Assembly (NCBI GenBank): GCA_016794525.1
Contig: JAEUJY010000171.1
Coordinates: 1-48,169, forward strand
Direction of reading: 5' to 3'
DNA from: Myxococcales bacterium
GTDB lineage: Bacteria > Myxococcota_A > Polyangia > Haliangiales > Haliangiaceae
DNA length: 48,169 nucleotides
The first letter of the stretch is position 1. Each line of letters begins with the position of its first letter. Below the pieces are notes generated by a model, which saw only the letters and a list, made by a program, of their open reading frames with translations, made no database searches and was not told the origin of the DNA. This document shows positions 1-48,169 of the stretch, in pieces. The position numbers and the translations under genes are program-made.

Positions 1-518
1 GCCAGCCCCCCCCGCGCCAGCGGGTGACCGGCCCCGGGCCGCGCGAGGCCCCCCCGCCCCCCGCGCGGCCCCGCCGTCCCGGCCCCCGCGCCCGCCCGCG
101 GCGCCGCCGCGCTGCTGGTGGCCAGCGTGACCTCGAGCGCCATCCGCGCCGGCGTGCCGCGTGGTCCGAACCAGGTGTCGACCGCCGCGCGGCTGATGCC
201 GCACAGCACGCTGGGCTCGGTGGTGCGCGCGGTGTCGGCGTAGGTCGCCTGGACCAGGCCTTCGAGGCCGACGAACGTGCCCGGCCCGCGCACCGCGTGC
301 GGGTGCTCGACCCCATCCTCGCCGGCGCGCGACAGCACGACCGTGCCGCGCTTGACGAACCACACCGAGGACACCAGATCGCCCTCGAGGTAGATCGTCT
401 CGTCGGTGCGGCGCTTGCGGTCGACCAGCGGGCAGCGGCCACCGAACCGCACCCCGGCCGCCTGACCGCACGGGCAGGTCGAGCAGCTGGTGATCTCCCC
501 CGACTTGATCGGCGTCAC
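1..518 (-). CDS. Crp/Fnr-family regulator with N-terminal cysteine cluster (partial)
   Basis: Read on the minus strand the frame gives a cyclic-nucleotide-binding beta-barrel (DETIYLEGDLVSSVWFVKRG, then a PGTFVGLEG phosphate-cassette-like stretch), as in Crp/Fnr transcription factors. I start it at GTG 518; the frame is open up to ATG 578, but that start would sit exactly against the start of the divergent hemerythrin gene. From GTG 518 the N-terminus has Cys12, Cys15, Cys17 and Cys29, reminiscent of the Fe-S ligands of FNR-type O2 sensors, although the spacing is not the FNR C-X2-C-X5-C. The helix-turn-helix part should follow, but the reading becomes low-complexity Gly/Ala/Pro/Arg below about position 120 and no HTH is visible. 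Sequence error near the window edge or a frameshift is possible. The family call is good; ligand and targets are unknown. Confidence 0.7.
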   Translation of the reverse strand, partial: MTPIKSGEITSCSTCPCGQAAGVRFGGRCPLVDRKRRTDETIYLEGDLVSSVWFVKRGTVVLSRAGEDGVEHPHAVRGPGTFVGLEGLVQATYADTARTTEPSVLCGISRAAVDTWFGPRGTPARMALEVTLATSSAAAPRAGAGAGTAGPRGGRGGLARPGAGHPLARGGL

Positions 519-576
519 GAGGTCAGCGGCGTGCAGGCCGCATGCCGCGCGCACGCCGCTTGCTACGGGTCGGCCC

Positions 577-1047
577 ATGGTGGACATGGCGAGGGGCGCG
601 AGTTCCCAGCCCAGCGTGAGCGAGTACCTGTCGCTCGATCACGATCGGCTGGATCTGCTGTTGCTGGAGGTGATCAAGCTGGTGTCGGCGCGGCGGTTCA
701 ACGAGGCCCGGCCGAAGCTGTCGAACTTCGCGTTCGAGCTGCGACGCCACATCTACCTCGAGGACGACGTCGTCTACCCGCGCTTCGAACAACTCACCGG
801 GATGATTGACGGACCGACCGTCGTGATGCGGGACGAGCACCGCGCCATCGAGCACCACCTGGCCGGCATGATCGACGCCGCGATGCGCGACGACCGCGAC
901 GGGTTCGACGCCGAGCAGGAGGCGATGGTGGCGGTGTTGTCGGACCACACCGCGCGCGAGGAGGCGCTGCTCTACGGGGTGCTCGACGCGCGCCTCCCCG
1001 CGGCCGACCGCGACGCCCTGGTGGCCACGCTCCAGGCCCATCGGTGA
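577..1047 (+). CDS. Hemerythrin-like (HHE) domain protein
   Basis: A 156-residue protein with a hemerythrin/HHE four-helix pattern: His22 (DHDRLD), His58 and Glu62 (RRHIYLED), His88 with further His92-93 (DEHRAIEHHL), and His124/Glu128 (DHTAREE). These are the positions expected for diiron ligands in HHE proteins, which bind O2 or NO or assist Fe-S repair. The start is ATG 577; ATG 589 is a possible alternative. A TACGGG box ends 7 bases before ATG 577 and there is no clear Shine-Dalgarno sequence, so a leaderless transcript is possible. It is divergent from a Crp/Fnr-type regulator and lies upstream of the benzoyl-CoA-type reductase operon. Family assignment is firm; the specific role is inferred. 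Confidence 0.85.
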   Translation: MVDMARGASSQPSVSEYLSLDHDRLDLLLLEVIKLVSARRFNEARPKLSNFAFELRRHIYLEDDVVYPRFEQLTGMIDGPTVVMRDEHRAIEHHLAGMIDAAMRDDRDGFDAEQEAMVAVLSDHTAREEALLYGVLDARLPAADRDALVATLQAHR

Positions 1048-1155
1048 CGGCCGGGCGAACGACCTGCAGCGCTTGCGCCGGTGCGCCGCGCCGCGCGCGC
1101 GCCTTGCGCAAAAGTCCCATGACGCGGTACGCCGCAGCGAGTCCTCGGAGGGCCC

Positions 1156-1636
<481 letters not shown>

Positions 1637-1644
<8 letters not shown>

Positions 1645-3985
1645 CGGCAAGGTCGTCGGGCGCGCGCACCGCAAGGTCGACGCGGTCGATCGCATGCGCG
1701 GCGTCGCGCGCTACGCCGACGACCTCAAGCTGCCGGGCATGCTGCACGGGCGGATCAAGCGCTCGCCCCACGCCCACGCGCGGATCGTCGCGATCGACGC
1801 GGCGCCGGCGCTGGCGCTGCCCGGCGTGCACGCGGTGATCACCGGCACCGATCTGCCGACGCCGTACGGCGTGATCCCGTGGACGCCCGACGAGAACGCC
1901 CTCGCGGTGGCCAAGGTCTGCCACGTCGGCGACGGCGTCGCCGCGGTGGCGGCGAACGACGAGGACGCCGCGATCGCCGCGTGCGACGCGATCCGCGTCG
2001 AGTACGAGGTGCTGCGCGCGATCTACGATCCGGTCGAGGCGCTGGCCGCGACCGACGTGACGATCAACCCGTACGCCAGGGCCGGCAACCTGTCCAAGCA
2101 CGTCGACCTGGCGTTCGGCGACGTCGACGCGGCGCTCGCCGCCAGCCCGGTGGTGATCGCCGAGGACTACTTCTTCGAGGGCTCGACCCACGCGGCGATC
2201 GAGCCGCACTGCGCGCTGGCCACGGTCGACGGCGGCGGGGTGCTGACGGTGTGGTCGGCGACGCAGGTCTCCCACTACCTGCACCGCGAGCTGGCCAAGG
2301 TGCTGGGCTGGCCGGCCCACCGCATCCGGGTCATCCAGCCGCCGCTGGGCGGCGCGTTCGGCGGCAAGAGCGAGCCGTTCGATCTGGAGTTCTGCGCCGC
2401 GCTCCTGGCGATCCGCACCGGCCGGCCGGTGAAGTTCCTGTACACCCGCGAGGAGGTGTTCCTCGCGCACCGCGGCCGCCACCCGATGGCGATGCGCTAC
2501 GCGACCGGCTTCGATCGCGAGGGCCACATCACCGCGGTCGACGCGCGCACGATCATCGACGGCGGCGCCTACTCGAGCTTCGGCCTGGTGACGACGTACT
2601 ACTCGGGGCAGCTGCTCGGGGCGCCGTACCGCCTGCCGGCGTTCCGGTTCGACTCGACCCGCGCCTACACCAACAAGCCGGCGTGCGGGCCCAAGCGCGG
2701 CCACGGCAGCGTCCAGCCGCGGTTCGCGCTCGAGAGCCAGCTCGATCAGGCCGCGGTCGAGCTGGGCCTCGATCCGATCGAGCTGCGCCGGCGCAACTTC
2801 CTGGGCGCCGACACCCGCACCGTCAACGAGTTCGCGATCGGGTCGTGCGGCTTCCTCGAGTGCCTCGACCGGGTCGAGGCGGCGTCGGGGTGGAAGGCGC
2901 GTCGCCCGGCGCTGCCCCACGGCCGCGGGCTCGGCGTCGCCGGCTCGACGTACATCAGCGGCACCAACTACTGCATCTACCCGACCGAGCTGCCCCAGGC
3001 GTCGGTGCAGATCACGCTCGATCGCTCGGGCCGGGCGCGGGTGTTCACCGGCGCCAACGACATCGGCCAGGGCTCGAGCACGATGGTCGCGGTGATCGCC
3101 GCCGAGGAGCTGGGCCTCGACCTCGCCGACATCCGGGTGCTCGCCGCCGACAGCGATCTGTGTCCGGTCGATCTGGGCGCGTACAGCTCGCGGGTGACGC
3201 TGATGGTCGGCAACGCGTGCCTGGCGGCGGCGCGGGCGCTGCGCGCCAAGGTGGTCGAGGTGGTGGCGGCGCGCTGGGGCATCGCCCCGGGGCAGGTGTC
3301 GCTGGTCGAGCGCCAGGCGATCGATCAGACCGATCCGGCGCGGCGGGTGCCGCTGACCGAGGCGTTCCACTGGGCCGAGGCCAAGCACGGGTTGCTCACC
3401 GCCGCCGGCAGCTACGACACGCCGCGGGATCGCCACGGCGCGTACCGCGGCGGCACGATCGGCGCGTCGCCGGCGTACTCGTTCACCGCCCACGTTGCCG
3501 AGGTCGAGGTCGACGTCGCGACCGGCGAGGTGCGGGTGATCGCGGTGTGGGCGGCCCACGACTGCGGCAAGGCGCTGTCGCCGCGGATCGTCGAAGGCCA
3601 GATCGAGGGCTCGGTCTACATGGGCCTGGCCGAGGCGCTGATGGAGGCCCACACGGTCGACGGCGCCCACGGCGGCGTGGTCGCGGCGCCCAGCCTGCTC
3701 GACTACCGGCTGCCGACCGCGCTCGACACGCCGGCGATCCACGCGCTGATCGTCGAGCACCCCGACGCCCAGGGACCGTACGGCGCCAAGGAGGCCGGCG
3801 AGGGGCCGCTGCACCCGATCATCCCGGCGATCGCCGCGGCGATCTACGACGCGGTCGGGGTGCGCCTGCGCCGCACGCCGTTCGGGCCGCCGCAGCTCCT
3901 GGCCGCGCTGCAGGCCCGGGCCGCCCGCGAGGCGGCGGGCGCGCTGGCCCCGCACAAGCGGCGAGCGCTCGCGGAGGTGCGCTGA
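1637..3985 (+). CDS. hcrA: 4-hydroxybenzoyl-CoA reductase, alpha (molybdenum cofactor) subunit
   Basis: A 782-residue molybdopterin-binding subunit of the xanthine oxidase family, normal in length. It opens with the small a/b domain (GKVVGRAHRKVDAVDRMRG), contains the GGAFGGK cofactor-binding motif near residue 240, a GQGSSTM stretch, and the C-terminal GAKEAGEGPL segment in which Glu722 aligns with the catalytic base of the family. In 4-hydroxybenzoyl-CoA reductase this subunit reductively removes the phenolic hydroxyl of 4-hydroxybenzoyl-CoA to give benzoyl-CoA, an anaerobic aromatic-degradation step. It is coupled by overlap to the genes on both sides. Substrate is inferred from operon partners rather than from residues in this chain. 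Confidence 0.85.
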
Positions 3986-4986
3986 TGCTGCGGCTGCCCG
4001 GCTTCCGCGTCGCGTCGCCGACGACGATCGCCGAGGCGGTGGCGGCGCTGGCCGAGCCCGGCGCGCGGCCGATCGCCGGCGGGACCGATCTCTTGCCCAA
4101 CCTCAAGCACCGGCTGGGCGCGCCGACCGTGCTGGTGCAGCTGAGCCGGCTGCCGCTGCGGCACGTCGAGCTGCGCGACGGCGCGCTGTGTGTCGGCGCC
4201 GGCGTCGTGCTGGCCGACCTCGCCGAGCACCCGCTGGTGCGGACCCACGCGCCCAGCCTGGCCCGCGCGGCGGGCCTGGTCGCGGGGCCGACGCTGCGCA
4301 ACCTCGGCACGCTGGGCGGCAACCTGCACCTCGACACCCGCTGTCGTTACGTCAACCAGACGCCGCTGTGGCGCGAGGCGCTGGGCGGGTGCCTGAAGTC
4401 GCACGGCGATCGCTGCCACGTCGTGCCGGGCGGGCAGACCTGCGTCGCGGCGCTGAGCAGCGACTGCGCGCCGGTGCTGGTCGCGCTCGACGCGACGCTG
4501 ACGCTGCACGGGCCGGCGGGTGCGCGCACCGTCGCGCTGGCCGACTACTACCGGGCCGACGGCACCGCCCACACCGGCCGCGCCGCCGGCGAGCTGGCCA
4601 CCGAGATCCGCGTGCCGCTGGCGCCGGGGCCGCGCCGCGAGACCTACGTGAAGTGGACGGTGCGCAAGAGCATCGACTTCCCGCTGATCTCGATCGCGAT
4701 GCGGTTCGATCTCGCCGACGACGCGATCGCCGCGCCGATCGTCGGCGCGCGGGTGGTGGTCGGCGCGCTGGCGGCGACGCCGAAAGCCGTGCGCAAGCTC
4801 GAGCCCGTGCGCGGCCGACGGCTCGACGACCCCGCGACCGCCGACGCGATCGCCGCGCTGGTCGCCGCGCAGTGCAAGCCCCTGCCCAACCTGCCGTACG
4901 ACGCCGACTACCGGCGCGCGGTCCTGCCGGTCCATGTCCGGCGCGGGATCGCGGCGCTCGTCGCGGCCGAGGCGTCTCATGGCTGA
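3985..4986 (+). CDS. hcrB: 4-hydroxybenzoyl-CoA reductase, beta (FAD, [4Fe-4S]) subunit
   Basis: A 333-residue FAD-binding subunit with the family motifs AGGTDLLPNL (31-40) and TLGGN (109-113). Between them and the C-terminal domain is an insertion carrying Cys120, Cys136, Cys144 and Cys153. The spacings of 16, 8 and 9 residues equal, as I remember them, those of the four cysteines binding the extra [4Fe-4S] cluster in the Thauera aromatica enzyme (122/138/146/155). Ordinary xanthine dehydrogenases and CO dehydrogenases lack this insertion, so it is the best evidence that the complex is 4-hydroxybenzoyl-CoA reductase or a close relative. The start codon overlaps the hcrA stop in TGATG, and the 3' end overlaps the next gene by 8 bases. 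Confidence 0.85.
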   Translation: MLRLPGFRVASPTTIAEAVAALAEPGARPIAGGTDLLPNLKHRLGAPTVLVQLSRLPLRHVELRDGALCVGAGVVLADLAEHPLVRTHAPSLARAAGLVAGPTLRNLGTLGGNLHLDTRCRYVNQTPLWREALGGCLKSHGDRCHVVPGGQTCVAALSSDCAPVLVALDATLTLHGPAGARTVALADYYRADGTAHTGRAAGELATEIRVPLAPGPRRETYVKWTVRKSIDFPLISIAMRFDLADDAIAAPIVGARVVVGALAATPKAVRKLEPVRGRRLDDPATADAIAALVAAQCKPLPNLPYDADYRRAVLPVHVRRGIAALVAAEASHG

Positions 4987-5290
4987 CCAGGCGTTGCGCG
5001 ATCGGGTCGAGGCCGCGCTGCGCGAGGTGATCGATCCCGAGATCGGCCTCGACGTGGTCGAGCTCGGGCTGGTGTACGGCGTCGAGGTCGCCGCCGCCGA
5101 CGTCGCGGTGCAGCTGACGATGACCACCGCTGCGTGCCCGCTGGGGGAGCAGATCCTCGAGGACGCGACCACCCGGCTGCGGGCCATCCCGGGGATCGGC
5201 GCGGTCCACGTCGAGCTGGTGTGGGAGCCGCCGTGGTCGCCCGACCGCATGTCGCCGGCGGCCAAGGAGCTCCTCGGGTGGAGCGCGTAG
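4979..5290 (+). CDS. MIP18/PaaD-family (DUF59) metal-sulfur cluster protein
   Basis: A 103-residue protein with the MIP18 fold signature: an N-terminal helix ending in VIDPEIGLDVVELGLVY and the MTTAACPL loop that holds the conserved cysteine of this family. Members such as PaaD and SufT take part in Fe-S cluster assembly or delivery. Here the gene overlaps hcrB by 8 bases and is followed by a gene starting inside it, so a role in maturing the Fe-S-rich reductase is reasonable. That role is inference from the operon position. The start ATG 4979 is chosen because upstream codons lie deep inside hcrB. Confidence 0.75.
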   Translation: MADQALRDRVEAALREVIDPEIGLDVVELGLVYGVEVAAADVAVQLTMTTAACPLGEQILEDATTRLRAIPGIGAVHVELVWEPPWSPDRMSPAAKELLGWSA

Positions 5291-6396
5291 CGCCGACCGT
5301 CGGCCGGCGCGCGCTGCTGGCGCGCCGCGGGCTGCTGATCATCGTCGCGGTGACGCTGGTCACCGGCGTGCTCGCCGGGCTGGCCCGGCTGGGCGTGCTG
5401 GTGGGGTGGGGCCCGCGCTACCTGGTCGACCACGGGCCGCTGCTGGTGCTCGGCGGGTTCGGGACGGTCATCGCGCTCGAGCGCGCGGTGGCGCTGGGGC
5501 GTGGGTGGGGGCTGGCTGCGCCCGCGCTCGGCGCCGCCGGCGCGGTGGCGATGCTCGCCGGGTTCGCCGACGGGCGCTGGCTGACCGTGGCGGCGCTGGT
5601 CGCGCTGGTCGCGCTCAACGCCGCGATCGTGCGCCGCCAGCCCGCGACCTTCACCTGGCTGATGTTGCTGGGCACGGTGGTGCTGGCCTACGGCGCGCTG
5701 CGCTGGGCGCGCGGCGCACCGCCGTTCCAGATCGTCGCGACCTGGATCGCGTACTTCGTGCTGACGATCGTCGCCGAGCGCCTCGAGCTATCGCGGCTGG
5801 CCCCGACGCCGCGGTGGGCCGCGCGGGCGCTGCTGGTGCTCGCCGTGCTGCTGGCGGCGGTGGCGATCGCGGTTGCGGACTGGCCCGCGCTCAGCCGCGC
5901 CCTCGGCCCGGTGCTGGCGCTGATCGCCGTGTGGCAGCTGCGCTTCGATCTGGCGCGTCGCCTGGTGCGTCGCGCCGGGCTGCCGGCGTTCGCGGCGACC
6001 GGCGTGCTGGCTGGCGCGGCGTGGCTGCTCGCCACCGGCGTGTTCCTGGCGGCGGTCGTGTTGCCCCCCGCGGGGCCGACGTACGACGCCGCGCTGCACG
6101 GCGTCTTCATCGGCTACGTCCTGTCGATGGTGTTCGCCCACGCGCCGATCATCTTGCCGGCGGTGGCGCGGCTCGACGTGCGCTTCACCCCCGCGCTGTA
6201 CGCACCGCTGGCGCTTCTGCACCTGGGGCTGGTCGCGCGGGTCGCCGGCGACCTCGGCGCATGGCACGGCCTGCGGCGGAGCGGCGCGATCGGCAGCGCG
6301 CTGGCGCTGGCGCTGTTCGCGGCGACGGCGGTGGCGACCCGGTGGCTGGCCCGACCGGCGCCCGCGACGGTCGCGCGGGAGTCGCGGCCGACTTGA
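5278..6396 (+). CDS. NnrS-like polytopic membrane protein
   Basis: A 372-residue hydrophobic protein with about ten to twelve predicted transmembrane segments. The HGPLLVLGGFGTVIALERA stretch and the later HGVFIGYVLSMVFAHAPII stretch, each with conserved histidines inside membrane helices, resemble NnrS-family heme/copper proteins linked to NO stress and denitrification. The GTG start at 5278 overlaps the end of the preceding gene by 13 bases, making it the last gene of the hcr operon. The stop codon lies inside a perfect 9-base inverted repeat. The match to NnrS is by motif and topology only, and the substrate is unknown. Confidence 0.6.
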   Translation: MERVAPTVGRRALLARRGLLIIVAVTLVTGVLAGLARLGVLVGWGPRYLVDHGPLLVLGGFGTVIALERAVALGRGWGLAAPALGAAGAVAMLAGFADGRWLTVAALVALVALNAAIVRRQPATFTWLMLLGTVVLAYGALRWARGAPPFQIVATWIAYFVLTIVAERLELSRLAPTPRWAARALLVLAVLLAAVAIAVADWPALSRALGPVLALIAVWQLRFDLARRLVRRAGLPAFAATGVLAGAAWLLATGVFLAAVVLPPAGPTYDAALHGVFIGYVLSMVFAHAPIILPAVARLDVRFTPALYAPLALLHLGLVARVAGDLGAWHGLRRSGAIGSALALALFAATAVATRWLARPAPATVARESRPT

Positions 6397-6411
6397 CCAT
6401 CGTCAAGTCGG
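6388..6411. promoter_or_regulatory. Perfect 9-bp inverted repeat containing an FNR-like box
   Basis: CCGACTTGA at 6388-6396 and TCAAGTCGG at 6403-6411 form a perfect palindrome around CCATCG. Its centre, TTGAC-CATC-GTCAA (6393-6406), has the half-site layout of Crp/Fnr-family operators such as the TTGAT-N4-ATCAA FNR box. It lies about 50 bases upstream of the diiron-protein start and covers the stop codon of the preceding gene. With no T-run after it, an operator is more likely than an intrinsic terminator. Confidence 0.5.
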
Positions 6412-6461
6412 AGCCGGAGGTGATCCCTGAACATGAAACGGACTTCACGTCCGGGGGGACC

Positions 6462-7652
6462 ATGCAGATCGCCGAGCTACCGATCAACCCGCGCGCCGTG
6501 ACCTGGAACCGCCGCGTCGAGGCCGTGCTCAACCGCGTCGTCCGCGGCAAGGACCGCGTGCTGGGCCGGCTCGGCCTCGGCGGCCGCGTCGCCGACTACG
6601 ACGACGAGCACTACCAGTTCGTCGGCGGCGCCAACGACGAGATGCGCCGCAAGCACTACGACAAGAGCCTGCGCCTGCTGTGGAAGGCCGAGGCCGCGGC
6701 GCCGTGGTCGACGTTCCACGACCTGGGCGCCGCCGAGCAGGCGCTGCGCGAGATGGCCGACCTCGCGACCTCGCCGGCCGAGCAGCAGGTGCGGGCGCGG
6801 CTGACGTCGGCCGAGTTCAAGGCCGAGCTCGACCGCCACTACACGCCGCGCCAGAAGCAGGCGATCGTCAACGTGCTGTCGGCGATCGGCCACGGCGAGG
6901 CCTACGCCTGGCTGGTGTCGGCGTCGAACCTGCGCGACGTGCGCTCGAGCGGCGCCAAGGCCGCGGTGACGATGCAGGTGCTCGAGGAGGCCAAGCACTT
7001 CGTCGTGATGCGCGAGCTGGTCGCGGCGTTCGGCGTGCCGGTGCCGCGGCAGAGCGCGTGGGAGTACCTGCTGCTCGAGGGCGTGCTGGCCGCCGACGGC
7101 CTCGAGAAGTTCTACGGCATGAACGTGCTGGTCGAGACGATCGCGCTGTCGATCTTCGGCGCGCTGGCCCACCTGCCGGGCCTGGAGATCCTGCGGCTGT
7201 TCCACCTCGACGAGTCGCGCCACACCGCGCTGCCGATGAACTACCTGAAGGAGTTCCCGCTGACCAAGCGCCAGCAGCGCGGCTTCTTCGCGCGGCGCCG
7301 CCGGCTGCGGATGGCGCTGCCGACCCTGCCGCTGATCCTGCTGCTCGAGGAGGACCTGGCGATCCTGGGCATCGACGCGTTCGAGTTCGCCGGCTCGGTG
7401 CTGCGCAAGGTGGCGCACCTGTCGGAGCGCGCCGGCTTCTACCTGCCGCGCCCGGCGCCCGAGATGCTGGCCCGCTTCAACGGGCTGTTCAACCTGTACT
7501 GCCGGCTGACCCGCCCCGGCCACCTGCCGCGCGACTTCATGGACGCCGAGACCAGCAAGGATCGCGTCGTGGCGAAGACCGAGCGGGAGATCTTCGCCAG
7601 CGAGGTCACGGCCGAGGCGCGCCCGCGCGCCGCGGCGGCGGTCACGGCGTGA
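6462..7652 (+). CDS. Ferritin-like diiron protein of unknown substrate
   Basis: A 396-residue protein with a complete ferritin-like diiron ligand set in four helices: Glu146 (GHGEAYAW), Glu176-X2-His179 (EEAKHF), Glu225 (LVETIAL) and Glu251-X2-His254 (DESRHTALP). This E/ExxH/E/ExxH pattern is that of diiron oxidases and oxygenases (R2, AurF-like and desaturase-like groups). The N-terminal 80 residues and the basic segment after residue 265 are not recognised. The start has a G-rich ribosome site (ggggggacc), and a small hairpin (CGGAC-TTCAC-GTCCG, 6439-6453) lies directly before it. An FNR-like palindrome is upstream. It converges on a thioesterase gene with an 11-base overlap. Its reaction cannot be deduced. 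Confidence 0.8.
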   Translation: MQIAELPINPRAVTWNRRVEAVLNRVVRGKDRVLGRLGLGGRVADYDDEHYQFVGGANDEMRRKHYDKSLRLLWKAEAAAPWSTFHDLGAAEQALREMADLATSPAEQQVRARLTSAEFKAELDRHYTPRQKQAIVNVLSAIGHGEAYAWLVSASNLRDVRSSGAKAAVTMQVLEEAKHFVVMRELVAAFGVPVPRQSAWEYLLLEGVLAADGLEKFYGMNVLVETIALSIFGALAHLPGLEILRLFHLDESRHTALPMNYLKEFPLTKRQQRGFFARRRRLRMALPTLPLILLLEEDLAILGIDAFEFAGSVLRKVAHLSERAGFYLPRPAPEMLARFNGLFNLYCRLTRPGHLPRDFMDAETSKDRVVAKTEREIFASEVTAEARPRAAAAVTA

Positions 7653-8211
7653 GGCCGGCGGCCAGCCGGCAGCGCTCGGCGGCGAGCCGCGGCAGCTCGG
7701 CGGCGACGGCGAGCGTGGTGCGGGTGTTGTCGAGCTCGTCCTTGTAGCGGGCGCGCAGCTCGCGGCGGGTGATGGCCTCGAGGAAGCGGCGGACGTCGTC
7801 CTTGGTCTCGAGCTCGAGGCCGGGGACCTCGGCGGGGCGGCCGTCGGCGTCCTTGGCCACCATCGTGAAGTACGAGGTGTTGGTGTGGCGGACCGCGCCG
7901 GTGGCGACGTCCTCGGCGTCGACGTGGATGCCGACCACCATCGACGTGCGGCCGACGTAGTTGACCGACGCCCGCAGCGACACCAGCTCGCCGACCTCGA
8001 CCGGCGCCTTGAAGTCGACGCCGTCGACGCTGACCGTCACGCAGTAGCGGCCGGCGTGCTTGCTGGCGCACGCGTACGCGACCTTGTCCATCAGCCCCAG
8101 GATGATGCCGCCGTGGATCTTGCCGCCGAAGTTGGCGTACGCCGGGATCATCATCTCGGCCATCGTGGTGCGCGAGCGGCTGACCGGGCGGAACGCGGCG
8201 GGAGCGGACAT
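7642..8211 (-). CDS. Acyl-CoA thioesterase (hotdog fold)
   Basis: A 189-residue protein of the BACH/YciA-type acyl-CoA hydrolase family. The hotdog core shows GGKIHGGIILGLMDKVAY, the central helix and active-site region, followed by VDGVDFKAPVEVGELV and GRTSMVVGIHVDAED, typical of this group. It hydrolyses acyl-CoA to free acid and CoA in the cytoplasm. A C-terminal helical tail of about 50 residues (RRFLEAITRRELRARYKDEL) is present. The start ATG at 8211 is 45 bases from the divergent gene at 8257. Chain-length preference cannot be read from the sequence. Confidence 0.85.
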   Translation of the reverse strand: MSAPAAFRPVSRSRTTMAEMMIPAYANFGGKIHGGIILGLMDKVAYACASKHAGRYCVTVSVDGVDFKAPVEVGELVSLRASVNYVGRTSMVVGIHVDAEDVATGAVRHTNTSYFTMVAKDADGRPAEVPGLELETKDDVRRFLEAITRRELRARYKDELDNTRTTLAVAAELPRLAAERCRLAAGLTP

Positions 8212-8256
8212 GCCGGCAGGATCGCCCGAGCGCGGGCCGCGCGCTACGGTGCGCGC

Positions 8257-8580
8257 ATGGATGCCGGCGAGACGCGCGCGACCTGGGTGCCCTACGTGCA
8301 CCGCGGCTACCACGATGTGCCGCGGCACGTGGTCGCGATCGTCGACGGCATCCGCTACGTGCTGGCGTGCGAGTTCGACGACGCGCGCGACGAGTACGAC
8401 GATCGGTACCAGGTCTGGCGCGGCGCCGCGGCGCCGCTCGACGGACCGTGGGAGATCCTGACCGGTCCGGCGGGGCTCGCGCCGGCCGGGTGGCTGGCGG
8501 TCGCGGCGCTGCGCTTCGATCACAAGCGCAAGCGGCTCGACGGCGCGGCGCTGGTGGCCGGGCTGACCGCGGGGCGATGA
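8257..8580 (+). CDS. Hypothetical protein, 107 aa
   Basis: Not recognised. It is a small soluble protein rich in Asp and Arg (ACEFDDARDEYDDRYQVW) with no signal peptide or membrane segment. Coding status is supported by codon bias and by its fit between the thioesterase start and the convergent phaC end with only 5 bases to spare. A TACGGT box ends 6 bases before the ATG; the stretch gctacggtgcgcg is nearly the same as that before the phaR start, suggesting a leaderless transcript. Confidence 0.6.
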   Translation: MDAGETRATWVPYVHRGYHDVPRHVVAIVDGIRYVLACEFDDARDEYDDRYQVWRGAAAPLDGPWEILTGPAGLAPAGWLAVAALRFDHKRKRLDGAALVAGLTAGR

Positions 8581-8585
8581 GCCTT

Positions 8586-9713
8586 CTAGGGCGCGGGCGT
8601 CGCCGCGGGCGCGGCGGCCGGCTCGGCGTCGACGTCGTCGCTGGCGTCGTCGCCCAGGCCGCGCGCGGCGTCGGTGTCGCGGGCGGCCCACCAGCGGCTG
8701 AGCTGGGGCCACAGCCCGGCGGCGGCCTTGCGCGAGACCACCGCGCCGACGTGGCCGCCGCTCAGGTGGAGCTGGGCCTTGTCGGGCGAGCTGATCCGAT
8801 CGAGCAGCGCGGTGGCGGCGGCGGTGGGCACGATGTGATCGTGGCCGAAGGTCACCGCGAGGGTCGGGCAGTCGATGTCGCCCAGCCGCGCCGGCTTGCC
8901 GCCCAGCCGCATCGTGTCGCGCATGAGCGCGTTGTCGCGGTAGAGGTCGCCGATGTAGCGGCGGTAGCACTCGCCGGGGAACGACACGTTGTCGTTGCCC
9001 CAGCGCTCGGTGGCGAGGAAGCCGTCGAGGAACTCGTCGTCCCAGGCGCGATCGAGCAGGCCGACCAGCTTGGCCAGGTTGGCGGTCGGCTTGAGCATGT
9101 GGAAGCTGGCCTGCATCAGCGGCCACGGCACGTTGCCGAAACCGTCGATCAGCGCGTCGATGTCGAAGCCGGGGCTGCGGGTCCAGGTGGCGAGGATGCC
9201 GCCGTGATCGAAGTCGATCGGCGCGGCCAGCGCGACCAGCGACGCGACGTGGGCCGGCTCGGCGGCGGTGTAGATCGTCGCCAGCGTGCCGCCCAGGCAG
9301 TAGCCGAGCACGTGGCACACGCCGTCGGGGCCGAACGCCGCGGTCTTGCGCACCGCGCGGCCGAGGTAGCGATGGCAGATGTCGTCGAACGTGAGGAAGC
9401 GATCCTCGGCGGTCGGCGTGCCCCAGTCGATGATGAAGACGTCGTGGCCGGCGGCCACCAGGTGCTCGACGAAGCTGCGGCCGGGCGCCAGGTCGAGCAC
9501 GTAGTAGCGGTTGATCAGCGACGGCACGAGCAGGATCGGCGTGCGCCAGCGATCGGCCTTGGCCACCGTCGGCCGGTAGCGCAGCAGCCGCCACTTGTTC
9601 TCGCGCCAGACCTCGTCGGCCGGCGTCTGGCCGACCTTGGGCGGACCGGTCCGCACGCGCTCGGCCAGGGCCATGAGCGACGACAGGATCCCGGGGGGGC
9701 GGCGCGGCGGCAT
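8586..9713 (-). CDS. phaC: Polyhydroxyalkanoate synthase (PhaC, short class III-like)
   Basis: A 375-residue alpha/beta-hydrolase-fold PHA synthase. The modified lipase box GYCLGG places the nucleophile at Cys139; Asp292 (GHDHIVP) and His321 (GGHVGAV) complete the catalytic triad. The length matches class III PhaC rather than the roughly 560-residue class I/II enzymes. It polymerises hydroxyacyl-CoA on granule surfaces. It is last in a minus-strand cluster: PhaE-like gene, acyl-CoA synthetase, then phaC only 5 bases after the synthetase stop. It is paralogous to the synthase at 17576-18646. The C-terminal tail is Ala/Pro/Asp-rich. Start ATG 9713 gives the family-like N-terminus. Confidence 0.88.
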   Translation of the reverse strand: MPPRRPPGILSSLMALAERVRTGPPKVGQTPADEVWRENKWRLLRYRPTVAKADRWRTPILLVPSLINRYYVLDLAPGRSFVEHLVAAGHDVFIIDWGTPTAEDRFLTFDDICHRYLGRAVRKTAAFGPDGVCHVLGYCLGGTLATIYTAAEPAHVASLVALAAPIDFDHGGILATWTRSPGFDIDALIDGFGNVPWPLMQASFHMLKPTANLAKLVGLLDRAWDDEFLDGFLATERWGNDNVSFPGECYRRYIGDLYRDNALMRDTMRLGGKPARLGDIDCPTLAVTFGHDHIVPTAAATALLDRISSPDKAQLHLSGGHVGAVVSRKAAAGLWPQLSRWWAARDTDAARGLGDDASDDVDAEPAAAPAATPAP

Positions 9714-9718
9714 CAGAC

Positions 9719-11329
<1,611 letters not shown>

Positions 11330-11347
11330 GGCGGCCTCCTGCCTGCG

Positions 11348-11638
11348 CTACTGCGCGCTGCGCGCCTCGGCGAGCTGCTCCTCGAGATCGGCGAGCCGGC
11401 TCTCGAGCTGGTTGAGCTTGTGCAGCGACCGCTCCTGGTCGCGGCGGGTCGGCAGGCCCATCGCGGCCCACCACGCGGCGGTCGCCTTGTCGGTGGCGGC
11501 CTTGGTCTTCATCGCCAGCGTCAGCATCTGGCCGGCGGGGCCGAGCACGGCCGGGTTGGCCATGACCTGCTCCATGTACGCCGCGGTGGTGGACTCCCAC
11601 GCGGCGAAGCCCTTCTTCCATTGATCCCAGAGGTTCAT
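11348..11638 (-). CDS. PhaE-like PHA synthase-associated protein
   Basis: A 96-residue protein resembling the C-terminal part of PhaE, the class III PHA synthase partner. The WWAAMGLPTRRDQERSLHKL segment followed by a coiled coil (LNQLESRLADLEEQLAEA) is typical, while the N-terminal MNLWDQWKKGFAAWES is amphipathic and phasin-like. It is much shorter than usual PhaE (about 350 residues), so it may be a minimal subunit or a phasin. Start ATG 11638 is preferred over ATG 11653 because GGAG lies 6 bases upstream of it. It heads the acyl-CoA synthetase-phaC cluster. Confidence 0.7.
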   Translation of the reverse strand: MNLWDQWKKGFAAWESTTAAYMEQVMANPAVLGPAGQMLTLAMKTKAATDKATAAWWAAMGLPTRRDQERSLHKLNQLESRLADLEEQLAEARSAQ

Positions 11639-11654
11639 CGTTCGCTCCAACATG

Positions 11655-11713
11655 TCTCGCGTTTCGGGTGGGGGCCCCACGTCTTGTGGGGGAGGGTCTT
11701 TGCGAAAGACCCT
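11655..11713. repeat. Double-hairpin post-stop repeat, copy 1
   Basis: On the plus strand it begins TCTCGCGTTTCGGGT, then GGGGGCCCC. Hairpin 1 is CCCCAC/GTGGGG (11675-11680 with 11686-11691). Hairpin 2 is AGGGTCTTT-GCG-AAAGACCCT (11693-11713), a perfect 9-bp stem. It ends 6 bases from the stop codon of the minus-strand lipoprotein gene at 11720. Related copies are at 20522 and 29423. Confidence 0.75.
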
Positions 11714-11719
11714 CGTCGG

Positions 11720-12520
11720 TCACAGTGCAAGCCGCCGCAGCGTGGCGGCGGTGGTGAAGTCGTCGGCGGGCTCGCCGGGCCGGCTGGTGGCGCGGCCGAT
11801 CTCGCCGAAGCACTCGGAGAAGAACTGGGTCTGGCGGACGACGACCGACGCGCCGCCGACCGCCGGGGTGCTGGTGACGGTGGTGCGCACGCGCAGCGCG
11901 TCGGTGAACCGCACGTACGGCAGGTGCAGCTCGCCGCGCGCGTCGGCGCTGATCGCGTAGGTGTCGGTGCCGTTGTACGGCAGGCCGCGCAGCGTGCCGC
12001 CGGTGATCGTCGCGGTCTCGGTCCAGCGATCGCCGGCCGCGACCGGCAGGCGCAGCACCGCGACCGGCGCGGCGTAGGGCAGGAGCGTCTTGCCGCCGGC
12101 CGGCGCCTCGTCGTGCGACGCCAGCCCCAGCAGGTACAGGCCGCGGTCGTCGGCGGCGTAGACGCCGTCGGTGGTGGCGTCGACCGCCAGCACGAACCGC
12201 CCGCCGGGGAAGCTGCCGGCGTACCACTGATCGTCGAGCGCGACCGCGATCTGATCGCGCAGCGCGTCGCCGGCGGTGTCGGCGCTCCAGTCCCACTGGC
12301 GATCGGCGCCGGTGCCGCGGCCGGCCAGATCGACCGCGACGTTCTCGCCGACGCGGAAGGTCAGCGGCTGATCGAGCACGACCGGGAGCTCGGCGGCGGT
12401 GAGCGCGCCGTCGAGATCGGGCACGCACGACGCGGCGAACGGCGGCGCGGGATCGCCGACCGGGGTGGCGTTCTCGCCGCAGGCGGCGAGCGCGAGCAGG
12501 GTGCAGGCGAGGGCGCGCAT
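11720..12520 (-). CDS. Predicted lipoprotein, paralogue of the 15125-16030 protein
   Basis: A 266-residue protein with a short signal peptide and lipobox (LLALAACG). The mature part begins SCVPDLDGALTAAELPVVL and ends with a segment containing FFSECFGEIG. The same layout (GCQPDHDGTLTRAELPMM ... FAAECYGTV) is seen in the lipoprotein at 15125-16030, so the two are paralogues within one operon. The start overlaps the stop of the outer-membrane protein gene in TGATG, making this the fourth and last gene of the operon. No known domain is recognised; the aspartates after the first Cys could bind a metal. Function unknown. Confidence 0.75.
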   Translation of the reverse strand: MRALACTLLALAACGENATPVGDPAPPFAASCVPDLDGALTAAELPVVLDQPLTFRVGENVAVDLAGRGTGADRQWDWSADTAGDALRDQIAVALDDQWYAGSFPGGRFVLAVDATTDGVYAADDRGLYLLGLASHDEAPAGGKTLLPYAAPVAVLRLPVAAGDRWTETATITGGTLRGLPYNGTDTYAISADARGELHLPYVRFTDALRVRTTVTSTPAVGGASVVVRQTQFFSECFGEIGRATSRPGEPADDFTTAATLRRLAL

Positions 12521-14166
12521 CAGTAGTGGAACCCCAGGCGCAGGCGCACCAGCTGGGCGGCGCTGGCGGTGGCGCCGGTCTCCGGGTTGTCGAAGGCGGC
12601 GCCCGGCGCCAGCGCCGCGTAGTCGAGCGCGACGCGGAAGCTGTCGCCGCGGTAGGTGAGGCTGGGGTCGACCTCGACGCCGAGGAACTGCGCGCCGCTG
12701 GGCGTCGAGGTCGCGCTCATGGCCCACGAGGCGATCAACGCGACCGAGGCCTCGATGCGGGCGTGGCCGAGGTCGGCCAGCTCGAGCCGCGCGTGCGGTC
12801 GGACGTACGCGGCGTCGGTGACGGTGCCGATGATCTCGCGGAACAGGATGCGATCGACGTGGTAGTCGGGGTGGAAGCGGAAGTTGTCGACGGTGGTGTC
12901 GCCGGGCGGATCGGCCTGCGGGCCGTCGAGGTCGCCGGGGCGCGGGCTGGGCGCGCCGGGGATCGGGAACGCGCCGAAGCCGGGCGCGTCGTCGCCGCTG
13001 GCGACGCCGGCGTCGAGGCCGAGCCGGTGCCGGCCGACCGCGGCCTCGCTCTCGAACGCCAGCCCGAACTGATCGGAGGTGGCCGCCTGATCGAGCAGCA
13101 CGCCGGGCACCAGCGACGGCTGATCGACCCGGGCGTGGGCGTAGCTGCCCTCGGCCTCGAGCCGCAGCCGCGGGCCCTGGATGCGGGCCCAGCCGCCGAC
13201 GCTGGTGGCGGTGAAGCCGCGCACCATCAGATCGTCGGGGCCGATCGTCGACGCGGCGCCGGCGGTGGGCAGGTAGTCGGCGGGCACGTCGCGGTCCTGC
13301 CAGCGGTGCGAGACGAACGCGCCGTACTCGAACGTGCCGAGCCCGGCGGCGGCGCGGCGCAGGCGCGTGGCCGGCGTCTTGACCCGCATCCAGGCGGCGG
13401 TGACGGTGGTGACGTCGTCGGACGGCTCGAGATCGACGGCGCGGGTGCCGCTGGCGCGCGGGCGGAACGGCCCCGACGCCGACAGATCGTAGGCCACCGC
13501 CAGGTAGTGACCGGCGATCGGCGTGACCAGCGCGAGGCGATCGGCCGCGTCGCCGCCGTCGCACTCCTCGCAGTCGCCGCCGTTGGCGCTCATGCCCAGG
13601 CCCCAGTGCGCGCCCATGCGCCCGGCGGCCAGGATGCCGAGCGGCGTCAGCACCTCGCCCCACACCCGCTTGACCGCGATCGCGGTGAACGCGGCCTGGC
13701 CGGGTGACGCGGCGGGCGTCGGCGCGCGGCCGGTGCCGACCTCGGGCGTCGCGCCCCAGCCGAGGTTGTCGAGCAGATCGATCCGGGCCTTGATCGCGAC
13801 GCCGGCGCCCGGCGGGTAGATCGCGAGGTCGGTGCGCGCGCGCAGATCGCCGCCGTCGAGCACCTGGCCGCCGGCGAGCGGCACCGGGAACAGCGGCGCG
13901 CCCGACGGCGTCAGGCCGCGATCGAGGTCGAGGTTGACGAGCGCCTCCTCGCGGATGCGCAGGTAGCCGTGCAGCTCGACGCGCGTGTGCTCGCTGGGCT
14001 GCGCGAACGCGCGCGGCGTCAGCTCGACGCCCAGCGCCGCCAGGTCGGGCACCGCGCCGGGCGCCAGCGTGTCGATCGCGTCGAGGCCGCTGTCCGGCGG
14101 CGGCTCGTCGGCGTGCGCGGCCGGGACCGCGAGCGCGAGCGCGAGGGCGGCGGCGGCGCGGGTCAC
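12520..14166 (-). CDS. Outer-membrane beta-barrel protein (TIGR04551-like)
   Basis: A 548-residue protein with a cleavable signal peptide (ALALALAVPAAHA). Many amphipathic beta-strands follow, such as TRVELHGYLRIREEALVNLD and RLRLEAEGSYAHARV, and it ends in the aromatic RLRLGFHY expected of a barrel C-terminus. Length and the early GYLRIREE region resemble myxobacterial TIGR04551 proteins, an assignment from memory. The cysteine pair in NGGDCEECDGGD may form a disulfide or bind a metal. The GTG start overlaps the upstream hydrolase stop. It is the third gene of the operon divergent from phaR. Substrate or function is unknown. Confidence 0.7.
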   Translation of the reverse strand: MTRAAAALALALAVPAAHADEPPPDSGLDAIDTLAPGAVPDLAALGVELTPRAFAQPSEHTRVELHGYLRIREEALVNLDLDRGLTPSGAPLFPVPLAGGQVLDGGDLRARTDLAIYPPGAGVAIKARIDLLDNLGWGATPEVGTGRAPTPAASPGQAAFTAIAVKRVWGEVLTPLGILAAGRMGAHWGLGMSANGGDCEECDGGDAADRLALVTPIAGHYLAVAYDLSASGPFRPRASGTRAVDLEPSDDVTTVTAAWMRVKTPATRLRRAAAGLGTFEYGAFVSHRWQDRDVPADYLPTAGAASTIGPDDLMVRGFTATSVGGWARIQGPRLRLEAEGSYAHARVDQPSLVPGVLLDQAATSDQFGLAFESEAAVGRHRLGLDAGVASGDDAPGFGAFPIPGAPSPRPGDLDGPQADPPGDTTVDNFRFHPDYHVDRILFREIIGTVTDAAYVRPHARLELADLGHARIEASVALIASWAMSATSTPSGAQFLGVEVDPSLTYRGDSFRVALDYAALAPGAAFDNPETGATASAAQLVRLRLGFHY

Positions 14167-15128
14167 GGCGTCGCCTCGGGGGCGTCGCCGGCGTCGACGG
14201 CGGGCGCGGCGGGCGCGGCCGGCTCGTCGACTGGCGCGCGATCGGCGTCGAGGAACCGGACCAGATCGCGGGTGGTGGCGGTGGCCGCCTCGACCATCGG
14301 GATGTGGCCGCAGGCGGGGTAGACCTTGAGCGTGGCGTCGGGCAGCGTGCCGGCCAGGCGCTGGCCGAAGCGCAGCGGCGTGACCAGATCATCGTCGCCC
14401 CACAGGAGCAACGTCGGCTGGGTGATCTCGTGGTAGCGGCGCTCCATCGCGCCCATGTGCTGGCCGCGCGCGGCGGCGAGCGCGGCGGCGGTGGTGCCGG
14501 GGCGATCGAGCTCGGCCAGCACGTGGTCGACGCGCGCCTGGGTGACGAACCGCGGGTCGTGGTAGGCGAGGCCGATCCGCTCCTCGACGTTGTTGCGGTA
14601 GTTGATCGCGAACAGGAGCTCGCCGATGCCGTCGACCTGGGCCCAGCGGAAGAAGCTGGGCAGCTGCGCGTCGAAGACGTAGGCCGAGTACAGCGCGATG
14701 CGGCGCACCCGGGCCGGCTGCGCCAGCACCATCGCCAGGCTCACCGACGAGCCCCACGAGTGGCCGACGACCGACACCTGATCGACGCCGAGCTGATCGA
14801 GCAGGTGCCACACCAGCGTCGCCTCGGCGGCGGGCGAGTAGTCACCGGCCGGGCGGCTGCTCCAGCCGAAGCCCTTGAGGTCGACCGCGATCACGCGGTG
14901 GTGCGCGGCCAGCGCGTCCTGCACCGGGCGCCACAGGTCGAGCGACGCGCCGTAGCCGTGCAGCATGACCACCGTCGGGCCCGAGCCGACCGCGCGGTAG
15001 CGCAGGTGGACGCCGTCGACGTCGGCGAAGGTGGCGTCGGCGGGCGCGCCGGGCAGCGGCCCGGCGTGGAACGACGGGCACGCCGCCAGCGCCAGGAGCG
15101 CTGCGGCGCACAACGCCCGCAAGGTCAC
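14163..15128 (-). CDS. Predicted lipoprotein alpha/beta hydrolase
   Basis: A 321-residue alpha/beta-hydrolase with a signal peptide and lipobox (LLALAACP), so probably anchored to a membrane facing the periplasm or cell surface. Motifs are MLHGYGAS (oxyanion region), the nucleophile elbow GHSWGS with its Ser, the acid in WGDDDLVTP and the catalytic His in CGHIPMVE. Similar enzymes include esterases, haloalkane dehalogenases and short-chain PHA depolymerases. The C-terminus is an Ala/Pro/Asp-rich tail. The GTG start overlaps the stop of the upstream lipoprotein gene. Shared promoter control with phaR makes a PHA- or lipid-related substrate attractive but unproven. Confidence 0.8.
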   Translation of the reverse strand: MTLRALCAAALLALAACPSFHAGPLPGAPADATFADVDGVHLRYRAVGSGPTVVMLHGYGASLDLWRPVQDALAAHHRVIAVDLKGFGWSSRPAGDYSPAAEATLVWHLLDQLGVDQVSVVGHSWGSSVSLAMVLAQPARVRRIALYSAYVFDAQLPSFFRWAQVDGIGELLFAINYRNNVEERIGLAYHDPRFVTQARVDHVLAELDRPGTTAAALAAARGQHMGAMERRYHEITQPTLLLWGDDDLVTPLRFGQRLAGTLPDATLKVYPACGHIPMVEAATATTRDLVRFLDADRAPVDEPAAPAAPAVDAGDAPEATP

Positions 15129-16030
15129 GGGATCAGCCTCCACACCTCGGCGGCGCTGGTGAACTCGCTGGCGGTCTCGTAGTCCTGCGAGGTCATCGTC
15201 GCGACCGTGCCGTAGCACTCGGCGGCGAAGCCGAAGGTGCGCTTGGTGGTGATCGCGGCGCCGACGGTGCGGGTCAGATCGGTGGCGATGCGCCGCACCG
15301 GGAACGCGCCGAACGGCGTGGTCATCGTGCCGACGGCGTCGACCCGCGCCTGGTAGCGCTCGCTGTAGAAGCTGGCGACGCCGACCGCGAGGCCCGACAC
15401 CGTCGACGACGTGGTCCAGCTGGCGGACGGGCCGAGCGGCGTCGGCAGCAGCGGCACCGGCGGATCGTAGGTGAGCTCGGTGCGGGTGAGGCCGGCCTCG
15501 GGCGACACCACGCCGAGCAGCGCGAGGCCGCTGGCGTCGAGGCGCATGACGCCGAGCAGCGTGCTGTCGATCGACAGCCGCGCGGCGTAGGAGGCGGTCG
15601 GGAACGTGGCGGCCCACCACTGGCCGGTCGGCGCGATGAGCGTGGTCGTGACGTCCTGATCTCCGGGCAGGCCGCCGGCGAGGGTCCAGGTGCGCGCGCC
15701 GCCCGCGCCCTGCTGGCCGGCGCTGTCGATCGTGGCGTCGGTGGCGATGCGGAAGCGCGCGGTCTGGCCCGCCATCATCGGCAGCTCGGCGCGGGTGAGG
15801 GTGCCGTCGTGATCGGGCTGGCAGCCCAGCGCCGCGTCGGGGCCGCCGGCGGTGCCGTCGGTCCCGGCGTCGGCCTCGTCGACCGGCGCGCAGGTGTGAT
15901 CGGCGCGGCAGTAGCCCGAGGGACAGTCGGTCGCCAGATCGCAGCGATCGGGATCCGAGGTCGAGCACGCCGCGGCGAGGGCCAGGACGGCGGCCAGGGC
16001 GAGATGGTGCTGTGCAGCAATTTGGCGCAT
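15125..16030 (-). CDS. Predicted lipoprotein, first gene of the operon divergent from phaR
   Basis: A 301-residue protein with a signal peptide and lipobox (ALAAACST). A small Cys-rich module (CDLATDCPSGYCRADHTC) typical of myxobacterial surface lipoproteins follows, then a low-complexity linker (DEADAGTDGTAGG) and a C-terminal domain paralogous to the 11720-12520 lipoprotein. The ATG at 16030 lies about 16 bases downstream of the start site predicted from a good sigma-70-type promoter (TTGACA-N17-TAGGTT). It overlaps the hydrolase gene by 4 bases. No enzymatic domain is visible; role unknown. Confidence 0.75.
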   Translation of the reverse strand: MRQIAAQHHLALAAVLALAAACSTSDPDRCDLATDCPSGYCRADHTCAPVDEADAGTDGTAGGPDAALGCQPDHDGTLTRAELPMMAGQTARFRIATDATIDSAGQQGAGGARTWTLAGGLPGDQDVTTTLIAPTGQWWAATFPTASYAARLSIDSTLLGVMRLDASGLALLGVVSPEAGLTRTELTYDPPVPLLPTPLGPSASWTTSSTVSGLAVGVASFYSERYQARVDAVGTMTTPFGAFPVRRIATDLTRTVGAAITTKRTFGFAAECYGTVATMTSQDYETASEFTSAAEVWRLIP

Positions 16031-16052
16031 GGCGAGGGTGCGAACGGGCGTC

Positions 16053-16081
16053 AACCTACGCGTCGCCAGCGGCGGTGTCAA
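16053..16081 (-). promoter_or_regulatory. Promoter of the lipoprotein-hydrolase-OMP operon
   Basis: On the minus strand a consensus -35 TTGACA (16081-16076) is followed by a 17-base spacer and -10 TAGGTT (16058-16053). The spacing is ideal. The -35 starts 8 bases after the TTGC-N3-GCAA palindrome at 16090-16100. Confidence 0.65.
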
Positions 16082-16089
16082 CCGGAATA

Positions 16090-16100
16090 TTGCGATGCAA
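16090..16100. promoter_or_regulatory. Predicted PhaR operator (TTGC-GAT-GCAA)
   Basis: A perfect palindrome TTGCGATGCAA lies between the divergent phaR and envelope-operon promoters. Ten of its eleven bases recur upstream of the phasin promoter at 17161-17170. PhaR proteins of other bacteria bind TGC/GCA-rich sites near phaR and phasin genes, so autorepression is expected. No binding data can be seen here. Confidence 0.6.
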
Positions 16101-16112
16101 CATAGCCGTGGC

Positions 16113-16141
16113 TTGATCGGCGGTCGGCAGGGGGCTACCGT
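16113..16141 (+). promoter_or_regulatory. phaR promoter, probably leaderless
   Basis: The -35 TTGATC (16113-16118), 17-base spacer and -10 TACCGT (16136-16141) place the -10 only 6 bases before the GTG start at 16148. Transcription would then begin at or next to the start codon, and no Shine-Dalgarno is present. Confidence 0.55.
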
Positions 16142-16147
16142 GCGCGG

Positions 16148-16834
16148 GTGCCAGTCCTGATCAAGAAGTACGGCAACCGCCGGCTCTACGACACCGGCGA
16201 GAGTCGCTACATCACCCAGGAGGAGCTGGCGGCGGCGATCAAGCGCGGCATCGACGTGCGCGTCGTCGACGCCAAGACCAACGAGGACCTGACGCAGGCG
16301 ACGCTGGCGCAGCTGGTGATCGAGAACGCGCACGCCGCGCGGGCGCTGCCGGTCGGGCTGCTGACGCAGCTGATCCGCCTCGACGACGACGCCCTGGTCG
16401 AGTTCTTCGGGCGCTACGTGACGTCGGCGCTCGAGATGTACCTGACGGCGAAGCGCGGGGTGCAGTCGATCGCGCAGGCGTCGCCGCTGATGCGCGTGCC
16501 GCTGGGCGCGACGGACGCGCTGACGCGGATGTGGATGCAGTCGCCGTTCGCGCAGGTGGCGCAGTTCGGGGGATTCCCGGGCTTCGGGCCGGGGTTTGGC
16601 GGGCCGGGGGGCGGTGGGCCGCCGCCGTCGGCGTACGAGGCCGAGCCGCCACCGCCGGCGGGGCCGTCCGCGGCGCCGCCGCCGTCGGCGGGGGATACGG
16701 GAGATCAGCTGGCGGCGATGCGGAGGGAGCTGGATGAGCTGAAGAAGGCGATGCGCGGGGAGGGCGGAGGCGGCGGGGGTGGCGGAGGGATCGGGAAGCC
16801 GGGGGCGAAGAGGAAGGGGAAGCGGGAGGAGTAG
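16148..16834 (+). CDS. phaR: PHA synthesis regulator PhaR
   Basis: A 228-residue protein. The N-terminal 60 residues (VLIKKYGNRRLYDTGESRYIT) are the PHB/PHA accumulation regulator DNA-binding domain, followed by the PHB accumulation regulatory domain (LLTQLIRLDDDALVEFFGRY). From about residue 145 the chain is Gly/Pro-rich, with a predicted helix (LAAMRRELDELKKAMRG) and a basic tail. PhaR represses phasin and its own gene and is titrated off DNA by PHA granules. The GTG start agrees with the conserved N-terminus, and the promoter -10 ends 6 bases upstream. A phasin, phaC and an SDR reductase follow on the same strand. Confidence 0.9.
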   Translation: MPVLIKKYGNRRLYDTGESRYITQEELAAAIKRGIDVRVVDAKTNEDLTQATLAQLVIENAHAARALPVGLLTQLIRLDDDALVEFFGRYVTSALEMYLTAKRGVQSIAQASPLMRVPLGATDALTRMWMQSPFAQVAQFGGFPGFGPGFGGPGGGGPPPSAYEAEPPPPAGPSAAPPPSAGDTGDQLAAMRRELDELKKAMRGEGGGGGGGGGIGKPGAKRKGKREE

Positions 16835-17154
16835 AGGCGGAGGCGGGGACCGCGGCCGCGACGGCGGCCGCGACGGCGACCGTGACCGCGACCGTGACCG
16901 TGGCCGCGACCGTGGCCGCGACCGTGGCCGCGACCGTGGCCGCGACCGTGACCGTGGCCGGATCCGGTGCCGGATCCGGTTCCGGTTCCGGCGGATCGGG
17001 CACGGGCACGGGCACGGGCACGGGGGCGGGGGCGGGGCGGGGATGGGATGGGGATGGGGATGGTTGCTGCGAGTGCGAGGGGAATTTCCGCGGTGGATCG
17101 TGGGGGGGATTAAGTGCTTTGAATGCTGGTGTTTGGGGTTGTTGGTTGTGGATC
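16835..17154. repeat. Low-complexity hexamer-repeat spacer between phaR and phasin
   Basis: There is no gene here. From about 16855 to 16962 the sequence is built of imperfect CCGTGR/CCGCGA hexamers, followed by GGATCCGGT-type repeats. Next come CGGGCA units repeated four times (16997-17022) and G-rich GGGGCG and GGGGAT runs to about 17060. The open frames across it have repeat-derived composition only (TVAATVAATV). The end of the stretch turns A/T-richer towards the phasin promoter. The same CGGGCA unit recurs at 33471. Confidence 0.7.
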
Positions 17155-17160
17155 AAAATG

Positions 17161-17210
17161 TTGCGATGCACAAAATCGGGCTTGACCGGGGGTGGGGCGA
17201 TGCCTATGGT
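17161..17210 (+). promoter_or_regulatory. Phasin promoter with PhaR-like site
   Basis: TTGCGATGCA (17161-17170) is followed after 11 bases by -35 TTGACC (17182-17187), a 17-base spacer and -10 TATGGT (17205-17210). The layout matches the phaR promoter, where the same site precedes TTGATC-N17-TACCGT. The predicted transcript has a leader of roughly 16 bases with a GGAGG ribosome site. Confidence 0.6.
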
Positions 17211-17232
17211 GGGTCGCACGGAGGAATCAGAG

Positions 17233-17559
17233 ATGAGCAAGCAAGCCGAGACGAACACCACCGCCCAGTCCACTGCCCAGAAGGCGCGCTCGCCGTTCGA
17301 GCTGCCGTTCGCGATGCCGGTCATGCCGGAGGCGTTCGGGCAGATGATGCGCGACCAGATCGTGCGCACGCAGGCGATCATGGGCGAGCTGGCGAACTAC
17401 GAGGGCGTCGCGATCGCCCGCGCCCGCACCGCGGTCGACGAGCTGAGCCGCCTGGCCGGCGACTCGATCACCTACTTCGGTCAGCTGTCGGCCGAGTGGC
17501 GCAAGCTGTCGATCGAGGCGATGCAGCGCACCGCGGAGGCGTTCACGCCCAAGGCGTGA
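17233..17559 (+). CDS. Phasin-like PHA granule protein
   Basis: A 108-residue mostly helical protein with a polar N-terminus, a hydrophobic Pro-rich patch (SPFELPFAMPVMPEAFGQMM) and amphipathic helices after it (LSRLAGDSITYFGQLSAEWR), consistent with a phasin coating PHA granules. A GGAGGA Shine-Dalgarno lies 8 bases before ATG 17233. It sits between phaR and phaC and its promoter carries a PhaR-like site, as phasin genes usually do. Sequence similarity to named phasins is weak, so the call rests on size, composition and context. Confidence 0.7.
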   Translation: MSKQAETNTTAQSTAQKARSPFELPFAMPVMPEAFGQMMRDQIVRTQAIMGELANYEGVAIARARTAVDELSRLAGDSITYFGQLSAEWRKLSIEAMQRTAEAFTPKA

Positions 17560-17575
17560 GCGAGGACCACCCGGC

Positions 17576-18646
17576 ATGATGCCGACGCCCATCGTCATCG
17601 CGCAGCGCCTGGGGCGCGACCTGGCGGCGGTCGCCGCCGAGGCGCTGGCCGACGCCACCGGCGCCAGCGCGGCGCGCCCCGCGCCGACGCTGATGCCGAC
17701 GCCGCGCGACGTGATCGCCCGCGAGGGCACCGCGTCCTTGTATCGCTTCGTGGGCGCCGGCCCGCGGCGCGGCAAGCCGATCCTGCTGGTGCCGTCGCTG
17801 ATCAACCAGTGGTACGTGCTCGACCTGCGGCGCGGCGCCAGCCTGGTGGCCGCGCTGGTCGACGCCGGCCTCGACGTGTGGTGCCTCGACTGGGGCGCGC
17901 CCGAGGACGAGGACCGCTACCGCACCTGGGACGAGACGCTCGCGCGGCTCGACCGCATGGTGCGCCGCGCGCTGCGCGTCGCCGGCGCCACCCAGCTGGG
18001 CCTGCTCGGCTACTGCATGGGCGGCACGCTGGCCACGATCTACAGCACGCTCTACCCCGCGCGGATCGCCGCGCTGATCGATCTGGCCGGCCCGATCGAC
18101 TTCACCAAGGGCGGCATGCTGCGGACGATGGTCGATCGCCGCTGGTTCGACGCCGACGCGATCGCCGACGCCGGCAACGTCAGCCCCGAGCAGATGCAGT
18201 CGGGCTTCACCGCGCTGCGGCCGACGCTCGAGCTCGGCAAGCACGTCGCGATGCCCGAGCTGGTGCTCGACGCCGCCGCCTACGACGGCTACCGTGCGCT
18301 CGACGCGTGGGCCAGCGACAACATCCCGTTCCCGGCCGCCGCGTACCGCACGTACATCGGCGAGCTGTACCAGGACAACCGCCTGGTCGCCGGCACCCAC
18401 CGGGCGCTGGGCCGCGCGGTCAAGCTCGACGCGATCCGCTGCCCGACCGCCGTCGTCGTCGCCGACCGCGACACGATCTGCCCGCCGGCCGCGGCCACCG
18501 CGCTGCTCGACCACGTCGGCACCGCCGACAAGACCACCCTGCGCGTGCCCGGCGGCCACGTCGGCGCCGTGGTCGGCAGCCGCGCGTCGCGCGAGCTGTA
18601 CCCGGCCCTGGCCCGCTGGCTCGACGCGCGCCTGGCATCGGCGTAA
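17576..18646 (+). CDS. phaC: Polyhydroxyalkanoate synthase (PhaC, second copy)
   Basis: A 356-residue PHA synthase paralogous to the one at 8586-9713. They share PSLIN..YVLDL, the lipase box GYCMGGTLATIY with nucleophile Cys147, Asp299 (ADRDTICP) and His328 (GGHVGAVV). It begins 16 bases after the phasin stop, so both are probably on one transcript from the phasin promoter. The N-terminal 60 residues differ from the other copy, which suggests a different granule partner or substrate range. Start ATG 17576; a second ATG follows directly. Confidence 0.88.
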   Translation: MMPTPIVIAQRLGRDLAAVAAEALADATGASAARPAPTLMPTPRDVIAREGTASLYRFVGAGPRRGKPILLVPSLINQWYVLDLRRGASLVAALVDAGLDVWCLDWGAPEDEDRYRTWDETLARLDRMVRRALRVAGATQLGLLGYCMGGTLATIYSTLYPARIAALIDLAGPIDFTKGGMLRTMVDRRWFDADAIADAGNVSPEQMQSGFTALRPTLELGKHVAMPELVLDAAAYDGYRALDAWASDNIPFPAAAYRTYIGELYQDNRLVAGTHRALGRAVKLDAIRCPTAVVVADRDTICPPAAATALLDHVGTADKTTLRVPGGHVGAVVGSRASRELYPALARWLDARLASA

Positions 18647-18704
18647 CGTCCGCGGCCGGGGCATCCCTCACTTCTGTCACGCGACTCTACCGACGAGAAA
18701 TCCC

Positions 18705-19472
18705 ATGAAGCTCTCCGACCTCAAGATCATCGTCACCGGTGGCGCCCAAGGCATGGGCGCGCACTTCGCGCAGCGCCTCGCCGAGGCCGGCGCCCAGGTC
18801 GCCGTCGGCGACGTCAAGGAAGACGGCCTGGCCGCGCTGGCCAAGGCCACCGAGGGCCTGCCCGGCAAGGTCCACGTCCGCAAGCTCGACGTGGCCAACG
18901 AGGCCGACGTCGGCGCGTTCGTCGAGTGGGCGCACGGCGCGATGGGCGGCCTCAACGGCCTCATCAACAACGCCGGCATCCTGCGCGACGGGCTGCTGGT
19001 CAAGAAGGACCGCACCACCGGCGCGATCACCAAGCTCTCCAAGGAGCAGTGGGACGCGGTCATCGGCGTCAACCTGACCGGCGCCACGTTCATGGTGCGC
19101 GACGTCGTGGCCAAGATGGTCGCGACCGAGCAGCGCCCGGGCGTGATCGTCAACATGTCGTCGTCGGCGCGCCACGGCAACCGCGGCCAGTCGAATTACT
19201 CGGCGGCCAAGGCCGCGCTCGCGACCAACACGGTGACCTGGATGCGCGAGTTCGCGCCGTTCGGCATCCGCGTCGGCGCGGTCGCCCCCGGCATGGTCGA
19301 GACCCCGATGACCTCGGGCATGAACCAGAAGGCGCGCGACGCGCTGGTGGCCAACATCCCGGTCGGCCGCATCGGCGTGCCCGAGGACCTGTGGCTGGCG
19401 GTCAAGTTCGTGCTGGAGTGCGACTACTTCAACGGTCGCACCCTGGACGTCGACGGCGGCCTGGCGATGTGA
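18705..19472 (+). CDS. Short-chain dehydrogenase/reductase (FabG/PhaB-like)
   Basis: A 255-residue classical SDR. The TGGAQGMG cofactor loop, the NNAG motif, the catalytic Ser in NMSSSARHG and the YSAAK active site are present, and the chain ends LDVDGGLAM. A longer than usual loop (LLVKKDRTTGAITKLSKEQW) follows NNAGILRDG. In a PHA locus such enzymes often reduce acetoacetyl-CoA to 3-hydroxybutyryl-CoA (PhaB), but 3-ketoacyl-ACP reductase or another alcohol/ketone activity cannot be excluded. It lies 58 bases after phaC on the same strand. No strong ribosome site is seen; TACCGA lies 11 bases before the ATG. Confidence 0.8.
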   Translation: MKLSDLKIIVTGGAQGMGAHFAQRLAEAGAQVAVGDVKEDGLAALAKATEGLPGKVHVRKLDVANEADVGAFVEWAHGAMGGLNGLINNAGILRDGLLVKKDRTTGAITKLSKEQWDAVIGVNLTGATFMVRDVVAKMVATEQRPGVIVNMSSSARHGNRGQSNYSAAKAALATNTVTWMREFAPFGIRVGAVAPGMVETPMTSGMNQKARDALVANIPVGRIGVPEDLWLAVKFVLECDYFNGRTLDVDGGLAM

Positions 19473-19542
19473 TCCCGCGGGCGCGTCGAATCGGCGCGCT
19501 CGCTTGTCACAACCGGCGCGAGGGGTGCACTACCCAGGGGAG

Positions 19543-20520
19543 ATGCTCCTGCGCACCGCGACCGCCCTCGTCCTCCTCGCCGCTTGCGGCTCCCGCCCGG
19601 CCCCGCCACCGACGGTGGGTGGCACGCCCTCGACCCCGCCGGCCGGCGCCTGGGACCCCGCGGATCTGCCGCGGACGGTCGCGGTCGCCGGCGCCGACGG
19701 CAGGCTGACGCTGGCCCGGGTCACGACCGACGGCGTCGAGGTCGGCGCGACCGTGCCGGCCGTCGGCCCCGATCGCGGCTGGCTCGACGGCCACACGCTG
19801 GTCGGCCTGACCGAGCTCGAGACCGGCGGCTACGTCGTGGCCCAGGTCGTCGACGGCCAGCGCGCCGCCGACGTCGCCATCACGCCAACCGAGTGGCCCG
19901 GCCGGTACGCCGAGCTGCTGCTCGGCGACGGCGAGATCTGGCTGGCCGGGTGCGAGGCCACGATCGAGTTCGACGACTGCAAGCAGACGACGTTCCTGCG
20001 GGTGTCGCCGGGACCGCGGACCACGGCGACCCAGGCGCCGCGCGGTCAGCGCCGCTACGGCTACCACGGGGCGCACCTGCTCGCGGCCCCGACCGGCGCG
20101 CCGCCGGTCGGCGTCACCGCGCGGGTCGACGTCGCCCAGCCCGACGGTCGGATCGATCCCGCCGGGACGATCGTCACCTGCACGCGCGGCGAGCGCGCGA
20201 CCCGGACGAGCCTGGCCGACCTGTTCGGCGACCCGAACGAGGTCGGCGCGTTCGCGTTCGGCACGCCGACGATCCGCTGGCTCGCGACCACCCCGCCGCT
20301 CCTCGAGGTGAGCTACGACCTGACCAACCCGGTCGAGATCACGCGGCGCGAGCGCGCGGTCTTCCGGCCGTGCGAGGAGCGCCCGCTCCCCGACTTCCGC
20401 TGGCTGGGCGAGGGCATCTGGGCCGAGCGCCACGGCGACGTCGACGACGGCGACATCGGCTGGACGTTCCACCGCGGCGACCGCGCGATCGGCGAGCTGC
20501 CCGGCCGCGACCTCGACTGA
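19543..20520 (+). CDS. Predicted lipoprotein of unknown function
   Basis: A 325-residue protein with a signal peptide and lipobox (LVLLAACGS) and a Pro/Thr-rich linker. The rest is beta-rich with repeated short strand-turn units (TVAVAGADGRLTLARVTTDG; GWLDGHTLVGLTELETGGYV), which could be a WD40- or propeller-like domain; no family is recognised. AGGGGAG precedes ATG 19543, and TACCCA ends 6 bases before it. It is convergent with the sensor kinase gene, with a double-hairpin repeat between them. Confidence 0.65.
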   Translation: MLLRTATALVLLAACGSRPAPPPTVGGTPSTPPAGAWDPADLPRTVAVAGADGRLTLARVTTDGVEVGATVPAVGPDRGWLDGHTLVGLTELETGGYVVAQVVDGQRAADVAITPTEWPGRYAELLLGDGEIWLAGCEATIEFDDCKQTTFLRVSPGPRTTATQAPRGQRRYGYHGAHLLAAPTGAPPVGVTARVDVAQPDGRIDPAGTIVTCTRGERATRTSLADLFGDPNEVGAFAFGTPTIRWLATTPPLLEVSYDLTNPVEITRRERAVFRPCEERPLPDFRWLGEGIWAERHGDVDDGDIGWTFHRGDRAIGELPGRDLD

Positions 20521-20521
20521 T

Positions 20522-20593
20522 TCTCGCGTTTCGGGTTGGGGCCCCGTCGGGGCTTGCCCTCGGCGGGGAAGGGGCTTTGCGAAAGCCCCTTCC
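20522..20593. repeat. Double-hairpin post-stop repeat, copy 2
   Basis: It begins TCTCGCGTTTCGGGTTGGGG as in copy 1. Hairpin 1 is longer and imperfect, with CCCCG pairing CGGGG and a nested GGGC/GCCC. Hairpin 2 is a perfect 12-bp stem, GGAAGGGGCTTT-GCG-AAAGCCCCTTCC (20567-20593). It ends 7 bases from the stop codon of the minus-strand sensor kinase and directly follows the stop of the plus-strand lipoprotein. Confidence 0.75.
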
Positions 20594-20600
20594 AAGGAAT

Positions 20601-22883
20601 TCAGTACGGCGTGAGCCGCGCGATGCGGCTCGGGCGACCCGGCGCGCCGCTCAACGCTTCGACCACGGCGGCGATCAGGCCGTCGCGGTTGAACGGCTTG
20701 GTGATCAGGCGCTGGCTGGGGCCGGTCTGGCCGCGATCGTAGCCGGACATGAACAGCACCTTGATGCGCGGGCGCGTGGCCGTCATGGCCTGGGCCAGCT
20801 CGCTGCCCGACATGCCCGGCATGACCATGTCCGACAGCAGCAGGTCGATCTCGCCGACGTGATCGCGCGCCGCCGCCAGCGCCGCGGGCCCCGACGCCGC
20901 CACGAGCACGCGATAGCCCGCGCGCACGAGGATGCGCTCGGTCAGCAGCCGCACGCGATCGTCGTCGTCGACCACCAGCACGGTCGCGGCGCTGGTCGCC
21001 GGGACCGGGCGCGCGACGAGGTCTTCGCGCATCGGCGCGGTCGTCGCGGGCAGGTAGACGCGGAAGATCGCGCCCCGCCCCGGCGGCGACTCGACGGTGA
21101 TCTCGCCGCCGGCTTGCTGCACGATGCCGTGGACCGTCGCCAGGCCGAGGCCGGTCCCCTTGCCGTGGTCCTTGGTCGTGAAGTACGGCTCGAACACCCG
21201 CGGCAGCACCTCGGCCGGGATGCCGGCGCCGGTGTCGGCGACCTCGAGCACGACGTGGGGCTGGCCGGCGCGGTCGGGGCCGGGGCCGCTCGCCACCGGC
21301 GCCACCGTCAGCGTGACCCGGCCCCCGGTGGGCATCGCGTCGCGGGCGTTGACCACCAGGTTCATCAACACCTGCTCGAGCTGGCCCGGATCGATCAGCA
21401 CCGGCGGTAGATCCTCGGCGACCGCGGTCTCGAGCTCGACGTGGGCGCCGAGGTTGCGGCCGAGCAAGCGTCCGAACCGCGCGATCAGCGGCCCCATCTC
21501 GACGACCGTCGGCTTCGCGGCGTCCCGACGGCTGAAGGCCAGGAGCTGGCGGGTCAGATCGGACGCCCGGTTGGCGGCGTGCACGATCTGCTGCGCGTCG
21601 TCCTTCATCGACGAATCCGGCAGGTCGGCCTCGAGGAAGCCGGCGTAGTTGAGGATCACCACCAGCAGGTTGTTGAAGTCGTGGGCGACGCCGCCGGCCA
21701 GCTGCCCGAGCAGGGCCAGGCGATCCTGGTGGGCGGCGCGGGCCTCGTGCTCGCGCTGCTGGGTGACGTCGGCGATCACGATCACGGTCTCGCTGCCGTC
21801 GCCGGCGTTGGCGGTGGTGACGGCCAGCGACCGGGGCGGCGCGCCGGCGACGAGCGCGCGGGGGCCGTCGGGGCCGATCAGCCGCGGCGTCGCGACGCCG
21901 GCCAGCTGCGAGACGACCTGGCCGGTGCGGACCTCGCCCAGCAGCTCGGCCCGCGCGGTGACCCAGGGGTTGGCGAGCACGCAGCGGTAGAGATCGTCGA
22001 GCACGACCACGCCGACCGGCAGATCGTGGACGACGCGCTCGAGCCGGCGCCACTGCGCGTCGCGCACGGTCTGGATCTGCGCCACCAAGAGCGCGTTCTT
22101 GATCGCCAGCGCGGCCTGGCTGGCGACCGCGACCAGCAGCTCGAGATCCGCCGGGCGGAACCGCGGGCCATCGCCCTGGCAGTCGAGGTGGATCACGCCC
22201 AGCCACTCGGCGGTGGTGGCCTGGTAGGTCAGCGGCACCACCATCAGCGAGCGGACGTCCTGCGCGGCCAAGCTCGCCGACCGTTCCAGCGCGCCGTCGC
22301 CCGTGAGCTCGGTGCGCAACAGCGGCTGGGCGTCGGCCATGACCTGCGACAGCACGCTGGTCGAGATCGTCAGCGGCAGGCGGCCGGCGACGCGGTTGCG
22401 CGTCACCGTCCATCGCGGCGCCCGCGTCTCGGGATCGTAGACGACGATCGCGCCGCGGTCGGCGCGCACCAGCGTGAGGAGGGTCGAGACCACGCGCTCG
22501 AGCAGCGGCTCGATGTCGTGCTCGACGCCGATCACCCGGGTCAGCTCGACCACCGCCCGCAGGCGCCGCAGCTCGTCGCCGTCGCCAGCCGGCGCGGCCA
22601 CCGCCAGCCGCAGCGCGATCGGGCCGATCAGCAGCTCGTCGCCGTCGCGCAGCATCGCCTGCTCGACACGCCGGCTGCCGACGAACGTGCCGTGGCGGCT
22701 GCCCAGATCGCGGATCGTCACGGTGCCGTCGTCGTGGCCGACGACCTCGGCGTGGGCGAGCGCCACCATCGGGTCGTCGAGCCGGATGTCGGCGTCGGGC
22801 CCACGGCCGATGCGCGATCGGTCGCCGAGCGGGTGCACCCGCTGACTTGCGACCTCGACGAGGCAGAGCGTGGACGACGACAT
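20601..22883 (-). CDS. Hybrid sensor histidine kinase: FHA-GAF-PAS-HisKA-HATPase-REC
   Basis: A 760-residue cytoplasmic signalling protein. In order: an FHA domain (about 20-95, with GRGPDADIRL and GSRHGTFV), a GAF domain (about 120-265), a PAS-like domain (about 285-380), a HisKA helix with phosphoacceptor His401 (GVAHDFNN) and a HATPase domain (N-box Asn511, ADTGAGIP, GTGLGL). A C-terminal receiver domain follows, with acidic residues at 638-641 and phosphoacceptor Asp684 (LLSDMVMPGMSG). There are no membrane segments. An FHA domain on such a kinase suggests input from a Ser/Thr protein kinase, consistent with kinase genes nearby. The ATG at 22883 follows a possible TAGTCG -10 box by 5 bases. 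No separate response regulator is adjacent. Confidence 0.9.
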   Translation of the reverse strand: MSSSTLCLVEVASQRVHPLGDRSRIGRGPDADIRLDDPMVALAHAEVVGHDDGTVTIRDLGSRHGTFVGSRRVEQAMLRDGDELLIGPIALRLAVAAPAGDGDELRRLRAVVELTRVIGVEHDIEPLLERVVSTLLTLVRADRGAIVVYDPETRAPRWTVTRNRVAGRLPLTISTSVLSQVMADAQPLLRTELTGDGALERSASLAAQDVRSLMVVPLTYQATTAEWLGVIHLDCQGDGPRFRPADLELLVAVASQAALAIKNALLVAQIQTVRDAQWRRLERVVHDLPVGVVVLDDLYRCVLANPWVTARAELLGEVRTGQVVSQLAGVATPRLIGPDGPRALVAGAPPRSLAVTTANAGDGSETVIVIADVTQQREHEARAAHQDRLALLGQLAGGVAHDFNNLLVVILNYAGFLEADLPDSSMKDDAQQIVHAANRASDLTRQLLAFSRRDAAKPTVVEMGPLIARFGRLLGRNLGAHVELETAVAEDLPPVLIDPGQLEQVLMNLVVNARDAMPTGGRVTLTVAPVASGPGPDRAGQPHVVLEVADTGAGIPAEVLPRVFEPYFTTKDHGKGTGLGLATVHGIVQQAGGEITVESPPGRGAIFRVYLPATTAPMREDLVARPVPATSAATVLVVDDDDRVRLLTERILVRAGYRVLVAASGPAALAAARDHVGEIDLLLSDMVMPGMSGSELAQAMTATRPRIKVLFMSGYDRGQTGPSQRLITKPFNRDGLIAAVVEALSGAPGRPSRIARLTPY

Positions 22884-23106
22884 GCGGGCGACTACGGGAC
22901 GGGGACGATCTTCACCGTCTGGTGGCAGCGTTGGCAAGCACGGAGGCGCGGCGCGTCGTCGAGGCGCGCGCCGCGCGCGCGCCGCACCTCGTCGTCGCGG
23001 GGTGATCGCGCCTGGGTTCGGCCGCGCGCGGGCGCGATCGGCGCGGGGCCCGCGGCGGCCGTTGACCGCCAGGCGGTGGCCGCGGCGGTGGCGGCGCCCG
23101 GCGTCA

Positions 23107-23991
23107 TCACAGCGGCGGCAGCTCGGTGGTGATGCGCGCGTTGCCGCCGCGGTTGCAGGTGCGCAGCGACGCCATGCACGTCGGGGTCTGGCCCACCACC
23201 TGGATGAAGCGCGTCGCGCTCGGCTCGCCGATGCAGGCCGCGCCGTGCTTGTCCCACTGGGCCTCGAGCGGCCAGCTCGCGTCGTCGGTCTGGATCCCGT
23301 CGCGATCGTAGATGTTGAGCGTGGTGCCATCGACCGTGTACGGCGTGCCGTCACCACAGAAGTCGGCGCGCAGCGCCCGGGTGCAGGTCGCGAGGAGGTC
23401 GGCGCGACCGAGCCACGGCTGGTAGCCGAACTCGACGCACTTCGCGATCGCGAAGCCGCGGCACGCGAACGTGAAGTCGTGGTCGTTGGTGCGGTAGCTG
23501 CCACCCTGGGGGACGCCCTCGTCGTAGTTCCAGGTGCCGGCGACCGCGAGCGCGCCGGCGCCGTCGCACATGTCGATCCAGCCATCGACGGTCTGGTAGC
23601 TGAGCGTGTAGATCGCCAGCTCGTCGTCGTGCCCGATCGCGTCGATGCGGATCGGCAGGGTGTCGCCGTCCGACAGCTGGCCGCTCCACGTCGAGCCGAT
23701 CAGCTCGGCCTCGGGCACCGCGACGCCGCCCTCGGTCGCGGTCAGCTCCGAACCGTTCAAGCGGACGCCATTGAGGCGGACGCCGTTCAAGCGGACGCCG
23801 TTCAAGCGGACGCCGTTCAGGCGGACGCCGTTCAAGCGGACGCCGTTGAGGCGGACGCCGTTGAGGCGGACGCCGTTCAAGCTCGAGCCGTTGTGCTGGA
23901 CGAGCGCCTGCGCGCTGGTCTCGAGCTCACCGGCGCCATCGGTACAGCCGGCCACCAGCAACGTCGAGATCAGCAGACGAAGATTCACCAT
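23107..23991 (-). CDS. Secreted ADYC-domain lipoprotein with LNGVR pentapeptide repeats
   Basis: A 294-residue protein with a signal peptide and lipobox (LLVAGCTDG). Residues about 38-77 are eight perfect copies of LNGVR, a pentapeptide-repeat-like beta-helix segment with LNGSS and LNGSE variants at its ends. The C-terminal part matches the myxobacterial ADYC domain: many paired cysteines and motifs such as ALRADFCGDGTPYTVDGTTL, CRGFAIAKCVEFGY and HGAACIGEPSATRF. Such proteins are expected at the cell surface or outside; molecular function is unknown. The start has a TGGAGCGG ribosome site. Confidence 0.8.
   Translation of the reverse strand: MVNLRLLISTLLVAGCTDGAGELETSAQALVQHNGSSLNGVRLNGVRLNGVRLNGVRLNGVRLNGVRLNGVRLNGVRLNGSELTATEGGVAVPEAELIGSTWSGQLSDGDTLPIRIDAIGHDDELAIYTLSYQTVDGWIDMCDGAGALAVAGTWNYDEGVPQGGSYRTNDHDFTFACRGFAIAKCVEFGYQPWLGRADLLATCTRALRADFCGDGTPYTVDGTTLNIYDRDGIQTDDASWPLEAQWDKHGAACIGEPSATRFIQVVGQTPTCMASLRTCNRGGNARITTELPPL
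23761..23880. repeat. Eight 15-bp tandem repeats encoding LNGVR
   Basis: Eight in-frame 15-bp units (GCGGACGCC followed by RTTSAR on the plus strand) encode LNGVR on the minus strand. Third-position variants (ttcaa, ttgag, ttcag) alternate, so the protein repeat is perfect while the DNA is not. Copy number is likely to vary between strains. Confidence 0.9.
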
Positions 23992-24073
23992 GAGACCGCT
24001 CCAGTTGAGAAAACATCGAGCCGCGGGTCGCTTCGACCGCGGCTGGTTCGTCCTCTTGCGCGTGGCGTGCCAG

Positions 24074-27000
24074 TCAGCGCGGACGTGGCGTCGCGCACAA
24101 CCGCATGCCGACGACCGCGACCCGCAGGCTCGGCACCGCCAGGTTGCGGTTGGCGATGTGCGCGGTCAGCCGATCGTGAAAGAAGCTACCGCCCAAGGCC
24201 ACATAGCCATCACCGGTGGCGGTCTTCGCCCACTCGTAGGCGTTGCCGACGAGGTCGTGGACGCCGAAGACACTCACCGATTTAGGGTGACTGCCTACTT
24301 CGTCGGGCCCCATGCGCGCGTGGCCGTGGGTGGCGTCAAAGTTGGCATCGGTGAGGTCGATCGTTGACCCGGTCGGGTAGTTGCGGCCGTCGGCGCCGCG
24401 GGCCGCCCGGGTCCACTCGAGCTCGGAGCACAGGCGCGCACCCGGCACCTGCCCGGTCGCCGCGAGCCACGCGGCGTAGGCCTCGGCGTCGGTCGCGCTG
24501 ATCGCGGTGACCGGGAACCGACGCCAGTCCTGCCGGGCCAACGACGCGCGGCCGGCGTAGACGAGCGGCTCGTCCCAGCCGGCCTGGTACGCGACGTCGG
24601 CCGGCTGGATCGTCAGCCGCCAGCCCTGGTCGGTGCGGGTCAGCGCCAGGGCGCCGCTGGTGCCGAGCGTGGCCTCGGCCCGGGGCACCAGCGCGGGCTG
24701 GCGCTCGGGTGGCTGGGCCTCGACGAAGCGCAGCCAGTCGCCGATCGTCACCTCGGTGGTGGCGATCGCGAACGCGTCGACGTGGCGCGGGTGCATCGGC
24801 GCGGTGAGGAAGAAGCTGCGGGCGGCCTCGTCGCTGGCGGCGGCGCCGAACTCGACGTCGCCGGCCGGGACGAACACGAAGCCCGGCGGCACCGTGCCCG
24901 CGGGCGGTGGGGTCAGGTCGGCCGTGGTGCGCTCGCCCCGACGGATCATCACCGGGGTGGTGAGCTTCGAACCGTCGCTGCCCACCGCTGTGAGCTGGTA
25001 GGCGCCGGGGGTGAGCTCCACCTCGGCGGGCGCCGCCGGCAACGGTTGGGCGCCGGGGGCGAGCGTGACCGTCGTGCCGGGCGGGGCGGTGAACGCCAGC
25101 GTGCCGGGGCGGCGCCAGCGCGCGAGGCGCGTGCCGTCCCGGTCGTAGGCCGGCACGCGCGCCAGCAGCTCGTCGCGGACGTCGTCGGCGTGGATCCGCT
25201 CGGCGAGCGACGCGCGATCGAGCAGGGCGTCGACCAGCCGCGCGCGGACGTCGGCCCGGGCGGGGTCGAGCGTCAGCGCGGCCTCGAGCCGGCCGCCGAG
25301 GGCCCGGAACTCGCGGTCGGCCTCGGCCCGGGCGGCGCGCGCCCGCCGCCACGCGGCCTCCCCGGTGGCGTCGTCCCCGCGATCGAACGCGGCGAAGGCC
25401 TCGGCGCTCGCGCGCTGATCGGCGGCGACCGCGGCGGTGGCCCGGGTCCGCGCGTCGCTGGCGGCGCGCAGCTCGACCGCGACCGCGGCGTCGACCCGGC
25501 GCTGCGCCTGCCAACGCAGCCCGACGTAGCCGCCGGCCACCAGCGCGACCGCGGCCAGCGCCACCCCGCGCACCATCCAGCGCCGCCGCGCCTCACCGCG
25601 GATCGAGGCCCGCACGAAGTCGCGCTCGAGCGCGGTCAGGTCGGTCGCGTCGAGCGCGCGCGCCTCGGCCAGCTGCTGGCCGCGCCACGTCGCCTCGCGG
25701 CGCTGGCCGAGCCGGCGCCACTCGAGCGCCGCCGTGGCCAGGCGCTCGCGTTGCGCGCGACCCTCGGCGTCGAGCTCGAGCCACTCGCGCAGCGTGGCCC
25801 AGCCGGTGACGAGGACCTCGTGGGCCAGCTCGTACAGCGGCGCGCCGCCGTCGTCGTGGATCACCAGCAGCCGACCGCGCACCAGCGCCTCGAGCACCGC
25901 GCGGCCGGTGTCGTCGGACGCGAGCTCGGCGGCGCCGCGACGCGCGCGCGTGCCGACGGTGGTGACCAGGCGGGCGAGCAGCCGGCGCGCGATCGCGCGG
26001 CCGCCGACTGGCAAGCCGCCGAGCACCGCGTCGGCGTGCCGGGCCAGCGCGCCGTCGACGCCGCCGACCGCGGCCAGCGCGTCCTCGCCGATGACGCCGG
26101 CGGCGACGTCGCGCTCGGCCCACAGCGCGGCCAGCGCGAACGACAGCAGCGGCAGCCCGCCGCTGCCGGCGGCGGCGGTGGCGTCGACCAGCGTCGCGAC
26201 CATCGCCTCGGACGCGAACCGCACGCCGGCCACCAGCGCCGGCCCGACGATCACCTCGCGCAGCCGCTCGGGGGGCAGGGGCGCGACGAAGTACAGCAAT
26301 CGCGCCAGCTCGGGGCCGAGGTGGGGCAGGCCGGCGAGGCGCGAGAGGAAGTCGGCGCGGGCGGTCGCGATGATCCGCACCGCGACGATGCCGTCGGCGA
26401 GGCGAGCCAGGCCGGCGGCCAGCGCCGCGACCTCGGCCGGCGGGGCGAGCGTGATCAGCTCCTCGAGCTGATCGATGAACAGCACGAGGCCACCGGCGCC
26501 GGCGCGGCGGTGCAGCGCGCGCGCGAGGAGGTCAGGGTCGGCCGCGAGCCCGTCGACCAGGGTCGGCGCGTCGAGCGCGAGCGCCAGCGTCGTCAGCGGG
26601 TGGGCGCCCGGCACGATCGTGATCGCCGCCCACGCCGGGCCCGGCCCGAGCGCGCCGTCGACGATCGCCGGCACCACGCCGGCCCGACACAGCGACGACT
26701 TGCCGACGCCCGAGTCGCCGGCGACGACCACCATCGCGTCGGTCCGCAGCCGCTCGATCAGCGCGCCGACCTCGAGGCTGCGGCCGAAGAACATGGCGCG
26801 GTGGCTGGCCTCGAACGGCCGCAGGCCGCGGTACGGGTTGCCGGTCGGGGCCGCGCTGGCGTCGCGCTGCCGCACCAGCTGCTCGAGCGCGTCGCGCAGC
26901 TCGTCGCCGCTCGGGTACCGATCGCCGGGATCGCGGGCGAGGCAGCGATCGATGATCGCGACCAGCCGGGGATCGGTGGCGGGCGCGCGCGCGGCGAGCG

Positions 27001-27721
27001 TCGGCGCCGGGCGGGTGGTGACCGCGGCGGCCAGCGCGTCGGCGGCGACGTCGGCGAACGGCGTCTGGCCGGCGGCGAGCTCGAACAGCAGCGCGCCCAG
27101 CGAGTAGACGTCGCTCCGGCGCGACGGCGCCTGGCCGCCCCACACCTCGGGCGCCATGTAGTCGGGCGTCCCGACCAGCCCGCCGCCGCCGGCGTCGCGC
27201 TCCTGGACCACCCGGGCCAGGCCGAAGTCGACCAGCTTGGGCACGTCCTCGTCGGTGAGCATCACGTTCGTCGGCTTGACGTCGCAGTGGATCACGCCGC
27301 GCCGGTGCGCGGCGGCCAGCCCGCGGGCCAGCCCGAGCCCGAGCGCCAGCACCTCGGCCCACGGCCGCGGCTTCGCCAGCTCGGACAGCGGCCGGCCGCG
27401 GATCAGCTCGCTGACCAGGTACGGCCGCTCGGCGACCTCGCCGACCCGGTACACGCTCACGACGTTGGGGTGCTGGACCCGCGCCGTCGCGCGCGCCTCG
27501 AGCAGGAACCGCCGGCGGGCGCCGAGGTCGGGCACGCCGGCGATGAACTTGATCGCCACCGCGCGCGCCAGCACCGTGTCCTCGGCGAGGTAGACGTGCC
27601 CCATCCGACCGGCGCCGAGCTGGCGCGCGATCACGTAGTCGTCGAACTCGACGGGCGGCGTGAAGGTCGCGTCGGGCAGCGGGGACGCCGGCGGCGCGAT
27701 CGAGGGGGCGAGCGGCTCCAT
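24074..27721 (-). CDS. Ser/Thr protein kinase-STAND NTPase-sulfatase-modifying factor fusion
   Basis: A 1215-residue protein. Kinase domain at about 29-290: GAGRMGHVY loop, Lys58, catalytic loop HCDVKPTNVML with Asp147 and Cys146 in place of the usual Arg (a non-RD kinase), DFG 165-167 and GTPDYMAPE. Next is an nSTAND1-like NTPase beginning NPYRGLRPFEASHRAMFFGR, with P-loop GDSGVGKSS and LVLFIDQLEE (Walker B). A basic stretch and one membrane segment follow (WMVRGVALAAVALVAGGYVGL), then a coiled/TPR-like region, a PEGA-like segment and a C-terminal formylglycine-generating-enzyme-type (SUMF1/EgtB) domain (FVFVPAGDVEFG ... ATTEVTIGDWLRF ... VVGMRLC). The frame is open to 27811; ATG 27721 is preferred because the upstream part looks non-coding. 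Confidence 0.9.
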   Translation of the reverse strand: MEPLAPSIAPPASPLPDATFTPPVEFDDYVIARQLGAGRMGHVYLAEDTVLARAVAIKFIAGVPDLGARRRFLLEARATARVQHPNVVSVYRVGEVAERPYLVSELIRGRPLSELAKPRPWAEVLALGLGLARGLAAAHRRGVIHCDVKPTNVMLTDEDVPKLVDFGLARVVQERDAGGGGLVGTPDYMAPEVWGGQAPSRRSDVYSLGALLFELAAGQTPFADVAADALAAAVTTRPAPTLAARAPATDPRLVAIIDRCLARDPGDRYPSGDELRDALEQLVRQRDASAAPTGNPYRGLRPFEASHRAMFFGRSLEVGALIERLRTDAMVVVAGDSGVGKSSLCRAGVVPAIVDGALGPGPAWAAITIVPGAHPLTTLALALDAPTLVDGLAADPDLLARALHRRAGAGGLVLFIDQLEELITLAPPAEVAALAAGLARLADGIVAVRIIATARADFLSRLAGLPHLGPELARLLYFVAPLPPERLREVIVGPALVAGVRFASEAMVATLVDATAAAGSGGLPLLSFALAALWAERDVAAGVIGEDALAAVGGVDGALARHADAVLGGLPVGGRAIARRLLARLVTTVGTRARRGAAELASDDTGRAVLEALVRGRLLVIHDDGGAPLYELAHEVLVTGWATLREWLELDAEGRAQRERLATAALEWRRLGQRREATWRGQQLAEARALDATDLTALERDFVRASIRGEARRRWMVRGVALAAVALVAGGYVGLRWQAQRRVDAAVAVELRAASDARTRATAAVAADQRASAEAFAAFDRGDDATGEAAWRRARAARAEADREFRALGGRLEAALTLDPARADVRARLVDALLDRASLAERIHADDVRDELLARVPAYDRDGTRLARWRRPGTLAFTAPPGTTVTLAPGAQPLPAAPAEVELTPGAYQLTAVGSDGSKLTTPVMIRRGERTTADLTPPPAGTVPPGFVFVPAGDVEFGAAASDEAARSFFLTAPMHPRHVDAFAIATTEVTIGDWLRFVEAQPPERQPALVPRAEATLGTSGALALTRTDQGWRLTIQPADVAYQAGWDEPLVYAGRASLARQDWRRFPVTAISATDAEAYAAWLAATGQVPGARLCSELEWTRAARGADGRNYPTGSTIDLTDANFDATHGHARMGPDEVGSHPKSVSVFGVHDLVGNAYEWAKTATGDGYVALGGSFFHDRLTAHIANRNLAVPSLRVAVVGMRLCATPRPR

Positions 27722-27850
27722 CCCAGGCCCCGTCAGGATCGACCGGATCGCCGCGCAGTTGAAGCGCGAAATCCGGGAACCTTGGGCTGGCGGCCGCGAC
27801 GGCGCCGTCATCCCGCCGTCACGCCGCCGTCACGGCCGGGCGTGACGCGC

Positions 27851-29284
27851 TCACGCTCCCAGCTCGCGCAGCGTCGCGGCGATGATCTCGAGGCCCTGGC
27901 GGAGCCGCTCGGTCGGCTGCCAGGCGAAGCCGATCCGGAAGCCGTGCAGGTGCGGCTGGCCCAGGAACGCGGCGGTGCGCTGCTCGATCCACACCTGCCG
28001 GCGCGCCAGCCGCCGCTCGAACTCGCCCAGGTCGACGACGCGCGGCACCTCGACCCACAGGGTCGGCCCGCCACCGGGGCGGGTCCAGCGCACGGTGGGC
28101 GGCATCAGCTCGTCGAGCGCGGCCAGGCACGCCTGGTACCGCGCGTCGAGCTCGTGCTGCAGCGTGGCCAGGTGGCCGTCGTAGTAGCCGCGCTCGAGGA
28201 ACTCGGCGACGACCGCCTCGGACAGCCAGGCGTTGCCGAGCGTCGACAGCCGCTTCATCGCCAGGAGCGACGGCACCAGGCTGGGGTGGGCGACGACGAA
28301 GCCGACCCGCATCGACGGCAGGAGCTTCTTGGTGAAGCTGTTGACGTACAGCACGTGGTCGCCGCCGAGCAGCCGCAGCATCGGCCGGTACTCGCTGCCC
28401 GACAGCATGTCCGAGCCCCAGTCGTCCTCGACGATCGCCACGTCGTAGCGGCGCGCCAGCTCGAGCACGCCCATCAGATCGCCGGTCGTGTACGAGTAGC
28501 CGGTCGGGTTGTGGAAGCTCGAGATCGCGTAGAGCAGGCCGGGGCGCCCGGCCGCCAGCGCGCGCTCCCACGCGCCGAGATCGATGCCGGCGAACGGATC
28601 GAGCGGCAGGCCGGTCAGCTGGAGCTGCAGCGACTCGAACAGCAGCTTGGCGTAGGCGTAGACCGGCGTCTCGATCGCGACCCGGCGGATCTCGAGCGCG
28701 CGGGCGACGATGTCGAGCGCCTGCTGCGAGCCGGTGGTGACGATGATCGCGTCGGCGTCGACCTCGATGCCGCGCGCGGCCAGCCGCGCCGCGATCGCGC
28801 GGCGCAGCGGCGGGTAGCCCTGGGCGTCGTAGATGGTCGCGAGCCCGGGTTGGCGCAGCACCGCGCGCACGCACTCGGCCAGCTTCTCGGTGGGCAGCAG
28901 GTCGGGATCGATGAAGACGTTGCCCATCGCCAGGCCATCGCGCGGCGCGCCGGTCCCCAGCGTCGGCGGCGGGCGCAGCCGGGGCAGCGGCGGCGTGAGC
29001 ACCGGCGGCGGCGCGGCGACCGCGGCCGGCGCGTCGGCGATGAAGACGCCGTCGCGCTCGCGGCTGACCGCGACCCCGCGCGCGACCAGCTCGTCGTACG
29101 CCACCTGCGCGGTGTTCTTGCTCAGCCCGAGCTGCTGCTCGAGCACCCGCACCGGCGGCAGCCGGCTGCCGGCGGGCAGCCGCCCCGCCGCGTGCTCGCG
29201 GACCACCGCGTCGACCAGATCGGCCGCCGCGACCCGGCGACCGGCGACGTTGACGTGCAGCGCGACGTAGGGCGAGCGGGCCAT
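27851..29284 (-). CDS. MocR-type regulator (GntR HTH fused to PLP aminotransferase)
   Basis: A 477-residue MocR/PdxR-family protein. The N-terminal GntR winged helix is seen in GRLPAGSRLPPVRVLEQQLGLSKNT. After a Pro/Ala linker comes a fold-type I aminotransferase domain with IVTTGSQQALD, the SSFHNPTG cofactor motif, EDDWGSD and the PLP-lysine region NSFTKKLLPSMRVGF. Such proteins are transcription factors using PLP or an aminated intermediate as effector. Two direct repeats of GGGACAGC lie 35-65 bases upstream. No biosynthetic target gene is adjacent, so autoregulation or a remote target is likely. A small GTCACG/CGTGAC hairpin (27829-27846) follows the stop codon. Confidence 0.9.
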   Translation of the reverse strand: MARSPYVALHVNVAGRRVAAADLVDAVVREHAAGRLPAGSRLPPVRVLEQQLGLSKNTAQVAYDELVARGVAVSRERDGVFIADAPAAVAAPPPVLTPPLPRLRPPPTLGTGAPRDGLAMGNVFIDPDLLPTEKLAECVRAVLRQPGLATIYDAQGYPPLRRAIAARLAARGIEVDADAIIVTTGSQQALDIVARALEIRRVAIETPVYAYAKLLFESLQLQLTGLPLDPFAGIDLGAWERALAAGRPGLLYAISSFHNPTGYSYTTGDLMGVLELARRYDVAIVEDDWGSDMLSGSEYRPMLRLLGGDHVLYVNSFTKKLLPSMRVGFVVAHPSLVPSLLAMKRLSTLGNAWLSEAVVAEFLERGYYDGHLATLQHELDARYQACLAALDELMPPTVRWTRPGGGPTLWVEVPRVVDLGEFERRLARRQVWIEQRTAAFLGQPHLHGFRIGFAWQPTERLRQGLEIIAATLRELGA

Positions 29285-29318
29285 GCCCCGTCTTACGCTG
29301 CCGCTCGCGCCCGCGGAA

Positions 29319-29349
29319 GGGACAGCGATCAGCGCGCGGCTGGGACAGC
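29319..29349. promoter_or_regulatory. Direct repeats, predicted MocR operator
   Basis: GGGACAGC occurs at 29319-29326 and 29342-29349, 23 bases start to start, upstream of the MocR gene. Direct repeats around the -35 region are the usual architecture of MocR/PdxR binding sites. Binding is inferred. Confidence 0.45.
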
Positions 29350-29422
29350 CCCGCGTCTCCGGTTCGCGTCGCTCAACCCGCCCGACCGCCGCGCGTCATC
29401 CGGGTGGTCCGGCGGACAGCCG

Positions 29423-29484
29423 TCTCGGGTGGGGGCCCCGGGGGCATGACCCCGCCGGGGGAGGGTTTCGCGAGAAACCCTCCC
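29423..29484. repeat. Double-hairpin post-stop repeat, copy 3
   Basis: It begins TCTCGGGTGGGGGCCCC, lacking the CGTTTCG part seen in the other copies. Hairpin 2 is a perfect 11-bp stem, GGGAGGGTTTC-GCGA-GAAACCCTCCC (29459-29484). Compared with copies 1 and 2 (CTTT/AAAG) the loop-closing pairs have changed on both sides (TTTC/GAAA), so pairing is kept. It ends 6 bases from the stop codon of the minus-strand gene at 29491. Confidence 0.75.
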
Positions 29485-29490
29485 AGCAAC

Positions 29491-30294
29491 TCAAAGCAGC
29501 CAGAACGGCTTGCTGCCGGCGAACAGCACGGTGTCCTCGCCGGCGCTGGGGTCGGTGAGCTGCAGCTCGATCATCACGCCGCGCTTGGTGGCGCCGTTGT
29601 GCGGGTGGTGCTCGGTGACCTCGCCGTCGAGGATCGACACCACCTTGCCGACCGAGCTGCACCGCACCAGGCCCCACTTGCAGCGGTACAGCGTGGTGCC
29701 GGGCCGCGCGTTGGGCAGGTTGTCGTAAGGCACGAAGCCGACGACGACCTGGCGCTCCTTGGCCTTGAGGAAGTACGAGCTCGACAGCCGGCCGATCAGC
29801 GCCTTCTGGTCGGCGATCTGGTGATCGAGGGTGCGGGCCTGCAGCTCGGCGGCGGCCTTGTCGTCGGCGGCGTCGAGGCGCTCGAGAGCGGCGCGGTCGA
29901 GCTCGCGGCGCGCGGTGGCGGCGGCGACGGTGTGGCCGGCGGCGACGATCGCGGGCTTGAGGTCGTCCTCGAACTGCTGGTTGGTGGCGATCGTGCGGTC
30001 GAGGCGCGCCAGCTCGGCGGCGGCGCGGGCCCGGGCGACCTCGAGGGTGGCCAGGCGCTCCTCGGCGATCGCCAGCTCCTTGGACGCCTCGGCGACCTTC
30101 TCGTGGCGCGGCGACAGGATCACCGGGCGGACCCAGGTGTGATCGAGGAAGTAGTAGATGTTGACGACGACGTAGAAGACGAGCCCGACCAGGATCAGCG
30201 CAAGCGCGGCGATGCCGACGAGCTTGTACAGCTTCACCAGCAATGGCTGGAGCGCCAGGCGCGGTCGGTGCGCCCGTGACGCGGGGGTCGACAT
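29491..30294 (-). CDS. Membrane-anchored coiled-coil protein of unknown function
   Basis: A 267-residue protein: a short basic N-terminus, one membrane segment at about 25-48 (LVGIAALALILVGLVFYVVV), a long coiled coil (about 65-165, ASKELAIAEERLATLEVARA onward) and a C-terminal beta-rich domain (VVVGFVPYDNLPNARPGTTL). This layout resembles HlyD-type membrane-fusion or envelope-spanning proteins, but no signature is definite and no transporter gene is adjacent. TAGATG ends 8 bases before the ATG at 30294, suggesting a leaderless or nearly leaderless transcript. A double-hairpin repeat follows its stop codon. Confidence 0.7.
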   Translation of the reverse strand: MSTPASRAHRPRLALQPLLVKLYKLVGIAALALILVGLVFYVVVNIYYFLDHTWVRPVILSPRHEKVAEASKELAIAEERLATLEVARARAAAELARLDRTIATNQQFEDDLKPAIVAAGHTVAAATARRELDRAALERLDAADDKAAAELQARTLDHQIADQKALIGRLSSSYFLKAKERQVVVGFVPYDNLPNARPGTTLYRCKWGLVRCSSVGKVVSILDGEVTEHHPHNGATKRGVMIELQLTDPSAGEDTVLFAGSKPFWLL

Positions 30295-30361
30295 AGGGGC
30301 GCCATCTACCACAGGTCGACCGCGCCGACGCGGTTTTCGGGGCGCCGGAAGGTGCCCCGGA

Positions 30362-31285
30362 TCACCATCCCAGCCGGCCGGCGAGGGCCAGCCCGACGCC
30401 GCCGGTGGCGGCCACCAGCGCGGCGTACTGTCGCGCCGCGTCCGGATCCGGTTCACCGCGGACCGCCCGCAACAGCGTGTTCTTGCGGGTGTGCTCGTGC
30501 GGCACGAACTCGAGTGCGGTGGCCTGGTAGCCGGCCGCTCGCAGCAGCAAGAGCCGCATCAGATCGGTGAGCTCGGCGGCGGTCTCGCGGCGCAGGTGCG
30601 GGCTGCCCCACAGCGGCGCCAGCGCGCCGGCGGCGCCGGCGGTGGCCAGCGCCTCCCAGCCGCGGGCCAGCTCGGCCTGACAGCACGGCGCCACCGCGAT
30701 CACCGCCGCGCCCAGCTCGACGCCCAGCGCGATCGCCGCGCAGGTCGCGCCGTCGCACGCGTGCAGCCCGACCACGGCGTCGACCGGGCCGCCGTGGGTC
30801 GCGTCCCACGCGGCGCGCACGTCGGTCGACTCCAGCGAGCCGACCTGGTGGCGCACCTCGGCGTCGAGGCCGACCAGCGCGACGCGGCGCGCGCTCTCGG
30901 CGATCACCGCCGGGTTGCGATCGACGCCGAGCACGCGCACCGGGCGATCCCAGACGTGGGCGCCGCACCACGCCAGCACGGTCGTCAGGTACGAGCGCCC
31001 GCAGCCGGCGTCGACGATGCCGATCGGGCCTGGCGGCCGCGCCCGCAGCGCGGCGCCGAGCAGCGCGACCATGTGGTTGACCTGGAAGAACTTGCCGACC
31101 CGCCCCGGCGGCAGCGTGCCGTCGTCGGCGAGGATGCCCAGCGCGCGCAGCAGCACCGCCCCCTCGGCCGGCCGCACCGCGACCGCCTTGCCGCGCAGGA
31201 GCTCGTCGGTGCGGGTCGGCGTCCAGTGGGCCGCCGCGCGCGCGGCGATGGCGCGCGCCCAGTGCTCGCGGCGCGCGTCGGTCAC
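30362..31285 (-). CDS. Class I SAM-dependent methyltransferase
   Basis: A 307-residue protein with a Rossmann methyltransferase core: motif I VDAGCGRSYLT near residue 95, the acidic end of strand 2 in VLGVDRN, and VGLHACDGAT followed by VIAVAPCCQAEL, which resembles the PCC motif of the Methyltransf_32 (METTL25/GSTCD-like) group. The substrate is unknown; that family includes RNA- and protein-directed members. The GTG start at 31285 overlaps the yaeQ stop (GTGA), so the two are co-translated. Confidence 0.8.
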   Translation of the reverse strand: MTDARREHWARAIAARAAAHWTPTRTDELLRGKAVAVRPAEGAVLLRALGILADDGTLPPGRVGKFFQVNHMVALLGAALRARPPGPIGIVDAGCGRSYLTTVLAWCGAHVWDRPVRVLGVDRNPAVIAESARRVALVGLDAEVRHQVGSLESTDVRAAWDATHGGPVDAVVGLHACDGATCAAIALGVELGAAVIAVAPCCQAELARGWEALATAGAAGALAPLWGSPHLRRETAAELTDLMRLLLLRAAGYQATALEFVPHEHTRKNTLLRAVRGEPDPDAARQYAALVAATGGVGLALAGRLGW

Positions 31286-31815
31286 GACACCCGCGTGACC
31301 GCGCCCTCGTGCTGCTGGCCGCCGGCGCCGAGGTACAGCGACCCGCCGCTCACCGCCAGCTCCCAGCGGTTCATGCGATCGAGCGTCGCGGCGGCCGCGT
31401 CGAGGAACTCCGGGGCCAGCGCGTACAGCTCGATCGCGTCGACCTTGTGGACGTTGCGCTCGCGCAGCTCGGCGAGCAGCGCCACCAGGTTGCGCCAGCC
31501 GTAGACCGCGACCCGCGGGCTGGCCTTGGCCGCGCGGTGCAGGCGATCGGCCGCCGGCAGGCCGACCTCGATCCACGCCCGCAGATCGCCGCGCAGGTCG
31601 CGCTGCCACAACGCCGGCTCGTCGTCGGCGGCCAGCCCGCGGGTGAAGTCGACGCCCTCGGCGTGCTCGAGCGCGCGCGCGATCACCCGCGCCACCAGGT
31701 AGCGCTCGCTCTCGGACGGGTGCTGCGCGACCCGCAGGTCGAGGGTCTCGTACAGGCCGCGGTCGCTGTCGGCGAGCGCGATCTCGAAGCGGCGGACGGT
31801 CGCGGTCAGGGCCAT
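31282..31815 (-). CDS. yaeQ: YaeQ family protein
   Basis: A 177-residue protein matching YaeQ: MALTATVRRFEIALADSDRG at the start, the HPSESERYLVARVIARAL helix, and VYGWRN and LYLGAG towards the C-terminus. YaeQ has a PD-(D/E)XK-nuclease-like fold with unclear biological role. The ATG at 31815 overlaps the stop of the upstream lipoprotein gene and its own stop overlaps the methyltransferase start, giving a three-gene operon. Confidence 0.9.
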   Translation of the reverse strand: MALTATVRRFEIALADSDRGLYETLDLRVAQHPSESERYLVARVIARALEHAEGVDFTRGLAADDEPALWQRDLRGDLRAWIEVGLPAADRLHRAAKASPRVAVYGWRNLVALLAELRERNVHKVDAIELYALAPEFLDAAAATLDRMNRWELAVSGGSLYLGAGGQQHEGAVTRVS

Positions 31816-32882
31816 CACATCTCCGGCGGCGGGGGGCAGGTGCAGGGCGTGCCGGCGGTGCAGCCGGGCGCGTCGTCGGCGATCATCAGCGCGTCGAACG
31901 CGGCCCGGGTATAGCGCGTCCCGATCGCCACCTGGTTGCCGAGCGCGCGGCAGCTCTGGAAGACGTCGTAGGCCGTCGTCGCCGTCGCGAGCGAGCCGCG
32001 CACGCGCATGACCTCGCTGCCGGTCGCGGTGCTCGCGTAGGCCGCCACCCCGACGGCCTGGCCATCGCTGAACGGCTGGCCGATCATCCCCGACCCGATC
32101 AGCTGCTCGGAGCCGCTGCTCATGCGGCGGTAGCTGGTGGCGAAGCCGGCGCTCATGCCGCCGGTGTCGTCGACCTCGACCCGGCAGCCGGCCGGCTCGC
32201 CGTTGGTGGTCTGGGTGTGGATCCACGCGACCACCGCGTGCCGGTCGACGCTGACGCCGGCGTCGTTGGCGGCCGGCATGAGCGTGAGCACCGCGCCGCT
32301 GACCAGCACCTGCGGTCGCGTGAACGTCGCCATCGGGAAGACGATCTGCAGCGGCTCGGCGGCGGCGTCCTGGGTGAGCCGGCTGCCGCCGACTTGCCAC
32401 GCCGAGGCCGCGCCGGTGATCGTGTAGCGGGCGCGCGTGTCGCTGGCGAAGCCGTCGAACCACGCGACGCACTGCGACGTCCCGAGCTCGAGGTCGCAGG
32501 CGTCGCCGAGCCCGTCCTGATCGACGTTGGCGCCCCCGGCGCCGACGATGCTCGGGCACGGATCGCAGCGATCGCCGAGGCCGTCGCCGTCGTCGTCGCG
32601 CTGCAGCGGGTTGGGCACGGTCGGGCAGTTGTCGCCGGCGGTGACGCCGTCGCCGTCGGGATCGGTGGCCGAGGCGTCGCCGGGGGCGTCGGCGGGGGCG
32701 TCGGCGGGGGCGTCGGGCGGGGGCGCGCCATCGCCGGGATCGCCGTCGGCGACCTCGCCGTCGACGGTCGCGCCGTCCCGGCTGACCACCGGATCGAGCC
32801 CGAACAGCTGGTTGCAGCCGCTCGTCGCGAGCGCGAGCGCCATCGCGATCGACGCGACGGTCGGCCACCCCGCGAGACGCAT
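31815..32882 (-). CDS. Predicted lipoprotein with thrombospondin type 3 repeats
   Basis: A 355-residue protein with a signal peptide and lipobox (LALATSGCNQLFGLDP). An Asp/Pro/Ala-rich linker (PPPDAPADAPADAPGDA) is followed by calcium-binding TSP3 repeats (DPDGDGVTAGDNCPTVPNP, DDDGDGLGDRCDPCP, DQDGLGDACD) and a C-terminal beta-rich domain that may be concanavalin/lectin-like. GCNQLFGLD-type lipoproteins are frequent in Haliangium-like myxobacteria. Start ATG 32882 gives a normal signal peptide; upstream in-frame starts reach into the divergent gene. Its ligand is unknown. Confidence 0.8.
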   Translation of the reverse strand: MRLAGWPTVASIAMALALATSGCNQLFGLDPVVSRDGATVDGEVADGDPGDGAPPPDAPADAPADAPGDASATDPDGDGVTAGDNCPTVPNPLQRDDDGDGLGDRCDPCPSIVGAGGANVDQDGLGDACDLELGTSQCVAWFDGFASDTRARYTITGAASAWQVGGSRLTQDAAAEPLQIVFPMATFTRPQVLVSGAVLTLMPAANDAGVSVDRHAVVAWIHTQTTNGEPAGCRVEVDDTGGMSAGFATSYRRMSSGSEQLIGSGMIGQPFSDGQAVGVAAYASTATGSEVMRVRGSLATATTAYDVFQSCRALGNQVAIGTRYTRAAFDALMIADDAPGCTAGTPCTCPPPPEM

Positions 32883-32904
32883 CCCGATCACGGTACCATG
32901 GCGC

Positions 32905-33426
32905 ATGGCACGCACCGCGATCGACAAGCGCGACCACGCCGACCCGCCGCGGGTCGAGGTGCTCACCGAGTCGAAGTCCCCGAACTACCCCATCGGGAAG
33001 ATGCTGATCTCGTCGCCGCGCGAGCTCGAGGCGGTCATCCGCCGCGTCCCCGAGGGCCGCGTGCTGACGCTGGCCGCGCTGCGCGCCAACCTGGCCAAGG
33101 CCCACCGCGCCGACTACACCTGCCCGCTCACCACCGGCATCTTCCTGCGGGTCGTCGGCGAGGCCGCCGAGGAGGAGCGGGCCGCGCGCGGCGGCGACGT
33201 CGCGCCGTACTGGCGGGTGGTGCGCGACGACGGCGCGCTGATCGACACGCTGCCCGGCGGCACCGAGGCCCAGGCCCGGCGGCTGGTGGCCGAGGACGTG
33301 ACCGTGCTGTTCCTGGGCAAGGTGCCCAAGGTCACCGAGGTCAGCCACTTCGCGTGGACGCCGCCGGCGCTCGGCAAGGCGGGGCTCAAGGCCGCGCCGA
33401 CGTCGAAGCGCAGCGGCCGGCGGTAG
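32905..33426 (+). CDS. MGMT/ATL-like DNA-binding-domain protein without the active-site Cys
   Basis: A 173-residue protein related to the DNA-binding domain of O6-alkylguanine alkyltransferases: IRRVPEGRVLTLAALRANL, CPLTTGIFLRVVGEAAEEE and PYWRVVRDDG. In true alkyltransferases the last motif is PCHRV with the acceptor Cys; here residue 102 is Tyr, so alkyl transfer is unlikely and an alkyltransferase-like (lesion-flagging) role is possible. A long N-terminus (VEVLTESKSPNYPIGKMLIS) is unlike Atl1. TACCAT ends 5 bases before ATG 32905. It is divergent from the TSP3 lipoprotein. Confidence 0.7.
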   Translation: MARTAIDKRDHADPPRVEVLTESKSPNYPIGKMLISSPRELEAVIRRVPEGRVLTLAALRANLAKAHRADYTCPLTTGIFLRVVGEAAEEERAARGGDVAPYWRVVRDDGALIDTLPGGTEAQARRLVAEDVTVLFLGKVPKVTEVSHFAWTPPALGKAGLKAAPTSKRSGRR

Positions 33427-33470
33427 CGCGCGGCTAGCGGGCGTCCGGCGAGAGAAGATCGAGACCCGAT

Positions 33471-33503
33471 CGGGCACGGGCACGGGCACGGGCACGGGCA
33501 CGG
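33471..33503. repeat. CGGGCA hexamer tandem repeat
   Basis: About five consecutive CGGGCA units lie in the spacer between convergent genes. The same unit is repeated four times at 16997-17022, also in a spacer. Confidence 0.8.
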
Positions 33504-33504
33504 G

Positions 33505-33548
33505 GCAGGTTGGCTTCGAACCGCCGCTGGCGGTTCGAAGCGACCTGC
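33505..33548. terminator. Long perfect hairpin between convergent genes
   Basis: CTTCGAACCGCC (33514-33525), loop GCT, and GGCGGTTCGAAG (33529-33540) form a perfect 12-bp stem. Outside it GCAGGT (33505-33510) pairs with ACCTGC (33543-33548). It reaches the eutL stop codon and lies behind the plus-strand gene, so a two-way terminator is likely, although neither side has a T-run. Confidence 0.5.
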
Positions 33549-34219
33549 TAGCGGGCGTGGGGGCGCAGCGCGACGTCGACCACCGCGTCGATGAACGCCG
33601 CCGCGGCGGCGCGGCACGCGGCGAGATCGCCGCGGCGGTGGCCGGTCAGCCACGCGCACGCGAAGTTGGTCTCGGTGGGCGGCGCGACGATCTTCACCGC
33701 GCGCACGTCGGCGGCCTTGAGCGCGGCGTCGAAGCCGAGCGTGGCCTCGAGCGGCGGCGCCACCAGGTAGGCCAGGCACTCGCCGACGGCGAGCCCGCTC
33801 TCCTTCGCCAGGTAATGGCCCAGCGAGCCGATCACGTGCGGGAAGACGGTGACCCCGCGCGCGCCGTCGGCGTCGTAGAAGCACGCGTCGTGGGCCAGGC
33901 ACGCGGTCAGCGCGGCCAGGCCGTCCTCGATCGACTGCGGCTCGGCGGCGGCGAGCACGCCGAGGATCTCGCCCGACAGCTTGCCCGAGGCGTGGGCGCT
34001 GCCGGCGTAGAAGCTCTTGGCGAACACCACGTCGACCGCGGCGTGCTTGGTGGCCTCGTCGAGCGCGACGTACAGCGCGTCGTCCTGATCGCAGGTGACC
34101 AGGCCGAGCGAGGTGTGGCGCGTCGGGTCGGCGCCGTAGGCGGCGAGCAGCGCGGGATCGGCGTTGGGGATGCGGCGCACCGACAAGAGCGTCGGGACGA
34201 TCGGCTCGAGCAGGCTCAT
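33548..34219 (-). CDS. eutL: Ethanolamine microcompartment shell protein EutL
   Basis: A 223-residue full-length EutL (the E. coli protein has 219) with two fused BMC-type domains. Recognisable segments are LGLVTCDQDDALYVALDEAT, VVFAKSFYAGSAHASG, LAYLVAPPLEATLGFDAALK and PPTETNFACAWLTG. EutL forms trimers with a gated central pore in the shell of ethanolamine-utilisation compartments. It overlaps eutC in ATGA and has a GGAGGTG ribosome site. No other shell protein is in the window, although eutB-eutC-eutL keeps the order of enterobacterial eut operons. Confidence 0.9.
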   Translation of the reverse strand: MSLLEPIVPTLLSVRRIPNADPALLAAYGADPTRHTSLGLVTCDQDDALYVALDEATKHAAVDVVFAKSFYAGSAHASGKLSGEILGVLAAAEPQSIEDGLAALTACLAHDACFYDADGARGVTVFPHVIGSLGHYLAKESGLAVGECLAYLVAPPLEATLGFDAALKAADVRAVKIVAPPTETNFACAWLTGHRRGDLAACRAAAAAFIDAVVDVALRPHAR

Positions 34220-35124
34220 CGCGCACCTCCGCGCTCGACCAGCCGCTGCCGCACCTGCGGCGCGCGGTAGCCGCGCTCGATCACCGCGTCGACCTTGGCC
34301 AGGTCGAGGCCGACGCCGCTGACACCCTGCTGGATCATCGCGTGGGCCAGCGCCGCCAGCCGCGGCGCGGCCTCGTCGGCCGGCGTGCCGCGGGCGTGCA
34401 GGTTGGACATCATGTTGCGGTCGCCGTCGGTCTTGCCCAGCGCCGGGCCGTGGACCAGGTACGCCGACAGGCCGTCGCCGGTGCCCAGCCCCGGCCGCTC
34501 GCCGAGCAGGATGATCGCCACCTTGGCGCCGACCTCGGCGCCGATCTCGTCCTCGAGCCAGACCCGCGCGAACTTCGCGCACACCGGCGCGCCGACGGTC
34601 AGGCCGCGCGCGCGCAGCGCCGCGACGGTGGCCTCGTACAGCGCCGGGCCGGCCTGCATGCACGCCAGCGCCGACAGGCCGTCGGCGAGGATCACCTGCA
34701 CGTCGACGCCCTTGGCGGCCTGGGCCTGCAGCCGGGCCAGCGACTCGGGCGCCAGGCGCCGTCCGAGATCCGGACGCAGCAGGTACTCGCGGTGATCGGC
34801 GACCCGGGTCTGCAGCGGCAGGAAGCCGTGGTCCTTGGCCCAGCCGTCGGTGAGCTCGGCGGCGACCGCCTCGTGGGCCACCGCCAGCTCGGCCTGGAAC
34901 TGCAGCACGACGTCGGTGGCGTAGCGGGTGCCGACGTGGCCGATGCCGAGCAGCGCGGTGGTGTGTTCGCTGGCCGCGCCCGGGGTGAGCGGCGGGCGTC
35001 GCGCGACGTAGACCCGGGCCGGCGGCGCGACCACCGGCGGCAGCGCGATCCGCGGCGGCATCGGATCGGCGGCGCCGCGGCGGGCCCGCACCTCGGCGAC
35101 CAGCGCGCGGGTCAGGCTGCTCAC
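34216..35124 (-). CDS. eutC: Ethanolamine ammonia-lyase small subunit
   Basis: A 302-residue EutC. Family segments include the conserved VILADGLSALA, LLGERPGLGTGDGLSAYLVHGP and DRNMMSNLHARGTP. With EutB it forms the adenosylcobalamin-dependent lyase converting ethanolamine to acetaldehyde and ammonia. The N-terminal 60 residues include a Pro-rich linker (PPRIALPPVVAPPARVYV), where E. coli EutC carries compartment-targeting sequence; the similarity is in position, not in clear sequence. The GTG start at 35124 overlaps the eutB stop. Confidence 0.92.
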   Translation of the reverse strand: MSSLTRALVAEVRARRGAADPMPPRIALPPVVAPPARVYVARRPPLTPGAASEHTTALLGIGHVGTRYATDVVLQFQAELAVAHEAVAAELTDGWAKDHGFLPLQTRVADHREYLLRPDLGRRLAPESLARLQAQAAKGVDVQVILADGLSALACMQAGPALYEATVAALRARGLTVGAPVCAKFARVWLEDEIGAEVGAKVAIILLGERPGLGTGDGLSAYLVHGPALGKTDGDRNMMSNLHARGTPADEAAPRLAALAHAMIQQGVSGVGLDLAKVDAVIERGYRAPQVRQRLVERGGAR

Positions 35125-36482
35125 GCGACCACCCCCGCGTCGCCGAACCGCGGCCCGGGCGCGCCGTCGCGCGTGATGCCCTTCGCCTCGCACCACGCGT
35201 CGAACTCCGGCGTCGGTCGCTTGCCCAGGAGGCGCCGCACGCTCGGGATGTCGTGGAAGCTGGTCGACTGGTAGTTGAGCATGATGTCGTCGCCGACCGG
35301 CAGGCTCATCAGGTAGGTGCAGCCGGCGGCGGCCAGCAGCACCTTGGTGCTCTCGAGCTCGTCCTGGCTCATCCGCGCGTGGTAGGTGAAGCACGCGTCG
35401 CAGCCCATCGGCAGGCCGAGCAGCTTGCCCATGAAGTGGTCCTCGAGCGCGGCGCGGGTGATCTGCGGGCCGTCCTCGAGGTACTCGGGGCCGATGAAGC
35501 CGACGACGGTGTTGACCAGGAACGGCCGGTAGCGCCGCGCCAGCCCGTAGCAGCGGGCCTCGATCGTCAGCTGATCGGCGCCGTGGTGGGCCGCGCTCGA
35601 CAGGGCCGAGCCCTGGCCGGTCTCGAAGTACATGACGTTGGGGCCGCGCGCGGTGCCCTTGGCCTTCATCAGCGCCCACGCCTCGTCGAGGAGCGCCACC
35701 GACACGCCGAACGCGCGGTTGCCGGCCTCGGTGCCGGCCAGCGACTGGAACATCAGGTCCATCGGGCAGCCCAGCGCCAGCGCCTTCATCTGCACGGTCA
35801 GGTGCGACAGCACGCAGTGCTGGGTCGGGATCGCGTGCTTCTTGCACACCGCGTCGAGCGCCGTGAGGATCGCCGCGGTCGACTCGGGCGTGTCGGTCGC
35901 CGGGTTCACGCCGATCACCGCGTCGCCGCAGCCGTAGCTCAGGCCCTCGCGCGCCGACGCCAGGATGCCCTCGACGTCGTCGGACGGGTGGTTGGGCTGG
36001 ACCCGCGACGACAGCCGCCCCGGCAGGCCCAGCGTGTTGTTGGCCCGCACCACCACCTCGCACTTGGCCGCGACCGTCATCAGGTCGAGGTTCGACATCA
36101 GCTTGCACACCGCCGCCGCCATCTCCGGCGTCAGCCCGGGCGCCACCGCGCGTAGGGTCGCGCCGCTGGTCGTCGTCTCCAGCAGCCACTCGCGGAACTG
36201 GCCGACGGTCAGGTGCGCGACCGCCTTGTAGGCCTGGTCGTCGAGATCGTCCTCGACGACGCGGGTGACTTCGTCCTGGTCGTAGGGGACGACCGGGTTG
36301 GCCCGCAGCTCGGCCAGCGTCAGGTCGGCCAGCACCGCGCGCGCCGCGACCCGCTCGACGGTGCTGCGCGCCGACACGCCGGCCAGGTCGTCGCCGCTCT
36401 TGGGCGGGTTGGCGCGGCCGAGCAGCTCCTTCACCGAGTCGAAGCGGTAGCGCACCCCGCGGATGGTGGCGGCCAGGTCCAC
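35121..36482 (-). CDS. eutB: Ethanolamine ammonia-lyase large subunit
   Basis: A 453-residue EutB, the same length as the E. coli protein. Conserved blocks include ANNTLGLPGRLSSRVQPNHP, GCGDAVIGVNPATD, MFQSLAGTEAGNRAFGV, YFETGQGSALSS and MGCDACFTYHARMSQDELE. It houses the TIM-barrel active site and binds adenosylcobalamin with EutC. The GTG start at 36482 gives the family-like N-terminus and has TACAGT 7 bases upstream. No cobalamin riboswitch, EutA reactivase or transporter is visible nearby. Confidence 0.93.
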   Translation of the reverse strand: MDLAATIRGVRYRFDSVKELLGRANPPKSGDDLAGVSARSTVERVAARAVLADLTLAELRANPVVPYDQDEVTRVVEDDLDDQAYKAVAHLTVGQFREWLLETTTSGATLRAVAPGLTPEMAAAVCKLMSNLDLMTVAAKCEVVVRANNTLGLPGRLSSRVQPNHPSDDVEGILASAREGLSYGCGDAVIGVNPATDTPESTAAILTALDAVCKKHAIPTQHCVLSHLTVQMKALALGCPMDLMFQSLAGTEAGNRAFGVSVALLDEAWALMKAKGTARGPNVMYFETGQGSALSSAAHHGADQLTIEARCYGLARRYRPFLVNTVVGFIGPEYLEDGPQITRAALEDHFMGKLLGLPMGCDACFTYHARMSQDELESTKVLLAAAGCTYLMSLPVGDDIMLNYQSTSFHDIPSVRRLLGKRPTPEFDAWCEAKGITRDGAPGPRFGDAGVVA

Positions 36483-36563
36483 GGCGCCGACTGTACCGCG
36501 TCGGCGCGGGCGACGATCGCGCCGGCGGTGGAATAGGCCGGGCGGGTCGCGCGTTGCGCGCGC

Positions 36564-37667
36564 GTGCTCGTGCGCCTGGGGTTCGCGATCGTCGCCGTGG
36601 TCCTGATCGTCGCCGCCGCCGCGACCCGGCCGGCGGCGCGCCCGCGCGCGGCGCCGCTGACTCACGACGCCTACGTCTGGCAGCGCCGGTGGACCGGCGC
36701 GGTGCGCGACGCGGTGGCGGCGGCGCCGTCCGAGCTGGCCGGGCTGCGGGTGCTGACCGTCGACGTCGACGCCGCGGGCCCGGGGTGGGCCGAGGTCGAC
36801 GCCGCGACGCTGGCCGCGGCCGGGCGGCCGGTGACCGCGGTGGTGCGGATCGCCGGCGCGCGGCTGCCGGCCGAGGTGCCGATGGCCGACGTGCTGGCGC
36901 GGGTCGCGGCGTGGCGCGCTGCCGGGGTCGAGGTGGTCGGGGTCGAGATCGACCACGACTGCGCGAGCGTGGCCTTGCCCGACTACGCGGCGTGGCTGGC
37001 GCGCAACCGGCCGCTGGCGCCGCTGCGGTTCTCGATCACGGCGCTGCCGGCGTGGGCCGACAGCGCGGCGCTGCGCGCGGTGGCGGCGGCGGTCGACGAG
37101 CTCGTCGTGCAGGTCCACGCGGTGCGCGCGCCGGCGCTGTTCGAGCCGCGGGCGGCCCGGGCCGGGCTGGCGCGGTTCGCCGCGGCGGTGCCGGCGGCGG
37201 CGCTGCGCGTGGCGCTGCCGACCTACGACGCGGTGGTGGCGGGCACGCTCGAGCGCTCGCGGCCGACCGAGGTCGCGGGCTTCCTGCGCTGGCTCGAGCG
37301 CGGCGACGCGCCGCCGATCCGCGGCGTCGTGTGGTTCCGGCTGCCGGTGGCGGGGGACGATCGGGCCTGGCCGGCCGCCACGCTGCGCGCGGTGATCGCC
37401 GGCGCGCCGCTGCGCGCGACGGTGGTCGCCGAGCTGGTGGCCACCGGTCCGGCGCAGGCCGACGTCCGGCTGCGCAACACCGGCAACGTCCCGGCCGCGT
37501 GGCCGGCGCTCACGCTGGGCGGCGCGGTGCGCGGCGCCGATCTGATCGGCGGCTACGTCTCCGCGGACGGCCATCGCTTCGTCGCGCCGGGCCGCGAGCT
37601 CGCGCCTGGCGCCACCGCGGTCGTCGGCTGGGCGACCGGAGAGGACCTCACCCTCGATGCGCGCTGA
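36564..37667 (+). CDS. DUF3142 domain protein
   Basis: A 367-residue protein with an N-terminal membrane anchor or signal (LGFAIVAVVLIVAAAA) and a beta/alpha-rich domain resembling DUF3142: LTHDAYVWQRRWT near the start, VEVVGVEIDHDCASVALPDYAAWL in the middle, FSITALPAW and VVQVHAV. The fold is thought to be glycosidase/TIM-barrel-like, and function is not established. The GTG start at 36564 is uncertain; GTG 36570 is an alternative. Its stop lies 11 bases inside the next gene, so the pair is co-translated. Confidence 0.7.
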   Translation: MLVRLGFAIVAVVLIVAAAATRPAARPRAAPLTHDAYVWQRRWTGAVRDAVAAAPSELAGLRVLTVDVDAAGPGWAEVDAATLAAAGRPVTAVVRIAGARLPAEVPMADVLARVAAWRAAGVEVVGVEIDHDCASVALPDYAAWLARNRPLAPLRFSITALPAWADSAALRAVAAAVDELVVQVHAVRAPALFEPRAARAGLARFAAAVPAAALRVALPTYDAVVAGTLERSRPTEVAGFLRWLERGDAPPIRGVVWFRLPVAGDDRAWPAATLRAVIAGAPLRATVVAELVATGPAQADVRLRNTGNVPAAWPALTLGGAVRGADLIGGYVSADGHRFVAPGRELAPGATAVVGWATGEDLTLDAR

Positions 37668-39660
37668 ACGATCCTGGCTGCTGCTCGCGATCGGCGCCGT
37701 GGCCGCGCTGGCGGCGCGACGCCCGGCCCAGGCCTGCGGCCCCGACTTCCCGCCCGAGCTGCTGAGCGACCGCGGCGCCGCGGTCGCCGGGCTCCCCGAG
37801 GGCATCTTCGTCGACGAGGCCGCGGCGCTGGTGCCGGCGCACGAGGCGTGGCGCCCGCGCGACGTGGTCGCGCCTGCGCCGACGCTGCTCGAGGGGATGC
37901 TGTACCGCGCCGGCGCGGTCGCGTTCCACGCCGGCCAGCGCGAGGAGGCCGCGCGCTGGTTCCGCGCGGTGCTGGCGCTGCCGCCGTCGCTGCGCCGCGC
38001 GCTGTCGACCTCGGCGGCGTTCAGCCTGGGGCGCCTCAACGTCGCGGGTGGCGGCGTCGCGGCGTACCGGCAGGTGCGGGCGCTGGTCGACGCCGGCTAC
38101 GTCGACCCCGACGGGCTGGCCGCCGCCAGCCTGTGGATGGAGGCCTGGCTGAGCGACGGCCGCGCGTCCGTCGAGCTGCTGGCCCAGTCGGCCGCGCTCG
38201 GCCGGCAGCGGAGCGTCGACGAGCTGCTGGCGGTGGTCCGCGACGCGATCGCCGAGGGCCGCGAGGCGACGTTGCTCGACTTCCCGGTCGGGCAGCGGCT
38301 GATCGCGGCGTACCTGTACGCCCGCGACGGCGAGCTGGCCGAGGCCGAGCGGGCGCGGCTGTGGCAGGCGATCGCGGCGCGGCCGCAGCTGGACGGCGCC
38401 GACCGCCTGGCCGCGGCGGCGTACCGCGGCGGCGACTGGGCGCGCGCCGAGCTGCTCGTGGCCCGCGCCTCCGACACCGCGATCGCCCGCTGGGTGCGGG
38501 GCAAGCTGGCGGCGCGCGCCGGCGACCCGATCGCCGCCAGCGACCTGGTGTGCAGCGCCGCCGCCGCGCTGCCGGCGACCACGGCGTGCCCCGACTTCCG
38601 CTGCGGCGACTACCTGGCGCGCGATCGCGCGCTGGCCGAGTGCGCGACCTTGCGGCTCGCCGCCGATCAGCCCGTCGAGGCGATGCGCGCGGCGTGGGCG
38701 GCGCGGCGCCGCTACCGCGACGCGATCTACATCGCGGAGCGCGTGCTGTCGCTCGACGAGCTGGGCGCCTTCGTCGCGACGATCGCCGATGCGCCGCGCG
38801 ACGACGCGCCCGCCAGCCCGGCGCCCGACCTCGCGGTCGACGACTACCAGGCGGTCGACGCGGCGTCGCTGCGCGCGCTGTACGGTCGGCGGCTGATGCG
38901 CACGGGCCGGATCGCGGAGGCGCTGCGGTGGCTGCCGCTCGAGGAGCGCGTGGCCGCCGCGAGCTACGGCGCCGGTCGGGCGCTGGCTGCCGACGCCCGC
39001 GACCCGATCGCGCGGGCGGCGTGGCTGTTCGCGGCGTCGAAGGTCGCGCGCACCCACGGCCTCGAGATCCTCGGCACCGAGCACGCGCCGGACTGGGCGA
39101 CCTGGGGCGGGGACTACGACGTCGCGGCGTACACCAGCTACGCGTTTGACGACGACGGTGACGACGAAGGTGACGACGACGGTGACGACGAAGGTGACGA
39201 CGACGACCGCGCCGCCGCCGACGACGACGCAACCACCGACGCGCCGCTGCCGATCGCCCAGCCGACCGCGCTCGAGCGCGCCCGGGTCGCCGGCAGCGCG
39301 CCGCGGTTCGACGAGCGGTGGCACTACCGCGTCATCGCCACGGGGCTTGCCCGGGACGCGGCGGCGCTGGTCCCGCTCCGCAGCCAGGCGCGCGCCGCGC
39401 TCCGCTGCTGGGCGGACGGCTACGCGACGTTCGCCTACCGCGCCTGCCCGGAGCCGGACTTCGTCGCCGCGCGCCACACCCGCGACACGTTCCGTGGCGT
39501 CATCACGCCGCACCGCCACCCGCGGTGGATGCGGCGTATCGCCCGGCGGGTGCGCGCCGCGCGCGCCGCGGTGCCGTGGGCGGCGCTGGCGGCCCTGGTC
39601 GCGATCGGCGCGCTGATCGTCGTCCGCCGCGGGCCCCGGCGCCCGGCGATGCGGCCGTAG
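37657..39660 (+). CDS. Exported TPR-like protein with acidic repeat and C-terminal membrane helix
   Basis: A 667-residue protein: a signal peptide (LLAIGAVAALAARRPAQA) followed at once by CGPDFPPELLSDRG, then helical repeats of tetratricopeptide type (GAVAFHAGQREEAARWFRAV and later units). Near residues 498-517 is an acidic block made of DDDGDDEG repeats, and at the C-terminus there is one membrane helix (AALAALVAIGALIVV) with a basic tail. It may be a periplasm-facing scaffold. It is translationally coupled to the DUF3142 gene, a pairing that suggests joint action. No enzymatic motif is recognised. Confidence 0.7.
   Translation: MRAERSWLLLAIGAVAALAARRPAQACGPDFPPELLSDRGAAVAGLPEGIFVDEAAALVPAHEAWRPRDVVAPAPTLLEGMLYRAGAVAFHAGQREEAARWFRAVLALPPSLRRALSTSAAFSLGRLNVAGGGVAAYRQVRALVDAGYVDPDGLAAASLWMEAWLSDGRASVELLAQSAALGRQRSVDELLAVVRDAIAEGREATLLDFPVGQRLIAAYLYARDGELAEAERARLWQAIAARPQLDGADRLAAAAYRGGDWARAELLVARASDTAIARWVRGKLAARAGDPIAASDLVCSAAAALPATTACPDFRCGDYLARDRALAECATLRLAADQPVEAMRAAWAARRRYRDAIYIAERVLSLDELGAFVATIADAPRDDAPASPAPDLAVDDYQAVDAASLRALYGRRLMRTGRIAEALRWLPLEERVAAASYGAGRALAADARDPIARAAWLFAASKVARTHGLEILGTEHAPDWATWGGDYDVAAYTSYAFDDDGDDEGDDDGDDEGDDDDRAAADDDATTDAPLPIAQPTALERARVAGSAPRFDERWHYRVIATGLARDAAALVPLRSQARAALRCWADGYATFAYRACPEPDFVAARHTRDTFRGVITPHRHPRWMRRIARRVRAARAAVPWAALAALVAIGALIVVRRGPRRPAMRP
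39148..39207 (+). repeat. 24-bp in-frame tandem repeat encoding DDDGDDEG
   Basis: Two exact 24-bp units (39148-39171 and 39172-39195) followed by a half unit encode an acidic Asp/Glu/Gly block within the TPR-like protein. Repeat length and frame suit slippage-driven variation. Confidence 0.8.
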
Positions 39661-39672
39661 GCGGCGCCGCGC

Positions 39673-41022
39673 TCAGGCGGCCGGGCGTTCGGCGCGCGGC
39701 GACGCCACCGCGGCGGACACGACGGCCTGGGACGTGACCGAGACCGGATCGAGCATCGGCCGCGCCGGCACCGCGTCGTCGGCGACGTCGTCGTCGCCCT
39801 CGGGCTTGCGCGACGGATCGGGCTCGGGCGACTCGTCCTCCTGGTGGTGGCGGGTCTCCCAGCTACCCGAGTCCAGGGTGAACAGCGCCAGCGGCGTCAT
39901 GATCGCGTAGATGACCGGCAGCACCAGCGCGATCGACACGAACCACAGCGGGTGGACGCGCTCGATGGGCAGCTTGCGCGCCTTCCACCAGTAGCCCAGC
40001 CCGATGATCGCGCAGACGATCACCTGGCGCATCAGGATCGACCACAGCTTGCCCTTGGCGATCGCCGTCATCAGCAGCGCCGGGTAGGCCAGCAGCATCG
40101 CGAACAGCGAGAAGTAGTGGACGGCGATCACCGGGTTCAGCCGCCACACGTGCGACAGCGCGCCGACGTAGTCGACGATGTTCGAGCGGCGCCAGCGCAG
40201 CTGCTGCGAGAAGTAGTCCTCGAGGCGGGTCGGCGCCGCGGTCCAGCACACGGCCTTGAGGGTCATCGTCGTCAGGTAGCCGGCCTTGACGATCTGCCGG
40301 GTCAGGAAGCGGTCCTCGCCGTACTTGATCGGCACGCCGCAGATCTCGCGGTGCTCGAGGATCGGGTGCAGCTCGACCAGCACGTCGCGGCGGTAGGCGG
40401 TGAGGCAGCCCGAGAGGCACATCACCCGGCGGAACGCCCACTCCAGGTTCTTCAGGAAGTGGTACGAGAAGAAGTACTTGATCGTCTGCATCCGGGTGAG
40501 CCAGTTGTCACCCTTGTTGCGGACGTCGACCCAGCCGCCGACCGCGGCGATGTCGGGCCGGATGAAGCGCGCGACCAGCTCGCGGACCGCCTGCGCGTCG
40601 ACCATCACGTCGGAGTCGACCGAGACGATGATCTCGGACCGCGACGCCATGACCGCACGGTTGATCGAGCGGCGCTTGCCGAGGTTGTGCTTGTTGCGCA
40701 GCACGGTCAGCCGACCGCCGCTGGTCGCGGCCACCGCGCTGGCGTGGGCGAAGCTATCGTCGCTCGAGCAGTCGTCGACAACGACGATGTCGAGCTTGCC
40801 CGCCGGGTAGTCGAGCTTGAGCAGGCTGCCCAGCGTGCGGCGGATCTCGGCGCCCTCGTTGTACATGGGCACGACGACCGTCACCGTCGGCTGGAAGCCG
40901 TAGTCGGCCTCGTCGAACGCCTTCTTCTTGAGGATCCGCAGCGCGATGCCGGCGACGAACCGGTTGAAGAACAGCACGGCGCCCAGCGCCTGCAGCAGGA
41001 TGGCCAGCGCGTTGTTCAGCAC
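39673..41022 (-). CDS. Processive family 2 glycosyltransferase (membrane)
   Basis: A 449-residue membrane glycosyltransferase. An N-terminal helix is followed by the GT2 catalytic domain: VVVPMYNEGAEI, VVDDCSSDDS, VSVDSDVMVD (DXD-like), YGEDR and QQLRWRRSN, the QxxRW motif of processive synthases such as NodC, hyaluronan and cellulose synthases. Three or four C-terminal membrane segments and an acidic tail follow. It probably makes an extracellular polysaccharide; the sugar is unknown. The GTG start at 41022 lies just inside the upstream gene's stop. It ends 12 bases from the convergent TPR-like gene. Confidence 0.88.
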   Translation of the reverse strand: MLNNALAILLQALGAVLFFNRFVAGIALRILKKKAFDEADYGFQPTVTVVVPMYNEGAEIRRTLGSLLKLDYPAGKLDIVVVDDCSSDDSFAHASAVAATSGGRLTVLRNKHNLGKRRSINRAVMASRSEIIVSVDSDVMVDAQAVRELVARFIRPDIAAVGGWVDVRNKGDNWLTRMQTIKYFFSYHFLKNLEWAFRRVMCLSGCLTAYRRDVLVELHPILEHREICGVPIKYGEDRFLTRQIVKAGYLTTMTLKAVCWTAAPTRLEDYFSQQLRWRRSNIVDYVGALSHVWRLNPVIAVHYFSLFAMLLAYPALLMTAIAKGKLWSILMRQVIVCAIIGLGYWWKARKLPIERVHPLWFVSIALVLPVIYAIMTPLALFTLDSGSWETRHHQEDESPEPDPSRKPEGDDDVADDAVPARPMLDPVSVTSQAVVSAAVASPRAERPAA

Positions 41023-43115
41023 CGGGCACCCCCCACCGCTCCGATCGCCGCGAGCGCGACGGGGCCGCTGCCCGGCGGGACGACGAGGCGCTTGCGCACG
41101 ACGTCGACGGTCGAGGTGTCGGCGCCGCGCTGGACGGTGATCGACACCGTCGAGCCGGCCGAGCCGCGCAGCCGCGCGATGATGTCGTCCATCGCGGCGG
41201 CCGCGACGTCGGTGCCGTCGACCTCGGCGATCACGTCGCCGGGCGCCAGCTTGCCCTCGGCCGGGCTGCCCGGCAGCACGCTCTGGACGATCGCGCCCTT
41301 GGCCGCGGGGCCGACGACGATGCCGACCCCGTCGACGACGCCGGCGCCGTCGGAGGGGCGCAGCTCGAGCTCGACCGGCCGGGCGTCGGCCGCGGCGACC
41401 GCGCCGGCGTAGGCGGTCCCGAAGCCGGCCTTGATCGCGACGATCGCGATCGGCCCGGCGGCGACGTCGGCGATGACCCAGCGGCCCTTGGCGTCCGAGA
41501 ACGTCGTGCGGCCGCCGATCGTGACCTGGGCGCCGCCGATCGGCTGGGCGCCGGCCTTGACGATCCCGCGCACCGGCACCGGGGCCGCCAGCGCCACCGT
41601 GAGGGCGCGGGTCTCGCCGTCGGCGATGGCCACCCGCGGCACCCGGGTCGCGCCGGCGCCGGCGGTGGCGACGGTGAGATCGTAGACGCCGGGCTCGAGG
41701 CGGGTGAGCGTGAGCTGGCCGCCGACGCCGCGGAAGCGCGCCTCGACCGGGGCCCGCGGCGCCTGCTCGCCGGCGGGCAGGAAGCTGTCGATCACCGCGG
41801 TGACCTCGCCCTGCTGATCGGGCACGGTCAGCTGCAGCGTGCCGAAGCGGTGCATGACGAACGTCTCGTCGCCGTTCCACACGGCGACGACGCGATCGAC
41901 CTGGCCGTCGGAGTGACGGACCTTGACGGTGTAGGCCTGGCCGCCGGGCGCGCCGACCTCGAAGGTGCCGTCGCTGCCGGTGGTGGTGTCGTAGACCGAG
42001 TTGGCGGCCAGCCGCACCTTGGCGCCGAGCACCGGCGTGCCGTCCTCGGTGATGACCTTGCCGCGCAGCGCGACCGGGGCCGCCAGCGTGAGCACGAGGC
42101 CGTCGATCGTGGCGCCGCCGGCGCGGGGCTCGGCCACCGCCGGCGACAGGTCGCCGTTCTTGCGCGCCTCGATGCGGACGACGCCGGCCGGGGTGCGGGC
42201 GGTGAAGCTGCCGTCGTCGGCGCTGTCGAACTGCTGCTTCTCGACCGGGCCGCCGGTGGCGAGGATCGTCGCGGTCAGCACCTTGGCGCCGGCGACCGGC
42301 TGGCCGTCGCCGTCGACGACCCGGCCCTTGAGCGTCACCGGATCGGCGAGCGTGATGCCGACCTCGACGGTGTCGCCGGGGGCGACCGCGGCCAGCGTGA
42401 CGACGCCCTGGGCCAGGCCCTGGGCGCCGCGGACCTTGAGGTTGCCGGGCACCGCGGTCAGCTCGAACCGGCCGCCGCCGTCGGCGACGGCCGACATGCC
42501 CAGCGCGGCCTCGAGCAGGCCGCGATCGGCGGCGTCGACCTCGATCGAGACGTTGGCGCCGGGCACCGCGGCCCCGCGCGCGTCGACGACCTTGCCCTTG
42601 ATGGCGGCGGTCGGGTGGATCTCCAGATCGCGCACGACGTCGGCCTGGGGCTCGATCGCCTCGGGGTACCCGACAGCTTTTTCGCTGCGGGCGTGCACTT
42701 TCCAACGGATCCCCGAGGCGACCTTGATCGCATAGCGACCCGAACCATCGGTGATCGCAGTGTTCTCGCCCAGGTCGCTCATGAAGGCGACCTCCGCCTC
42801 AGCAACCGGCGTGCCGCCCGGGGCGAGCCGCACCGTGCCGCTCACCGTGACCGGCGGGCCGCCCTTCTTCATGCGCAGCCCCAGCGACGCCGGCAGATCG
42901 GCGGGCAGCGTGAGGCGCCCCGGACCTTGTCCGGCGGCCTGCTGCGCCCACGGATCCGCGGTGCCCGCGGCGCTGCCCGACTTCACGCTGGACTTGTGGC
43001 CGCTGCCGCCGCGGGTGATCGCGATGATCGCTCCGACCGCGAGGAGCGCGGCGGCGGCGGCGACGAGGAGGCGGGCCCTGCGTGGATGGGGTGCCAAGGG
43101 ACGACTCGGAGACAA
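41016..43115 (-). CDS. Membrane-anchored carboxypeptidase-regulatory-like repeat protein with PDZ domain
   Basis: A 699-residue protein with a basic N-terminus and one membrane helix (ARLLVAAAAALLAVGAIIAI). It has at least five beta-sandwich repeats of the CarboxypepD_reg type (VSGTVRLAPGGTPVAEAEVAF; IKGKVVDARGAAVPGANVSI; LKGRVVDGDGQPVAGAKVLT; LRGKVITEDGTPVLGAKVRL) and a PDZ domain near the C-terminus (AIVQSVLPGSPAEGKLAPGDVIAEVDG). The chain is probably periplasmic. The start used is TTG 43115; TTG 43097 is possible. It overlaps the glycosyltransferase gene, so the two may act in polysaccharide synthesis or export. Confidence 0.75.
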   Translation of the reverse strand: MSPSRPLAPHPRRARLLVAAAAALLAVGAIIAITRGGSGHKSSVKSGSAAGTADPWAQQAAGQGPGRLTLPADLPASLGLRMKKGGPPVTVSGTVRLAPGGTPVAEAEVAFMSDLGENTAITDGSGRYAIKVASGIRWKVHARSEKAVGYPEAIEPQADVVRDLEIHPTAAIKGKVVDARGAAVPGANVSIEVDAADRGLLEAALGMSAVADGGGRFELTAVPGNLKVRGAQGLAQGVVTLAAVAPGDTVEVGITLADPVTLKGRVVDGDGQPVAGAKVLTATILATGGPVEKQQFDSADDGSFTARTPAGVVRIEARKNGDLSPAVAEPRAGGATIDGLVLTLAAPVALRGKVITEDGTPVLGAKVRLAANSVYDTTTGSDGTFEVGAPGGQAYTVKVRHSDGQVDRVVAVWNGDETFVMHRFGTLQLTVPDQQGEVTAVIDSFLPAGEQAPRAPVEARFRGVGGQLTLTRLEPGVYDLTVATAGAGATRVPRVAIADGETRALTVALAAPVPVRGIVKAGAQPIGGAQVTIGGRTTFSDAKGRWVIADVAAGPIAIVAIKAGFGTAYAGAVAAADARPVELELRPSDGAGVVDGVGIVVGPAAKGAIVQSVLPGSPAEGKLAPGDVIAEVDGTDVAAAAMDDIIARLRGSAGSTVSITVQRGADTSTVDVVRKRLVVPPGSGPVALAAIGAVGGARC

Positions 43116-43275
43116 GCTAGGGGCGGCTGTGGGCGGGCCGCGTCAAACGCAATGTTCGCAAGCTATTACGAGCCGCCCGGGAGTACAAGCAAACGTTGAC
43201 AGCAACGAGGCGCCGGCGTGACGGGGGTACGCCAGCCTCCATAACTCACCGGCAACCACTTGAACTGGCGGCGGT

Positions 43276-44556
43276 TCAGGTGCCCGAGCGGTGCCGCTGG
43301 CGGGCCTGGACCTCGGGGGATTCGGCCACCGCCATGCCAATAAGACGCAGGCCCTCGCGGAAATGGCTCAGCCCCAGGCGGGTCAGCTCAGGGCTCGCCT
43401 CGCCGACCTCGGGGTAGCCGCGGCCGGCGGCGTCGGGCTGGACCTTGCCCCAGTTGGCGAAGAGCCGGCCCCAGTCGCTGCTGAGCACCTCCTTGATCCG
43501 CTTCTCGCCGGTGAACGGGTACCAGTACAGGTCGTGGTAGGCGACCGACGCCACGTACGCCCACGGCGCCAGCCAGGTCTTGAGCGACCACTCGATCGGC
43601 TTCTTCAGCGGCCCCCAGTAGATCTTGTGCTGCATGTTCGAGGCGAACGTCATCTTCTTGAACGGCCCCTCGAAGTGCCAGCTCTCGCGGGTGGCGTCGA
43701 GATCGCCGACCAGCTCGATGTCCTTCACGTCGCCGCAGCCGAGGCCGCGCTCGTGGGCCAGCCGGATGAACTTGCAGTCGACCAGCGGGTCGAAGCCCAT
43801 CAGCTTGGCGGCCACCGCGTCGATCGCGACCTGATCGGCCGACGCCAGGATCACGTTCTTGACGTACGGCATCATGCAGCGCGGCCCGGGGCCGTCGCCG
43901 GCGAAGGTGCCGTCCATCACCGCGAACACGCCGCGGTGGATCTTCTGCTGGATCATCAGCAGGTCGACCAGCGTCTCGTGGATGACCGGGTGGGTCCAGT
44001 GCCGGTGCTCGTTGAGCAGGCCGCCGAACGCGTTCTTCATCGCGCCGGTGGTGGTGGTGAAGACGTGGGTCTTCACGGTCGGCAGGTGGATGATGTTCTC
44101 GCCGATGAAGCGCTTCGGGATCGAGAAGCCCTTGGGGTAGACGTCGTTGAGGCAGAGGAAGTCCTTGGCCAGATCGCCGACCGCGTCGCGGACGTTGATC
44201 CACTCCTCGCCCTCGTAGAGGTGGACGTTGCGCAGCCCGTGGGCCTGGACCACGTCGATCTGCTTGTTCTCGCGCTCGCCGAGGTGGGCGTCGATGACGA
44301 CCGTGCGGTTGTGGCAGGCGTGGATCAGGTCGGTCGCGTAGCCGTCCTGCTTCATCGCCCGGATCACGCCCTCGAGCTGCCACGGCGTCGTCGACGACGC
44401 CGGGTAGAAGAAGTGCCAGGAGATGTTCACCTTGAGCGCGGTGTCCGCGTCCTTGGCGATGACGTCCTGGTAGCCGGCCAGGTTCATCGCGCGGTGGTAG
44501 TCGGCGAGCACCGTGGCGGGCGTCGTGCGGAGGATGGCGACCTTGGCCTTGGCCAT
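43276..44556 (-). CDS. DUF362 domain protein
   Basis: A 426-residue protein of the DUF362 family: AKVAILRTTPATVLADYHRA, LKVNISWHFFYPASSTTPWQ, the HLPTVKTHVFTTTTGAMKNAFG core and DQVAIDAVAAKLMGFDP. The family is widespread and some members carry Fe-S ferredoxin domains, but no CxxCxxC cluster is seen here. The C-terminus after about residue 310 (WGPLKKPIEWSLKTWLAPWAYV) is family-unspecific. TACAGG ends 5 bases before the ATG. Function unknown. It follows the SDR gene on the same strand with a 50-base gap. Confidence 0.8.
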   Translation of the reverse strand: MAKAKVAILRTTPATVLADYHRAMNLAGYQDVIAKDADTALKVNISWHFFYPASSTTPWQLEGVIRAMKQDGYATDLIHACHNRTVVIDAHLGERENKQIDVVQAHGLRNVHLYEGEEWINVRDAVGDLAKDFLCLNDVYPKGFSIPKRFIGENIIHLPTVKTHVFTTTTGAMKNAFGGLLNEHRHWTHPVIHETLVDLLMIQQKIHRGVFAVMDGTFAGDGPGPRCMMPYVKNVILASADQVAIDAVAAKLMGFDPLVDCKFIRLAHERGLGCGDVKDIELVGDLDATRESWHFEGPFKKMTFASNMQHKIYWGPLKKPIEWSLKTWLAPWAYVASVAYHDLYWYPFTGEKRIKEVLSSDWGRLFANWGKVQPDAAGRGYPEVGEASPELTRLGLSHFREGLRLIGMAVAESPEVQARQRHRSGT

Positions 44557-44606
44557 GGCCCCCTGTACCACGGCGCGGCGGTGCCGACGAGACGTCGGCG
44601 GCCGCG

Positions 44607-45434
44607 TCAGACCTTGCCGAAGACGCCGCGCTTCACCAGGAAGCCGAGGCCCTGGTAGAAGCCCTGGCCGAGCATGCGCTTGGCCCGCCACGCGATCTTG
44701 CCGTCGAGCTGCGGGATCACGTAGAGCTGCCTGGCGAGCAGGCCGTCGATCGCGTGGACGGCGATCTCCTCGGCGCTCCACTTCGACTCGGTGACCAGCC
44801 GGTCGGTCTTCTTGCCCGTGTCGGCGCCGAACGCCTGGGCCCGGGTGTGGATGTTGGTGCGGAAGAACGTCGGGCACAGCGCGGTGACGTGGATCCGCGC
44901 CGGCGCCAGCTCGGTGTACAGCGTCTCCGACAGCGCGATCACGCCGGCCTTGGTGACGTTGTAGGGCGCCATCGTCGGCGCGGTGGCGATGCCGGCGCTC
45001 GACGCGACGTTGAGGATGTAGCCGCCGCCGGGGTTCTTGCGCAGCCGCGGCACGAAGTGGTGGCAGCCGAAGATCACGCCCGACAGGTTGATGTCGAGCT
45101 GCAGCTTCCACGCGCTCAGCGGGATCTCGGCGAACGCGCCGACCACGGCGATGCCGGCGTTGTTGACCAGCACGTCGGTGCCGCCCCACAGCTCGTCGGC
45201 GCGCACCGCGGCGGCCTCGACCTGCGCCGCGTCGGTGACGTCGACCTTGAGCGCGTGGGCCTCGGCGCCGCGGGCCTTGACCAGCGCCGCGGTCTCCTCG
45301 GCCAGCGCCAGATCGAGATCGGTGACCAGCACGCGGGCGCCGCGGGCGGCGAGCTCGAGCGACACCGCGCGGCCGAAGCCGCTGCCGGCGCCGGTGACGA
45401 CGGCGCGCGCACGTTCAGGTAGCTGCTTCGACAT
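44607..45434 (-). CDS. Short-chain dehydrogenase/reductase
   Basis: A 275-residue classical SDR: TGAGSGFGRA cofactor loop, LVTDLDL acidic residue favouring NAD(H), NNAG, catalytic Ser in NVASSAG and YNVTK. The C-terminal 60 residues (TDRLVTESKWSAEEIAVHAI onward) extend past the usual core, as in SDRs acting on long-chain or steroid substrates. The substrate is unknown. TATGCT ends 8 bases before the ATG with no ribosome site, fitting leaderless transcription. Confidence 0.85.
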   Translation of the reverse strand: MSKQLPERARAVVTGAGSGFGRAVSLELAARGARVLVTDLDLALAEETAALVKARGAEAHALKVDVTDAAQVEAAAVRADELWGGTDVLVNNAGIAVVGAFAEIPLSAWKLQLDINLSGVIFGCHHFVPRLRKNPGGGYILNVASSAGIATAPTMAPYNVTKAGVIALSETLYTELAPARIHVTALCPTFFRTNIHTRAQAFGADTGKKTDRLVTESKWSAEEIAVHAIDGLLARQLYVIPQLDGKIAWRAKRMLGQGFYQGLGFLVKRGVFGKV

Positions 45435-45473
45435 GGCCCGCGAGCATACGCGGCGGCCGGGCGGCGGTGATCG

Positions 45474-46352
45474 TCAACCGGCGCGACGCGGCTTCAGCCG
45501 GGCCCGCAGCTCGCGCTCGAGCAGCCGCGCCACCTCGGCGTGCAGCCGGCCGTAGTAGCGCTGCGGCCGCTGGTACAGGAACACCGGCCGGGTCACCGCG
45601 GCGAAGCGGGGATCGACGCGCACCGCGGCGCCGGCGGGGATGGTGTGGCGGGCCTTGACCGCGCGGCCGAGGCCGACCGCGACCCCGAGCAGGATGCCGG
45701 CCTCGTCGTCGAGGAAGCTGCGCTGCCAGCGGCGCGGGCGCAGCTTGGCCGGTTGGTGCGCGAAGAACCACTCGGTGGCGCGGTCGGCGGGGCTGGTGTC
45801 GAGGAAGACGTCGGGGCGGGTCGGCCCCTTGGCGCGCTCGACGACGACGTACTCCTCGACGCCGACCTCGGCCCGGGCCAGCTGGTCGTGGCCGGGCTCG
45901 TCGTACGACACCGCGAAGTCGGCGGCGCCGCGGGCGACGGTGGCGGCGCGGTCGTCGTCGTCGACGTGGTGCAGATCGAGCTGCACCGCCGGGTGGGCCA
46001 GCAGGAACGGCGCCAGCGCCGGCACGATCACGTCGGGCACCACCGACGACATGCCGCAGATGCGGATCGTGCCGCGGTGCTCGCCGTGGCGCGGCGCCAG
46101 CTCCGCCAGCAGCTCGTCCTCGAGCGCGCGCTGGGCCTGGACGAAGCCGAGCAGCCGGCGCCCGGCCTCGGTCAGGGTCAGCTGGCGCGGCCCGCGCACC
46201 ACCAGCGCGGTGGCGAGCCGCTCCTCGAGGCCGGCGATCCGCCGCGACAGCGCGGGCTGGGTCAGGTGCAGCTCGCGCGCGGCGCGGGTGAAGCTGCCGG
46301 TGCGCACGACGGCGGCGAACGCGGCCAGCTGGTCCTGGGACAGCGGATCCAT
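45474..46352 (-). CDS. LysR-family transcriptional regulator
   Basis: A 292-residue LysR regulator. The N-terminal winged helix reads LAAFAAVVRTGSFTRAAREL and LTQPALSRRIAGLEERL, followed by the linker helix and an effector-binding domain (about 90-285). It is divergent from the EamA-like gene at 46444, with a large dyad between them, so that gene is the likely target. TAGCCT ends 6 bases before the ATG. The effector is unknown. Confidence 0.9.
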   Translation of the reverse strand: MDPLSQDQLAAFAAVVRTGSFTRAARELHLTQPALSRRIAGLEERLATALVVRGPRQLTLTEAGRRLLGFVQAQRALEDELLAELAPRHGEHRGTIRICGMSSVVPDVIVPALAPFLLAHPAVQLDLHHVDDDDRAATVARGAADFAVSYDEPGHDQLARAEVGVEEYVVVERAKGPTRPDVFLDTSPADRATEWFFAHQPAKLRPRRWQRSFLDDEAGILLGVAVGLGRAVKARHTIPAGAAVRVDPRFAAVTRPVFLYQRPQRYYGRLHAEVARLLERELRARLKPRRAG

Positions 46353-46372
46353 CGCGCGAGGCTACCTCATGC

Positions 46373-46417
46373 ATGCGTCCTGTGCATGACTGGATGCCGA
46401 ACATGCAATGGACGCAT
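46373..46417. promoter_or_regulatory. Nested dyad, predicted LysR operator
   Basis: ATGCGTCC (46373-46380) pairs with GGACGCAT (46410-46417), and inside it TGCATG (46383-46388) pairs with CATGCA (46402-46407) around a 13-base centre. Both arms have the same 2-base gap. The right arm overlaps the likely -35 (TGGACG) of the EamA-like gene, so it is well placed for LysR control. Confidence 0.6.
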
Positions 46418-46443
46418 CGATGGCCGATGGCTAAGGTGGGCCC

Positions 46444-46869
46444 ATGTTCGCGCTGGTCGTTCCCCTGGTCCTGATCATCGGCGGCGGCGTCGCCTACCAC
46501 CTGGCGATCCGCGCCTCGAGCGGCGCCACCCCGTGGGCGGTGTTGACCCCCGCCTACGGCCTGGCGTTCCTGGTGTGCGCGCTCTTGTGGCTGCGCGGCA
46601 AGCAGCCGATCGCGGTGCCGCCGCGCGGCGGCCTGGTGGTGGCCGGCGTGCTGGCCCTGTCGCTGGTGGCCATCGAGGGCGGCTACTTCCTGGCCTACCG
46701 GTCGGGCTGGGCGATGAGCAACGCCGCCGCGCTGACCAACACCGCCGTGGTCGCGGCCCTCGCGGTGGTCGGGGTGCTGGTGATGGGCGAGTCGCTGAAC
46801 CAGACTCGCGCGATTGGTCTGGTCATCGCAGCGCTGGGCGTGTGGCTGACCATCGGCAAGGGGCATTGA
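46444..46869 (+). CDS. EamA/DMT-like small membrane transporter
   Basis: A 141-residue protein with four or five membrane helices, such as VVPLVLIIGGGVAYHLAI, AGVLALSLVAIEGGYFLAY and TNTAVVAALAVVGVLVMGE. The C-terminal block (GESLNQTRAIGLVIAALGVWL) is the EamA/SMR hallmark. One EamA domain suggests it works as a dimer exporting a small metabolite. TAAGGT ends 6 bases before the ATG. The divergent LysR gene is the probable regulator. Confidence 0.75.
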   Translation: MFALVVPLVLIIGGGVAYHLAIRASSGATPWAVLTPAYGLAFLVCALLWLRGKQPIAVPPRGGLVVAGVLALSLVAIEGGYFLAYRSGWAMSNAAALTNTAVVAALAVVGVLVMGESLNQTRAIGLVIAALGVWLTIGKGH

Positions 46870-46990
46870 GCGCGGGCCCCACCGCGCAGGTGTGATGCCG
46901 CGCGGGCGCCGCACGATCGCCATCACGGTGAGTGGTGATCAGCGTCGGCCGGACGTGCGGGTTCCTCGTAGACAGGATACTGGAGTCATC

Positions 46991-48169
46991 GTGGCTGGCG
47001 TCCCCGTGCGTGACCGCTTCGAGCTGGTGAGCCACCTCGCCACCGGCGGCATGGCCGAGCTGTTCCTGGCGCGGCGCCGCGACGCCGACCCGGGCGAGCC
47101 GTGCGTCGTGCTCAAGCGGATCCTGCCGGAGCACGCGCGCAACCCCGGCTTCGTCGCGATGTTCCTCGACGAGGCGCGGCTGGCGGCGCGGCTGGTCCAC
47201 CCCAACATCGCGGCGCTGCTCGACGTCGGGCGCACCGGCACCACCTACTTCTACACGCTCGAGTACGTGCACGGGCAGAACCTGCGCGACGTGCTGCAGA
47301 CCGCGGCCCGCGCCGGCCTCGCGATCCCGCCCGGCGTCGCGATCGCGATCGTGTGCGGCGCCGCCGCCGGCCTGCACGCGGCCCACGAGCAGCACGGCCG
47401 CGACGGGCGGCCGCTCGAGATCGTCCACCGCGACGTCTCGCCGTCGAACGTGATGGTCGCCTACGACGGCACGATCAAGGTGGTCGACTTCGGCGTCGCC
47501 AAGGCCGCCGATCGCATGACCGAGACCCGGTCGGGGACGGTCAAGGGCAAGATCGCGTACCTGTCGCCCGAGCAGGCGCTCCTGCGCGACCTCGACCGCA
47601 CCAGCGACGTGTTCTCGCTCGGCATCGTCGCGTGGGAGCTGGCGACGCAGCGCCGGCTGTTCAAGCGGCAGAGCGACTACGAGACGATGCGGGCGATCAT
47701 CGACGAGCCGATCCCGCGGGCCGACGAGGTCGCGCCGGCGGTGTCGGCGGCGCTGGCCGACGCGATCGCGGGCGCGCTCGAGCGCGGGCTCGACCGGCGG
47801 TACCCCTCGGCCGCGGCGTTCGCGGCGGCGCTGGGGGCGGTGGCCGATCGGGCCGGCTGGGCGCGCGACGCGGCCGCGGTCGCGGCGACGATGCGCGCGC
47901 TGTTCGGCGCGCCGCCGCTGCCGTGGCTGGAGGCCGAGCGCGAGTCCACCGACACCGGCGTCATCCCGCTGACCGCGATCGACGTGATCGAGCTGCTCGA
48001 CGACGAGGCGGCGCCCCCGGCGGCGCCGGCGGTGACCGCGCGGATCGTGCCGGCGCGACCCGCCAAGGGCGCGGCGGTGGCGGCGGTGGCGAGCACGCCG
48101 GCGGCGCTCGCTGCGGTGACCGCGCCGGTCGTCCGGATCGCGCCGGCGGAGGTCGCGCCGGCGCCGGCG
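46991..48169 (+). CDS. Ser/Thr protein kinase (3' end outside window)
   Basis: An open frame of 393 codons starting at GTG 46991, with GGAG 6 bases upstream and a GATACT -10-like box, and running off the window. The kinase domain (about 5-280) shows a Gly-loop-like LVSHLATGGMAELFLARR, VVLKRILPEHA with the Lys, catalytic loop IVHRDVSPSNVMV, DFG in VVDFGVAK, GKIAYLSPEQA as activation/APE region and DVFSLGIVAWEL. It is an HRD kinase typical of the large myxobacterial set. The linker after residue 330 is Ala/Pro-rich, so a membrane segment or sensor domain is probably beyond the window. Confidence 0.85.
   Translation, partial: MAGVPVRDRFELVSHLATGGMAELFLARRRDADPGEPCVVLKRILPEHARNPGFVAMFLDEARLAARLVHPNIAALLDVGRTGTTYFYTLEYVHGQNLRDVLQTAARAGLAIPPGVAIAIVCGAAAGLHAAHEQHGRDGRPLEIVHRDVSPSNVMVAYDGTIKVVDFGVAKAADRMTETRSGTVKGKIAYLSPEQALLRDLDRTSDVFSLGIVAWELATQRRLFKRQSDYETMRAIIDEPIPRADEVAPAVSAALADAIAGALERGLDRRYPSAAAFAAALGAVADRAGWARDAAAVAATMRALFGAPPLPWLEAERESTDTGVIPLTAIDVIELLDDEAAPPAAPAVTARIVPARPAKGAAVAAVASTPAALAAVTAPVVRIAPAEVAPAPA

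Follow-up and report, generated by a model that had tools for sequence, protein, structure and literature searches.

PhaR regulons have been described in several bacteria. In R. eutropha (Cupriavidus necator), the regulon comprises phaP1, phaP3 and phaR and has in common with the locus described below a degenerate palindrome built on a TGCRNYGCA core; the published operator consensus is YTKNTGCRNYGCANMAR, for which that study allowed at most three mismatches, and PhaR is known as an activator as well as a repressor (PMC12849132). The phaP1 gene has a footprinted site directly upstream of its −35 element and another around the transcription start, and the passages on PhaR consulted mention no envelope operon (PMC12849132). 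In S. meliloti, PhaR (AniA) likewise recognizes a motif with AT-rich arms, WNWDDNYGCRNYGCRNHHWNW, acts at phasin promoters and is titrated by granules; its control of exopolysaccharide genes ties PHB to the cell surface, and none of the genes for PHB synthesis proved to be among its targets (PMC12542648). The PhaR of Bradyrhizobium diazoefficiens governs a broad regulon that differs in gene content from the one considered here, and its phaP1 sites, TGCGACGCACAA and TGCGTTGCACTA, have the same core (PMC10888616).

Here we describe a locus in Myxococcota, contained in a window of 48,169 nucleotides (the whole stretch of DNA analysed), in which a phaR gene, a phasin-like gene and a leftward operon share a site that is very probably a PhaR operator, as predicted from its sequence and conservation. 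The arrangement recalls R. eutropha, in that a phasin-like promoter and phaR are the predicted targets and the site lies directly upstream of the −35 element, but here the upstream site stands alone, with no counterpart of the phaP1 site around the transcription start. Whereas the surface link in S. meliloti runs through exopolysaccharide genes, the one predicted here runs through a lipoprotein–hydrolase–barrel cassette that shares its operon with a PHA synthase gene. The regulatory region and the rightward genes have the following features:

16148–16834, plus strand: phaR (PhaR-A), with a PHB_acc_N DNA-binding domain and a weak PHB_acc domain
16090–16100 (AT-rich arms, 16087–16103), no strand: predicted PhaR box TTGCGATGCAA, common to two divergent promoters; from word rarity, conservation and the published consensus
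17161–17171, no strand: predicted PhaR box TTGCGATGCAC, preceding the phasin-like gene; from consensus fit and conservation
16053–16081, minus strand: predicted leftward operon promoter, TTGACA-N17-TAGGTT; from sequence and −35 conservation
16113–16141, plus strand: predicted phaR promoter, TTGATC-N17-TACCGT; from sequence and conservation
17182–17210, plus strand: predicted promoter of the phasin-like gene, TTGACC-N17-TATGGT; from sequence and a consensus scan
17233–17559, plus strand: small phasin-like protein of 108 amino acids, first gene ahead of phaC1 and phaB; from position and conservation
17576–18646, plus strand: PHA synthase-like PhaC1; from a profile search
18705–19472 (start approximate), plus strand: SDR reductase, PhaB-like; from a profile search

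PhaR-A scores 82 bits against PF07879, the PHB/PHA accumulation regulator DNA-binding domain (cut-off 25), 22.5 bits against PF05233 (PHB_acc), which is under the cut-off of 27, and 91.2 bits over nearly the whole profile of the NCBIfam equivalog TIGR01848 (cut-off 109.45). Its predicted −10 element ends only 6 nt upstream of the GTG start codon (16136–16150), a spacing kept in aligned relatives, and because of this proximity the phaR mRNA is probably leaderless. Positions 16848–17024, between phaR and the phasin-like gene, are taken up by short GC-rich repeats, 6, 12 and 18 bp long, in tandem.

An earlier note on this DNA had drawn attention to a site shared by the two intergenic regions, and a word search of the window does place TTGCGATGCA at both 16090–16099 and 17161–17170. 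The first copy sits in the 117-bp gap between the phaR GTG at 16148 (plus strand) and the start of the leftward gene at 16030. It had been called a palindrome, which holds for the TTGC-N3-GCAA arms of 16090–16100 but not for their 3-bp centre. The three promoters with 17-bp spacers read exactly as claimed. Measured from the 10-mer, the gaps to the nearest hexamer are 11 bp for the phasin-like gene, 13 bp for phaR and 8 bp for the leftward operon. The box centres fall at about −49, −53 and −51 relative to the predicted start sites of the three promoters, outside the −35/−10 core. A promoter consensus scan picked only the promoter of the phasin-like gene and missed the other two, which are supported because they are conserved in relatives. 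The identification of a phasin fared less well. The product of 17233–17559 matches none of the phasin family models in Pfam and NCBIfam, and its relatives are a small, fast-evolving, helical-looking family beside phaC; the gene can be called phasin-like at most, a label that reflects its position and small helical character.

Within the window, word counts were rejected as proof of a shared operator because they are near chance: two matches were found at no more than one mismatch against 2.0 expected, and a 10-mer common to both intergenic regions also arose in 46 of 1,000 shuffles of these two regions. Across the 9.8-Mb genome, TTGCGATGCA occurs four times and its reversed control not at all. 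Two of the copies are those in the window, one lies in a promoter region on contig C37, and the last, inside a long coding frame on contig C96, is taken as a chance occurrence rather than an operator. The bare TGCRNYGCA core is no guide on this scale (646 occurrences against 1,434 for the reversed control), and AT-armed sites alone were therefore counted.

Both boxes fit the published operators, as read by eye. Positions 17158–17174 differ from YTKNTGCRNYGCANMAR at a single position and 16087–16103 at three, within the limit of three set for R. eutropha (PMC12849132). Against the S. meliloti motif, the 21 bp at 17156–17176 show no mismatch and the site at 16090 shows two. A consensus drawn up independently from the sites of relatives, WTKBTGCRNYGCAVMAW, is nearly identical to that of R. 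eutropha.

Conservation was assessed in the Kofleriaceae and the wider Polyangia within the Myxococcota. The 26 phaR-divergent intergenic regions identified as orthologous contain 39 matches to TGCRNYGCA, against 0.82 ± 0.9 expected from dinucleotide shuffles (largest value, 4), and in an alignment of seven such regions the box and promoter elements are invariant while the remaining bases drift. The leftward −35 element TTGACA is present exactly, 8–12 bp from the box core, at 24 of 30 loci; as a control, shuffled words match five of six letters at 2.4 loci on average, and the largest shuffled-word value reflects the same −35 element offset by one. At 13 of the 30 loci a second box lies 22–24 bp further on, overlapping the phaR −35 element; it has been lost in the window and its nearest relative, leaving one box per promoter here. 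Several relatives have an extra box near the leftward start. An AT-armed box also precedes the phasin-like gene in most relatives in which that gene was found; the window and G006, its closest relative, both have it at −71 relative to the start codon. Genomes with this phaR contain 86 strong boxes against 19 control matches, and those without it 30 against 18, in counts that ignore kinship. The ATGGTGCGCCGCACCAT sites found genus-wide about 3 kb downstream of phaR appear to lie within phaC1 and were excluded as operators. The reading of the shared site as a PhaR operator thus draws on the match to published consensuses, on conservation beside both phaR and the phasin-like gene, and on its position between two conserved −35 elements.

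The operon that starts at 16030 consists of seven genes on the minus strand and runs to 8586:

15125–16030, minus strand: LipoA, a lipoprotein with lipobox LAAAC, first leftward gene; from sequence and a model
14163–15128, minus strand: Hyd, an alpha/beta hydrolase with lipobox LAAC and nucleophile motif GHSWG
12520–14166, minus strand: OM, a TIGR04551 outer-membrane protein; from a family profile and a model
11720–12523, minus strand: LipoB, a lipoprotein with a lipobox, paralogue of LipoA (35% identity); from sequence
11348–11680, minus strand: PhaE-like small protein; from a below-cut-off match to the profile of the class III synthase subunit (C-terminal part)
9719–11329, minus strand: acyl-CoA ligase (AMP-binding); from a profile search
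8586–9713, minus strand: PHA synthase-like PhaC2, final gene; from a profile search and gene order

The unit had been thought to end at 11720, but its genes overlap or are separated by short gaps from LipoA through PhaC2, and no intrinsic terminator was found on the leftward strand. In each of the 21 relatives tested, LipoB and the PhaE-like gene either overlap (by 4 bp in six) or are no more than 32 bp apart, and the leftward gene order is maintained at the level of family, order and class. The C-terminal third of the PhaE-like protein matches the PhaE profile with 20.7 bits (cut-off 25.7; relatives reach 24.4), and both synthase-like proteins fall below the cut-off of 365.3 bits for the PhaC subunit model TIGR01836, PhaC2 with 286.6 and PhaC1 with 240.9 bits. 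A search with LipoA, not seeded from phaR, gave full-length matches in 27 genomes; in 26 of these a PhaR gene lies no further than about 3 kb away, and in the remaining one the LipoA gene is on a different contig. The closest relatives of LipoA are in named records of Kofleriaceae-type Myxococcota, and the assembly is placed with these on that basis. Three genomes (G012, G018 and G048) lack the envelope cassette; their PhaE-like and PhaC2 genes adjoin phaR, with the acyl-CoA ligase present in two of the three, and the boxes are retained. In G043, which belongs to another family, phaR and a rearranged PhaE–Hyd unit stand on either side of a box. These cassette-less and rearranged loci indicate that the envelope genes form a cassette heading a PHA operon.

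On this comparative sequence evidence, the leftward unit is the head of a predicted PHA operon and not a separate envelope operon: lipoprotein, hydrolase and outer-membrane genes do stand at its head, as the earlier note had said, but PhaE-like, ligase and PhaC genes follow. Control of the operon by PhaR is less unexpected given this downstream part, and the proposed tie between PHA and the cell surface is already present in the operon's make-up, since the same operon holds envelope and PHA genes. That tie had been put forward as new. PhaR control of this particular cassette does appear to be so, and in the open-licence literature, screened by title and abstract, no paper apparently describes the cassette; the exopolysaccharide genes of S. 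meliloti are nevertheless a precedent for a PhaR–surface link (PMC12542648). The locus would extend the PhaR box to the Myxococcota, with a conserved regulon, and points to a long-lived physical and regulatory union of lipoproteins, a surface hydrolase and an outer-membrane channel with PHA synthesis genes.

Further PhaR-related features lie outside the window:

L037:8325–8915 (contig C100): second PhaR-family gene, 196 amino acids, kept in nearly all relatives
L038:5405–6822 (contig C37): MFS symporter gene (sialate or aromatic-acid:H+ type), immediately preceded by two boxes at a spacing of 23 bp
L038:8471–8487 (contig C37): perfectly palindromic box ATGTTGCGATGCAACAT, which overlaps a possible −10 element and lies at the 5′ end of a KAS III-like gene (PRK06840)

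Boxes likewise precede the MFS orthologues of G006, G010 and G009, and the orthologues of G009 and G023 are located between phaR and the phasin-like gene. The retention of boxes by a gene that has left the cluster is good evidence of their importance. The box at the KAS III-like gene is absent from G014, which has the sole close orthologue, and is left as a candidate for that reason.

The best reading of the consensus match and conservation is that phaR, the phasin-like gene and the leftward operon belong to one predicted regulon, as had been proposed. We consider it likely that the two TTGCGATGCA words are operators at which a PhaR-A dimer represses phaR, the seven-gene operon and the phasin-like–phaC1–phaB unit until PHA releases them. 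Two features weigh against this reading: each promoter here has a single box where 13 of 30 loci have a pair, and PhaR-A scores below the cut-offs of TIGR01848 and PF05233. The box at 16090, between divergent −35 elements, would serve phaR and the leftward operon, and that at 17161 would serve the phasin-like gene, phaC1 and phaB. Without PHA, a PhaR dimer on the box just upstream of each −35 element would hinder RNA polymerase and hold the three units down; between the divergent −35 elements it would abut both. Once PHA forms, PhaR would shift to the granule surface and the units would be released together, in a presumed titration by granules. The envelope genes would be expressed with the PHA genes because they head a PHA operon, and since the box fronts an operon combining both, joint switching of storage and surface genes is probable.

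Repression had been assumed from the outset and is known for PhaR, but it is an assumption here and PhaR also activates (PMC12849132). Given binding, repression seems the rather likelier mode and not more than that, because PHA-relieved repression is known at phaP1 but activation from upstream is known too. PhaR might instead activate some of the promoters, or act with mixed signs, contacting RNA polymerase from about −50, and to this we give a minor but real chance: the box centres lie outside the −35/−10 core, and in R. eutropha phaP3 is activated by PhaR bound at upstream sites, although the footprinted site directly upstream of a −35 element belongs to the repressed phaP1 (PMC12849132) and the second box that overlaps the phaR −35 element in many relatives, 23 bp downstream, suits repression. 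The identity of the binder bears on the scheme in another way, as the C100 paralogue, alone or together with PhaR-A, could read the boxes. Its DNA-binding domain scores higher (100 against 82 bits) and it is present in nearly all relatives, but it has no PHB_acc match, no AT-armed box was seen beside it, and the number of boxes in a genome goes with the presence of PhaR-A. We therefore regard such a role as improbable and favour PhaR-A, which is adjacent to the boxes, has a PHB_acc match (below the cut-off) and tracks them, as the probable binder.

A single box in a common intergenic region cannot by itself assign its target, and the leftward operon might merely share the region with a box that controls phaR and the phasin-like gene alone; the cassette-less loci, which keep boxes while the leftward TTGACA is not conserved, would agree with this. 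The distance of the box from the leftward −35 element, however, is nearly fixed (8–12 bp) in 24 loci, whereas its distance from phaR varies more widely among distant relatives; several relatives have a further box near the leftward start, and the rearranged unit of G043 is also fronted by a box. Exclusion of the leftward operon is thus quite improbable in our estimation. Coincidence between short sequences, which the near-chance counts within the window would allow, is given hardly any credence against the rarity of the word in the genome and its conservation across genomes; the conservation test already refuted it. The reading of the boxes as PhaR-A operators for all three units is the one we retain.

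The predicted products of the cassette suggest what might be switched with storage. OM scores 302.5 bits against TIGR04551, just over the cut-off of 300; the family itself is without an assigned function and is not named in the open-licence literature searched. The OM model resembles AlgE and other beta-barrel channels, and given its middling confidence (pLDDT 63) it is used for the barrel class alone. The LipoA model (pLDDT 83.5) is mostly beta, with YmcC-like lipoproteins as the nearest solved folds, but no function is drawn from this match because it is weak (Z 8–10.7, rmsd over 4 Å). Ten of 23 relatives encode Hyd and OM as a single fused open frame, about 840–930 residues long (for example L043:9946–12525), which argues that the hydrolase acts at the outer-membrane channel. 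We tentatively sketch a route from outside to granule, itself doubtful, in which the surface hydrolase, teamed or fused with the OM channel and aided by lipoproteins of a lipid-binding type, would free acids from external esters; the acids would enter through the channel and the PhaR-controlled MFS symporter, the ligase would activate them and PhaC2 store them, and growing granules would draw PhaR off DNA and so raise uptake. The locus thereby raises the testable question of whether capture of outside substrates is coupled to storage by a granule-sensing regulator.

About 370 bp past PhaC2 and on the same strand lies a thioesterase-like (hotdog) gene (7642–8211), possibly a separate unit.
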